A stretch of DNA of 64,000 nt from Cynocephalus volans (lineage: Eukaryota; Chordata; Mammalia; Dermoptera; Cynocephalidae): assembly GCF_027409185.1 (NCBI RefSeq), contig NC_084468.1, positions 48,733,001-48,797,000 of the forward strand. Direction: 5' to 3'. Positions 1 to 64,000 of the stretch are shown piece by piece. Position numbers and translations under genes: made by a program. Below the pieces are notes generated by a model that saw nothing but the letters and a program-made list of their open reading frames with translations, had not been told where the DNA came from and did no database searches. The first letter of the stretch is position 1. Each line of letters begins with the position of its first letter.

Positions 1-86
1 TCAGCCAGTCTGTGTCTTTTGATTGGGGAATTTAAGCCTTTTACATTAAGAGTTGTTATTGAATAGTGTTGATTTATTCCTAGCAT
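1..86 (-). pseudogene. L1 ORF2 N-terminus, cut by window edge
   Basis: An ATG at 86-84 (minus strand) opens 28 stop-free codons that run off the window. The protein includes ITTLNVKGLNSP and then IKRHRLA, the conserved start of the L1 ORF2 apurinic endonuclease domain. ORF2 normally supplies endonuclease and reverse transcriptase for target-primed reverse transcription. About 190 bp of spacer separate it from ORF1, as usual in L1. Whether the rest is intact cannot be seen. Confidence 0.75.
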
Positions 87-276
87 TTTTTTGATTGTTG
101 TTTGGTTGTCTTAGGTGTCTTTTGTTCCTTGCTTTCTGATTTACTGTTTGGTTTCTGTGTTTGTTGGTTCCTTAGGTTGTAGATAACCTTTTTGTTTGTT
201 TGTTTTCTCTTCATGAATGCCTTTTTTATTATACTAGTGGCTTTAGATTTTTCTTGGGTTTTTATGGTAGTGGTAG

Positions 277-1261
277 TTATTTTTCAGGAACCAAACCCAG
301 TACTCCCTTGAGGATTTCTTGTAAGGGTGGTCGTGTAGTGGTGAACTCCTGCAGTTTTTGTTTATCTGAGAAATATACTATTTGCCCTTCATTTCAGAAG
401 GATAGCCTTGCAGGGTAGAGTATTCTTGGCTGACAACCTCTGTCTTTTAGTATTTTGAATATATCATCCCATTCCTTTCTGGCTTTTAGGGTTTGTGATG
501 AAAAGTCTGATGTTAGCCTGATTGGGGCTCCCTTATAGGTGATTTGACGCTTCTCTCTTGCAGCTTTTAAGATTCTCTCTTTGTCTCTGAGTTTTGCCAA
601 TTTGACTGTAACATGTCTTAGAGAAGACCTTTTTGGGTTGAATACATTTGGAGATCGTTGAGCTTCCTCGATCTGAAGATCTTTGATTTTTCCTATACCT
701 GGGAAGTTTTCTGCCACTATTTTGTTGAATGTGTTTTCAATGGAATCTCCATTTTCCTCCCCTTCTGGAATACCCATGACTCGGATATTTGAGTGCTTAA
801 GGTTATCTGATATCTCTCTCAGATTTTCTTCAGTGCTTTTTATTCTTTTTTCTTTCTTTTTTTTTGTCTGCTTGTGTTATTTCAAACAGCCCATCTTCAA
901 GTTCAGAGTTTCTCTCTTCAACTTCCACAAGCCTGTTCATTAAGCTCTCCGTTGTGTTTTTTATTTCGCTGAATAACTTCTTCAGATCGGCAAGTTCTGC
1001 TACATTTTTTTTCAGGGCATTGATTTCCTTGTACATTTCCTCTTTCAGGTCTTGTATACTTTTCCTCATTTCATCATGATGTCTGGCTGAGTTTTCTTGT
1101 ATCTCATTCAGTTTCCTTAGAATTATCACTCAAAATTCCTTGTCAGTCATTTCAAGGACTTCTTGTTCTATAGAAGCTAGAGCTTGAGATTTATTATCTT
1201 TTGCTGGTGTACTTTCTTGATTTTTTGTATTTCTGGTATCTTTTCTTTGATGTTTATTCAT
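277..1261 (-). pseudogene. L1 ORF1 (RNA-binding chaperone), disabled
   Basis: ORF1 starts at an ATG at 1261-1259 and ends at a TAA at 279-277, giving about 328 codons, the usual ORF1p size. An N-terminal basic region is followed by a coiled coil (NEIQENS through SELEDG, roughly 1129-880). The RRM-like and C-terminal domain lies at about 777-394, with RRSSLRH-like and YKGAPIRLT motifs and PRILYPARLSF near its end. ORF1p trimerises and binds L1 RNA. The copy is broken: a stop after the first 40 or so codons, a reading-frame change between about 829 and 778, and a stop straight after the LSF motif at 394. Coding sequence resumes after the last stop as far as the natural terminator. Confidence 0.9.
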
Positions 1262-2039
1262 TGTGGCAGGGGGTTTCACAGTCCACAGGTTTGACACTAT
1301 TGACTGACTAAGATGTTGCTGTGGTTGCTAATTTGGTATGCTACCTCAGTGACTCCCTGTTCCGTGCACTCTGGTCCGGGCTGCTGGGATGCGCTGAGGC
1401 ACCACAGAGCGTGTGGTCTCTGCAGAGCTTCCCCTTCCCCTGCAGGATGTCTCCCTGCTCTGTGCGCGCTAGGCTGGGCTTGGGATGGAGCCCGGTGGCG
1501 GTGGTGAAGTCTACCTGCTGCTGGATTGCGTGGCAGCAGCGTGGATTCTGTGGAGTTCCCGCCTCCCCTGCCCAATGTCTCCCCACTCTGTGTGCACTGG
1601 GCTGGGCTGGGAATGAAGCCGGGTGGCAGCAGGGAAGCCTACCTGTTGGATCACACAGTGGTGGCCCCGCAGGGCGTGTGGTCTCCGTGGAACTTCTGCC
1701 TCTCCCGCTGGACGTCTCCCTGTCTCAGCCGCGGTCGGGCGGGTGGGGGCGGGCATCAGAAGCCATGGTCACAGCTGCAGCCCGGGTGACACATGCCAGC
1801 TCAGTCCTCCATGTTTCCACCTCTGCGTCTGTGGCTGCGATGCGGGCTGCGGGGCACCGGTGGGTCGCGCTCGCGGGTTGGGGGAAGATTCCTGGTTCTC
1901 GGCAGGGTAAAGACACCGTTTCAAAGCCATTCCTTTGTGCCGATTCTGCTACAGCTGCCTCTGGCGCGGGCCTCAGGCTGCTTCTACTCCTGGCGGAAAA
2001 GCGGCGGGCAGCTCTCCTCTTCCGCCATCTTGACCTCCA
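1262..2039 (-). promoter_or_regulatory. L1 5'UTR / internal promoter, GC- and CpG-rich
   Basis: This is the leader of the minus-strand L1. It is far richer in GC and CpG than anything else in the window. The distal end (2022-2032) has a CAAGATGGCGG-type YY1 site, known in L1 to set accurate initiation. Positions 1942-2012 resemble part of a MaLR LTR, and 1355-1717 consists of three imperfect tandem units. In intact L1s this region drives sense transcription and often also antisense transcription into the flank. Activity of this copy is inferred, not shown. Confidence 0.75.
1355..1717 (-). repeat. Three imperfect tandem units in L1 5'UTR
   Basis: Three successive units can be aligned by eye at 1581-1717 (137 bp), 1453-1580 (128 bp) and 1355-1452 (98 bp, internally shortened). 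On the minus strand each begins with GAGAC followed by a purine-rich run, then CCACACGC/CCACGCT-like text, and ends in a CACAGAG(C/T)(A/G)GG-like block (more diverged in the last unit). The arrangement resembles monomeric L1 promoters known in rodents. The units are diverged from one another, so the array is not a recent expansion. Confidence 0.65.
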
Positions 2040-2429
2040 CTCTAAAAGTTCCTCATTTAATTTTTATTTATTCCTGATGATACTGATGGTGACAATTTTA
2101 CATATAATATATTTTTTTCACTTTGTCAACTGTGTATATTCTTCTTCTTCTGATGTTTCTCATCTTTTTGTTACCTTTTGGGCTTTTCATATAGTAAGGC
2201 TCACAACTTTTGTCTCACATTTTTTACTTTCCTATTTCTTTATTATTATTTCTTCCTTTGGTAGTAATTATATTATTGTAACCATTCAGGTATTTATTGT
2301 TTATTTTTTGTCTACATTGTTTTTCAACTGTTAAAATTTGAGAGTGCTCTGTTAAAGTTTCCAACCACAGATGTGTTTCTATTTCTCCTAGCATTAATAA
2401 CAATGTTGCTGCTGTTTACATCATGTTTT
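2040..2429. other. T-rich flank of the L1, nothing recognised
   Basis: This sequence is markedly T-rich on the plus strand with few TA or TGA triplets. The antisense reading frame of the L1 5'UTR therefore stays open to 2334. No repeat family or gene was recognised. Confidence 0.5.
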
Positions 2430-2622
2430 CTGTGTGTTTGGCATTGTTCAAAGTGCTTGTTATATTAAATAGTTTGATCCTCACAAAAACCCAATGAGGA
2501 AACGTCTGTTATTAGCTCCATTTTTCAGATGAGGAAATGGAAGCATTTAAATAACTTTCTCAATGTTACTCATCAGGATTCCAACCCAGGCAATCTGGCT
2601 TCAGATTCCATGGTTTTGCCTA
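2430..2622 (-). mobile_element. MIR SINE, antisense
   Basis: The order of motifs is that of a MIR read backwards. A GTTTGGCATTGTTCAAAGTGCTT-like 3' segment comes first, then the AGATGAGGAAA core, then the CCAACCCAGGCAATCTGGCTTC-like 5' segment. MIRs are ancient tRNA-derived SINEs mobilised by L2. It is too diverged to subclassify. Confidence 0.8.
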
Positions 2623-4109
2623 TGACATTTTGAAACTATGATATTCAGTACCTAGAGGTTCATAATTAGCCTATCTTCATTGTGTGTTGCATTTTTAATT
2701 AACTTAAACCTACTCTCTATACTACCTTTGTAACCAGTTTAGGGTGGTTGAACAGGCTAAAAGATGTGAAGTACAAATAAAAACTGGTTTTATTTTTCTC
2801 CAGTCACTGCCTTCATCCATGCTGTATTGAATCGCCCTTTTCCTTCACTTGATGACACTTAATATTTTTGCCTCACGAAGATTCAATAGCATTTCCAGAC
2901 AAACCATTTCTGGTCATTGTGGTATTAAAAATACCACGTACTGCGCAAGTTACTTATATGGGAAAGGACTTGTAGCTCAAAGTTTTCCCAATCTCTCTTC
3001 TCTGTCCCCTGTCAGTCCATTCCACTGTCTCTTGTTGCAAGCTCCCCTGGGCCTCCAGGGTGTCATCTTGGACAGCTATCTTCAGAAAACTCCGTGTCAG
3101 ACAGCTCCTGCAGAACCCACTGGGCTTGCTGGAAACTCACACGTTCTGCCATGGGACACGAGGAGGAAGTGCAGGCTCCTCTATTACATCTCTGTTCTCT
3201 GCTCTTTCTCACCAATTTTCTTTCAACCATGAGGCTTTAGGGTACAGGTGGAGTACTAGAAGCTCAGCCAATCCTCCGCACAGCAGTTATCCAACTGGAA
3301 AATGAGATGCCTGATTGTCTCAGTATCCCTTGATATCAGGAGAAGAGGATTCTCTCTTTCTCTCATTCTTCTCTCCTCTCTTTCTTTTTCTCTTCCTCAC
3401 TTCCTCTCTGGTGTTTGTTTATACAGAAGGACAGGGCTGGGGAGGGGATTGGTTGGGATAATAGTTGAGCTCAGCTAATCAGTTTTGCTCCCTCTTAATA
3501 AGCCCTGAAAACAGTGTCTGGCTGCATCTATTTACTATACTCTCTGAAATGTAGTATATGCATTGTCTTTTTGACTTAGTTTTGGATCCAATTTACAATG
3601 TGGGTTGACCAGAAAAGTCCTATTACTCATTTACTCTGTTTATTTTGATTTTATTTTTGCTAGTACTGATGACTTTTGATTAGTTTCTTCACTAGTATAT
3701 GCCCAGATATTATTTCACTTTTCAAAGGTATGTTTCTTATAAGCAACACATAGTTTCATTTTTTAAATCAGTGGAAACATTTTATCTTTTTATGGCTCAG
3801 CAAAGTAAACAATGTGCCTGAGATCATACATTAGCGAAAACAGCATCAACATTCTATCCCAGGTGTGTCTGTCTACTAAGACCATGCTCCTAATCACTGC
3901 ATTTCTCATTTGTCTCCAATAATGTGGAAGATGTCATCTTGATTGCAATTTTACTTATTATTATAATGTTGTTTCAAAACACACCTGAAGCTCTAATTGT
4001 CCAATTCCAGGTAAATACAAGTTTTGACTAGATAAGGACACTAGTTCACTTCATTTCCTGACTCTTCTGTTCACACAGTTCCCAATCTTTCCTTATCTTT
4101 GTTTTTCTA
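2623..4109. other. Mostly unrecognised; pyrimidine tract and weak MIR trace
   Basis: No gene is apparent. A C/T-only tract runs at 3351-3409. Between about 3800 and 3905 there is a weak antisense MIR-like resemblance (a transferred-motif order of GCAAAGTAA, GTGCCTGAGATCA and CCATGCTCCTAA), too poor to call with confidence. Confidence 0.35.
3351..3409 (+). repeat. Polypyrimidine (CT-rich) tract
   Basis: About 59 bases are composed almost only of C and T, as imperfect CTCTTT repeats. This is low-complexity sequence able to adopt non-B structures. Confidence 0.8.
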
Positions 4110-4207
4110 ATCAGCTTAGTGATTAAGCTCATGAATATTGGAGTCAAAGAGACTCGGTTTTAAATCTCAGTTCTGACACAGTATAATCTGTAAAATGAGG
4201 ATTAAAG
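4110..4207 (+). mobile_element. MIR SINE fragment, sense
   Basis: The fragment begins with a TTAGTGATTAAG box-like start. It continues through GGAGTCAAAGAGACT and CAGTTCTGACAC to a CTGTAAAATGAGGAT core, the sense order of MIR. The 3' half is missing or unrecognisable. Confidence 0.7.
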
Positions 4208-4876
4208 AGCTAAGACACCAAAGTGGAAATTATAGTGCGAGTCTTACATTAGTTTACTGGTAGAATTTAAACACTTTGGGCCATGACTGGAAACTGGTAA
4301 CACAAGGCCCAATAAAAGTCAATTTTATGGGAGGTAAGGATGCTTCTTGGAAAGAACTTAATCTTCGGTGCTTCCAGAGTTCAGTCTTACCTGGATATTT
4401 ATGGATAATTAGTGATTTAGTCTAGCAAAAGTTTATTTTCAAAGATGGGACATGTTGTTCAGTTGTTTTGGGAACAAATGAACTTGACTCCAAATAAGGT
4501 ACAATGATCATGATTTTGAGCATAGCCTGGCGCTTTTACTCAAGTCTGTTTTCAGCCCAGTCTCCTGAAAATATTTTGATTTTAGAAAAAGTGGTGAAAA
4601 TGAGAAAAATCTGAGGAGCTGTTTTGGGAAACTGAATTTGGGAGCACAAATAACACTACTTTTGAGGTCTCAGAGTAAATCTGACTATGCAAAAGGAAGA
4701 GAACAGCTTTTCCCTTTCCCTCTCTGCCCCATTTTGCTACAGATACCAGTGCCCAGTAGTGAGATAGGAGGTGCTCAGTTTCCCTGGCTTTGGGTTCCAG
4801 GACACGCCCAGGGTTTCAAGCCACTCCCCAAGGTCTCAGGCCCTCTCCACCAAGCTCTCCCTTAGAGGAAAGTTAC
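4208..4876. other. No recognised feature
   Basis: I see no gene, convincing repeat or tandem array here. Open frames are short and uninformative. Confidence 0.4.
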
Positions 4877-5202
4877 TGTTGATAGTTAGACCTATTTTCA
4901 ATGTCAACACAGGGAAAATGAGACCAAAATGGGCTAGCTTATGCAAATACGGTGGCTGGGCATGCTCAGTAGAGAAGTTATATAACTGTGGTGACCAGGC
5001 ATGCTCAGTAAAATGTAGTTCATCCTCTGAATGACCTTCCACTAGAGGTGCTAGAGAGCAGAAAACATTCTTGAATATGCCTAGTGCATGTGACAAGATC
5101 CAACCAATCAACATACTCCAAAAGGGGACCAACTGAGTATATGCAAGGCTGTGTTACATAACTGAGAACCACCCCCCTTAATTGAATGTTCATTAGGTAG
5201 CA

Positions 5203-5214
5203 AAACTATAAAAG
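5203..5214 (+). promoter_or_regulatory. TATA box of the LTR
   Basis: An ACTATAAAAG element lies about 100 bp downstream of the CCAAT box and 40 bp upstream of the first R/U5-like repeat. That is the position expected for a retroviral core promoter. Activity is unknown. Confidence 0.5.
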
Positions 5215-5245
5215 CTGAATTCCAGTAGAAGGCAGGGCTTTTGCT

Positions 5246-5505
5246 CACACTCTCTGGGGCCAGTCTGCACTCTGCCTGTGAAGTATGTATTTCTTTCTTT
5301 TTGTATCAAGCTTACTTTCAGCAAGTGGCTACTCATTCTCCTGGAGCCAGCCTGCACTCTGTACTGAACTTTAAGTATGCATATCTTGCTTTTGTATTAT
5401 AAACTTGGTGTGGGCCCTGCCCAGTTTCTGGCGCTAGGCCACACTCTCTCTGTGTGGAACCTGTATTTCTTATTTGTTACACTAAACCCATTCTCACTTT
5501 CTATT
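5246..5505 (+). repeat. Three imperfect repeats in R/U5 of the LTR
   Basis: Three copies of an approximately 80-88 bp module are visible near 5246-5324, 5334-5412 and 5419-5505. Each has a CTGG(G/A/C)GC block, a CTGCACTCT or CACACTCT block, a TATTTCTT or TATCTTGC block and a terminal TTGT...AAACTT-like stretch. The copies are quite diverged. Confidence 0.55.
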
Positions 5506-5560
5506 ATGACTCTGCTCTTGAATTCTTTCCTGTGGCAGTCAAGAACCTGACAAGAGGACA

Positions 5561-5924
5561 GGGTGGATTGAGGCCGACTACGAGGCCCCCCAGATGCCAC
5601 CTCCAACATCAGTATAGCCACCCCCAAAAAGCAGCTTTGCCAGCATGGACTGCTTTTCCCAAAGGAGGAATTATGACCCCTGGGTGCTCAGTGCATCAGC
5701 CAAAGCCACAGTGAGGGGTGAGGAAGGGCTGCTGGAGACTGAAAGAACAGTGGGACAGAGGAACAGCTGCAAGTACTCCTAGTGGCTGCCAGGTGAAGTA
5801 ATAGTGGCGCATACATGCTCCAGATGCCTGTGTAGAAGTGCTAGCTCCCTGCAGAGTGATGGTGAAGCAACAGGTTTATGAACATGCATTCCTGACCCCT
5901 CCACCCCTGCCCCTAGCCTTAGTT
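5561..5924. other. Unrecognised, possibly ERV-related remnant
   Basis: This moderately GC-rich stretch follows the LTR directly. It might be degraded ERV leader sequence, but no primer-binding site or protein motif could be recognised. Confidence 0.3.
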
Positions 5925-6395
5925 CTGCTGCAATCACAATATTCTATACCTCAGTCAATGGCAATTTCATTCTGGTTATTTGAGTCCAAAGCCTCTGAGT
6001 CATCCTTGACTTCTCCCTTTCTATCTCTTCCTACATGTGATCCACCAGGAAATCCCATTGACTGAACTTTCAAATATAGGCAGAATCCAAACATTCTCAC
6101 TCCCTGCACGGCTGCTTCCCGGTGCTGGGCCCGTCATCTCTCACCTAAGTCACTGTAGTAGCCTCTTTTCTCCTCTCTCTGTTTCTACCCTGTCATGGAG
6201 GCTTCTCAACAAAGCAGCCAGAATGAGCCTTTTTAAACAAAAGGCAGCTTGTATCCCTCCTCTGTTCAAAATCCTCTAAATCACTCCTGGTCTCACCCAG
6301 AGTGACAGTTAAAGTCCTTACAATGTGTTACAAGACTTTAAACATGATCTGCCTTTCCTGCAAAATCTCCCTGACTCACCAATGATGATAATTAT
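5925..6395 (+). mobile_element. L2 LINE fragment, sense
   Basis: The sequence follows the 3' half of L2 ORF2. It has CTGAGTCATCCTTGACT, then CACTGTAGTAGCCTC, AACAAAGCAGCCAGA, TCAAAATCCTCTAAAT, and a final ACTTTAAACATGATCTGCC. L2 is an ancient mammalian LINE. The element breaks off before the 3' tail. Confidence 0.8.
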
Positions 6396-6454
6396 ATTAA
6401 TATATAATATTCAATATGTCACATGTAATATTTAATATATAACACAGTGTGGAG

Positions 6455-6598
6455 CATATACAACTATAATATATACCTCATAGGGTTGTTAAAGGCTACT
6501 ATATAAGTTAATACGTGTAAAATGCTTAGAAGAGTGTCTGTTACATAGTAAGGGTTCAGTAAATTTCATATATACTTATTGTATTCTTGTTATTATGC
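6455..6598 (+). mobile_element. MIR SINE 3' part, sense
   Basis: The fragment has ACCTCATAGGGTTGTTAAAGG, AATACGTGTAAAATGCTTAGA, and a TTACATAGTAAGG...CAGTAAAT tail, matching the sense MIR 3' half. An AT-rich simple stretch (about 6388-6450) precedes it. Confidence 0.75.
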
Positions 6599-6639
6599 AG
6601 GAAGGTAGTAGCATGGAAATGAATGGATCCTTAATTAAG

Positions 6640-6742
6640 GAATGAAAGAATTGCAGCTCAGTAAGATCAAGAAACTTGCCTAGAGCCATTCCTAGAATGT
6701 GGTAGAGCAGAGATTCAATCCCACACCTCTTGAATATCTGAG
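6640..6742 (-). mobile_element. MIR SINE fragment, antisense
   Basis: The text runs GCTCAGTAAGATCAAGAAAC, CTTGCCTAGAGCC, then GTGGTAGAGCAGAGATTCAA. This is the antisense order of the MIR 5' half. It lies head-on to the sense MIR immediately upstream. Confidence 0.65.
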
Positions 6743-7929
6743 ATGGCCCAATGTCTTTCCAACAAATTATTAGCATTCAGTGTAATTTACCTTGGAAAAT
6801 GGTGTCCTGAATTCATCTTTTATTTTACATTTTCATTTAAGCTTTCCAGAATAAAGGGAGTTGAAAAAAATTCTAAATTGCAATTACACAATATTTCTTA
6901 CTATTATGTGACTATGACCGTATATTTGTAAATAAATGCTTCCTTGTCTCCTATAGTTAAACTTGTTGAGAGAAAGTACTGGGTAATTGTAATTTTTGAT
7001 TCCCTAAGCTTATAAATCTAGGGCCAAGAAAGTAAGCAAGCAAATACATAGCAATAATGAGGATTAATGCATCTTTATTTGCATTGATCTGTCAATATTG
7101 ATTTAAATTACTGAACAATAATCTAAACTTTCTAGTAACTTGAAACAAAGATTTTCATAATTTTTTCCCCTTTGTTTCTCTATGGATGTTTGTGGGTCTT
7201 TTTGACTTTGTAATTCAGTTTTATTTATATTAGAACACTTTATTTATCACAATGAATTCCCGGACTTAATATTAAAAATTCATCTCACAAAAGTGTAGTC
7301 CTTTCTTTCGCAGGGTGACATTCATATGAGTGAAAAACACTAGCTTAGTTCAAGAGCTGTGTTTAAACTAGTAAGAACAAGATTTATATACTTTTTTGCC
7401 AAGACTGTTTCTCCACTGCTAGATATTAGAACAAAGCATCACTAGCAAATGGAACCAAAACGATCAACTCAGTATAAGCAGCACTTAGGAGCAAGTCTAT
7501 TTAGAAAGTCCATTCCACATATCTATATACCTTTGAGTGTGCTCCAATATTATATAGGCATTTGCATTAATTTAAAAATATTGGTGTGCTGGTAAGCCAG
7601 CATTGCAATGCCTTTTTTTCCCTTCGGTTTTAAATTCACTGTATTCAATGACCGGGCTATCACAGGTAATGACCATGTTAGTAAAGGTGAATGACTATTT
7701 CTCAAGGGATGAATGGTTGCATTTTTTTTTACTCGGAGCATCTCAGTTGAGCGTAAGTATCAAACTGTAGAATAGGCCTTCGTTGGCTGCTGGTGATTTC
7801 TGGTACACAGACCTGCCATGTAGCACAGATGAGGAGGAAGAAAAGCACAGCTTGAAGCCGTTTTTTCCAGACTTCCCCCATACTAATGGAAATAGTAACA
7901 GCCTCAGCTTTCAAAAGATGAAAATATTA
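6743..7929. other. No recognised feature
   Basis: This is AT-rich single-copy-looking DNA. Short open frames have no recognisable motif, and no repeat was identified by eye. Confidence 0.4.
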
Positions 7930-7931
7930 TA

Positions 7932-8011
7932 TGAGGTACTTCAAAAGTTTGTGGAAAAATAGAATTGAAAGATAATATGAATCTTTCCACGAACTTTTTG
8001 AAATACCTTCT
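7932..8011. mobile_element. Mariner-like MITE, about 80 bp
   Basis: The two ends form imperfect inverted repeats of about 28 bp. The left is GAGGTACTTCAAAAGTTTGT. The right, read on the other strand, is GAAGGTATTTCAAAAAGTTC. A TA dinucleotide flanks each side (7930-7931 and 8012-8013), as expected for Tc1/mariner insertion. The element has no coding capacity, and only about 25 bp separate the arms. It resembles deletion derivatives of cecropia-type mariners. Confidence 0.75.
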
Positions 8012-8013
8012 TA

Positions 8014-9446
8014 ATCTCATTTGTTTAAGCTCAGGCAGTGCTTTCTTTCTGTTGAGCCTAAGTGGCGGTGGAGAATTTTCACTTCCAGAATCTAAAATGG
8101 TAGGTGGAGGGAGGGTTTAGCCTGAGATTTTATCTCCTGTATCAGGCTCTGAATAGGCATGGGAGATTTGGTGTTTCGATCACTAGAAACGTTTTCAAGC
8201 AAAACCTTTTGACAGATATAACATTATAAATTCAAAGTAGCAGTTTTCATGTTGTTTCTTGTTAAAAAAAATTATTTTGTGTAAAACTTAAATCTCCTCA
8301 TCTTTTTTGTATCCTCCACCATCATTTTCCCTAAAGTATTAAATATCAGTTTTCACTACCATCTTTTCTACCCAATTTGGAAACATTCCATAATCTGTAT
8401 CTGTCATTGCCTTTAACTTTTCTTTTCATGTCTAAACTTTTAAAGAATAGTATATTTATTATCTGTCATCTTTTATTATTTATTATCAATTATTTCTCAG
8501 ACCTTCTAAGTTTTGGGTTCTACCTCTTCCAGGACCCAAACTCTTCATTTGTTACAGTTTTTAATATATTCCTAACTGCCAAAAGGGTAAAAAATTTCCG
8601 GTCTCAAATTCTGAAGGTTAAAAATTTATGCCACGTCCCATTAGAGGAGCCAAATAGAAAAATGATCTCTGCAGAAAACTCCAGCTTTTTGATTTTATGG
8701 TTTCAGATAATAAGTTCCTTGAAGTTTCTTGAAGTATGTACCCATTTGACTATAGTGATTAAAATCAGTTTACATTTATCACTGGGAAATTGATGTGACA
8801 TTGAGAAGAAGGCAGTGGTGAGCAAAAATCCTCTACTACATCAATTTAATATAGAAGCAATGTGACAGCTACTTTCCCTGGGACTTTCAGGTACTTGTAA
8901 GGTAAAGGATGCCCTAAATATGCAATAGATTGATACTGGAAAGGCCTTTGTAAATTTAAATGTAAAAATCATAGCAAAACTAATTTGTAAGTGTAATTTC
9001 ATATAAGTAGGGAGTTAAGTGAAATTTACATGTAGATACATGTAGATACGATCTCAAGGTTAATGTTACAGGCTAGGCTATACACTTTTTTTCTGCTTGC
9101 TATCATCCTTAGGGAAGATTTTTTTTCTTTTATTATAATGCTTGGGAAAGTAGTTTTTGAAAGCTTTGTTAAAGTTAACATAGATATACTATGTTTGTAA
9201 TTATAATACTGTGTGATACCTAGAATTCTAAAAAACTGATTCCACTTTGTGACTATCACTTATAATCCACGTTATTCTTGAGGGACAAAAACAGGCCAGG
9301 CTACACTTTATATTACTATTAAACTTCAGACTCAATCTTAGGCAAGGCCATTGGGAAGGCTCAATTTAACTAACATGTGAAATGATTTACTCTTTTCTTG
9401 CTTATCTCATGTCTAAGCCTGGGATTTAACATTCCAGTGGTGATTA
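8014..9446. other. No recognised feature
   Basis: AT-rich DNA with no convincing repeat or gene. The longest plus-strand open frame (8377-8793, 138 codons) is low-complexity, rich in Leu, Phe and Ser, with no family resemblance, and is treated as chance. Confidence 0.4.
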
Positions 9447-9919
9447 AAAAAGAGTCTGTATGCATCTGACCAAAGATTGATATCCAGAATGTACGAGGAA
9501 CTCAACTTAACAGTAAAAAAACAAATAATCCAATTAAAAAATGGGCAAAAGAACTGAATAGGCAGTTCTCAAAGGAAGGTATACAAATGGCCAACAGACA
9601 TGAAAAAAATGCTCAATATCAGTCAGCATCAGGGAAATGCAAATCAAACCACACTGAGATAGCCTCCCACCCCAGTTAGACTGGTGATTATCAAAAAGAG
9701 AATAGTAAATGCTGGCAAGGATGCAGAGAAAGGGGAACTCTCTTACAATGTTGATGGGACTGTAAATTGGTGCAGACATTATGGAAAATATATGTTTGAG
9801 ATTCCTCAAACAACTACAGATAGACCTGACATAAGATCCAGAAATCCCACTGCTGGTTACATACCCAAAGGAATGGAAATCATCATGTCAAAGTACACCC
9901 CCTTGTTTATTGCAGCTCT

Positions 9920-9952
9920 ATTTACAATAGCCAACGGTTGGCTATTGTAAAT
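9920..9952. repeat. Perfect 16-bp-arm palindrome inside L1
   Basis: The arm ATTTACAATAGCCAAC at 9920-9935 is followed by a single G and then its exact reverse complement at 9937-9952. The left arm is ordinary L1 ORF2 sequence; the right arm is an extra inverted copy. Confidence 0.95.
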
Positions 9953-9953
9953 A

Positions 9954-10041
9954 AAATATTCATTGTTGAATGAAAATTACAATATTCATTGTAACCTATT
10001 CAATATTACAATATTCATTGTAAACTAAATATTCATTGTTG
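9954..10041 (+). repeat. Interleaved local direct repeats inside L1
   Basis: AAATATTCATTGTTG occurs at 9954-9968 and 10027-10041. ATTACAATATTCATTGTAA occurs at 9976-9994 and 10005-10023. They directly follow the palindrome, and L1 sequence resumes straight after them. Confidence 0.9.
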
Positions 10042-10245
10042 GACAACTGGATAAGGAAAATGTGGTATATTATACATAAGGTAATACTACTCAGCCATAA
10101 AAAAGAATGAAATATTGCCATTCACAGCAACATGGATAAACTTAGAGAAAATCATGCTAAGTGAAATAAGGCAGGCACAGAAAGAGGCCGCATGTCCTCA
10201 CTCATAAGTGGGAACTAAAAAACAAACAAACAAACTAAAAAAGAC

Positions 10246-11689
10246 ATAGATATTCCTAATTTAAATTTTTGCTCATATGCAAAATAGACTAATTGCACTG
10301 AAAGATTACATCAGCAAGTCCCTTAGCTCTCTTGAGGCACAGAAAATCATTTGCCAGGAGTTGGGGTGGGGAGAGGGGCCTTTCATACTAAGAATTCCTT
10401 CATTCTGACAACTTAATCTGGAATGTACATCTATGACTAACGTTAGAATTGATTCTTATTAAAATAGCACTAAATTAAAAAATTTAAGTCTGGACTATGA
10501 AAGTTAACAAGAAGTTTCAAAAGCATTACAGCTAGATGAAGTCAGGGATGCTTGGACTTTATTCACTGAGGAACAGGCATACATCCAGTCTTTCCTCTCT
10601 AGCCTTGAGGAAAGAAGAGCATCCACGACAATTCCTGTCATGTATAGACAGATGAAAATCTCCCCCGCCCCAAATATCCTCAAATCTCTCTCCTGATATG
10701 TGGGCAAATTGGAGGTGGGAGTTGGGAAGGAGAATTGGAAACTTTCCTTACCCACTTTGCCCTGTAATTAGATTAAGAAAGGGAAAAAAAATTAAATTAA
10801 TTAAGTTGATTAAAAATAAATTAGATTAAGTTGAAGGACAAAAAAATCTTTACTTTTACTGGGAATTTTTGGATTGTCTTTCCAGAAATGTTTACTGCTT
10901 TTCTTCTATCAACAGATAAAAGATAGAAAAAATATGTTTCTGCCAGTCCCATTGAATAACACAGACTCTGGGAATAACCAAAAGAATCAATATAAAGACA
11001 AGCAAACAATCAGAAAAGCAAAAAGCCAATTTAAAAAAATGCAGTTTAAGCTAATGAGGTGCATTAAATGATGATGTATAGAATGTGTTTCATTTTTACT
11101 TTGGGTGAAATTTATCAACTCTTAAAACAAATTTCTAAAATTTAAGCAGCCTGTAAGAATCCTAAAATTTGACCTTTAGAACTAATGATAAAGGCATATT
11201 TTGGGATATAGTTAATCAATGATATGATTTTGTTAAGATAATCTATGGAAGCATGGCTTCCCATTAATATTGGGAAGGTTCTTTTTCTCAAGTTATAACT
11301 CTAAGCTTTTGCTTCTAAGTTTGTGAACACTATTTCATTTTCATCTGGGACAGAATAATAATTATTCTTTCCCTAACCCATCCAAAAAAAATCTGAACTA
11401 ATAAAGAACTAGCTTAAGACTGTTTTCCATTGTTCTGACTTGTAGTCTCTAATTATAGTAAACCGCTTTACTTAATTATTCAGGTATTACTTTTTATGGA
11501 ATTAACTGAAATTACAAAGCATCCTATTTTCATAAAGGTTGATTCTCTGTTGCACTAAAACTACAATTTCACTTCTTTCTGCTTATTCTTGAGCTATAAA
11601 GCTGGTTATCTCCTTAGGAAATTTCAGATCTGGGTAATTGGTAAAATAATCCAGTGAAGACTATGCTATCCATCTCCTCCTCTTGAGAT
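10246..11689. other. No recognised feature
   Basis: AT-rich sequence without a gene or a confident repeat call. A short run of TTAAATTAATTAAG-like text lies near 10790-10830. Confidence 0.4.
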
Positions 11690-12225
11690 TCTAAGTTCTG
11701 CTGCTAAGTTAGACCACAAGAGGATACATCTGTATACTCTGTCACCCTAGCTTGTCATGGAATCATAGTCACCATGTTGCATTTTATTATTTTCCCACTG
11801 GCCTTTAGGAAACATTGCAGGAGACTGTGACTCACTCTATGACCTCCTGAGGCTCTACTTCCTCTTCTTCCTGGGAACAAATCTGGACTATCCTCCCCAG
11901 CCTCCTTTCAGATAGATGGGTCCTTCAGATAAATGGCGTCTGGTCCGTGGAATGGGGACACAAGAGATGTGTACCTGGATCTGGCCCATAGCAATCTTCA
12001 GGCCCTTTCTCTTCATTTGTCTCCCAGTCAGATTTAGAGAATTCCATGAAAGCCCTGGGGATGGTGGGACAGGTAGACAGAAGCAGATGAGGCCCTGAAT
12101 GACTGTCTGGAACAAAGTGTCCTCAGCCCCCAGCCCTATTAGACAGTGATGTAAGTGAGAAATAAATGATAACTGTGTCAAATCAAGAAGAATTTGAGAT
12201 TGTTATATGAGTCACTTTATTCTTA
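11690..12225 (+). mobile_element. Possible MaLR/MLT-like LTR, sense
   Basis: The stretch 12075-12170 runs GAGGCCCTGAATGACTGTCT, then GTGTCCTCAGCCCCC, then GTGAGAAATAAATGATAACT. This resembles the 3' part of MLT-type LTRs, with their AATAAA signal and a following GTTTGAG-like segment. The 5' boundary is a guess and no target duplication was found. Confidence 0.4.
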
Positions 12226-12237
12226 CATATACAGAGG

Positions 12238-12490
12238 CATAGTGGTTAAGATAGTTTCTCTGAAACTGAAACCATTTTTTAACTGGATGATTTTGAACAA
12301 ATTTTTAATCTTCTCCGTGCCTTTGTTCCTTCATATGCAAAATGGGAACAGTAATAATAATAAAACCTCATAAGATTATCATGAGGATTAAAAGAGGATG
12401 TGTAAAAGATTAAAATTAATGTGGATAAAGTGCTTAGGACAATTTCTGACATGTTTTAAGTACTGAATATACATTAGCTGTTGTTGAAAG
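12238..12490 (+). mobile_element. MIR SINE, near full length, sense
   Basis: The element opens GGCATAGTGGTTAAGA (tRNA-like head). It passes through a TTCATATGCAAAATGGGAAC core and CTCATAAGATTATCATGAGG, then AAAGTGCTTAGGACAATTTC and a TTAGCTGTTGTTG end. This is one of the best-preserved MIR copies in the window. Confidence 0.85.
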
Positions 12491-13099
12491 AAATAGACAC
12501 ATGAAATCTATTTTATATATATATAAAATATACATATATATCCTTTTAAAAATGTTATCTTTTATGTTACTTTCCTTTCTGTACTATTTCTTTCCTAAAA
12601 GAACTTTGGCCAGCAAAAATTCATACCATACAGTAAGATAGAAATAGATGAGCAAGTGGGAGGAAGAAAAACTAGAGAAAGCCATGGGTCAGAGTAGTTC
12701 ACAAGATAAGAACTAAGGGTCTTGTGATGTGAGATCAAGAGCTGAATAAAAGACATGTGATATGAAGCAGCTTACCATTTCAAAACATATAAATTAGGAA
12801 ATAAAATAATTAAAATAAGATATATTTCAAACTGTTAGTTTTTAGGGGAGAGATGGGATGAGAGAGATGATGGAATAAAGGTAATATTTCTGAAACTTTG
12901 GCTTGAAATCAAGTAGGGTCTTTTAGGGAGGGAGGTAAGAGGGGGAAATGGGCTAGATCAGAGTGCCTCATTAGGTTGGTTCTACAGAATTCAGTGTGTA
13001 GTCATCTTAAGTGGTAGAGTTAAAGCTGTATAAATAGGGTGGTTGGACAAAAGCCTAAAAAGCCTAATTATTTAACTATCCTGGGAAAACAAGAATAAA
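12491..13099. other. No recognised feature
   Basis: A short TATATATA-rich run occurs at about 12515-12540. Otherwise there is no gene or repeat I can support. Confidence 0.4.
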
Positions 13100-13174
13100 A
13101 CATAAGCCAGAGCCAGCTCTCCAGAAAAACAGAACCAATAGGATACATGTACATATATAATATATGTATATATG

Positions 13175-13263
<89 letters not shown>

Positions 13264-13558
13264 TTTATTTATTTCAGAAATTGGCTCCCATGAATGGGAA
13301 GGCTGGAAAATCCAAAATCTGTAGGGTAGCCCACGAAGAATTGATGTTGCAGATTGAGTTGGGCGACAGTCTGCTAGCATACTCCCCCTCTCTTGGGGAG
13401 CTCAGTCTTTTTTTCTTAAGGCCTTCAACTGATTGAATGAGGCCTACCCACATTACGGAGGTCAATCTGCTTTACTCAAAGTCTACAGATTTAATTGTTA
13501 GTCTTATCTGAATCATACCTTCACAGCAATATTCACATGTGTATTACCAAATATATGG
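13100..13558 (+). mobile_element. Interspersed repeat (family unnamed), 5' portion, copy 1
   Basis: This portion begins near AGCTCTCCAGAAAAACAGAA and CCAATAGGATA. A large internal microsatellite follows, then AGAAATTGGCTCCCATGAAT and GGCCTACCCACATTACGGAG, reaching CCAAATATATGG. The same order of blocks, including a microsatellite at the same internal place, recurs at 47205-47685. The final portion (14397-14440) was split off by the LTR inserted at 13559. I recognise the family as a common mammalian repeat but cannot name it. Confidence 0.7.
13181..13262 (+). repeat. Microsatellite (TG)29(AG)12
   Basis: Twenty-nine uninterrupted TG units (13181-13238) pass directly into twelve AG units (13239-13262). 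Imperfect TA/TG-rich sequence precedes them (13148-13180). The array sits inside an interspersed repeat. It is likely length-polymorphic, and alternating TG can form Z-DNA. Confidence 0.97.
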
Positions 13559-14391
13559 TGCTGTGATTTGAATGTCTCCTTAAGCTCATTTTGGAACTTA
13601 ACCTCCAATATAGTGGTGAATGGTGGGGCCTTTAAGAGGTGATTGGAATACAAGTATTACGCCCTCATGAACGGATTGATCCTGTAGTGGACTGAATTAT
13701 GTCCCCCCAAAACTCACTGAAGCTTGAGTTGTGTTCCCCAAGTTTTATATATTAGAAACTTAGACCCCACTGTGACTGTTAAGAGGGTGGGAAATCCTAT
13801 TATGGTCATTGAAAAGTAGGGCCTTGAAGAGGACCATGCAGTAGTGAATGGATTAAAAATGGTGGTCAGGGGTGTGGTTCTGAGGGCTTTAAAAGAAGAG
13901 GAGAAAGAAGTCTTGCCCTCTCTCTGCTCTTTCTGCTTCCACCATCTGGCAATGTGAGACTTCTGGGTCACTGTCACCACCACCAGATGGACTTTGGACT
14001 TCCCAGCCTCAGAAACTGTAAGCAATAAATTTCATTTGCTCTGTACATTACCCAGTTCTATGTAGTTTGTTATAAGCAACAAAAATGGCCTAATACAGAT
14101 CCATTCATGGAATAATGGGTTGATGATTTAGTAGGCTGTCATGGGTGTGATTTCGATGGCTTTATAAGGAGAGCAAGTGAGAAGGTTAGCTTCTTGCTCA
14201 GGCCATTCTCGCCCTCTGATTGTCTGCATTGCCATGGGACCCTATAGAGAGTTCCACCCAGAAGGCCCTCACTAGATGTGTGCCCTTGGACCGTGGATTT
14301 TCCAGCCTCCAAAACTGTAAGAAATAAATTTCTTTATAAATTACCCAATTTCAGGTATTCTATTATAAGCAACAGAAAACAGACTAATACA
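13559..14391 (+). mobile_element. MaLR-type LTR (outer), split by a second LTR
   Basis: The LTR starts TGCTGTGATTTGAATG and ends AGACTAATACA. Near its 3' end it has the MaLR signature of AATAAATTTC, ATAAATTACCCA and a TATTATAAGCAACAG-like block. Perfect 5 bp target duplications TATGG flank it (13554-13558 and 14392-14396). Without the inner insertion it is about 413 bp, a normal MLT1/MST size. It is a nonautonomous ERVL-related solo LTR with no coding sequence. Confidence 0.9.
13683..14097 (+). mobile_element. MaLR-type LTR (inner), nested
   Basis: The 415 bp element starts TGTAGTGGACTGAATTATG and ends GGCCTAATACA, with AATAAATTTC at its 3' side. Perfect target duplications GATCC occur at 13678-13682 and 14098-14102. 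It lies in the same orientation as the outer LTR it interrupts. The outer LTR reads straight through when this piece and one GATCC are removed, so this insertion is the later one. Confidence 0.92.
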
Positions 14392-14396
14392 TATGG

Positions 14397-14440
14397 GTAC
14401 TGTGGCCAAATTGGCATGTAAAATTAATCATCACACCTGG
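14397..14440 (+). mobile_element. Interspersed repeat copy 1, 3' remnant
   Basis: GTGGCCAAATTGGCATGTAA and AATTAATCATCACA match the end of the unnamed family (compare GGCCTGGTCAAGTTGGCACA at 47650). This is the distal part of the unit that begins at 13100. Confidence 0.65.
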
Positions 14441-16174
14441 ATATAAGGTCAATCAATATAGAAAAGATACACCCAAATGGCAGTCCTTTGATTGGATTTG
14501 CCCTACAAGCATAACGTGTTTGGCTTAAGTTTTCAAAAGTCTTTCAGTCAGTATTTTCAACTGGGAAATCCCACAGTCAAAACACATTCACATCTCTAGC
14601 TTTTCTTTGACATTGAGACACTCACTTCCACTGGGTCCTCATTGCCTCAGCAACAAGTGGCTAAAAGTCAGTAGCAGCTGCCTCCTTCAGGTGGGATGGG
14701 CCCTTGCTCCTTCCCCACAGTCCCCACTTTGTCGCATTACTCTGTTTCTTACACTCTACTGTCCTCATCCATTTACATGTGTTGCCTGGATTCTGTAGGT
14801 ATTTTGGTTTTGAACCTTGGCCATATAATCTGTGTAGTGAAAGTGGATTGAAGAAGCCCCTTAATACTTTGCATTATAGTTAAACCAAAGATAATAACAT
14901 TAATGAAATAAGCTCAAACTACTTCAGCTGCCCCAGGAAAAACACCGGTACCTTGGATGGGAGCCCCTACTCCTAACACAAATACTTAGGATAAGTAACC
15001 TGCTACAGTGAGCATTTAAATTATCTGTGAGCTTTGACAATAAAAGCAATAACAAGTAGAGTTTTTCTCTTTTTGAAGTGCTTCTTATCCAAGGACAGCC
15101 AACTTACATGTTTGTCTGGTCTGTAACTATAACATACGTTGCGATTCTAATGGAATATATGGTAGAAGCTCTAAGATAAGCCATGTGGAAAAATGAAAGT
15201 GTTGACTAGTTCTCTTTGGAATTGTCATTCAATTTTTTTTTAATCTAATGGAGACCTTTATAAGGAAGGTGAATGAAAATGCATCTGTGTGTTATAGGAA
15301 AAATATGGCTTTTAAGGTTTTGACAGCCTAAGATTTCTTAATAATGAGATTCACAATTGATCTGTGATGTATTTCCTTGGCTATAAATGTGAGCAAATAT
15401 GTACTATATTTCTATGGGCCACTGCTTTCTGTGACCCTGTTCTGTAACCCTTTTAAGAAGATTCTTTTGGGTTGGCAGAAAATATAAAGTACCTTGGAAA
15501 TGCATATGTGAGAATCTGTTTATGATATTAGCAATTCAGTTGAACTAAATGTACTACTTTCTGTCAAAAGCTTTCAGGAGAGAATGCCTTATAAGGGAGA
15601 TATTCCCAAAGTCTGGAGCAATTGAGCTTCTCCCTTTTCCTATTTATTATTTTCTGGTCTCTTGGAATTTAGCATAAAATCTATTTCTCCTTAAAAGCTT
15701 TGGTTGATTAACTCCTGACCAAGTAGGAATGCAACAGTGGTAGGGAATGCTGGCTGAGTAGACAGGGAAGCCTTATTTCACATGGGTGTTGGTGGAAGAC
15801 CCACAGACATAGAGTTACATGAATAGATCTGTATATGGCTTTTGCGTGCTTAGTTTAGGATGGAAGGAAAGAGAGGACATGTATTATGTGTTCGATGAGA
15901 GAGTAGGATGGTACAATATCTGGTGCTCAGCTTTACCTCCAGGCTAGGTCTAACTGGTACAGAAAGGGGGGCATTAATCTTATTTTGTTCATGGAACATT
16001 GTCTTCAGTACAGTGATGACTAAATTAATGTAGAAATTTGGCATTGAGAGAGCTTTGCTGCCTTGGGCTGTGCCGGGGAAGACACATGGTCTTGAGGCCT
16101 TATGGCTAGTGACAGTGTAAGTTGGTCACAGCAGATGCTAAATAGAGACTTGTTGGGAGAGGTCTCCTTGAGAT
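14441..16174. other. No recognised feature
   Basis: No gene or confident repeat was recognised over this 1.7 kb. The short open frame at 14607-14798 has no motif and is treated as chance. Confidence 0.4.
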
Positions 16175-16178
16175 GTGA

Positions 16179-16228
16179 GAGTGTGTGTGTACATGTGTGT
16201 GTGTTGGTGAGATGTATATGTTGGTGAG

Positions 16229-16259
<31 letters not shown>

Positions 16260-16270
16260 CGTGCACGTGT
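16179..16270 (+). repeat. Interrupted (GT)n microsatellite
   Basis: GT runs are interrupted by ACAT and by repeated TTGGTGAGATG blocks. They end in GTGCACGTGCACGTG, which contains a CACGTG palindrome. The repeated TTGGTGAGA blocks suggest local slippage of a compound unit. Confidence 0.9.
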
Positions 16271-18894
16271 TGGTGAGAGCAGCCAGGGAGCACTTTGCAA
16301 AATCTAGATTTCTGGAACTAAGTAAGATGTAGGGTAGGATCAGCATAATTTGGGCTCTACAAGACTACTCTTATATTGACAAGACTAAACTGGCTACTTA
16401 AAAAATCTAATTTACCAATACAGTGCTCCATTTCTTGACTTTAAGTATAATAAATTATGAATTGAAGAAGACCTCAGTATCATATAGTACATAACAAGAA
16501 ATGTGTTCCTAAATGAATATTTTTCAAGTATTCCATTTTCCTTTTATAAATTTAATTTTTAGTTTATATATACAATAAAATTTTCTTTTTTTGAGTAGCT
16601 TTGTGAGTGTTAATAAATGTATATAATAGTGCAATAGTCAACAAATGGAACAGTTCCATCAGCCCCAAATTCCTTGGTATTTCCCCTGTGTAGCCAACCC
16701 ATCCTTCACTCCTTCCCCTTTGAATTATAAACAAGACAGGTCTGCAGATTTCCTGAAATACAAACAACTTCTTAGTTGAGAGAAATAATACAGGTCTCCG
16801 GCTGGTCACCTCTGATTCCTTTGCCCCGGCCCCTATGGTTAAATAGCAAAAGATTCTTTTGCATTTTTAATCTAAGCTGTCCAGGGTTATATGAGTAATT
16901 TCACCTTTAACAAGCTCAGTCACTGCTTTTTGGGGAGTGGTTAATGCCTAAAATTTTAACTAGAGTGTAAATGAAAGCTTCATAGAGCTTTGTTAGTCTC
17001 TGATCAAACAGCCATAAATATCTCCTGTTAAATTAATAAGACTTCCTCTGGGTAGGTGTTTAGATGCTCTGCTTCTGAGCCTGGAAGTCATTTAGGAGTT
17101 TTCTGAAAGTGCCCTGAGTCCTTTCTGTGCCTCTGGCCACTGTTGTTAATAAGCCTTCCACAGCAGTCCAAAGAAAGACGGCAGGAAGTCCTTAGTGTTA
17201 TCTTTGCTGGCTTAACTGGCATAAAAGATTCATTTCTTTTTTTGTTTTGTTTTGTTTAGTTACAAAAAGTTAGCATATTCATTTGCTTGTAAGATTATTT
17301 TTTCTTCTTTTTCTATTCTTTTTTCTTTTTCTTTTTTTCTTTTTTTTCAGATAACTTTTCAATTGCCAGTGAAATCATACTCTCTGGATATAACAATCAG
17401 AATGCAAAATACAAAGGAAAATATAAAATGCAAAAAAAAAAAAAAAAAAAAAAAACCCAAAACAAAGGAAAAGTTATACAAATGCTGACAGGGGTTAGCA
17501 AACAGGTTGGAAGGTTCAGGGAGATTATTCATCCTTTCTTCTCCTTTCAGGGACTGGGTTTTAAAAGCTTGTTACAGAATTTACTCTCTAGGGCTGCTTT
17601 ACTTATATTAAAGCATCATAGTATCGGTGGCCAGATTTTTGCCTTTCCAGGAAGTTGTTCACGTATATAGCAAATAATTCATAGTTGTAGTTTAAGGCAA
17701 GAAATGATAGAAATCTATTTTATTTGTGGAAGCTAATGAAATTCTTTTTTATATCCTGTTTTAAGATTAACATTTTTCCTCAAAGAAATAAATTAAAGAA
17801 AAAAACAAACACCTGTTTATCCTTGGAAATGTTTCCTAACTATATATACTATGCTTTAGCAATTTTGGAGGAAAGACAATTATGTCAGTGTATTGCACTT
17901 GTAGATAATAGCATTTTACATATCATCAAAGCATTTTGCTTTACATTAAATCCTTAAAAATAAAAATATAAATCAAGGCCTTAAACATATGCACAAACTT
18001 TTCAACACCTCCTATTTCAGAAATTTGGATTCTATCAAATATTAATTGCTGTAGATGCTGTTTATCTGCTCACAGCTACACACTAATTCCACTGACAATA
18101 ATGGTTGTAAATGTACATTTTGCTTTACACCAAAATTTGAGAATTCAGGAATTCATGGAGACATTCCTCTGTGCAGAAAAGATGAGGTGAATCAGAAGAA
18201 ATGAGAATCAATAGGAATCTTTTGACAAGAGATTAAATAAGAATCTCAGTTATGGTTGGGAAATGCTGAATTCATATCCATAGTATTTGCATTTCAGACA
18301 TCTACCTGGGAAGGAGAAAATAGAGAAAACTTTGCATTATGCTCTATTTTTATGAATTATGCCTGTTCTAGAAGGGACTTGTATAAGCTACAGGTACTAA
18401 TAATAAAACTATAATGATAATTATTTCAATTTTCCAAAGTAGAGATTGAATTCATACAACCCCATAAAGAAGTTCGCCGTAGGTATTACACAGAGGGAGA
18501 GATTAATGAACGCTTTTTATGGGTACTAGCAGCCTTTCATGCAACTGCTATTTTCCTAATGGGACTAGTCACAAGATGGAGTGCCGGGGAGTTTTCTTCA
18601 TAGCTGATCTAAATTTGCACTTTACATTTCTGTACTTTTTCCAAACCTGGATCCATCGTCTTTTCCCCTTTGGACCATGTCTCAGCAATTGGCCCCATCA
18701 TCTGTCCACTATTTTCTCCTTTCATATTTAAATTCTCCTTTGCTTCTCTATCAACAACATCTTAGCTCAGAACTTCAGCATTTTTTGCCCAAATGGTTTT
18801 CCTCTGTTTTTGATTTTCTTAATATATGCTTCTTCTCACCACAATTTTTCAAATTAAAAATCTGAACATGACGTAACTTACTTTTCACTCACTT
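16271..18894. other. No gene; low-complexity tracts only
   Basis: A T/C-rich stretch runs at about 17228-17350 and a poly(A) run at 17432-17455. Apart from these I recognise no gene or repeat family. The stretch 18640-18890 is C/T-rich and could be decayed L2, but I cannot support that. Confidence 0.4.
17432..17455 (+). repeat. Poly(A) run, 24 bases
   Basis: Twenty-four uninterrupted A residues follow ATATAAAATGC. No retrotransposon body or target duplication was recognised around it, so it is called a simple homopolymer. Confidence 0.95.
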
Positions 18895-19410
18895 CCTGGT
18901 TTAGTTTATTCATTCAATAAATATTTATTGTGCACGTATTAGATACTATTCTGTGTACTAGGAATAGAATTGTGAACAAAAGAGTTAAATTTTACATTCT
19001 CAAAATCTTTCTGAGGGGGAACATACAATAAATATACATAAGAGCAAATAAATGTAAGAGGATTTAGGTATGGGTAAATGCTATACAAAGAAAATAAATT
19101 TGGGTAATATGGGCAGAGTGACCTGCACAGGCAATAGGCCATATTAGACAGATTGAGTAGGAAAAGCCTCACTGATGAGAGGAAATCGCGATGTTTGTGA
19201 GTAAGCTAAGCATGGTAAGATCAGGGGCAGGGAAGGCTAGACACAAGACACAGCAAGTGTAAAGGACTTGAAGCAGCAATGAGAATGTGTTTGAGAAATA
19301 GAAGAAACTGTGTGGATGGAGCACAGTGAGACAGGGAGAGGGTAACAGAAGATGAGGTCAAGATCAGAGAAAAAGGCAAGGGGTAGGTCATTTGGGGGCC
19401 AAAAGGCCAA
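18895..19410 (-). mobile_element. L2 LINE 3' region, antisense
   Basis: It opens with the reversed L2 tail ATTCATTCAATAAATATTTA and a TGTGTACTAGGAATAGAATT-like block. It continues into GAGGAAA... GCAAGTGTAAAGGACTTGAA and GAGATTTGGGGGCC-like text, the antisense order of L2. Decay is heavy. Confidence 0.7.
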
Positions 19411-19419
19411 GGTCATAAT

Positions 19420-19855
19420 TTACTTCTGTCATTGTTGCCCCCTTGAGCTGTTTGGAACCTCAACCAGCAAGATCCCATTGTGTTGCTTTGAACATGTTTT
19501 TGCTCACTCTGCTTGGCCCCCACTTCTCAGTCTCTGGGACCCAACTTAGATGCTGGGTCATTTCCATCAGAGATCCATTCCTCACTTCTGAAAGGTGGCT
19601 AAGCTCCCTGATAATGCACTCTTGTGACACTCTGCGCACATTATCTCACAGCATCACAGCAATGAATTGCCATGTTGTTTGCTGATTTCTTCCTTCCTTC
19701 GTTTGTTTATTTTTAACTGTATTTTTGGATTTATCATGGAAATTAGATTGTGAACTTCTTAAAGGCAGGAATTGTATCTTAGTGACTGTGTATTTCCTAG
19801 CACCTAGTACAGCATCTGGCATATAGTGGACATTCAATAAATATTTGATGGAATA
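19420..19855 (+). mobile_element. L2 LINE 3' end, sense
   Basis: The classic L2 tail is readable: GTGAACTTCTTAAAGGCAGG, then CCTAGCACCTAGTACAGCAT, GGCATATAGTGGACATTCAA and AATAAATATTTGATGG. It lies tail-outward next to the antisense L2 upstream, so the two have their 5' sides facing. Confidence 0.85.
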
Positions 19856-20029
19856 TAAATAAGCAAAAGATCAAAAGTTTCAGTGCACATGCAAATGAAT
19901 GAATTGCACTTCAGACTGATGAACATAATTGGTTTTAGCCTGGATTTGCATTCAGTGTTACCAGGAATAAAATATCTCTTGCTTTCCTCATTGCCACCAG
20001 TATAAATCCAAATTTCCTTCTTTGACATT

Positions 20030-20455
20030 CAAGGTTTATCAAAATCTGGTGCCACTGATTTCTGCCCTTTCACAGCATGCCCTTTCATGCCTCTGGTCTT
20101 TGTATATATAGTTCATTCTCTTTATAATTTATTTGTTACCTTTGCCTTTTGGGCATCTCCAATTTATATTTCATGACTTAGAGCCAATGTCACTCCTGTG
20201 AAATATCCCATGTGTTAGTCAAAAGACTCCCAAGAAGAGTTACTTCTTTTTTCCCCCACTCTGTCCATATCACTATTACAGCACTTGCCATATCACTTTG
20301 TACATATCATTATTGTGGTGTATTGTAATTGTTTCTATATATGTCCTTCCACTAAGACTGGCATCATTAGGTGGCTGACCATTTTCCCTTTAGTGCTTAG
20401 GCTAGCATGTGCATAAATGTGATACTCAGTAAATGGTTGAATAAAAGAAATTTGA
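20030..20455 (+). mobile_element. L2 LINE 3' end, sense
   Basis: The region CAGCATGCCCTTTCATGCCT, CAATGTCACTCCTGTGAAAT, CACTATTACAGCACTTGCCA and a final ACTCAGTAAATGGTTGAATA follows L2 order through to the 3' end. Confidence 0.75.
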
Positions 20456-21239
20456 ATAAAAACAAATAAGTAATTCTGAATAACTTTTTTATTTTTCAAC
20501 TCTAAGGTTAGTACTTTCCCTGGCACATTAAGATTGCTCCAAGGGATTTCAATTTTTTTAAAAAAAATTAGTACGTATCTTTAAGCATATCCAGATATGT
20601 ACCTTTCTCCTTTGGTTACCTCCGCATCTCATCACATGGATGATATTTTTTATGCCTAAGCTTGCTCTGAGGATTAGTCTGCTTTATAATTATAAGCCCT
20701 GGAGCAATAATATAAAATTTTCAGTGCAAAGCTAATTTACATATAATTGTGTTCAGCCATACAACACAAAATAATACATAAAGCATAATAATAATTACCT
20801 ATGATCTGATTTTTCTCCTTTGAAAATCTGTCATAAAGTGTATAATTTTGACTGTCCTAATTTTTCAACTACCCTTTTTTTCTGTTTACTTTTCTGTACA
20901 TAAGTGGAATAGAGGTTCTCTAAGTCTGGATTAATCTGGGTAACAATGTAATATTTATAGAGTTTTAGAACACAGTTCCAGATATGTGAAGATGTGAAGC
21001 TGTTAATAAATCATTAGGTATGGCTTGCTCAAGTTACCTTAAGTAATTTGCCTGAGAGCTGTCTAATTACATATGGATGTTCTGGGACAAAATTCTCCAC
21101 AGATCTCCTGTGTTTCTGCACAATCCGCCTAGTGCTATTTGTTCCAAACCATCTTTTGAAAGATGTTTATATAGCAATCAAAAATGGAAGAAGGAGATAG
21201 CATGTCTCTCTAGATCAAAGATCAGGCATGCTTGCTTCC
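20456..21239. other. No recognised feature
   Basis: AT-rich DNA with no gene, tandem array or confident repeat. Confidence 0.4.
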
Positions 21240-21580
21240 CATTATAAAGATTTAGGTTCCCTAAGTTCATACTTCCTCTTTGGAACACAACCCCCCATAG
21301 GCATCATTTGACCCTCTTTGCATTACCCTGTGGGCACTGGGGCTCCTGGATCTGGAAATAAATAAAATAAAATAGTAAAGTAAAGTAAAGTAAAGTAAAG
21401 TAAAGTAAAGTAAAGTAAAGTAAAAAGTAAAGTAAAGTAAAAAGTAAAGTAAAATAAAATAAAATAAAATAAAAAAGTAACTGATACTCTGGCTACTGCT
21501 ATTGTTGTGTGTAACAAACTATTTTTCATTTGTGACCCAGGAATCTCATGTCTTCTATCGCATCCATGAAACTGTGGCAT
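21240..21580 (+). mobile_element. Possible ERV-like LTR end around a microsatellite
   Basis: GCATTACCCTGTGGGCACTG and GGGCTCCTGGATCTGG lie upstream of the array. TGTGTGTAACAAACTATTTT and CCATGAAACTGTGGCA lie downstream. The order resembles the 3' part of ERVL-type LTRs, with a degraded AATAAA as AACAAA. Boundaries are uncertain. Confidence 0.35.
21359..21478 (+). repeat. Pentanucleotide array (AAAGT)n / (AAAAT)n
   Basis: About 120 bp of TAAAG units are framed by TAAAA units on both sides, with two TAAAAAGTAAAG interruptions. It is probably length-variable. Confidence 0.97.
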
Positions 21581-21689
21581 GCTAACTTGTTAGTTTGTAA
21601 ATTGGTTAAAATTGCAATCTCAGATCCTTCATAGTTTTTGATGAGTGGCTAGTTGGGCTCCCTTGGGCATATAGCTAAACTGTATTTCA

Positions 21690-21990
21690 CAGCTTGCCTT
21701 TCCATTTTGTGTGGCTATGTGACTGAGTTCTGGCCAACAGAACTTTGTATTCTGGCCAGATATAGAGAATCTGGTGGAGGAACTCCAAGGTCTAGATTTC
21801 ATCAGTAGATGGAAGAGCCTGGATCCCTAAAAGACTACATAAATCAGAGCCCCCTGGTGACCCCCACTGGACTGTGATGAGAGTGTAGGAAAAAAAAATC
21901 TTCATTAGATAGCACTTTTCTGATTTTGGATAGTTTATTACAGCAATAAGACTTTCTTGATTAATATTTACACTATGGTAAATTCATCTT
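21690..21990 (+). mobile_element. Possible MLT-like LTR fragment, sense
   Basis: GTGACTGAGTTCTGGCCAAC is followed by GAGCCCCCTGGTGACCCCCA, CTGGACTGTGATGAGAGTGT and TTTATTACAGCAATAAG. This resembles the 3' half of MLT-type LTRs in sense orientation. No boundaries or target duplication could be fixed. Confidence 0.45.
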
Positions 21991-22574
21991 TAAAAAATTT
22001 TTGAACTATTAAAATAAACATAATAACTATTTAGAGACCTACTATACTAGTGTGATTTTAATTTTGACCTGTCTTTCACAGGGAGTTGGTAGTATTTCTC
22101 CAATTAAGACTAACTAGTTTCATGTCTTAATAAGTTTAATAACTTGCCATCTTAGTTTTTCCTCTTTTCTTCATTTCTTTTAACACTTTACACATTGCTT
22201 TAGGGGATTTCTCAGTCCTCTAAATCATTGTTTCCAATTATTACATGACTAAGCTCTTCCCATCAAATCTGCAGAGCCCTAAGAGTGTTTTCTCTCTTCC
22301 ATCCACACATTTTTTTTTTTTAGAAGTTTCTCCCACGTATCTCTACTTTGTTGGAGTTACACACAGTGTTTATACAAATCAGTAATTTTTTTGTTGTTTG
22401 GTCGAGTTACTATTTTCTACTGAATCATTTCATGTACTCACTGTATTTGACTCCCTCTTTGCAGAGCATAATCACTTTGTAGCTTTCATTAAACTGATTT
22501 TACTTTTACTAAGCTTTCCCTTCATCATTTCTCTAGTTAGGTGTCATGATCTACAGCCCAATGTGTTTATCATT
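21991..22574. other. No recognised feature
   Basis: AT-rich sequence; nothing supportable apart from a short T run near 22311-22321. Confidence 0.4.
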
Positions 22575-24200
22575 TATACTATGGGGTGCCTACATAGTTC
22601 TAAGCACTAGAGTACAAAGTAAATCAAACCAACAAAACATTCTGATGCCCTGGAGCTTACATTCTAGTGGAGGAGGATACAATAAACAAACAGGTAAAAT
22701 GCATAGAAATTCGGAGGATGATATTTTTTATAGGAAAATAAAACACGAAAGAGATGAGGGAGTTCCGTGGTGATAGGTAAGAGTGATGGTGCTGCAATTA
22801 TAAATAAGGTGGTCAGGAAAAGTATCACTGAGAAAGAGACATTTGAGTGGAGACCTGAAGGAAGTGAGGGAGTGAGCCATGCCGATATCCAGAAGAAGAG
22901 TGTTGTAGTCTCAGAGAACAACAAATGCAAAGACCCTGAACATGATTATCATGGCTGGGGGGCCAATGTGGCTAAAATAGGGAGGAATAATAGGAGATAA
23001 ACTTCAAAATGTACTGGAGGACCAAACTGGTTAGGACTTTTACTGCCTACTATGATTCTGCCCTTTAATTTGAGACAGTTGGGAAGCCACTGAAAGGTTT
23101 TGAGCACAGTAGTGACATTATTTGATTTTTAACAGGACCAGTTTGACTGTTTTGGTAATAGACCATAGCAGGTAAAGGTAGAAGCAATGTGAAATATTGG
23201 GAGGTTTTTGCAATCATCTAGGTGTAGGTTGGCAGATAGAGTTAGGAATGAATGTGGTAAGAAGGTGTTGGAGTTGGGGTATATATTGAAGGTATAGCTT
23301 ACTGGATTTGCTGATGGACTGGCTATAAAGTGTGACGAAAAGAAAAGAGGCAAGGATGACTTTAAATGTTGTACCTTGAGCAATGGGAAGGATGCTGCTG
23401 TCATCAACTGAGATTTAGAAGACTGCAAGATGGAGGAGACATAATAAGTTCATTTTTGGCAATGTGAAATTTGGAATGCTCAGCCGACATTTAGGTGGAC
23501 ATGTCAAGTAACGGGGTAGATATGATTCTGAAGTCCAGGGAAGAGATCTTGGCTGAGGAAATACATGTTTGGGAGCTGTCAGTACAAAAGAGTACTTAAA
23601 GCATGAGGCTAGAGCCTGACAAGGGAATAGGTACATACTGAGAAGAGAAGGGTACATCTGAGTCCCAGTGCACTCCCACATTAAGAGGACAGGGAGATGA
23701 GGGAGATCAAAAAGGTGGCTTAGAAATAGAAGCCAATGTGGTAGGAGAAGATGGTGTTTTCCTAGAAGTCAAATGAAAAAAGTATTTGAAAGAAAAGAAA
23801 GGGATCAACTATGTCAAATGCTGTTGATAAAACAAGTAAGATGAAGGCTAAGAATTGACCTTTGGATTAGCAATGTGGAGGTCACTGGTGACACTGACAA
23901 GAGCAATTTGAGTAGATTTGGAAAGGGTTTATGAGTATAACGAACAGGAGCAAGAGACTATGAGCATATGTAAGTCAAGGAATTTTGCTGCAAAAGAGGG
24001 TAGAAAAACAGGGCAACAGGTAGAGAAGTGTATGAAATTTTAAGAGACTTTTTTTTTTAACTAGGGAGTTTTTACAAAATGTTTGCATGCTTATAGGAAT
24101 AATTCACTAAGGAGGAAGAAATAGATAATGGAAAAGAGAGGGGAGAGAATTGCTGAGCAATGCATTTACGTAGGTTAGAGGGGGTGAGATCAAACGACAC
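22575..24200 (-). mobile_element. Long antisense L2 LINE
   Basis: The sequence can be followed as reversed L2 for about 1.6 kb. Landmarks are CCTGGAGCTTACATTCTAGT near the tail, then ACATTTGAGTGGAGACCTGA, GGGAAGCCACTGAAAGGTTT, GGATTTGCTGATGGACTGGC, GGCAAGGATGACTTTAAATG, TGGACATGTCAAGTAACGGG, TCAAATGCTGTTGATAAAAC and GTGGAGGTCACTGGTGACAC. These cover much of the reverse-transcriptase half. All reading frames are broken. Such a long continuous L2 stretch is uncommon because most copies are only a few hundred bp. Confidence 0.85.
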
Positions 24201-24229
24201 CATTAGAATGTAGAATAATAGTAACACAA

Positions 24230-24960
24230 ACCAAATTTAGAGGCAGCACCAAAGAGGAAGTGATGAAGTAGCTGGAGGTCAAGGAAGGCTTCTTGGGGCA
24301 GGATGGTTTAACTGAACTTTGAATGATGAGCAAGGTTTTCCCAGGGAGAAAATTCTAATTAATGATATTGTATGGAGAGAGGAGAACATAGCAGAGTGAA
24401 AATAGGAGAGAAATAAGTCTGAAGAGGTGGATAAAGCCAAATGTGATAAACCTTTTGTGCAATGTCAAGGAGTTTAAATTTTATCCTATATGTTATGGAA
24501 AGTCTTTGAAGGATCTTAAGCAGGAGAATAATACAGTTTTTTTGATTTTAGCAATATCACTCTAGTCATAGTGTGGAGGTTGGGTCCGAGGGGAATGAGC
24601 GCAGGTGGGAGGTGATGACTGAACTAGTAGTGAGGTGTGTAGATGAAGAGGAGGGGTTTGATTTCACTATTGCAGAAGAATGCATTTGATTAAATATAAC
24701 AAAATAGCAAATTAAGTGGCAAATTAAATACAGAAAGTGATGGACTGAGGCAGGATCTAGGGTAGTTCTTAGATTTCTGGCATGTGTGACAAACAGATGT
24801 AGAGAATACAGGTAGAGGAGAGATTTAGGAGGAAGCACGTCTGGGTTAATTTTGTATATATAGTTAGAGGATCCTGTAAGATATGAAGGTGGGAAGGCCA
24901 AAAGACAGTCAGAAATGAGGTATAGTATGGAGATAAGGCCTTGGACATCACTGGTTCATT
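24230..24960 (-). mobile_element. Second antisense L2 fragment
   Basis: L2 landmarks begin again from near the 3' side: AAGGAAGGCTTCTTGGGGCA, then AAATTTTATCCTATATGTTA, GATCTTAAGCAGGAGAATAA and AATATCACTCTAGTCATAG. This repeats a region already passed in the upstream L2, so it is a separate insertion or a duplication rather than a continuation. Confidence 0.7.
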
Positions 24961-26253
24961 TGTAATGGTTGAGACTTGAAAATAAATAAGATAACAGAAT
25001 GGAAATAGAAGAAAAAGAGAAGGGGACTAAAAGCTTGAGGTACCACCAAGAACATGCCAATAAAATAAAACTCAGTTATCTAGAAGCCAATTATTTAGCA
25101 ATGGAGTTAACTAGAATCCCCTTTTTTTGTGTGAGAAAAAATAGTAGATTTTAAGGGAAATAACACTATAAATTAGCATTTATCAGTGATTTAAAAATAA
25201 CAATCTGTATATCCTTAAATAAGTGCAAATGTGATTTTTTTTTTGTCCTTTACGTAGCACAATGAAAATAAATCCTTTCTAATGATGAATCCAAAGCATT
25301 TCAAGATTTCAGTCATCAAAGAATCAGGAAATTCATTCAGTATGTCCCACTTAAGAAAGCAGGATCCTGAGTAGAAAATTTTATAGATTATTACTTAGGG
25401 TCATAAAAATATTTTTTCAGTTAATCATAAACCAGTTAGTTAATCAACCAATCAATCTATCTATCAATCTATTGGTTCTTTATCTTTATGGATTTGAGTT
25501 AGTCCAGGTTTTAGAGTATATATATATTGAAATACAAATATCTTTTATATCATATCTGACAAAATTATATTTTTAAGGGTATTACATTAGTAAAGGCACT
25601 GTCTAATTCTTCTTCTGAGAAAATAACAAAAGAGTACAGTCATTTTCTACTTGTCCGACAGGAACACGGTGGTGGTAGCGCCTCTCAGCACTTTACTAGT
25701 CATCTAAAGGTTAAACAGACTTTAAGAAATAGCATTCATTTTGTGCTATTCAACTTTCTACTTTATCACAGTTCTTACCAATTTAATGTCATATCCCTAG
25801 ATTCTTTAAAATGAAAGAAGTGACGCATTTTCACAGGCAACAAGAAAGCTGAGGTCTGGGAAACCTCTCTACTGCCTTCTTTCAGTTCTCTCCATGGTGA
25901 CAGGTGCTGTTCTGACACTCTCAGCAGCCAGGATAGGGGATGCTGAAGAAATGCAAAGAGCCTCAAGATTAGTCCTGACATTTAGAACATGAAAACACCG
26001 TGCCAGTTTCTCTCTTTTCAGAAAATCCACTTCTTATGGAATGGCCCTAGTTTTGGCCCACTTTGTACAAATAGGATTTTGCTAGACTTTTGTCAGCTGA
26101 TCCTTGAAAATTGTGGGTTTATATGATGCTAATACAAATAGAGGCTTTGGGTATTTATTCCTGTAAGTGACAAGGAAACAAATGTAGGGCTTAATCTGTC
26201 TCTGTATTTTCTGCCTTTGTTGACTCTTCTTCCATCTTTACTCTCTTGCTGTA
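24961..26253. other. No recognised feature
   Basis: No gene or confident repeat. Short CAATCTAT/CAATCAAT repeats lie at 25445-25475. Confidence 0.4.
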
Positions 26254-26695
26254 TGCTATGGTTTGAATATGGTTTGTCCCCACCACAACTCATGTTAAGG
26301 CTTGATCCCCAATGTGGTGGGGTTGGGAGATGGAACCTTTAAAGGCGCGGCCTAATAGTTCATGGAAGCTCTGCCCTCATAGGTGACTTGGTACAGTTTT
26401 CCTAGCAGTAGGACTGGATTAATTCTCCCGGTAATGGATTAGTTCCACAGAGAAATCTATCACAAAGTGAGAGCATCCTTCGTGTTTTGCCCCTTTGTAT
26501 CTGTTCCCTTCCCCTTTGATCTTCTCCACTGTTAGGACCCAGCAGGAAAGTCCTCACCAGAAGCCAAGCACATGCCAGCACTGTGCTTCTTAAACTCTCC
26601 TGCCTCCAGAATCGTGAGCCAATTAACACTTTTTTTCTTTATAAATTACCCAGTCTCAGGTATTTTGTAATAGCAACACAAAATGAACCAAGTCA
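26254..26695 (+). mobile_element. MaLR (MLT1/MST-like) LTR, sense
   Basis: It begins TGCTATGGTTTGAATATGG and continues through CCCCAATGTGGTGGGGTTGG, then ATAAATTACCCAGTCTCAGG and TATTTTGTAATAGCAACACA, the standard order of a MaLR LTR. Length is about 440 bp. No matching 5 bp duplication was found, so the ends may have shifted. Confidence 0.8.
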
Positions 26696-26944
26696 CCAGA
26701 GTACGAGCAAGCTGGGAATGTCTTGGGTTGTCATCCAGGAGACTTCAAATCCATGCACAGAGGCCTTTCTGCATTTAGAGTGTACGGCACGTCTCCATCC
26801 CGCTGTGGGGAATTCACCCTTTTGGGCTTCTTCTCTTTTTCCTGCTTGCCTTCCCTCTCCCTGTAAATCATTTCTAATATTCTCCAGGTCCTGGCTTCCT
26901 TTTGTTCATAGATGTGATTCAGTGTGTAAAACAGGAGCACGGCC

Positions 26945-27112
26945 TTTTAGAGCTGGCAGGAACGTTAGAGATCATGTGGTCGAGATGCTTCATTTTTAGG
27001 TGAAGGAACTGAGGCCCAGAAAATAAGGTTGTTCCTTGAATCACACAGCCTGTTTAGCTGCAGAGTTTGGACCGAAATCCACAACTCCTGATTTTCAGTC
27101 TGGTGATCTATA
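26945..27112 (-). mobile_element. MIR-like SINE, antisense
   Basis: TTAGAGATCATGTGGTCGAG, then GGAACTGAGGCCCAGAAAAT and TTGAATCACACAGCCTG form a well-preserved antisense core. The family could be MIR, MIRc or the related MIR3 type. Confidence 0.7.
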
Positions 27113-27240
27113 TGCAACACCACCTAAACAAAGCCATAATTTTACTTGCTGCATGTTCACTGGTATAAGTTTTCTTTAAATGGCTCTTAGTGACCATTCT
27201 TTTCTATCTTCTGACCATCCACCTTTCTGACAAAGGTGAG

Positions 27241-27624
27241 TGTTAGGCCCCTGAACTGAGAACCTGACATTTAAAAAGTCCCCCACCCCTTCAGTTTCAT
27301 TTCTGTAAGTTTCCTTTTTCAAGGTCTCTGCTTTCAAGGCTGAGCAGGCTACACCCAGAGTATAATGTTGTAGCGGCTTCCCCAGGCTAACTCAAGGTTT
27401 CTGTCTCCCCGAGTCTCAGTTCCCATGAGCAGGCTGTGTCGGGAGTAACAGTCTTCCTAGGCTAGGCCAGATGCCAATCTTATCCCTATAAAAAAGACAC
27501 CCTGCTTCCTCTTGGGGCTGACACCATTTTTCAGCATAACCCGGCAGGTCTGCTTGCCGCTTGCTAATAAAATCTTCTTTGCTTCCTTTACCTAGCTAGC
27601 GTCTCCTTCCTCAATGACCTTACA
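27241..27624 (+). mobile_element. Solo LTR, class I ERV-like, intact ends
   Basis: The 384 bp element starts TGTTAGGCCCCTGAACTGAG and ends GACCTTACA. Perfect 5 bp duplications GTGAG lie at 27236-27240 and 27625-27629. It contains a TATAAA box (27487-27492) and an AATAAA poly(A) signal (27566-27571), spaced as in a retroviral U3-R-U5. A CTTTGCTTCCTTTACC-like U5 start follows. No internal ERV sequence flanks it, so it is a solo LTR left by recombination between two LTRs. The family is not named. Confidence 0.85.
27487..27571 (+). promoter_or_regulatory. TATA box and poly(A) signal of the solo LTR
   Basis: CTATAAAA at 27487 and AATAAAAT at 27566 are 79 bp apart. This matches the U3/R boundary and R-end signal layout of a gammaretrovirus-like LTR. 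Both look intact, so the LTR could in principle start and end transcripts. Confidence 0.6.
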
Positions 27625-27629
27625 GTGAG

Positions 27630-28171
27630 GTGCACTGCATTTCACTTCTTTCCACCCAGGCCTTTCAGGGTGTGTCACTCTGCTCATGAGCAAGCCTTCT
27701 CCAAACTAGACATACAGTGGTGGGGAGGAAGGCAGTGGAGGGGAAAGTTAGAGGAATCCTCTGTAAGGCTAGATTTAGGAATAAGAATACATCTCATCTC
27801 CCTTCTCAAGAGATAGCAAAATGTGATTTTTTTTTTTTTGTAGAAAATCTTTGAAAAGCAAATAAACAACAAAAAACCTCTTTTAAATATTTCTCTCAAC
27901 ATGAAAAGCACAGTTTGAGTGACCAGATCCCAGTAAATAAAGGAGCACATGATTTTTTTTTGAGCACATGGAGAGACCTGTATACCAACAGGAGCAGACT
28001 GCTTTTCTGAAGTAGCAGAAGGCAGAAGCTAGTTCAGATATAAAATTGGTTATAAATTCAGTCATTTGGACATAAATTTATGCATTCAGAAATGTAATTT
28101 TGGAAGCATTTCTTTTGGAATTTCTTTCCTAAAAAGCTTACAGCCATCATGTGAGGGACTGTAGACATGGA
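27630..28171. other. No recognised feature
   Basis: Only short T runs (27827-27838, 27952-27961) stand out. No gene or repeat is supported. Confidence 0.4.
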
Positions 28172-28330
28172 GTTGTTTACTAAGTTCAGGTGCTGGTTCT
28201 GCTTTGAAGTCTGTGAACTTGCACAGGTTGGACAACCCTAATAGCTTATATTCTCATCTAAAAGTTGGCACTGATGCCTGTGCTGCCCGTATTTCAGATC
28301 TCTGGTGAGAAAATTGGAGTAATACATGTA
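28172..28330 (+). mobile_element. MIR SINE fragment, sense
   Basis: GGTGCTGGTTCTGCTTTGAA, then CTCATCTAAAAGTTGGCACT, then TGGAGTAATACATGTAAAGA is the sense MIR order, strongly decayed. Confidence 0.55.
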
Positions 28331-29639
28331 AAGACACTGAATTTCAAGAAAGAAAACAACCTACAGCATCATTACTAGTACAAAAGAGATATATTTAAAA
28401 GCATCCAGAATAAATTAAAATATCCCAAAACAGAGAATTCATTTCTCTGTACATCAAAGGACCTATTTCCCATTTCCCTGCCTTTCCTCCCCCAAAATCC
28501 AATAGTAATATTTTAAAAATCTAACCTGATATCCTGGAAGCAAAGGTGGGTCCAGGTTTTGTGAAGGATGAAACATATTCAATTCAGGGGAATCTCTTTA
28601 AAGAAAAAATGCAAAACTTAGTAAAAAAGTAAATACGCATTTAGAATGAGAAAAGTAATTACAGTTTTTTGGCTGCATGCTTTTTGATCACATCCATACA
28701 ACAACAGTTTTGGGATGTCAATTTCTGTAAAGATAACACTCTCTAGATAGAGGTTTTGCATTAGCATGGTTGATGGCAATTTCTTTTTTATTATTGAAAG
28801 TTGGGTTGCAGAAGACATGTGACTTTATACACAGGTGTTCTTGCTGTTTGCAGGACTGCCATGTCTTAATGCCCTGCAAACACAGGAAAGTTGATACATT
28901 CTATTTCTTGTGATTTCCATCAAAATAATGTAGCGAGTATGTGTAATCATATATACCGCACTATTGGGTATATTCCTGACAGAAGACAAATTTCATTTTA
29001 ACTAGCCATCAAAGAAAATTGATGCCTGTAATTATTTTAAGACCAGCTTCAGGCTTTGTACATTTCAAGCCTTTTTCTTCGTTATCTACTAATGTACATC
29101 TGATGTCAGAAGTCTCAGGATATGGCCCTATCATAATATTATGTCTGGACCTGCATTTTGAGGTTAACTCAGCAATTCAGTTAGCAAAACTGTCAGTAGA
29201 GGATGTTCCTGGAAACCATTCCTACAGCAGAACAGTTAACAATAACTTCAACTTGCAAATAAATAAGAGCCATGTAAATATAACCAAATAAACTCAAATG
29301 AAATGTATTCTTACCTCAACTTCCCATCAGTTGAATTCCTAAATTATCTGGGAACCTGCAATACCCTTACAATGAGAAACGGTGTGGAAGAGGAGTTGGA
29401 GTAGAAAGAGAAAGCAAACTTAACCACCTGTGATTAAAATATCTTATGTAACTTGTACAAAAACATGTGATTGTATTAACACATTGTTGGTGCCCCTTCC
29501 TTGGAGAGGGTTTATATAAGCAAGGATCCTGAAGCTTAAGTGTTTTTAGCTTCTTGATGACTTTTCATCTCTCCAACAGAATCCCTTCCTACAGAGTACC
29601 TGCTTGCCTTTCGGGTGTTACATTTCATTACAAACTGCC
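28331..29639. other. No recognised feature
   Basis: AT-rich DNA without recognisable gene or repeat. The open frame at 29019-29291 (90 codons) has no motif. Confidence 0.4.
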
Positions 29640-30092
29640 TGTATTAGTTTCCTAGGGCTGCTGTAGCAAATTTTCACAAACTTGGTGGCTTAAAACAGTA
29701 GGTACTTATTCTCCAACAGTTGTGGAGGCCAGAAGTCTAAAATCAAAGTGTAGGCAGGCTCTTGCTCCCTCTGAAGGCTCTAGGTGAGAATCCTTTCTTG
29801 TTTCTTTCAGTGTCTGGTGGCTCCAGGCACTCTTCGGCTTGTGGCTTTATAATTCTAATCTCTGCTTCCTTTTTCACAACGTCCTCTTCTTTCTGTGTCT
29901 GTCATCTCTTTTGTCTCTTATAAAGACACTTGTCATTGAATTTAGGTCTCACTAGATAATCCAAGATGATATCATTTTACATTCCTTAATTATGTCTGCA
30001 AAAACCTTCTTTCCAAATAAGATTATATTCATAGGTTCTGAGGGTTAGGACATGGGCATACCTTTTCAGGGGCCACCATTTAACCCACTGCA
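29640..30092 (-). mobile_element. MLT1-type MaLR LTR, antisense
   Basis: On the plus strand it reads TGTATTAGTTTCCTAGGGCT at the start and GGGGCCACCATTTAACCCA then CTGCA at the end, the reverse of an MLT1 LTR. Internal GTGGAGGCCAGAAGTC and CCTCTTCTTTCTGTGTC blocks match. Both TG and CA ends are present. The flanking 5-mers CTGCC and CTGTA agree at only three positions, consistent with an old insertion. Confidence 0.85.
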
Positions 30093-31261
30093 CTGTAATT
30101 AATACATATCATTTGGGAATGGTCTTAACTAACTTACTTGGGACAGAAATTCTATTATTTACACATCATTATATTATCCTCTAGTTTTCTAAAATTTCAA
30201 ATTCATCTATTTTTTCAGATTTTAAGCCAGAGAGCCTTCCAAAAACAATTACCAAATATTTTTGTGCCCAACTCTCCTAAGCCATTCAAAGTATAAGGAA
30301 ACTTTGCTTTTATGGCCAAATACGTTGTGTTCTATAGATCAAGGGGATAAAAGGACAACCTAGAAAACCTAGTGTGTATTAGGAATGGCTAATCCAATTA
30401 CAAAGGCAGTAGGCACGTGGCCAGCCTGTGGCTTTGCAATGTTGTATGTTTTGATTCGACAGGATGTGGTTCCCCTGTGGAAACATTTATTAGTAGGAGA
30501 TGTAAGTGCAGATGTGTTCTCTAATAGATGCTATGGGGTAGTACCATCTGTCTGGTTCCACAGAATCTGTGACTTAAGGCTACACTAAAATAAGTTTATG
30601 AGACCTGCAGGCGAGCTCAGTGGCAAGATTACAGTCAAATCTAGGGATATATGACCAGGATGTGGACACCCATGAAAAATAACAATTGCAGAATAGTGTT
30701 AGGATATGCACTGAAACATTCTCTTCTGACACCCTCTGAGCAATTCATCTGCAGCGTGTTTTTCTGGACCAATCTCCACAGCCAGGTAGAAAGGATTATG
30801 TGTGGGTAGGAGCAATAAAGTAGCAATAAGTTCCTCACTGCTTGGCTTTCATTAACACTTTACTAATTAGCAACTGTGAATATCTCATTTTCATATAGCA
30901 ATTATTCACAAACCTCTCCTAGGTTTTCAATTTTTTTTTAAAAGATACTTTGTTAATCTTGGGCAGACTATTTTCTCCATAATGGCCAAGCTTTAAAATG
31001 TAAGCATGCTGTGCAATTATTCGTAGATTGTTTGCACAATGAACATAATTTGAATGAAAGATATAGGACTCTTAGAAAAAGTGAAATGGTAAAGTCAATT
31101 TCTGTATTTTTTCACCCAGGTTTTGCACCTGTGCTTTATTGTTTAAAAAGATCATCAGGAACATATCAATTTTATTTTGCAATAAGATTTTACTCATATC
31201 CTTACTCCTGTTCTTAAGGTTGTATAGAGCTTGAGAGTAAAAACAGTTCTTGGGGAGTTTA
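30093..31261. other. No recognised feature
   Basis: No gene or repeat that I can support over 1.2 kb. Confidence 0.4.
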
Positions 31262-31385
31262 TATTTCATTTATTTATTCATTCATTTCTTATACAAGTAC
31301 TAATGGAGCTCATAATACATGCAAGGCATTGTGCAGAATTTCAGTGGAGGAAATACAAGTTTAAAAAAATTTGCATGCCTTGAGT
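31262..31385 (-). mobile_element. L2 3' tail, antisense
   Basis: ATTTATTTATTCATTCATTT opens the element, followed by CTAATGGAGCTCATAATACA and GCAAGGCATTGTGCAGAAT. This is the antisense order of the L2 3' end. Confidence 0.55.
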
Positions 31386-31429
31386 AATGAACTTTTCTGA
31401 TGTGGAGAAAAAGAAAATAGCAAGATTCA

Positions 31430-31785
31430 TTTGCCATTATTCATTAAATATTTATTAATTGCCCACTGTATACTAGGCACTGTGCTAAAACTACAACCTT
31501 ACATAAGACAAAATACCTGCCCTTCATTGCTTACTTTCTGTTTGGAGAGAAAGCAAGACAATCAACTTTTATGGTACAGTTTGGTCAGTCTTACCACAGA
31601 AGTATGCACAGGGCAATATAAGAGTACAGAAAAGGGCATCAAAATCAGCCTGTGAATCAAAGACGTCTTCTTGGAGGAGGCAGCACTTATGGTGAATTTA
31701 GAAGAATTAGTTTGTGTTAGGCCCATGAAAGGGTGGAGACAGGCTGTAGAAGCCACCCAAGTAAAGACATAGAAGGTTGAAAATT
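31430..31785 (-). mobile_element. L2 3' region, antisense (second copy)
   Basis: TTCATTAAATATTTATTAAT, then CACTGTATACTAGGCACTGT, CTGCCCTTCATTGCTTAC and CTTCTTGGAGGAGGCAGCAC follow the antisense L2 order. The tail motif appears a second time within 170 bp of the preceding fragment, so two L2 ends are stacked here. Confidence 0.75.
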
Positions 31786-33124
31786 TATTACCATGTTGAA
31801 AACAGCTAATGCAGAGAATTTCATAATTAACATCTATAGCACTTTTCTATATAAATCTCACAAACTTGGCTTGGTGAGGTCCAGACATGAGATTTTCTGC
31901 CAATAGAAATAAAGAGTTGAAGACAGAAAAATAAATAGGAACAACCTGCTACATGATACACTGGGGGTATGGATGAGAATTAGCTCCGAAAGCTATGCAC
32001 TTTATAAACCTCACAATTTCTCCTTTCGCTCTGTAGCCAGACAGTGATGTTGGAGTCACCGTACAATGAACTTTCAAAAAGATGCACACATCAATGTACA
32101 TAGCTCAGTAAAATTGACTGCTAAATGGGCAATGTTAGCTGAAAAACAAATAGAATGAATTTTCTTAATGGTGTTTTTTGGAGAAGCAAGTTTTTCTTAG
32201 CACCATTTCTGGAAATACATTAGGTAGAGGAGAGAGGAGGATCAAATTGTGTTATGAACCTGAGATTGGAATGTATAAAAAATAATTCTAACATTGGATG
32301 TGAGATGCGCAAATATGAGAAAACATAATTATAGGAAGATCATAACAACATTTTTCTGTAATACCTGCCACAGTAGAAAGGAGGAAATGGAAAAATGACA
32401 AAACAGAGCTCAGATGAATATAATTATCAGTGTACATTTACATCCAAGTGCTCAACTGGCCAGCATCTGAGAAGATTGTCTAATGACTGCAACAGAGAAG
32501 TTCGGAGTATGAGTTCTGCAGCTGTCATTTATGACCACTTACTTCACAGGGATATAGGGAGGTGCAATAAATACAGGAGAAATTTCACCCTGCTATATTA
32601 GCCTGGAAAAATTAGGTGCTTTAATAGGTTAAGTGAGTCAGTGCTAAATCAATACAAAGATAGATGATTTGGGTTCATAGGCTGGTCAGCCAAGTTTATT
32701 TCCAAGGCATAGATCTCCCTACAAAGAAAGCAATTAATATGCTCACCAAATCAGGAGGGTACTTTCATAGGAAGGAGTGAGCATGAAAATAGATTTCCTG
32801 AGCTACAGATTTCATCTGATAGGTACCATTACCTGCACTTAAGGCCAAATGCAATTCACATGATGTTTTGTTCAACACCAAGTAGTTATCTCTGAAACGT
32901 GGGAATCATACTGTGCTATATTAAGGCCATTGCAAAATTTCCAGGGAATCATAAAGAAATGCCAGCCCCAATTCTTCAGCCAATAATAGTATTATCTTGG
33001 GCTATTAGGACACATCCAATTTTGTAGGTCACAGGTTTTAAAGGATTCTTCTCTACCTTAATTCTCTACCTATATTTTATAATCATCTTCAGACCAATCA
33101 AATTGGACCTGACCTAAAAGCCTC
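31786..33124. other. No recognised feature
   Basis: No gene or repeat supported. Confidence 0.4.
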
Positions 33125-33465
33125 AGTACACAGAGAAATGAATGTCTTGTACCTGGAAAATAATGATCAAATAGCTCAGGGTCATATCCCACCTATGCCT
33201 CGAACAAAGAAAGTGACACAGAGCTGCTAACCTTTCAGCACAATTATGGAACAAAAGGGGAGAGGGCATTTTAAGAAGAAGGAACAGCATCTGGGAAGAC
33301 CCTGAGTATGGATGAACTTTAGAGTATGTATGGAGGAGGGGTGGAAGTGAAGGTGGGAAAATGTGCAGCAGCCAGATGCTGAGTGGGTTGCATGCCATGC
33401 TAAAGTTTATATTTTATCCTGCAGGTGATGGATTCTTGAAGGACTTTTAGCAGGAGAATGATTAT
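33125..33465 (-). mobile_element. L2 LINE fragment, antisense
   Basis: GAACAGCATCTGGGAAGACC, then GTTTATATTTTATCCTGCAG and GGACTTTTAGCAGGAGAATG match the antisense L2 region that also occurs at 24230-24560. Confidence 0.65.
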
Positions 33466-33634
33466 GGAGAATGATTATTTAGATCTATCAGTGTTTGCTA
33501 CCTCTGGAAAAAACCTAGATCAAGTCTTAATGAAAAAACTCACCCCTGCAAAACATGGACAACCATATACATCAGGGGTTGCATGAAGATCCTAATTGAA
33601 ATCGCACAGAATTGTATTGAATTAGTTACTGATA

Positions 33635-33805
33635 AACACGCTCACATATCTTATTTATTCTTCTCAATAAGCCTAAGGAGGTTAGTATAATTGTGATTCC
33701 CTTTTTACCAAAGAGGAAATTGAGAATCAAAGTGGTTAACTTTCCTGTGTGACGTGACAGAAGCAGTCAAAGTAACATTGCAGAGACTGGAATTCTGATC
33801 CTGCA
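33635..33805 (-). mobile_element. MIR SINE, antisense
   Basis: TCAATAAGCCTAAGGAGGTT, then CAAAGAGGAAATTGAGAATC and GCAGAGACTGGAATTCTGAT give the antisense MIR core and 5' side. Confidence 0.75.
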
Positions 33806-34269
33806 GAACTAGTTTATGGATTTAATTTACTAATGATAGCTTTGTCCTGATTCTCTGCAGAAGTTCACCAAGCCCTCCAACTAGATACTCCAGGATGTGG
33901 AGTGCTCAGGTGTAACCTTATAAGCTGCCTCTTATTATCAGCAGAGGAAAATAGAGTTGCATTAAACATTTTATTTATATTCTGCTTTATGAAGTACCAA
34001 TGTAGAAAACAAGTATATTAGAAGTTGGACTGATTTTGATAACAGTCCTGTAATAAACTTTTCCTATAAGACAGTGTAGGAGATCATTTCCTAAAGAATT
34101 CATATTTAAATGTTTGTATGGAAAAGCAAACTGCAAAGAGCTGAGAAAAGTTTTAAAAAGAATAAGGTTGTGTTCCTAGAAAACTTCAAGCACTTGTAAA
34201 GTATATAGAAAATGCTTGGAAATAACAAATGTGAAATTCAGAATTCTTGCACTGCATTTTCCCCTGGGA
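33806..34269. other. No recognised feature
   Basis: No gene or repeat supported. Confidence 0.4.
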
Positions 34270-34625
34270 ATTGCTCTTTTTCTGGATATCTGAATAACTC
34301 ACTCCCTGCCTTTTTCAGGTATCTGCTCAAGTAGGGGGCTTCTCTTATTTAAAATGCTAGCAATTCTACCCCCTGGCACTTCTTATCTTCCTCCCATGAT
34401 CTTTTTGTTTTGTTTTGTTTTGTTTTAGGTACTACACATCAATTTCTATCTTACTATATAATTGATATTATCTATAATTTGTTATTGTCTGTCTCACCTA
34501 CTAGAAGCTTAATGAGGGCAGACAGATTTTCTCCTTTTGATTTCTGATGAATTCACAGCTTCTAGGAAGATTCCTGACACATAGCATGTGCAAAATCAAT
34601 ATTTCTTGATCATATGATTGAATGA
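34270..34625 (+). mobile_element. L2 LINE 3' end, sense
   Basis: CACCTACTAGAAGCTTAATG, then AGGGCAGACAGATTTTCTCC and CTGACACATAGCATGTGCAA with a TGATTGAATGA tail is the L2 3' end. A TTTTG pentamer run (34407-34427) interrupts it. Confidence 0.75.
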
Positions 34626-35024
34626 TACTAGGAACCAGGATACCAAGAGAGCAGGACTTATTATCAAGCTACAGAAGTTAAGGCAGTATGTACTTATCCT
34701 GAGGATAAAAGCCAGGTACAGGAAACAGAATAGAGAGCTCATAAACAGACCACCTTGGCTTGTGAGCTTATGATGATATGAAGTTACTGTAAAATCAAAG
34801 CATTCTGAATGCTGAGCCTGTCACTGGAGGATAGCTACCCTGGAATGACACTGGAACAGCAAACTTTGTGTGAGCAAGTCCTCAACTGTTGTTTGTTAAG
34901 CTATTGCAATTTTAGAATAATCAGTTGCTGCAGCATAAGTAGTGTATCTAACTGATCACCTCTATAATCCAGAAATTCTAAGTCTACTTATGTATTCTAT
35001 GAAAACTCTTTTACATGTGCATAA
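34626..35024. other. No recognised feature
   Basis: No gene or repeat supported. Confidence 0.4.
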
Positions 35025-35480
35025 GGAGAGATGCATAATGAAGTCTTAAATAGTAAATAATTTTAATAGCAAAAATTTAGAAACAACCTAAAAGTCCATC
35101 AAAGAAGAAGGGGTGTATTGTGGCATAGGCATACCATGCAATAAAACAGTAAAAATAAATAAATTGGAGTCACATATATTAATAAGGACTAATTTAAAAA
35201 GCATAATATGAATCAAAATAAGCAGATTGAGAAGAACATGTATAATATTATCTGTACTATATGTGTTTACACATACATTAAGATTGTGTAAACACATACA
35301 AAATAATGCTTCCTATTACTTAGGTACCCATATTTATATTTAAATGGTAAAATATATAGAGGCATTCAAAAGCAAATTTTAAGAAAGTGGCTCTGTTTGG
35401 AAAGAACAAAAAGAAATGTGACTGAAGAAGGATTCAGCAAATACTTTATAAATGAGAACATTTTATTTCTAAAGCTGCGT
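35025..35480 (+). mobile_element. Old L1 (L1M-type) 3' fragment, sense
   Basis: GAAACAACCTAAAAGTCCAT is followed by GGCATACCATGCAATAAAAC, a stretch ending AATAAGCAGATTGAG, and a TTTAAGAAAGTGGCTCTG-like section. This is the order of the ORF2 end and 3'UTR of old L1 copies. A 14 bp inverted repeat lies inside (35260-35298). Confidence 0.65.
35260..35298. repeat. Inverted repeat with 14 bp arms
   Basis: TATGTGTTTACACA at 35260-35273 is exactly complementary to TGTGTAAACACATA at 35285-35298, with an 11 bp spacer. Each arm contains the forkhead-factor core GTAAACA in opposite orientation. Confidence 0.95.
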
Positions 35481-35864
35481 AGAAGATGTATGGGAAGTTG
35501 TATTATCTTTAACTTCTGCATATCTTAATACCCTTAATAATAAGAATGCTAACAATTTTTATAAACACAAAATATGCAAGTGATTATAGACTATCTTGCA
35601 GAGTCAGCTTTGTACTATGAACTGACAAGAAAAAAGGATGAAACTTCAGGAAATAAATGTATTTCAAGTAAGAAAGGCCCAAATATAGTCAAAGGTGTCC
35701 ATTGGAAATTTTGTATGAAAAGCATTCCCAAATTCGGTTAATTGGCAGTTTGTGGGAAATGGATATATAAATCAAGAAAGTTTGCAAGACTTTTAGGAGA
35801 GTAAGAGGCACCAATTTGCATTCAAATATGTACATCATGCATGTGTATTAATCATGGTAGGCTA
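35481..35864. other. No recognised feature
   Basis: No gene or repeat supported. Confidence 0.4.
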
Positions 35865-36195
35865 GCTGCTATAGAAAATAATTCCCAAAATATTAGTGGT
35901 TCAATTCAATAGAAATGTATTTCTTGCTAAAATAGCAATTCAATGTGGTGCATGGCAAATAGACTTCCACCAAGTAATTCAGAGATCAAAGGCTCTTCAA
36001 TTTTGTGGCTCTAGTCTTGTCTAGGTCCTCCTCAGAGAACTTTTCTTTCAGCCAGGGAATGGTGAAAGCTTGAAGGATAACACAGGGGGATTTTAGAGAT
36101 CAGCCCTGAAGGTGGCATACATCACTTTCACATTTCAGGGACCTAATATTAGAAATACAGTCACACCTGGCTTTAGAGGGGAGTGAAGTGAATTT
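35865..36195 (-). mobile_element. MaLR-like LTR fragment, antisense
   Basis: TAGCTGCTATAGAAAATAAT at the start, then CAAAATATTAGTGGTTCAAT, a GAAGGTGGCATACATCACTT block and CAGTCACACCTGGCTTTAGA resemble the reverse of an MLT-type LTR. Boundaries are uncertain. Confidence 0.5.
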
Positions 36196-36699
36196 GATGA
36201 ATGCTCAGTCAGCCTTTGCCATACCATATTTAATATCAATGGTGAAACTGGAAATTGGATCATAAACAAAGGGCTGGATTCCGATTATCAGTAATTGATC
36301 ATCCAACAAGTGGAAGTAATATGTGCTACAATAGTAGTCAATCAGAGCCAATAAAGACATTCTTTCTAAGAATTTGATATTTGATATTGCAAATAAGCCA
36401 CCAAATAACTCATGATGAGGGAAAAAAAAAAAAACTCTTTGGAAATTTCTTATGCATGTTTTACATATTAGGATAGTTTTAGTTTTAATTATCTTGGAGA
36501 TACAATCTCAATTTTTTTTTTTTTTTTTTACTGCTTAGGGCCTCTGAAGAAATGCACCCTTACCTTAAACCTCTCTGAGCTGGGTATGTATGAGAAGGGA
36601 ATGCTAATCAGCTGTGGAATGGAGGGCTGCAGGGGGCATCCAGCATACTAGACAAAGAGAGAGGCAGCAGAGTGAGGGGACAGATAGCAGGGGATATGG
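36196..36699. other. Homopolymer runs only
   Basis: An A run at 36421-36434 and an 18-19 base T run at 36512-36530 are the only notable features. No gene recognised. Confidence 0.45.
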
Positions 36700-36860
36700 G
36701 ATTTGGCTTTATGAACGTTAGGTTGCATCTTAGTGCTGACATTATAGTCATGGAGTTGTGAGCAACTAATTTCATCTGTCTATATAAAATTTCCTTCACA
36801 ATACGATGAGGGACATGATTAAATACTTTCTAAGGCTGTTCCCAGCATTAGTAAGGAGTG
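36700..36860 (+). mobile_element. Possible MIR-type SINE fragment
   Basis: GGAGTTGTGAGCAACTAATT, then a CATCTGTCTATATAAAATTT core and CTAAGGCTGTTCCCAGCATT resemble the sense core and 3' side of a MIR-related SINE. Weak. Confidence 0.4.
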
Positions 36861-37159
36861 TGTCTGTCTAAGTTAGACACTCTAACTCTGATCCTTCCCA
36901 CATTAGAAACAGAAATTTGACAAAAGTGACTGTTTTTGAGCAAAGCCAGTGGACAGCTAGCAGGCCCAAGAGGCTTTGTGGATGGTTGACTCATTTACTT
37001 TCCTTTAGGGTATGCAATAAAGAAAGGATAGTAATTTTTCAGTTGCTACTATCTATAGTAGCACATTTCAAAATTTCAGAGATCTTTTTTTCTATTTTAC
37101 ACTCCCTAAACATTTTTTGTGATTTGTTTTTCTCCAACAGCAAAGTATCATCAAGATAT

Positions 37160-37315
37160 TTATTTGGTTTATTTTATGATTGCTCCCAGTAGAGTGTAAG
37201 CTCAATGAGGGCAGAGATTTTTGTCTATTTTATCAATGTGGCATTCCAAATGTATAGAACAGTACTTGGCACATAGGAAAATGTTTACGTAAATATTTAT
37301 TGAACGAATAAATAC
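37160..37315 (+). mobile_element. L2 LINE 3' end, sense
   Basis: GTAGAGTGTAAGCTCAATGA, then GGGCAGAGATTTTTGTC, a TAGAACAGTACTTGGCACAT block and AAATATTTATTGAACGAATA form a typical L2 tail, well preserved. Confidence 0.88.
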
Positions 37316-38949
37316 ATTATAAATTTGTGGAAACTTCAAAATCACCAGGAGAGTTTCCAGGAGACAGAGATGACATTTTTGCAGTTTAGATATGAAAATC
37401 TATTTGAGAGTAGTAATCTGAGTTTTAAATTGCTTTTCTAACTAACGAGAAGTAAATCAGGACTGGAAAAGAACATATCCTTTTGGGGACAGTTTTTTCT
37501 AAGTATGAAAGTTTTATAAACCTCATTTAGCATTTCTTAAGGTTGTCATAAAAGATGGATAACATCTCATGAAATTATTACAATAGGGACTATTCTAACA
37601 ATATTTAAATAGGAGATTAAGAGAGTTTTGCTCGTAAGTTTAAGGAAGAATTTTCATGAAGATTATCATAAAATTCAAAAGTAGCAAACACAAACAATTC
37701 TTAATCTGCTTAGTATAAAATAAGGCAACAGGACCACACACTTCTCCACACCCCCTACTTCACATCAACATCTAATTACCAGTGTTTATATATTATTCTA
37801 AGTTCTCATTCATCTAAGTCTAGATCACTATTTAATCATGATGGATTGTGATAGCACCACCATTGTGGTGCAGGCTATGATCTGCTGTGATTCTTCTGCA
37901 AAATTATTATGATGAATCACACTTGTCAGTGAGTTTTGAATGAGACAAATCCAAAACTAATTTTCTATCTGCAATCCAGATGTAATTGGCTATGTATCAT
38001 AAATCTTCCATGAAAATATTCTTTAGTTTTATTTCTGTCAACAAACAAAAGTATTCTTCATAGTTCACTCCTCAAGAAAAACAATAGAGTATAATTAGAA
38101 GGAAAGGGAGAAAATGCATAGTTGACTTGCATATTAAAAACAAAATGCCTGGATCGAATTGACTGCACAAATGAAGCTCTATTATCAAAATCATTGTAAA
38201 TTGCTTCTCTCCATTTTTGGTCCAGGGACTGAATACTTTACGATAGCCATAAAATATTTTACCTTCACGCTAAATTATGGAAATTAAACAATGCTTTTGG
38301 AGTGTTCTAGAATTTGAAAATGACTTACATCTTATTTATTTTGGAGTAGATGGAAGGTGAGTTACAAAATATTGAAAGGGAAAAGGTGAAATTTATTATT
38401 GCAGTGTGATGAATGCAAAGAAAAATTTTATTCTCTAGAGGGAACCTTGGTCATTAATTAACTATGATACAAATAAAACATAGAATATGGTTTCAAACCA
38501 CATATAGGTCAGAAAGCATACTAACTACAGCACTGACTCTGGGGAGTGTGTTTGTGTGTGCATGCATGTAATCTGTAAAAGGGGTACACTTGTTTGAAAA
38601 GAGAAGAGGGTGAGAAATTCTGCATGAATATAAATTTGTCATCTCTATTTTTAAAGAATGATTTAAAATGCCTTTTTTTTTAGTGGTGGGCCATTTACTT
38701 CTTCCTCGTATGTATGAATCACAGCACTCTTCATTATGTAAATTTCTAGTATCGGTATAACACATTCTGAGAATATGAACGAAGGCATTTTAACCAATTG
38801 AGTCTCAGAAATATACCCTTTCTCAGAAGAAAACAAAATATTTTCTGAGATAAAGGGTGTCTAATCACAAATCTCATTTCTTTCCCCCATAGTACAGTCC
38901 CTTGTGCTGTTCTTCAACTAATCCACACTTCCAAAGTAACTTTTCATAA
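37316..38949. other. No recognised feature
   Basis: AT-rich 1.6 kb without gene or confident repeat. Confidence 0.4.
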
Positions 38950-39030
38950 TAACACCATTGATAATACTTAGCACTTATATAGTGCATTACATCTTCAAGA
39001 TACTGAACAGACATTAAATAATTAATGCAC
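38950..39030 (-). mobile_element. MIR SINE 3' fragment, antisense
   Basis: ATACTTAGCACTTATATAGT and GCATTACATCTTCAAGATAC resemble the reversed 3' end of MIR. Short. Confidence 0.5.
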
Positions 39031-40059
39031 ATTGAAAAAAGTCACTGAAAGTATAGAACTTTCAAGTTTTTATGAGAGGTACAAAATATTTATTATTAAT
39101 TTTTTGATGATGTGGTTTGTATAATGTTTTTTAAAAATATTTTTTACCTTGTCATATAAAAGGAAAAATGCTCATGGTGGGGAAGTCTATGAGCCTATGA
39201 CTGGCTTTAACAGATGATTAAATGCTTGGGTTGAAGCTGAGGCTTTTGATAACTGCTAGAGCCTTTTTATGACCTCATATACTACTCCGCTTTGGAATAT
39301 TAGGCCTTAAATAACATCAACCATGTGCTTTTTTTTTTTAGAGGAGAAAGAAAAGTAGAATGACCTTTCAGATGAGGGAACAAAAATGCATGCAGGGAAC
39401 CCTATGAAGGTATCATAAATACACATGAGTAAAATTATATTTAGTGAAAGTTCTAATAGATTTGGGAGCCAGGGTATCATTTGACACCTGTCTGAGTAGC
39501 CTTTGGATAGAAAACTTATGAAGGAATAGCTCTTTTATCTAAGAGCATAAAAAGTGAGTTGGGTTTATAATAGGTCCTGGCATCAGCCACTACGATACAG
39601 AGGACTCTACCACTCACACAAAGTGACTTGGAGCTTTCAGTGTTAATTTGCTTGTACCGAACATAGTGTTTCTAAGCGGGCAATTTGCCAAAACCACATC
39701 TAAAAATACCATTGGATGGACAATATCATGCAAAGGTTTACATAGTGGGAGGCATCTACTGTGAAAATGTGGCTAGAGAGGTGACAGGGAGCCAAAAAAA
39801 CAAAACAAAACAAAAAACCACAACATATATCACTTTAAAATATGTCTAGCAGAATGCAAATATTATTGCCTCTCAGGTCGCCACTTAAGATATGTTCATC
39901 AGAATCTTAATCTTTGCAATATTTTTCCTGAGCTTTAAGTATCTACTACTGAATGATATTTCTCTGATTAAAAAAAAAAAAAATGCCCAGGAAGAAGAAA
40001 ATCTACATAAGAATAAGAATGAGCTCACAATAAGTAACATAAATAGCTATGGAATAGAA
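39031..40059. other. No recognised feature
   Basis: Only A-rich runs (39796-39820, 39970-39982) stand out. Confidence 0.4.
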
Positions 40060-40232
40060 GCATATTTGTAATAATAACAGTACTAAATTCTCTACGCACA
40101 TTAGCTTATTTACTCATCCTAACAACCCTACCAAGAAAATTCCTTTATTATTCTTATTTTACAGATGAAGAATCTGAGATGTAAAGACTTTGTAAGCTCC
40201 TAAGTGGAAGAACCAAGATCTAAACCATCACC
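40060..40232 (-). mobile_element. MIR SINE, antisense
   Basis: ATCCTAACAACCCTACCAAG, then TTATTTTACAGATGAAGAAT and CTGAGATGTAAAGACTTTGT give the antisense MIR core. It is followed by CCTAAGTGGAAGAACCAAG. Confidence 0.8.
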
Positions 40233-40714
40233 ATGGTGACTCAGCCATACGTGTTCCAGTGCCCACATGTGCCTCTCAATGGCAGGCACTTTACATGTAT
40301 CAATCATTACAAGCTTCTGTTTGCATCATTTCTGCTAACAACTCATTGGCCAAGGTATGACACATGGCTAAGCCCAAGTGAGGGGGATTTATTCATCTCC
40401 CTACATCTACCATAAGAAAAAATTGAAAAATTAAATGACAGATTATGTGAATACAAGAAGAAGTAAATTATTAAGTTCATTTGTGTAAGCTAACATAGTC
40501 TTCATTATAGCCCAAATCATTCAAGGATCTCTAATACATAAAATTTTCTCACTTCTATTCCACTAACTCCCCTCATTCCAGATATCATCCAGTTACAACA
40601 GTCTCACAAATTCCAAAATTTTATAATCTTAAACAGGTTTTGATGTGGGCTCTCTTAATCTAGAGAACTATGAAATAAAATGAAAAATTTTCTGCCCCCA
40701 AACACTCTACATGG
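40233..40714. other. No recognised feature
   Basis: No gene or repeat supported. Confidence 0.4.
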
Positions 40715-41035
40715 CAGATTATGTTTTTTAAAATGGCCTCTGTAATATTTCTGGTGGAACCCAGCCACCATGTTGTGAGAAAGCCAAGTCCATAAGGTCA
40801 CGTGAAGATATCACACCCAATAGATCCTGCTAAGGTCTCCACCAGTATCTGTCATCAGATATCGTAGATATCTGATAATTATAGTCCCTAGACTTCAAGT
40901 TCTCTTGCTAAAGTGCTATAGATCTTGGAGTAGAGAGAAGCTATCTCCACTGTTTCCAGTTCAAATTAATGACCCACAAAATTCATGAACATAATAAATG
41001 TTTCTTTTATGCCACACATCCAGGGAGAGAATAAT
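40715..41035 (+). mobile_element. MaLR-like LTR fragment, sense
   Basis: GTGGAACCCAGCCACCATGT, then TGTGAGAAAGCCAAGTCCAT, ATGACCCACAAAATTCATGA and ACATAATAAATGTTTC match the 3' half of an MLT-type LTR, including the AATAAA signal. An exact 10 bp-arm inverted repeat (40854-40876) lies inside. Confidence 0.55.
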
Positions 41036-43524
41036 TATAATAAATACTTTTTTTTGAGTAAGAAAAAACAGGGGGAATGATGGCAGTCACTAGTCTATCT
41101 CAATCCTGAAATCCCTCCAGGAAAAATTTTGCCAAGTTCCCCTACCCTTAAATGGAGTACAGTCCTTGATTGAGCCTTGGTCTTATAAACTGGAAATGGC
41201 CCGCCCCCTTTAGACCAAGCTGGTGTTGCTTTTCCAAGTGTGACTTCCTTTTTGTTTGGTTTCTGTTTTTGTTTTTGTTTTCAGTAGATATTTGAAATTT
41301 TTTTTTTTTAATTTGGTAAGTGGGACTATCTTAAAAGCTCTGTGGGTTTTCTATGTATCAGATGCAACTCCATTACATGCACCAAGAGCTACACTCCAAG
41401 ACATGCCTATGTTTCTAAATTTAATTACTGGTATTTTTGACATGTCAGTTTGTTGTGAGAAAACACCATTAAGATTCTAGAAGTCCATTTGTCCAGATGA
41501 GAAGGCCTACCAGGAACCTATTTAATTCTTTCATAGGTTTTAACAAGCCATTTTGTCTTAACCTGAGGCAATGCATTACTATAAAAATCTTTTACTTGTT
41601 TGAGAGACTGGGGATGAGAATAGTTTTATTTTCCAAGTTAACAATTTATAGAGTATCTGAGCTCTTCATATGCCTGCTAAAAGCTGCTTAGACACTGTCC
41701 TGTTCTTTATTCTGCATTTTTCTTCTAAAAACTTAACATGAAGAGCTAAAAGGAATCAATGGATGTTTTTAGTATTATTCTTGGAGATCTCATAAGTCAA
41801 GCCCCAAATTTTATTAGGTACATTTTCCAACTTTTGGATCACATGTGAAAGTTTTACTAAATGTGACACAGCTTTATATGGCAGTTTTCTTCTAATTTTC
41901 TTAATCTTCTGTAATGGTATCCTTACTACCTGTCTCCTGATCCTGAAATCAATGAATCATATTTTTGTTACAGCAGCATTCAACTTTCAGTACAAACTAT
42001 TTTATTATCTACCTATAGCCTTAATAGTGATGTGGAACCACAAACAAGACCAAATAGACACTGTTAGTTACTTTAGATTTTGTTTGAGATATCTAAATTA
42101 TTTCACTTTAGATTTTGCAGTGCTTATAATTTATTTTGTACCTAAAATGCTAATTTAAGAATACTGATTAAAGCGAAAATTTTTTTTGTGAGGAAAGTAC
42201 ACTTTATTGTCTTAGTTAACAGATGAGGAAACCTCAGCAGAGGGTTTAAGATACTTGCTAAATTTCCTTTCCTTCAGAGACAAACAATTAATGGTGTTCA
42301 GATTGGTTCTATTTGTCAATTGCAACATTTATTTCTGCAATTAAGCCATACTAAATAGTTGCAAAACTTTATTTTAGTTGGGGAAACTTCCCCCTCTATT
42401 TTTTATTTTCTTATGCATTAAGTATTTGAATGAAACTTTCTTAATCAGGACAAAGCCAGACTATATATTTCCAACACCACAAAAACGGTTAGGTATATTT
42501 TCATATGTACAATGCATAATTGTATATACGTTGATCAATCAGGATTTTCCTAAAAAATAAACAAACTTGTTGTTAATAACCATTAGGAATAATATAGATG
42601 GCCAGAATTATGTTCACTAGTCATCACCAAAGCTGTCATATAATAGACCACAACCCTGACATAAAAGTTCATTTTATTTTCTTTAAACACATAGTAGTTC
42701 AATTATACAGGAACCATTTAGCCCTCTGTGGTCCTTTATTTCCCAAAGTGGTTACTAAAGGAAAATTAATTAATATTCAAGGACAAGAATATAATATTTT
42801 GGTGACTTTCAACCCCAAGAGCAAAACCCATTAGTAGCTATAGATTTTTCTCTGCAGCAATGAGTTACTGTATAATCAATTTGTGTTAGTCTAACACTGT
42901 ATGTCATGATGGTAAATTTTGCTGGATCTGTGCTTCTGTTTCCTATCAGAGCTTGTACCAGGCTGTACATTAAATCTGAGAGATGAGGCACAAACTGGAG
43001 TATCAATGGTTATAAAAATCCTTTGTGTCTGACCTCAGTCACCTTTTTAACAATCCCTCAGCCATAAACATTTATTTTAATCAATAGCTTCCCTCTAGGT
43101 GAAACAACTTAATCATTAAAACTTTTGATACTTTAAATGAATTAATACTATATCTGCTTAATGTTTTGAGTTCTTTCTGCCTGTTTATTACTTTCTTTCT
43201 CTTTCTTGATTTCTCTTTCTCTGTTGCTTTTTCTTATTTTTCTCTTCGTTGTATTGTCAAGAATTAGTTTTCCTCGAACTATGGAGAGTTTTTGTTATTG
43301 AAAAATGTGGTCTTAAGGCAAAGAAATTAGGCTTCTAGGGTATTTAAACAATGTGGAAATACACAATCTGGAAATACACAATTACAAATCTGTAATTTCA
43401 AGTCTGAGAAATTACAAGTCTGTAATTTCACTGATTGAAATGTTTTTTTCTCAAAACAAATTTTTATTGTGTCGTTTTATTTTTTCTGGTTACTAATCCA
43501 TGAATTTTTTGATATTATGCAAGA
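41036..43524. other. Mostly unrecognised
   Basis: No gene was recognised in 2.5 kb. A weak antisense MIR core may lie at 42205-42285 (ACAGATGAGGAAACCTCAGC). Short local duplications occur at 43354-43430. Confidence 0.4.
43354..43430 (+). repeat. Two small local duplications
   Basis: TGGAAATACACAAT occurs at 43354-43367 and 43369-43382. ATTACAAATCTGTAATTTCA at 43381-43400 recurs with one change at 43411-43430. Confidence 0.9.
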
Positions 43525-43725
43525 AGACAATGTAGTGTGCTGGAAAGTTTTTGCTGCCTTGATGCCAGAACTTCTTGCTCTGTAACCTTGCCCATATCAC
43601 TTAAGCCTTAGGTTCTTCATTTTTCAAAATTAAATAACAATAACAATTCTCCTTTCTCTACCACAACAATGGTTCATGAGGATAAAATGAGTCAATCATG
43701 TGTGAATGTATTCTGTGTACTATTA
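43525..43725 (+). mobile_element. MIR SINE, sense
   Basis: GTAGTGTGCTGGAAAG, then TGCTCTGTAACCTTGCCCAT, ATCACTTAAGCCTTAGGTTC and CATGAGGATAAAATGAGTCA follow the sense MIR order. Confidence 0.75.
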
Positions 43726-44799
43726 ATCTTTCCACAAATGCAGACATAAGCTATGGAAACCAGAGAAATTTTTCTTATGATTTTCTAAGAAAATCCTATA
43801 ACAGGATTTTGAAAATTACTCTCTACCCCTCTGTTGAGATTGAATGCACCATACATATCCACTTTCCTTTCTGAGGCCATGGGTTATACCAAACTAGAAT
43901 TTAAAAATAATGTTTTTTCAGTCCTAGTAATGTGGCATAAACCCTTTCAGCAATAGTATGTGCCAGAATTTTTCTAGAGATGAGAAATACTACAAAAAAA
44001 AAAAAAGTTTGTCTGTCTTCTAAGTACATTGAGTCACCCCTCAGGCTAGGCAGAGGTGTGCTTCTCTGTCTCATTTCAGCCTAAGGCTGTAAGAAGCCTC
44101 CAACTCCACCAAGCCCACATCTTGTTTCTCACCACCATAAAGGAAGGAAGAATCCAATACACTAGAATAACTTTTTATCTGGGTGTGGGGCTTAGAGAAG
44201 AAAAAATGGGACTCCATGAATAAATAGAAGATTAAAAGACTAAGAAAACCAAGATGAGGTGAGAAGAAAAAAAAAAGTTGGAGAGAGTCCTTATGCTTAA
44301 CACAGGTTGACTCAATATAAACTGAACTGCCACTGGAGGGGAAAACTGAACTCTTTTTTCCTATACTCTGAACTCATATATGTGTTTAATAGTACAATAA
44401 TAAGACTTTTCAGAAATGGACTCTTCTTTCTTTGCACATACAAAGGCATAACCAGGAGGTTACAATAATTGCACTGAAATAATGCATGTACAAGCCTCTA
44501 CACCTTTCCTCTTTTTCAGCAGTGTGTCCAATGTAGTACATAGTATGTATTCTAGTCATCCAATTTATTGATATATAGTAAAGCAAACTTATCCTTATCA
44601 TAATGAAAGTGTTGCTTACCATTTATTGAATGCCAGGTGCCAGGCGATGAACTGGGGAAATAAATTGCAGTTGATATTTTACAGTGTCTTTGGTTAAAGA
44701 AACAGTGGAATACAATTTATACACAGTAATTAAAAACAACAAAACAATATATGCTATAATAAGGAACATTTCTATTCTTTTACCCTGACCACCCCCACT
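43726..44799. other. No recognised feature
   Basis: No gene or confident repeat. A short CATTTATTGAATGCCAGGTG near 44620 may be a MIR or L2 trace. Confidence 0.35.
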
Positions 44800-44964
44800 G
44801 TATGGCATATTTAACCAAACAATTAAGTAGCCTACCTAACAGTAGTTACATACATAACTACTTAGTCAAGTAGTTAAATTTGGGGGAAGTCAAAAGTTAT
44901 ATGCAGATTTTCAACTTTCGAGGAGTCTGTACTCCTAACCCCTATGTTGTTCAAGGATCAACTG
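44800..44964 (-). mobile_element. Tigger/MER2-like DNA transposon end
   Basis: Read on the minus strand from 44964, it begins CAGTTGATCCTTGAACAACA, the terminal inverted repeat of pogo-like Tigger1/MER2 elements. AGGGGTTAGGAGTACAGACT, GTTGAAAATCTGCATATAAC and TTTTGACTTCCCCCAAA follow, as in the element's 5' side. A TA target dinucleotide flanks it (44965-44966). The other end and transposase are absent. Confidence 0.8.
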
Positions 44965-44974
44965 TAATAATGAA

Positions 44975-45543
44975 AGATGATTTGAAAATGCTTCATACTG
45001 TGTGATTTCAAATACATAACATTCTGGGAAGGGAAAAACTACAGAGAGTAAACAAGAGCAATGATTGTCAAGAGTTGGGGGAAGGGAGGGATGAATAGGT
45101 GGAGCAGAGCATTTTTAGGACAGTGAAACCATTCTACATGATACGATAATGGTGGGCATATGTTATTATATTTTTGTCAAAACCCACAAAATGTACTATG
45201 AATAGGTGGAGCAGAGCATTTTTAGGACAGTGAAACCATTCTACATGATACGATAATGGTGGGCATATGTTATTATATTTTTGTCAAAACCCACAAAATG
45301 TACAACATTAAGAGTGAACCCTAATTTAAACTATAGACTTTAGGTGATAATGCTGTGTCAGTGTAGATTCATCATTTGTAACAAATGTATCATTCTGGTG
45401 GGGAATGCTGATCGTGGGGGAAGCTGTGTTAGTGGGGGAGGAGTGGGGATTTGGGGGTGTAAGAGAAATCTCTGTGCTTTCCATTCTATTTTTTTTTTTT
45501 TGTAAACCTAAAACTGCTCTAAAAAATAAAATCTATTTTAAAA
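44975..45543 (+). mobile_element. Old L1 3'UTR fragment, sense
   Basis: TTCATACTGTGTGATTTCAA, then GGGAGGGATGAATAGGTGGA, a GTACAACATTAAGAGTGAAC block, a G-rich run (45412-45460) and the end AAAACTGCTCTAAAAAATAA match the 3'UTR of L1M-type copies. It carries an exact tandem duplication (45091-45303). Confidence 0.8.
45091..45303 (+). repeat. Exact tandem duplication, 107 bp period
   Basis: The segment starting ATGAATAGGTGGAGCAGAGC at 45091-45197 is repeated from 45198. I see no difference over the 106 bases to 45303. The duplicated unit is internal L1 3'UTR sequence. Confidence 0.97.
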
Positions 45544-46350
45544 AATAGTGACAATGCCGAATGCTGACAAGCATGCAGAGAAACTGGATCTCCCATACAT
45601 CAGCAGTGAGAATGTATAGTGCTATAGTTACTCTGGGAAATGAGTTGGTAGTTTCTTAAAAAACTAAATATGCACTAACTATACAACTCAATAATCACAG
45701 TCCTGGGTATTTATCACAGAGAAATAAAAACTTTTTTTTGGTACAAAAACCTATACAAGAATATTCATGGTAGCTTCATTTGTGGTAGCTGAAAACTGGG
45801 AACAACCCAAATTTCCTACAATAAGTGAATGGATAAACAAACTGTGGTACATCCATACCATGGAATACTACTCATCGGTAAAAAGAACAAATGGTTAATA
45901 CACATAACATCTTGAATGGATCTCAAGGGTATGATGCTGAGTGGAAAAGCCAATCTTAAAGGTCATAAAGTACATGATGTTATTTGTAAAATATTCTTGA
46001 AATGGCTATATATATGTATATATACTTGTTTCAAGAATGTGTATGTGTATGATAAATTAGCGTTTGCCAAGATTAGGGATAAGGGGGATAAGTGTGACTA
46101 TAGAAGGGTAATATGGGGAAGATCTTTGTAGTCATAAAATAGTTCTATATCTTGATTGATGTAGTAGTTACAGAATATCCATTCAAATAAATGGCATGAA
46201 ACTATACACACACATTGTACTAGAATGTGAATTTCCTGGTTTTGATATTGTATTACAGTCAGGTAAAATGTAACCTTTGGAGGGAACATGGGACCACTCA
46301 ATATCAACTTTTTGTGAATCTATCATGATTTCAAAATCAAAAGTTAAAAG
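45544..46350 (+). mobile_element. Second old L1 fragment, sense
   Basis: GCATGCAGAGAAACTGGATC, then TGAATGGATAAACAAACTGT, CCATACCATGGAATACTACT and ATCTCAAGGGTATGATGCTG follow the end of L1 ORF2. The sequence then runs through a 3'UTR to about 46350. It abuts the tail of the preceding L1. Confidence 0.85.
45993..46038. repeat. Inverted repeat around a TA-rich loop
   Basis: ATTCTTGAAA (45993-46002) is complementary to TTTCAAGAAT (46029-46038). The loop contains TATATATATG/TATATATAC text that is itself self-complementary. Confidence 0.9.
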
Positions 46351-47204
46351 AATGCATTTTTGCAGACATATCAGTATCCAATTGAGACTTTATTCCTAAA
46401 ATTATCATCATTGTGAGAATCTTTGAAAAATCCCTGGAAAGTGATCGGAAAATGCTTTAAAGTATTCCATGCAGGGAAACAAATGATACTTATTGTTTAT
46501 ATAAAATGCTACTACTTTCTAGGGTCTATCCCTATGTACAGGGGTTGCAATCATGAAAATTAGTGAGGTTTTTTTTTTTTTTTAATAAGTAAAATGGCAG
46601 TGTTGTAATGATAGATTAGTACTAAACAAAAGCACATTAAAGTACAATAAAACCCCAGATGAAAATGTATATTTGTAACATTTTGATTATTTATTGAAAT
46701 TAAAATTATTTCTTTTCACTGAGATTTTTAAAAAATACTGTTTATTTCCTTGTTCATTTTTTGCTTATAGAAAAGACATGTTGGACCATTAGTTCAGAGA
46801 AAAATAGAAAAATGTCTTTACTCAAAGTATGTTTCCATACTGGGTTCTTCCTATTTTAAATTCTCAACAATTCTAATGTTCCAGCAACATGACATTTATA
46901 TATTAGACATGTGATGATTGTTCTGACAGTCATTGTGTGCCCCGATTTCTTAAACTCAGAGAAGTGAAAAAGACTGTAGATGTTACCTTTCCTTGGGCTT
47001 TTGTGTTAAACATCTTGTTTCTTTCGCACATTTGCTGAACAGTTTATGTATTTTCAGAAGGCAGATTCTTCAAAATGATTGAAGGTTAAATTATGATATT
47101 AGAGAATCATCACTTTTAATCTTCCTGGGATCTGAGATCCTCATTGAATGCTTGGATTTCTCAGTGGTTCCATTTATATTTCTAGGAGGAAGGACTTTGC
47201 ATTT
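46351..47204. other. No recognised feature
   Basis: A T run at 46569-46583 only. No gene or repeat supported. Confidence 0.4.
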
Positions 47205-47685
47205 GCATTAGTCACGGTTCTTCAGATAAATAGAACCAATAGAACGTGTGTGTGTGTGTGCGTGTGCGTGTGCGTGTGCGTGCGTGTGTATGTGTGTATG
47301 TATGTAAGTATGTATATATGCATTTATTTATTTATTGTAAGGAATTGGCTCTGAAGTCCAGACCCAGGACAGCTGATGGTATAGTTCCAGTTTGAGTCTA
47401 AGTCCAAAGGCTGGAAAAGACAGATGTTCCAACTTAAGGACAGTCAGGCAGAGAGAAAGAAAGAAATGATTTTTCCTTGCTTAGTCTGTTATTCTATTCA
47501 GAACTTCAGAGGATTGGTAAGGCCCACCCACATGGGGGAGGACAATTTGCTTTACTGAGTCTCCTACTTCAAATGTTAATTTCATCCAGAAACACCTTCG
47601 CAGACACCCCTAGACATAATATTTAATCAAATATCTGGGCATTCATGGCCTGGTCAAGTTGGCACAAAATTAACTAGTCCAGACT
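47205..47685 (+). mobile_element. Interspersed repeat (family unnamed), copy 2
   Basis: GTCACGGTTCTTCAGATAAA and TAGAACCAATAGAACG open the unit. A microsatellite follows, then GTAAGGAATTGGCTCTGAAG, GGCCCACCCACATGGGGGAG, AAATATCTGGGCATTCATGG and TCAAGTTGGCACAAAATTAA. It is the uninterrupted counterpart of the copy at 13100-13558 plus 14397-14440. Confidence 0.75.
47246..47335 (+). repeat. Compound TG/CG/TA microsatellite
   Basis: Alternating TGTGTG, CGTGTG, TATGTATG and a final ATTTATTT run lie inside the interspersed repeat, at the position occupied by (TG)n(AG)n in the first copy. Confidence 0.9.
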
Positions 47686-49084
47686 TACTCTGCAATGGTC
47701 ACAGGGTGTACTTTTTTTCCCACTGGAAATAAAATATGAAGAACATAAAAAATAATCAGAGAGAATCAAAACTACAATGTTGTCTTCTTATTAAAGCACT
47801 CCAGACATTTGTCTTTTCTTCTTCTTCTTTTTTTTAAACCAGTCTTATGCACCAAAGTCTTATGTACTTTCTTGAGAAAGTAACTCAGAGAGAAATCACT
47901 GTGCTGTCTACAATGTAGTATTTACTGCTTTTTACCCAATTTTATTTTCCTGACAACACTGAGTCAGATATCCATTTCTCCACTTAGCCTCCATAAAGTA
48001 CAGATCACCATGGTATCTGGTAATTCTAGACAATCCACAGGTAAGTACAGATACGTTAGAAGGTAATGAAAGCTGTTTCTATATTATATAATTAGAGTCA
48101 TTAGTGGTTAATTTTCTTACTAACCAGTGTAAAATTAGTATCAGAAAAGAGATAATGGCAGGAGTTCTATCTCCAATAAGCAGTAATGTGGAACTTCTCC
48201 CTTCAAATAGCAAACTGCATTCATTTAAACATATATTTGTGTCATTTATTCAGCAAGCATTAATAAAACACTGGCTAAATTCAAGGTACTGCAGAGACCT
48301 GCAGGGAAATATAAAAATGGATAAAATATTCTGCCTTAGGATTTACCAGGATAGAAATGCAGGAAAACGAATAGCAATAGGGTTTAAACTTAAATACCCC
48401 GGTGTCCCATCCAATGTGAAGAATGAGGTGATGGACAGCAGGCTTGAGAAATTGTTGGAAGTCTAGGCAGGCAATGCTAAAAAGATCTGAAAATGGCAAT
48501 AGAGCTTGGGCCATAGTTATTTGAACCAGGAAAATATGTCCAGTCTCTGACTGGGACTGACAAAAGCAAAGAGAACAATGAAGAAATAGGTCAATTTCTA
48601 GAAGTGGAATTTCAGAACAGAACTCTATTGAGAAGAATTGGAGCACATGATGTGAGAAACTAGACATCTGAAATAAGGTCAGAGCCCATTTATCAGACAC
48701 ACATTACTTTATCGGGGTCAGATTAATAACAAGGGCAACCTGATGCTTAGCCAAAAATACTGTCAAGTTTGAAGGATCTTAGATATTACCCGTTTCAGTT
48801 CAGATTTGTTCTTAGGTCCTGAATGCCCTTCTGAACCTTCAGGTAGAGGAATAGTGCAGAATAAAGTTAAGCATAAGTCTTATAGAATCAGGGTGCTCAG
48901 CTCTGAGAAGCTGAAGTTCTCTGTTTTTCAATCAGAGGTCTTCTTCAGTGGTAGAAGAGAAAAAGTACAGTTTTTATATTTAAATGAGCTAGAATCAACA
49001 CTTTTTGTTACTAAATGGGTGATATTGTGAGTCCTTTAAGTTTCTAATCATTAGTTTGTTTGTTTTAATCTTTAAATAATTACA
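47686..49084. other. Mostly unrecognised
   Basis: A weak antisense L2 tail may lie at 48240-48400 (GTCATTTATTCAGCAAGCAT, then GCAGGGAAATATAAAAATGG). The open frames at 48104-48466 (plus) and 48281-48700 (minus) overlap in antisense, show no domain and are treated as chance. Confidence 0.4.
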
Positions 49085-50080
49085 GGGTAGACTGAGTGCA
49101 TTGATGGTCTTAATTTTTTACTCTTCCCACTGGAGGGGAGGCATTTTTCCCCTTTAATTGACTCTGGAAATAGACATGTGATATGACTTGATCAATGGAA
49201 TATTACCAAACACAATGCACTGTAGTGCTTCAGTTATCTATTACTGTATAAGAACCAGCTCCCCACAAGATTAGTGACTTAAAACAAATATCATTGTATT
49301 TTTTTTTATAGTCCAGTGGGTCAGAAATTTGTATTTGGCTCAGATGGGCGGTTCTGTGCTGGTCTTGCCTATGGTGGCTTATGCAGATGCATTCCTCTGG
49401 TGGCTTGATTTAGGGACTGGTTTGTCCAGGAGTTCTCAGCTCCCTTGGCTCGTCTTTGGCTGGTGTCCATGTGGTCTTATCCTTCGTAGGCTGTACAGGG
49501 GCTTTTCTTGTGTGGTAACATGATGTTCCAAGAGGGTGAAAGCAGAAGCTACAAAGCCTTTTGAGGGCTAGACTCAGAAGTTTAACAGTGTCATTTTGCC
49601 ACATTCTATAGGATAAAGCAAGTCACAAGGCCACCCCAGATTCAAGAGTTGTGTGAAAAGACATATTGCAAAGAAACACATGTAAAGAGATGGGAGGAAT
49701 CACTGTGGCCTTCTTTATAAACAATCAGACACACGAAGGTATGAAAAGCACTTACCTATTGGGTCTGGCTCTTTTTTTACTTTGGCTTACCTGCTATCAC
49801 ATGCCCCAGCTATGCTGTTGGAGGGTGAGACACATGGAACAGAGCTACATCACCCATCATTCCTATGCTAGACTAGTCAGCAATCAGCTGACCTCCAGAC
49901 ATGAGGGAGCCCAATCAAGACCAACTAGTTGACACAGAGATGACTGCAGATGCATAAGTAAAACTAATCAAGATCCCCAAATCACCCAACTGACCCCAAA
50001 ACTCATGGGTGGTAATGAATATTTATTGTTTTAAGCCACTGAGTTTTAGGGTATTTTGATAACTTATACAGGGTATGATA
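49085..50080 (+). mobile_element. MLT1-like LTR, sense, split by another LTR
   Basis: The 5' part (49085-49225) reads GACATGTGATATGACTTGAT and CAATGGAATATTACCAAACA. The 3' part (49740-50080) reads AAAGCACTTACCTATTGGGT, then TGGAGGGTGAGACACATGGA and TTGTTTTAAGCCACTGAGTT. Together they follow one MLT1-type LTR. The central piece is in the opposite orientation. The exact junctions are not fixed. Confidence 0.6.
49226..49738 (-). mobile_element. MLT1-like LTR, antisense, nested
   Basis: CAGTTATCTATTACTGTATA and TTAGTGACTTAAAACAAA open the element. It continues with GTCCAGTGGGTCAGAAATTT, TGTGCTGGTCTTGCCTATGG and GCAAGTCACAAGGCCACCCC, the reversed order of an MLT1-type LTR. It separates the two halves of the sense LTR. 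Confidence 0.6.
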
Positions 50081-52009
50081 AAGGTAGATTCTCAGAGGAG
50101 TTTTTGTGTAGGTGCAGGGGTGTGCGTATGTGTGTAATAGATGCAATAGATGTTATAGAGGATTAGTATAGTCCCCACCATATAGGACAGTTAATAGACA
50201 GTCACTGAACGGACAGATACACATGCCAATGAATGTCAGCAGAGAGATCTCAACATTTTATCGAAGAATCTATGGAAGTAGGATATCTTGTAAGTTCTGA
50301 CTCTGGCTAATTATAGATGCTTTTCTTTCTCTTAAAAGTGAATTTGTTTTGTGAATTACCTATTATTTGAGCTAAGACTGATTGCTCAAATTACTTTACA
50401 ACATATGTCAGTGGGTTTCTCTGGGGCAGCCAGAAAAGCAGTGCCCTTTATGAAGCTACTCTAACCTAGAGCAATCTACTCAATGTTGTCAAAGTTCTAT
50501 TTTAAAAGATCAGAAAATAATGGATCAAAAATTATCTGCTTAGTTTGATCACTTTAATAATTAATGCATAAATCTCTGTTCAGTTGAGCAGCCATAGTTA
50601 CTACCACGTTTTAGACAAGATTTTTTTCAGCTGGAAAATTTGTGTTAAGGCAGCCAAGATTCTACAATACAAGGAGAATATATCAAACACCCTCTTTTGT
50701 GAGAAACTACTCTCAAATGGAACATAAAGGACAGAATTTGCTTTTGGTGGATTGAATTCTAGCTAGTGTGTTTGCACATAGAAATTGTCTATATGGCAGC
50801 ATTCAAGCCCAAGTGAGCATAATTTTACCATGTTAATGCATTATATGTTTAGAGCATTGCTTTTCAAATCTTTTATGCTTTCCACATAGTTTGCAAAAAT
50901 AAAAATAAAATAAAGAAAACCTTTCTAAGTTTAAAAAAATCTAAATATAAAATAATTAAAGGTCTCATTTTTAAGGCTTTTTGTTCTGAATCTGTTTTTA
51001 TAATGGCTGGTGTTTGTTTACAATGCTGTAATGTTTGCAAAGAAGCCAAAGAAAGAGAGAGAAAATGGATGAAGTGGGAAGGAGGAAATAGGGGAGCGGA
51101 GGGAAGGAGAGAGATAAAAAGGAGAAAAAGACAAAGGAGAAACAGAAAAGGAAAACACTCTCTCTGTTCTCCCCCAGGGCATTTAATCACTTCTGAATGG
51201 TACTTCAAGTATTTTTTTCTCTTTTCACAGCAGGCTGCAACTATCAGCCTTGTATTGTGCTGTACAGTTAAGGTTTTGGGCAAAAGAGAAGTCAAGTAGT
51301 GGCCCAAAAGCAATAGAGAGTGACTAAATCCAGTCACTACCTGACTGATCTACTGGATGACAGGAGTTTCATCTCTCTTGTGAGGGTAACAAATAGAATG
51401 GTGGATCAGCAATTATTGATATTACAGAGCTCTATCTAGGATATTCCATATTCCAAAACAGCACGAAATTTATTTCTGGAAAGTCTTGCATAATAAATAG
51501 AAAGTGTTGCTATTATCATTATTGCTAATAAATGTCAAAAATAGAAAAACATGCTTTCAAATAGTGTATCCTAAACAGAATAGCATTTCTATAAGCAAAA
51601 TATCAGTTTTGCAGATTTGTTGTTCCTGGTTGATGAAAGAAGAATTGAGGCAAGGAGTTGGATGGATTTCCTTCTCAACCTGTTGCCTTTACTACCTAGT
51701 CAGTATTTAACCTTGGGCAAGTCCCCAACCTCTCTGAATTGTAGATTTTCCAATCTAACTTACTTGCCCTAACAGGTTGTAAACAGCAATAAACGAGATG
51801 ACATTTGTATTAAAATAGCTCTACAGAAAGCAGTTATACAGGATGAGGTTTTATTTTTGACACTATTCTTGCAATAATAATTTGGATTTTTGAAACAAGA
51901 AGTTAAGAATATACCTCATGAAGTCCTATATAAAAACATATGTTTTCAGTTGATGTACTTCAGATTCTTTAAGTTAAATTGTGTTTTTAATATAAACAAT
52001 ATTGAGAAG
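50081..52009. other. No recognised feature
   Basis: 1.9 kb without gene or confident repeat. A purine-rich stretch lies at 51045-51150 (GAGAGAAAATGG-like). The overlapping antisense open frames there (50873-51337 minus, 51003-51299 plus) are a by-product of that purine bias. Confidence 0.4.
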
Positions 52010-52394
52010 TTGAGAGCACATCTGAGGACCAAGGCAGGAGATGCAGGCAGCCCTCACACCCAACAGAAGGCAGGAGCATGCCACAAATACAGCTTCTGTG
52101 CAGGTTCTTCTACCACAGCCACTGTCATGGGTACTCCTACTGCAAGGGCAGCTCACTGCCACCTTAGCAGCCACAGTCACCATATAAGCATCCTGCCACC
52201 CCCTCAAATACATTGACACAAGGAGAGTCACCAGCAGAGTCCTGAAAAACAGGAGGAAATCTTTCTCCTCAAAGCCCACTCCAGAGTAATAGAAGAAGAA
52301 ATTGCTCTACTAGATGACCAGACATTAACACAGAGATACTAGAAATAATAATAAAAAAAACCCAACCAAACAAACAAACAGTAAATGAGAAAAT

Positions 52395-53342
52395 ATGACA
52401 CCACCAAAGCATTACAGTAATTCTCAAGTACCAGAACCTATAAAGCAGGAAACAGTTAAGTCATTTGAGATGACTGAAAAGGAATTCCAAGCAATGATCT
52501 CCAGGAAACTCAATGAGATACAAGAAGACTCAGTTAGGCAACATAATGAAATGAGAAAAAAAATATTCAGGATACGAAGGAGGAACTTTACTAAGAGATT
52601 AATACCTTAAAAAAGAATGGAGCAAAACTCCTGGAACTGAAGTATTCATTCAACAAAATGAAAAACATAATCGAGAACTTAAGCAACAGTTTAAAGCAAG
52701 AAGAAGAAAACATTTTTTATCTTGAAGATAGTCTTTTTGAAATAACGTAGGCAAACAAAGAAAAGGAAAAAACTAATAAAAAAAAAAAAAGAAAATCTAA
52801 GAGAGCTAAAAGACAACCTTCAGTACACAAACATCCAAATCATGGGTAATTCAGAAGGGGAGGAAAAAGAAAAAGGCATTGAAAACTTATTCAACAAAAT
52901 AATAATGAAAAACTTCCAAGGTAGAGGGAGAGAAATGGACCTTCATATCCAGGAGGTTCAAAGATCCCCAAACAGATGTAATCCAAAAAGATCCTCTCCA
53001 AGACACATGATAGTCAAAATGGCAAAGCTCAAAGACAAATAGAAAATCATAAAAGCAACAGGAGAAAAGCATCAAGTCACCTAAAAGGGACCCCCCATGA
53101 GAATAAAGCAGACTGCTTAACAGAAACTGTACAAGCCAGAAGAAAATGGGATAATATATTCAAAATACTAAAAGAAAAAAAATCACCAGCCAAGAATACT
53201 ATATCCAGCAAGGCTATCCTTCAGAAATGAGGGAGAAATAGTGTATTTCCCAGAAAAACAAAAACTGTGGGTGCTCACCAGCACACGGCCAGCCCTTCAA
53301 GAAATGATCAAGGGAGTCTTGCATCTGGAATCCGAAAAATGA
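52395..53342 (+). pseudogene. L1 ORF1, disabled
   Basis: The ATG at 52395 opens 71 codons ending in a coiled-coil start (MTEKEFQAMISRKLNEIQED, then SVRQHNEMRKK). A second open piece at 52842-53042 has MGNSEGEEKEKGIENLFNKI and QRSPNRCNPKRSSPRH, the start of the RRM region. The C-terminal domain at 53200-53342 reads in another frame to a TGA at 53340-53342. Total length is about 316 codons. Frameshifts and stops make it nonfunctional. It is an independent copy of the same gene type as 277-1261. Confidence 0.88.
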
Positions 53343-53363
53343 TTACTATCACAAATATACAAG

Positions 53364-53885
53364 TGTAGAGCTCTTTTACCTGCCCATAATCCTGCACTGA
53401 CTATGTCAATTGCAGAGCTAGGGCTGGGCCTGGAGCTCACAGACTCCTCAAGCCTGTTGTCCAGACTGGGTCACAAACTCTTCACATGTGGGTCTATGAG
53501 CTAGGTAACCAGAAGAAAGGTCCTTGGAGCCTTGGTTGAAGAAAGAGTAGTCTTTATCTCTGCACAAACATGTCTAGGAGCTAGGCAGTCCAAAGAGAAA
53601 CTGAGAAACTCAACTGCTATTGGCAAAGTCCAAAGAAGAACTGAGCAGCTGCCAGCAAAGTAAAAATGCTTTTTTTAAGACACAAGCTCTCTGCTGGCCA
53701 GTAGTTCAGGGCTGCTGCTCCACACATTCTCTTGCCCACAATAGCAACAAAACTAAAAAGATACATTGGCATGCATGCCTCTAACTCCACCCCCATGCAC
53801 AACTTATTTACAAAGAATGTGCTGCACCACATCCAACCAGGCCTAAGGCGAGGGGGCCTGATTAAACTATTCTATTTTCCCAACA
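53364..53885 (-). mobile_element. Solo LTR, ERV-like, antisense, in L1
   Basis: The plus strand starts TGTAGAGCTC and ends TTTTCCCAACA. It is flanked by perfect 5 bp duplications ACAAG (53359-53363 and 53886-53890), and L1 inter-ORF sequence reads through when it is removed. On the minus strand, AGATAAAGACTACTCTTTCT looks like a poly(A) signal followed by a pyrimidine-rich U5, which sets the orientation. The family is not named; no ERV coding sequence remains. Confidence 0.82.
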
Positions 53886-54233
53886 ACAAGAAAGATCAAA
53901 ACCTGCTGGTGGAACAAAACTGCAAACAAGAAAGAAAAGAAACTAAAACACACCACTTCAAAAAGACAAAGTCCATGATCTTAGAGATCAGGAAAGCCTA
54001 GTGATTCTGAACCAAACCTATAATATGAGGTTGTTTAAGCCATACAGTTCCCCCCATATACCCAGGAACTACCATGAAAATGTACTGAAAAGGAGAGTGG
54101 AAGACTGAGGCATCTGAGAGACCAAACAGTTTTACTTAAGAGTCTGAATTCAGTCAAAGGAAGTCTTTAATGATTTATTATTTTCCATGTTCTAGTAGGT
54201 TCAGGTTTAGAAAAAAAGCCTAGATTAGTAGAC

Positions 54234-54258
54234 AAAAAAAAAAAAAAAAAAAAAAAAA
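54234..54258 (+). repeat. Poly(A) run, 25 bases
   Basis: Twenty-five uninterrupted A residues. No retroelement body or target duplication is recognisable directly upstream. Confidence 0.95.
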
Positions 54259-54319
54259 TGAAGTATTTTCTATGCATTTGAGTTGTATGGGTTACATTCA
54301 CAATACTGCTAGACTAAAA

Positions 54320-54465
54320 TGTGAAGAAGATATTACTCCTATTTTCCAGTAAGGGAAAAAAGATTCAGAGTAGTTCAACAACTTGGCCAAGGTAACAGAA
54401 CAGAAAGAGGATGAGGCAGAACTTGAGCTGGATATTCTGATCTGTAGACCATGCTTTCCCCATAA
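54320..54465 (-). mobile_element. MIR-like SINE, antisense
   Basis: AGTAGTTCAACAACTTGGCC, then AAGGTAACAGAACAGAAAGA and CAGAACTTGAGCTGGATATT resemble the antisense MIR 5' half. Moderately weak. Confidence 0.55.
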
Positions 54466-56184
54466 TTACATACAGTAATAGGAAACAGCAAATACCTTGT
54501 TTGAATTGATTACAGAAGCATAATTAAGAAATAAATGTGTAGTGTTCTTTCTTGGCCAAACTATGAGGTACCTTTGTTAGAAGTTATGAGAACCAAGAAG
54601 CAAACTTGAAGCCCAATCCCAATTTAGGACTGGGTAAAAAGTATAGGAACAGGACATGGTTTTATACACTATTATACAGTATTATGCACCCATTATATCA
54701 TGATACTCTTTCCATATATAATACATAGTAAAAACAATGTTAAACTGTGAAATAAATATAGTAATGCCCAACTTAGTACTATTTCCTGTGATAACTACTT
54801 GAGTATTTAAATACATCAAACCTGTCAAAATATTCTTTCTAGTTTCCATCTTTACTGTTGCTGTAAGCATTTACCATAATATTACACATTCTAAGATATT
54901 AAGGTATGAGACTGTCAGTTTCTACACTAAGAATGAAGTTTGGATGCAGATAGGGTAAGATAGAATACATTTTCTAAATCCATTCTTAATATTTAAAGTT
55001 TATATAAGTGTGTGTGTGTGTGCATATATATATATATATTTTTTACATTTTCTTAAAGACTACAGGAGATCAGACCTAAAAATGTCACAATATTATTGAT
55101 TTTATTCATAACATAAAGAAATTAAAACTAAGGAATTCTTTATTTGGAATTCAAATTAATGTTTGTGACATTTGGGTTAAATTTTATAACTAGAGTAATT
55201 TTTCAGACATAAAAAATGGGAAATAAACCTATTGAATTCCAAAATAATGTTATTTGTCTATAAAAGAGGTCAGTTTTGGAGTTTTACCACAGCTTCTCTA
55301 ACAATATATTCTTCATCCTCAATTTACATATGTAAAATTGTGAATTGCAATACTGAGAAATATATTTCCAATATATCTTTTTAAGTTAAATGCAGGTACC
55401 AATTGATGAAATGTGGTCATTGTAAAATCTATTGCATATAAGAAGAAATCAAAAGTTGCAAAGTCTTAGTTAATTGATTTTGGGATATTTTCAAATGAAT
55501 AGAAGTTTTTGATTTAAGGGAAATATTAAAGTATAGGAGAGTGGAGTACTTAAACTTGGAATAGCACATAAAAGGAAAAGAGAACATCCCAGAAGACTTG
55601 GGCTCTGAAGGAAATATTAAAGTATAGGAGAGTGGAGTACTTAAACTTGGAATAGCACATAAAAGGAAAAGAGAACATCCCAGAAGACTTGGGCTCTGAT
55701 GGAGAAATAAAAGGCTCAGTATGTCATTAATGATAGTTAACATGTTTATAAGTTTAAGGACAACCTATTTAACCTTTATTCTCTTTTTCCATCCATATCT
55801 GTAATTTCATAGAAGACATGGGTGAAAAAATATTCATAGTAGATGTTTGACATTTACTAGGACTACACTGACAAATTCTTAATTACAATAATTTTGGATC
55901 TGTTATACATGCAGCATAAATTCTTTGGGACCTAAAACTGTGACTGGAAAATAGAAGAGTTACAGTAAATATTTATTTAATTACTGAGTATTTCAAAAGA
56001 ACTATAGTATTTAAAATCATAGGTAGAGACTGGCAATGTAGCTTTAAGAACCAAATGTTGAGTCAGTTAGGCTTAATCCCTAGATAAGTGACTAAAAATT
56101 CAAATTTATGTCTCAGTAAAGTTTACAAATTACCACATGTCATAGTTCTTAGTGGCCTCTCAAGTATACTCAATCTACAAAAGT
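54466..56184. other. No recognised gene; one tandem duplication
   Basis: Apart from a short TG/TA microsatellite (55008-55040) and the duplication at 55519, no repeat family or gene was recognised. Confidence 0.4.
55519..55699 (+). repeat. Exact tandem duplication, 91 bp period
   Basis: GGAAATATTAAAGTATAGGA begins at 55519 and again at 55610. The two units run in parallel to GGGCTCTGA with no mismatch that I can see. A minus-strand open frame (55429-55743) shows a repeated peptide only because of this duplication. Confidence 0.97.
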
Positions 56185-57198
56185 GTCAGCAAGATGGTAG
56201 AATAGGAGTTTCTGTGCTTGTTCCCTCAAGAAAACATCAATTTGAACAACCGTTAACTAACAAAAGTACTTTCACAAGAGCTAAGCAATCCAGAAGAGTG
56301 ACTATAGCAGCTGAGTGGAATACAGAACTAAGAAAAGACACATTGATGAGGGTAGAAAGGAAAGTTTTAAATTACTTGTGTAATCCCTCCCTCAAGCATT
56401 CACAGTGTAGCTTTTAGAGATATATCCTCTTCATGGGGAGAGGAGAGTGAAGTGAGAGCCCAACATTGGTATGAAACCCATAGCCATGCTTTCCCCAGTG
56501 ACAAGCCAGTCTCCATAACCCTGGGCTCCAGGGATGTCCCCATAATGCCAGTCTGCAGTCTGACCCTTGCATACTCAGACTCTGGGCACACTCATGTGTA
56601 TTCAGGTTCTAGGCAGGCCCCAGTTCCAGACGGATACCAGTGGATCCAGGATTCAGAACTGCCACTGAGTACTCAGGCTCCAGGCCCACCCTACCACCAG
56701 GCTGGCCCTCATGGACCCAGAATCTAGGCCCACTTCTGCAGACCCAACCTCCAGGTCCACTGCCATTGTTCTGGTGACATCTGGCCTGTATAGGTCCAGA
56801 GTTCATGCCCATCCCTGTACGTCCTGGCACCCAATAAAGTTAAGCTCCAAACCCACTCACATGGACCTAGGATCCCAGACCACCCATGCATGCAAAAGCT
56901 CCAGGCCTGCCACAATATATTCGGGGTCCTTGTTCATCTGCTCACTGACCAAGGCACCAGCCCAGCCCACTTCAAGACTCTAGCAGCAAGCCCAGCTATA
57001 GGCCCTTCCAGATTGCCCAACTAGGATTTCTGGACAAGCTGAAAGTAAAGTGCTTTTTCTACCAAAGCCATCTGTAAAGACTGGAACAGGTGACTATTTC
57101 ATCAAAAGTGTAGACACCAATGCAAGGCCACAGGATCACAAGTAACCACAATGATCATCAAAGGAAGAAAAGAACACAGAGATAACATACCCTAGAGA

Positions 57199-58110
57199 AA
57201 TGAAAATCTACAAATGCCTAACAAAGAATTTATAATAATTGTAGTAAAGAAACTCAGTGAGTTATGAAAAAATACAGATAGACAACTAAATGAAATCAGG
57301 AAAAACAAGAAATGAACAAAATCAGAATTTAAATAAAGAGATAAAAACCACACAAAAGAACCAAACAGACATTCTGAAGCTGAGAACATAATGACTGACT
57401 GAAAAATTTTCTAGAGAACTTTAACAATAGACTTGATCAAGCAGAAGAAAGAATCAGTGAGCTCAATGATAGGTCATTTGAAATTATGCAGTCAGATGGC
57501 CAAAAGGAAAATCAATGAAAAAGAATGAAAAAATCCTTTGGGGCTTATAGGACACCATCAAGGAAACCAAAATATGTATTGTGGGGTTCCAGAAAGACCA
57601 GAGAAAAAGAAAGAGGAACAAAGCTTGTTTAAATAAATAACAACAGAAAACATTTCAAATCTGTAAATAAAAATAAACATCCAGATCTATAAAGTCCAAA
57701 GAACCTCAAATAGATTACACATAAATAGACCTACACTAAGACACATTATTACCAAATTCTCAAAAGTTAAAGGCAAAGACCAAATTTTGAAAGCAGCAAG
57801 AAAAATGACATTTTTTTTACATACAAGGAAATCTTCCTAATTCCATTAGTGAATTTCTTTGCAGAAAATTTGCAAGACAAAAGGGAGCAGGATAAAATGT
57901 ACAGAGTGGTCAGAGGAAAACAAACAAACAAACAAAAAAGCCAACAACCCCACCCTCCGACAACCAAGAATAGTATACCTGCCAAACCTGTCCCACAGAA
58001 ATGGAAAGAGAAATATTTTTCCAGCTAAACAAAGGCTGAGAAAGTTTATCACCACTAAACCTGCCTTATAAGAAATTCTAAAGAAGTTTCTTCAAATTAA
58101 AATGAAAGGA
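57199..58110 (+). pseudogene. Decayed L1 ORF1
   Basis: Nucleotide order matches an ORF1. An AGAAACTCAGTGAGTTATGA coiled-coil segment comes first, then AAACATTTCAAATCTG and ACACTAAGACACATTATTAC (RRM region), then AGAATAGTATACCTGCCAAA and ACCTGCCTTATAAGAAATTC near the end. Many stops and frameshifts; no continuous frame longer than about 70 codons. Confidence 0.7.
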
Positions 58111-60748
58111 CATTACCTAACAACATGAAAATATATAACTCACTGTGAAAGTAAGAATATAGTCAAATTTAGAGGACTCCAGTACTATAGTAGTGGTGGG
58201 TAAATCTTTTAACTCTGGAATGAAACTTAAAAGACAAAAATACTAAAAGTGACTGTATCTATAATATTTGTAAATGGATACAAAATATAAATAGACATAA
58301 ATCATGGCATCTATAATGTAAAATTTGGGGAGAGATGTTGAAATGTAGAGTTTTTGTATAGGTCAAAGTTAAGTTGTTATCAGCATAAAATAAACTATTA
58401 CAACTATAAGATGTTTTAGGTAAGCCTCATGGTAACAACAACAACAAAAACCATAAAAAAAAGTTAAATAGAAAGGAATAATGACATACTACCACTACTT
58501 CTACAAAATTATCAAATCACAAAGGAAGACAGTGAGAATCAAATAAAAGAACAAAGGGACTACAAAGCAGTCAGAAAATAATTCAACAAAATGGCAATAG
58601 TAAAAACTTACTTCTCCATAATTACTTTGAAAATAAATGGATTAAATTTTCCAATCAAAAGGCAGAGTGGCTAAATGGATAAAACAAAAAATGAAACCCA
58701 ACTACATGCTGGTTATAGGAGACTTACTTCAGATTTAAGGACACATATATGCTGAAAATGGATGGAGAAAGATATTCCATGTGAGTGGAAAGCAAAACAA
58801 AGCAGGGGTAGATATATTAATCAAAATAGACTTAACTCAAAACTGTTATAAGGGACAAATAAGGTGATTATATAATGATAAATGTGCAATTTTTTCAAGA
58901 GAATATAACAAATGTAAATATATATGCTCTCAACATTGAAGCACCTAAATATATAAAACAAATTTTAATACAACTGAAGAGAGAAATAGACAGCAAGGCA
59001 ATAATAGTAGGGGACTTCAATACCCCAGTTTTGACAGTGGATAGATCATTCAGACAGAAAATCAATAAGGGAGCAGTAGATTTTCACAACACTGTATACC
59101 AAATGGATCTAATAGACATATATGGAACATTCCATCCAGAAAAAGCTGTATACACATTCCTTTTAAGTGCACATGAATTGTTCTCCAGTTTAGTTAAGCC
59201 ATAAACAAGTTTTTAAAAATTCAGGAAAATTGAAATTATATTGTCTTTTGCCTACAGCAATGACATAAGAAAAATTGGAGATGCACAAATATATGAAAAT
59301 CACACAATACACTTCTGAACAATCAATGGGTCAAAGAAGGAATCAAATTCAAAATAAAATAATATCCTGAGATAAGTAAAAATGAAAGCATAATATACCA
59401 AAATGTATGGGATGCAGGTAAAACAATTTATTGGCATAAGAAAAAAGAAAAATATCAGATGAACAACCTAACTTTACACCTCAAGGACCTAGAAAAAGAA
59501 GAAACAAGACTAAGCCCACAGTTAGTAAAAGAGAGAGAGTGACAAAAATTAGAGTGGAAATTATAGAAACAGACTAGAAAAATAGAAAAGTTCAACAAGA
59601 GAGCTTTTTTAAGTGATAGACAAAATTGACAAAACTTTAGCTAGTCTAACCAACAAAGATAAAGAGAAGACTCAAGTAAATAAAATTACAAATGAAAGAG
59701 GAAAAATTATAAGTGATATCACAGATACAAGAGGTAATAAGAAATCATTACGAACAATTGCAAATCAAATTGGATAACCTAGTAGAAATGAAAAAAAATT
59801 TATATACATGCAACCTACCAAGTGAATTATGAAGAAATAGAAAATCTGAACAGACCAATAATTAGGAGAGATTGAATCCATAACAAAATATCTCCGATCA
59901 AAGAAAAGACCAGAATTTGACTTCGCTGATGAATTCTAACAGACATTTGAGAAGAAATAATACCAATTCTTTTCAAACTTATCAAAAAATTAAAGAGAAG
60001 GGAAAATATCTGAGCTTATTTTACAGGGCCAGTATTACCCTGATATTCAAGCCAGACAAAGACACTAAAGAAAAGAAAACTATAGGCCAATATTTAAAAA
60101 AATCCTCAACAAAACATTAGAAAACAGAATTCAACAGCACATTAAAATGATTATACACTATGATAAAGTATTATTTTTACTTGGAATTTAAGGGTAGTTC
60201 ATAAGCAAATCAATAAAAGTGATATATCACATTAATAAAATGAAAGATAAAAGCCATAACATTATGGCAATAAATGCATAAACAGCATTTAATAAAATTC
60301 AATATCTATTTATGTTAAAAATTCTCAACATTATTAGATATAGGAGGAATGAACCTCAGCAAAATAAAGGCTATATATGACAAGTCTACAGTTAACAACA
60401 CACTCAATAATGAAAAGTTATGTTTTTCCTCTAAGATCAGGGATAAAAAAAGAATGCCCACTCTGGCAAATTACTAGTTCTATTCAGCATAGTACTAGCA
60501 GTCCTAGCCAGAGCAATTAGGCCAAAAAACAAACAAACAAACAAACAAACAAAAAACCCCAGAAAAAAGCATATCCAAATAGAAAGGAAGAAGTAAAGTT
60601 ATCTCTCTTTTCAGATAATATGATCTTTTATATAGAAAACTCTAAAGACTCTACCAAAAAGCTGTTAGAACTAATAAATGAATTGAGTAAAGTTTCAGGA
60701 CACTAAATTAACATACAAAGTTAGTTGCATTTCTATACAGTAATAAAC

Positions 60749-61136
60749 TGATGGAGTTTGGATGTATTGTCCTTCCAGAACTCATGGAAATCTGATCTCC
60801 AAAGTTGGAGTTTGGGTCATGGGGGTGGATCCCTCATGAATGGATTAATGATCTCCCTAACTGGGGGATTAATGAATGAGTTCTCGCTCTATTAGTTCCC
60901 ACAAGAGCTGGTTGTTTAAAAGACCCTGGCACCTCCTCTCTCTTTCTTGCTTCCTCTTGCCATGTGGTCTGCTTGTACCTGCCGGCTGCCTGCTGCTTTC
61001 TGCTACGAGTAGAAGCAGCCTGAAGCCCATGCCAGATGCAGCTGTCCCAGAATCCTAAGCCAAATAAACCTCTGTTTGTTATAATTTACCCAGTCTCAGG
61101 TATTTCTGTTATAGGAACACAGAACAGACTAACACA
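60749..61136 (+). mobile_element. MST/THE1-like MaLR LTR within L1
   Basis: The 388 bp LTR starts TGATGGAGTTTGGATG. It contains GGGTCATGGGGGTGGATCCC and CTCTTGCCATGTGG, then AATAAACCTCTG and ATTTACCCAGTCTCAGG, and ends ACAGACTAACACA. Flanking 5-mers TAAAC and CAAAC agree at four of five positions, and L1 ORF2 reads through when it is removed. It is a solo LTR. Positions 60985-61054 resemble the L1 5'UTR at 1942-2012. Confidence 0.88.
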
Positions 61137-61381
61137 CAAACTATCCTATAAAGAAATTAAGAAAACAACTCCATTTAAAACTGCATCTAAGAATACTTAG
61201 GAAAGAACCTAACCAAAAAAGTGAAAGGCCTTTTTACATCAAAAACTATGACATTGATAAAAGAAATTGAAGATGACACAAATAAATGCAAGATATCTCA
61301 CATTCATGGATAAGATAAATTAGTATTTTTAAAATGTTCATACTACTCAAAGTGATCTATAGCTTGATTATAATCTTTATC

Positions 61382-61397
61382 AAAATTCTATTGGCAT
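61382..61397 (+). repeat. Target-site duplication, left, of LDHB retrocopy
   Basis: AAAATTCTATTGGCAT lies immediately before the retrocopy. The identical 16-mer lies at 62681-62696, straight after the poly(A) tail. It begins with an A-rich L1-endonuclease-type site. Confidence 0.95.
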
Positions 61398-62680
61398 GCA
61401 GTAGACATTGTTTCCTCAGGACTGTTATACAGCACTCTTCAGAGCCCTCTCTCTCCTGTGCACAATGGCAACTCTTAAGGAAAAACTCATTGCAGCAGTT
61501 GCAGAAGAAGAGGCAACCGTCCCAAACAATAAGATCACTGTAGTGGGTGTTGGACAAGCTGGCATGGCACATGCTATCAGCATTCTGGGAGAGTCTATGG
61601 CTGATGAATTTGCTCTCATGGATGTTTTGGAAGATAAGCTCAAAGGAGAAATTATGGATCTGCAGCATTGGAGCTTATTTCTTCAGGCATCTAAAATTGT
61701 GGCAGATAAAGATTACTCTGTGACTGCCTATTCTAAAATTGTGGTGGTAATTGCAAGAGTCCATCAGCAAGAGGGGACGAGTTGTCTCAATCTGTTGCAA
61801 AGAAATGTTAATGTCTTCAAATTCATTATTCCTCAGATTGTCAAATACAGTCCTGATTGCATTGTAATTGTGGTTTCCAGCCCAGTGGATATCCTTGCAT
61901 ACATTACCTGGAAACTAAGTGGATTACCCAAGTACTGAGTGATTGGAAGTGGGTATAAGCTGGATTCTGCTAGATTTTGCTATTTTATGGTTGAAAAACT
62001 TGGCATTCATCCCTGCAGCTGCCATAGATGGATTTTTTGAGAACATGGGAATTCAAGTGTCTCTGTGTGGAGTAGAGGGAACATGGCAGCTGTTTCTCTC
62101 CAGGAACTGAATCCAGTAATGGGAGCAGACAGTGATAGTGAGAATTGGAAGGAAGTACATAAAATGGTTGTTGAAAGTGCCTACAAAGTCATCAAACTAA
62201 AAGGATACACCAGCTGGACCACTGAATTAAGTGTGGCTGATCTCATTGAATCCGTATTGAAAAATCTACCCAGGATTCATCCAGTGTCAACAGTGGTGAA
62301 GGGGATGCATGGCATTGAGAATGAAGTCTTCCTGAGCCTTCCAAGTATCCTCATTGCTCAGGGATTAACCAGTGTTATCAGCCAGAAGCTGAAGAATGAT
62401 GAGGTTGCTCTTCTCAAGAAAAGTGCAGATACTCTGTTGGACATCAAGAAGGAACTAAAAAAAACCTGTGACCACTGAATTCTAGGCTGGTAGAAATTTA
62501 AAAACTACTACGTGATTAAACGTGAGCCTTTAGCTTTCATTCATATACATGGATCAGTTTGGTTTTATCTTCATTAATATGTGAATTTGGTCTCACAGAA
62601 TTAAAGTCCATGCTTGGTTTAATGCTTGCAAAATGAGCCCTTAAATAAAATTAAGTATTGTAGTGTAAAAAAAAAAAAAA
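61398..62680 (+). pseudogene. LDHB: LDHB processed pseudogene (retrocopy)
   Basis: This is an intronless copy of lactate dehydrogenase B mRNA: a 67 bp leader, an ATG at 61465, coding text to about 62478, a 3'UTR with AATAAA at 62644 and a poly(A) tail at 62667-62680. Exact 16 bp target duplications flank it. The Rossmann motif reads [10 protein letters not shown]. The frame is kept through about 330 codons but has in-frame stops at 61936-61938 (after SGLPKY) and near 62038 (before EHGNSSV). The substrate-loop Arg is replaced (RVHQQEG), and the Asp beside catalytic His is Asn. An extra A in the run near 62460 shifts the last codons so they end KKTCDH. LDHB normally interconverts lactate and pyruvate with NAD. 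This copy is not functional. Confidence 0.97.
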
Positions 62681-62696
62681 AAAATTCTATTGGCAT
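62681..62696 (+). repeat. Target-site duplication, right, of LDHB retrocopy
   Basis: An exact second copy of AAAATTCTATTGGCAT follows the A tail; L1 ORF2 sequence resumes after it. The leading As are ambiguous with the tail. Confidence 0.95.
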
Positions 62697-64000
62697 TTCT
62701 CACGGAAGTAGAAACAATAATCCTAAAATTCATATGGAATAAGAAAAGACCCAAATAGCCAAATCAGTCTTGAGGAAAGCTGGAGGCATAAAGCAACCTA
62801 CTTCCAAAATCTACTACAAAGCTATAGAAATCTAATAAGATGCTATAGTAATCAAAACAGTATTGTACTGGCATAAATATAGACATGAGTATAGACAAAT
62901 GGAAGAGAATAGAAAACCTGGAAATAAATCCATGCAGTTACAGTAATTGAAATTCAACAATGGAGCAGAAATATAAAATGGAGAAAGGATAGTCTCTTCT
63001 ATAAATGGTATTGGGAAAACTGGATATCAATATGCAGAAGAATAATATTAGACCTTCATTTCACATCATATACAAAAATCAACTGAAAATGGATTGAAGA
63101 CTTAAACAAAAGACCTGACACTATAAAACTACTAGAAGAAAACAAGGGGCAAAATCTCCACAACATAGGCTTGGGCAACAGTTTTTTAAGTATGATCCCA
63201 AATGAAAAGGCAACCAAAGCAAAAAACAACAAATGGGATTATGTCAAACTAAAAAGCTTCTGCACTGCAAAGGAAACAACAGAGAAAAGAGACAATTTAT
63301 GGAGTGAGAGAAAATATTTGAGAACCATACATCTCATAAAGGGTTAATATCCAAAATATGTAAGGAATTCAACTCAACAAGAAAATGAATTACCCAATTA
63401 AAAAAAAGGAGCAAAAGACCTAAGTAGACATTTCTTAAAAGAAGACATAAAATAGCTAACAGGTATATAAAAAAGTGCTCAATGTCACTAGTCATCAGGA
63501 AAATGCAAATCAAAAGCACACTGTGATATCCCTGCAGACCTGTTAGAATGACTATTATCAAAAAGAGAAAAGATAACAAGTGTTGTTGAGGATGTGGAGA
63601 AAAGGGACTTAACACTGTTGGTGAGAATGTAAATTGGCACAGCCATATAGAAAATTGTGTGGAGGTTCCTCAAAAAGTTAAAAATAAAGCTACAATGTGG
63701 TCCAATAATCACATTTCTGGATATATATTGAAAGGAAATGAAATCAGTATGTGGAAAAGATATCTGCACTCCCATATTTCTTGCATCTTTATTCACAATT
63801 GCCAAAATATGGAATCAACCTAAGTATCTAAATGTCCATTGATGAACAAATGGGTAAAGTAAATTGACACACACATGCATACATACACACGGGAATACTA
63901 TTCAGCCTTATAAAAGAAGGAGTCCTGTCATTTACAACAATATGGATGAACCTGGAGAACATTAAGCTAAGTGAAATAAGCCAGGCACAGAAGGACAAAT

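Follow-up and report, generated by a model that had tools for sequence, protein, structure and literature searches.

The window, by which we mean the whole stretch of 64,000 nucleotides of Cynocephalus volans DNA analysed here, begins within an L1 element and contains, far downstream, an LTR that shares a short segment with the 5'UTR of that L1. The features on which the argument depends are as follows, with L1 nucleotides (nt) counted from the 5' end of the element and motif boundaries marked by a slash.

1 to 2042, minus strand: 5' part of an L1 element, whose 5' end lies at about 2040-2042 and whose 3' part lies beyond the start of the window
2012 to 2042, minus strand: proposed exon 1, L1 nt 1-29 and the two bases before them, (AG)TGGAGGTCAAGATGGCGGAAGAGGAGAG
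1942 to 2011, minus strand: proposed exon 2, LTR-derived, L1 nt 30-99; 59/71 identities to the LTR of the window, with edges that correspond to LTR splice sites
1841 to 1941, minus strand: proposed exon 3, host-derived, L1 nt 100-200, with a counterpart on contig C13
1398 to 1722, minus strand: diverged tandem units further down the L1 5'UTR, seen as self-matches
60753 to 61138, plus strand: MST-like MaLR LTR, multicopy, inserted in L1-like sequence
60985 to 61054, plus strand: LTR copy of the shared segment (copy L011 of the LTR set), in which GG and CTAAGC take the place of the AG and GTAAGC of other copies

The element at 1-2042 is a LINE-1, as the stop-free stretch of its ORF1 contains both L1 ORF1 domains of Pfam, Transposase_22 (PF02994, 1e-25) and Tnp_22_dsRBD (PF17490, 5e-11). 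It is 75% identical over 886 columns to a second L1 in the window, at 52465-53346. The tandem units of its 5'UTR match one another at 76-77% (1413-1520 to 1541-1648, and 1398-1457 to 1663-1722). The LTR has a TATA-like box (TTTAAAAG) at 60915, an AATAAA at 61063 and the character of a multicopy unit of LTR size; these features do not single out MaLR, and the names MaLR and MST are our assumption as to its family. The shared segment lies between these two signals, with 8 nt separating its end from the AATAAA. It would thus belong to the transcribed part of the LTR and not to its promoter, the start site itself being placed by inference.

The match that the first-pass annotation had described between the two segments was reproduced in full. 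The alignment of the minus strand of 1942-2012 with the plus strand of 60985-61054 has 71 columns, of which 59 are identical, and one gap; within the window BLAST gives the pair an E value of 1.1e-12. A 17-mer is identical in the two, as had been noted, and the mismatches are mostly transitions (7 of 11, 5 of these in CpG context). A chance match was rejected on the basis of a shuffle control: the local alignment of L1 and LTR scores 78, and none of 300 dinucleotide shuffles of the L1 5'UTR scored above 30. Three other MaLR-like LTRs tested in the window gave scores against the L1 5'UTR no different from those of shuffles. The shared piece has sharp edges. The adjoining sequence, 28 nt on the upstream side and 25 to 80 nt on the downstream side, shows no alignment better than those obtained with shuffles.

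The genome of the same species (2.81 Gb, 130 contigs) was searched with L1 nt 1-99, which gave 877 first-look candidates; 40 were scored and yielded 41 matches. Forty of the 41 are 95-100% identical over nearly the whole 99-nt query, the window's own included, and the possibility that only this L1 copy carries the segment, or that it is a single-copy accident, is thereby ruled out. The idea that the L1 simply sits inside an LTR was also discarded: the LTR match stops 28 nt inside the 5' end of the L1 and is present in other L1 copies too. In all 40 fetched copies the segment lies between the same neighbours, with the proviso that the query contains the segment and members of the family without it are invisible to such a search. 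With the LTR as query there were 7131 first-look candidates, of which 40 were scored, at 87-100% and with the window's own included, and 30 of these 40 places were examined. The L1 and LTR versions of the segment differ in a consistent manner. A run of four T is found in 40 of 40 L1 copies, counting one that reads TTGT, and its extra base in 1 of 30 LTR copies. At another position 39 of 40 L1 copies read TAG and one reads TAA; AG is found there in none of the 30 LTR copies. Judged by these differences, the two versions are separate states. The majority sequence of the L1 segment has up to 65/71 identities to single LTR copies and 49/57 at the lowest, among 30 LTR copies.

The ends of the segment are informative. 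In LTR copies they read AG/CTGCC...GAATC/GTAAG, that is, an acceptor-like edge ahead and a donor-like edge behind. The AG precedes CTGCC in 10 of the 30 copies, a GT follows GAATC in 16 (GTAAG in 15 of them), and both edges occur together in 8. The LTR of the window has neither splice site, and other LTR copies have probably lost theirs through CpG decay. Splicing at these LTR sites would explain why the homology stops so sharply. If the LTR piece is an exon, the L1 stretch that comes next is expected to begin at an acceptor in its own source. A pattern made of AG and the 26 nt that follow, with one mismatch allowed (and hence blind to L1s with other bases before nt 100), has one match in the genome, at C13:25835367-25835467. 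That site is preceded by AG and followed by GTAAGT, its flanks are ...CTACTTGTTTTAG and GTAAGTGG, and neither L1 sequence nor the LTR exon lies beside it. Up to the donor, it agrees with L1 nt 100-199 at 87 of 100 positions when compared with the window copy and at 94 of 100 when compared with the majority sequence of the 40 copies. Nucleotides 100-200 of the L1 are accordingly best read, from this counterpart, as a host exon. Exon 1 and the LTR exon are absent from the 10.4 kb upstream and the 7.0 kb downstream of the C13 exon; two LTR-like pieces do lie nearby, both downstream, antisense and without the segment.

The sources of the two upstream exons were sought in the same way. A query that combined the TAG state of the L1 with the LTR donor behind it, with one mismatch allowed, gave 73 matches, and TAG itself was found in one of them, on C12. 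This LTR has AG and GTGAG at the edges and 65/71 identities, and its T-run is unlike that of the L1. No sequence like exon 1 is present in the 8.8 kb fetched around it, and it is at most a candidate for the source LTR. The proposed exon 1 is kept in the 40 L1 copies, of which a few differ in the first bases. Its exact pattern followed by GT occurs 29 times in the genome, each time on contig C120; the two occurrences that were read are L1 copies with a changed base and were rejected as the source of exon 1. As an observation apart, these 29 copies of a single L1 5' end that has the changed base (loci L081 and L082) all lie on the same strand of C120, a contig of 7.94 Mb, at a spacing of mostly 140-240 kb with two gaps near 480-540 kb. 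They suggest a multi-megabase amplified L1 array, two of the 29 copies having been read.

Additional sequence is found upstream of the L1 start in many members of the family. A leader shared with at least one other copy is present in 17 of the 40 L1 copies: X1 in 8, X2 in 5, X3 in 2 and X4 in 2. In the remaining copies the upstream DNA is unshared, by eye GC-rich in some and plain flank in others; in copy L051, also by eye, only the last part of X2 is left. X1 has 22 matches in the genome, all of which were scored; 8 belong to the 40-copy set and the other 14 were fetched. Twenty-one of the 22, including 13 of the 14 newly fetched, are joined to an L1 5' end, which means that the X1 chimera has been amplified. 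The remaining match, on C3, covers positions 47-175 of the query, at 87%, and continues as ...CACCAGTCAG/GTAAGCCC, the exon ending in TCAG/GTAAGC with a donor. Among the 21 joined copies, 11 have the junction TCAG/AGTGG and 10 a junction four bases shorter; alternative splicing or one small deletion would each suffice for the difference. In L010, which has the longest X1 leader, a stretch between GC-rich pieces resembles by eye what we take to be a MIR, and from this copy repeats may have served as exons in leaders more than once.

Of the five genome matches of X3, two are L1 copies, two are pieces of host sequence on C1 and one is a related site on C4. The two host pieces lie 22 kb apart on C1 and are fused in the two L1 copies. 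Exon A ends in GCGCACAG/GTGAGA and exon B starts with GGTCCCAG/AAGTAG; a GT at the end of exon B is absent today in both genomic places. X2 and X3 have a 28-nt block in common and differ on both sides of it, a pattern of the kind that alternative splicing would give. It was also observed that the L060 leader continues into the sequence that precedes host exon A (compare L083) and that L052 has another piece there; one host transcript seems to have been captured with two different starts or as two isoforms. In L044, a GC-rich leader is followed by a second LTR exon with the same edges and then by the L1 start. This exon has 68/70 identities to LTR copy L032 and at best 64/71 to the segments of L1s. 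Being closer to the LTR than to the L1 segments, it must have been captured separately. In one leader copy, a search for a target site duplication found no shared word of at least 10 bases; by eye, an 8-base match follows the tail and precedes the leader.

The common denominator of the added exons is that they end at splice donors of their sources: TCAG/GTAAGC for X1, GTGAGA for exon A of X3 and GTAAGT for nt 100-200, with the sources on C3, C1 and C13, respectively. The evidence supports, at the level of sequence comparison, the view that the LTR sequence entered this L1 by RNA splicing and that this was one of several captures. Very probably, then, the 71-nt segment is an LTR-derived exon that was spliced together with a host exon into the L1 5'UTR of a family that keeps gaining leaders. 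The events may be pictured as follows. Splicing of a transcript would have joined three exons ahead of L1 sequence, namely a short 5' exon, one located within an MST-like LTR and a host exon of 101 nt, the LTR exon using the acceptor CAG/CTGCC and the donor GAATC/GTRAG. The spliced RNA would then have been reverse transcribed and inserted, and its descendants would make up the present L1 family, whose 5'UTR regularly begins with the exon chain. Later, exons of other host loci would have been joined to the 5' end of family members, the LTR exon would have been joined once more, and some of the added leaders would have been amplified. What we infer in this scheme is that the exons were joined by splicing, in cis or in trans, that the new exons would have promoter activity, and that the events took place in this order. 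The first-pass annotation had suggested capture of LTR promoter sequence by an L1, or the reverse. Of this, capture stands, in the favoured direction from LTR to L1; the promoter part does not, as the segment lies downstream of the TATA-like box. Splicing as the means was absent from that proposal.

How the last joining step came about is the point at which another mechanism deserves most attention. Reverse transcriptase could have jumped from the 5' end of the L1 RNA to other RNAs, with no splicing to the L1 at all. The leaders do join at the L1 5' end or a few bases from it, and no acceptor AG could be recognised where the L1 begins, at which point the junctions vary by a few bases (the two junctions of X1 and GAG in L044). 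Among human L1 chimeras, too, joins have been described that lie within 10 bp of the L1 start and use no splice site of the L1 (PMC13174262). However, the added pieces end at splice donors and consist in turn of exons spliced together. The donor RNAs, at least, must thus have undergone splicing, and a jump would not favour exon ends. Such a jump also leaves unaccounted for the position of the LTR exon between exon 1 and the host exon. We regard template switching as improbable, although in the form of switching onto spliced RNAs it is, as an account of the last joining step, the strongest competitor of splicing. Capture at the DNA level, in which an LTR inserted into, or recombined with, the L1 5'UTR and deletions left 71 bp, could draw on the abundance of MaLR-like LTRs, given the thousands of first-look candidates (7131), and on some fetched L1 copies that by eye are apparently inside LTR-like sequence. 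It would have to place both ends of the segment at splice sites by deletion, next to a stretch that is itself a host exon with intact splice sites in its source, and to do so again in L044, which repeats the same two edges independently. This makes it a very improbable course of events.

The opposite direction of transfer, with the LTR family taking the stretch from the L1, would be consistent with the divergence of those MaLR-like LTRs of the window that look older, which is too great for the stretch to be recognised in them. Against it, the stretch lies in continuous LTR sequence with splice-like edges in the LTR, and in the L1 it adjoins sequence that has a host source. Nor, judged by identity at non-CpG sites in the fetched sets, are the LTR copies the younger ones. 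Mean pairwise identity in 200 random pairs is 0.890 for L1 nt 100-500 and 0.900 for the LTRs, or 0.935 and 0.912, respectively, without CpG sites; the copies compared are those nearest to the query and not a random sample, and the identities are not family ages. They suggest families of roughly similar age, the LTR family perhaps being the older. We consider transfer from L1 to LTR extremely improbable. Transfer from LTR to L1 is favoured because the piece ends at LTR splice sites, because the adjoining L1 stretch has a host source of its own, and because another L1 leader, that of L044, captured the LTR version again.

The 5'UTRs of L1 lineages have been replaced again and again, by sequence that in most cases has no known origin. 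The closest parallels to capture by splicing come from L1 chimeras of the human genome, 17 of which are described as carrying pieces of mRNA or lncRNA, several of them ending at splice donors (Law and Burns, 2026; PMC13174262). The described set includes one promoter co-option (RAP1GDS1-L1PA2) and one chimera that retrotransposed again, and 5'UTR swaps by recombination with other RNAs are offered there as a speculation. The present family resembles these chimeras in having first exons that end at splice donors on nearly full-length L1, with some joins that lie at the very first bases of the L1 and involve no L1 splice site. Unlike those 17 insertions, as the source describes them, here the regular 5'UTR of an L1 family holds LTR and host exons, and one leader has reached 21 copies. 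No LTR-derived exon is reported in the parts of that paper covered here, whereas one is present in this family. A second parallel is the exon trapping of SVA subfamilies, as described for SVA_F1 with a MAST2 exon and the chimpanzee pt_SVA_D6 with a STK40 exon (PMC6139936). In these, too, a GC-rich host first exon spliced to a retrotransposon founded an amplifying subfamily, some members of which have exons of other genes (PMC6139936). However, SVA is a non-autonomous composite (PMC6139936), whereas here the element is an L1 of autonomous type and one of the exons comes from an LTR.

SpIREs are likewise the product of spliced L1 RNA that was retrotransposed, with splice-edge structures in the 5'UTR, but they are described as losing 5'UTR sequence by splicing within the L1 and as evolutionary dead ends (PMC5860796); here exons were gained and the family expanded. 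The L1s of horse and rhinoceros are described as having repeatedly recruited new, non-homologous, GC-rich 5'UTRs, some with tandem repeats and in one family by extension upstream (PMC5872511). That account gives no source for the new 5'UTRs in the parts covered here, whereas in the present family sources of some of the parts are identified. A literature search at the level of titles and abstract openings found no paper that reports an L1 5'UTR with an LTR exon. Single L1 chimeras and exon trapping by SVA are known; an L1 family whose 5'UTR regularly holds LTR and host exons joined by splicing looks new.

On balance, we think it likely that turnover of the L1 5'UTR in this mammal is an RNA process, in which a spliced transcript with an exonised LTR was captured, leaders from different host loci continue to be added by splicing and some leaders amplify as new sub-lineages. 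If true, splicing would be a general answer to how L1 promoters are replaced without intermediates. Since the unspliced counterpart of the host exon survives with intact splice sites and four leaders occur in at least two copies each, the question of the source of 5'UTRs becomes directly testable in this genome.

Rfam, applied to the window and to three L1 loci, and ARAGORN, applied to those three loci, found nothing. Among outside collections there were no matches in viral contigs, phages or plasmids; two matches in genome contigs were judged to be due to chance, as they match the window over stretches of 21-26 nt at best. After the LTR, from 61466 onward, the window contains what looks by eye like a processed pseudogene, presumably of lactate dehydrogenase B. 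Two short tandem duplications that look recent are found at 45091-45303 (107 nt at 100%) and 55519-55713 (91 nt at 98%).
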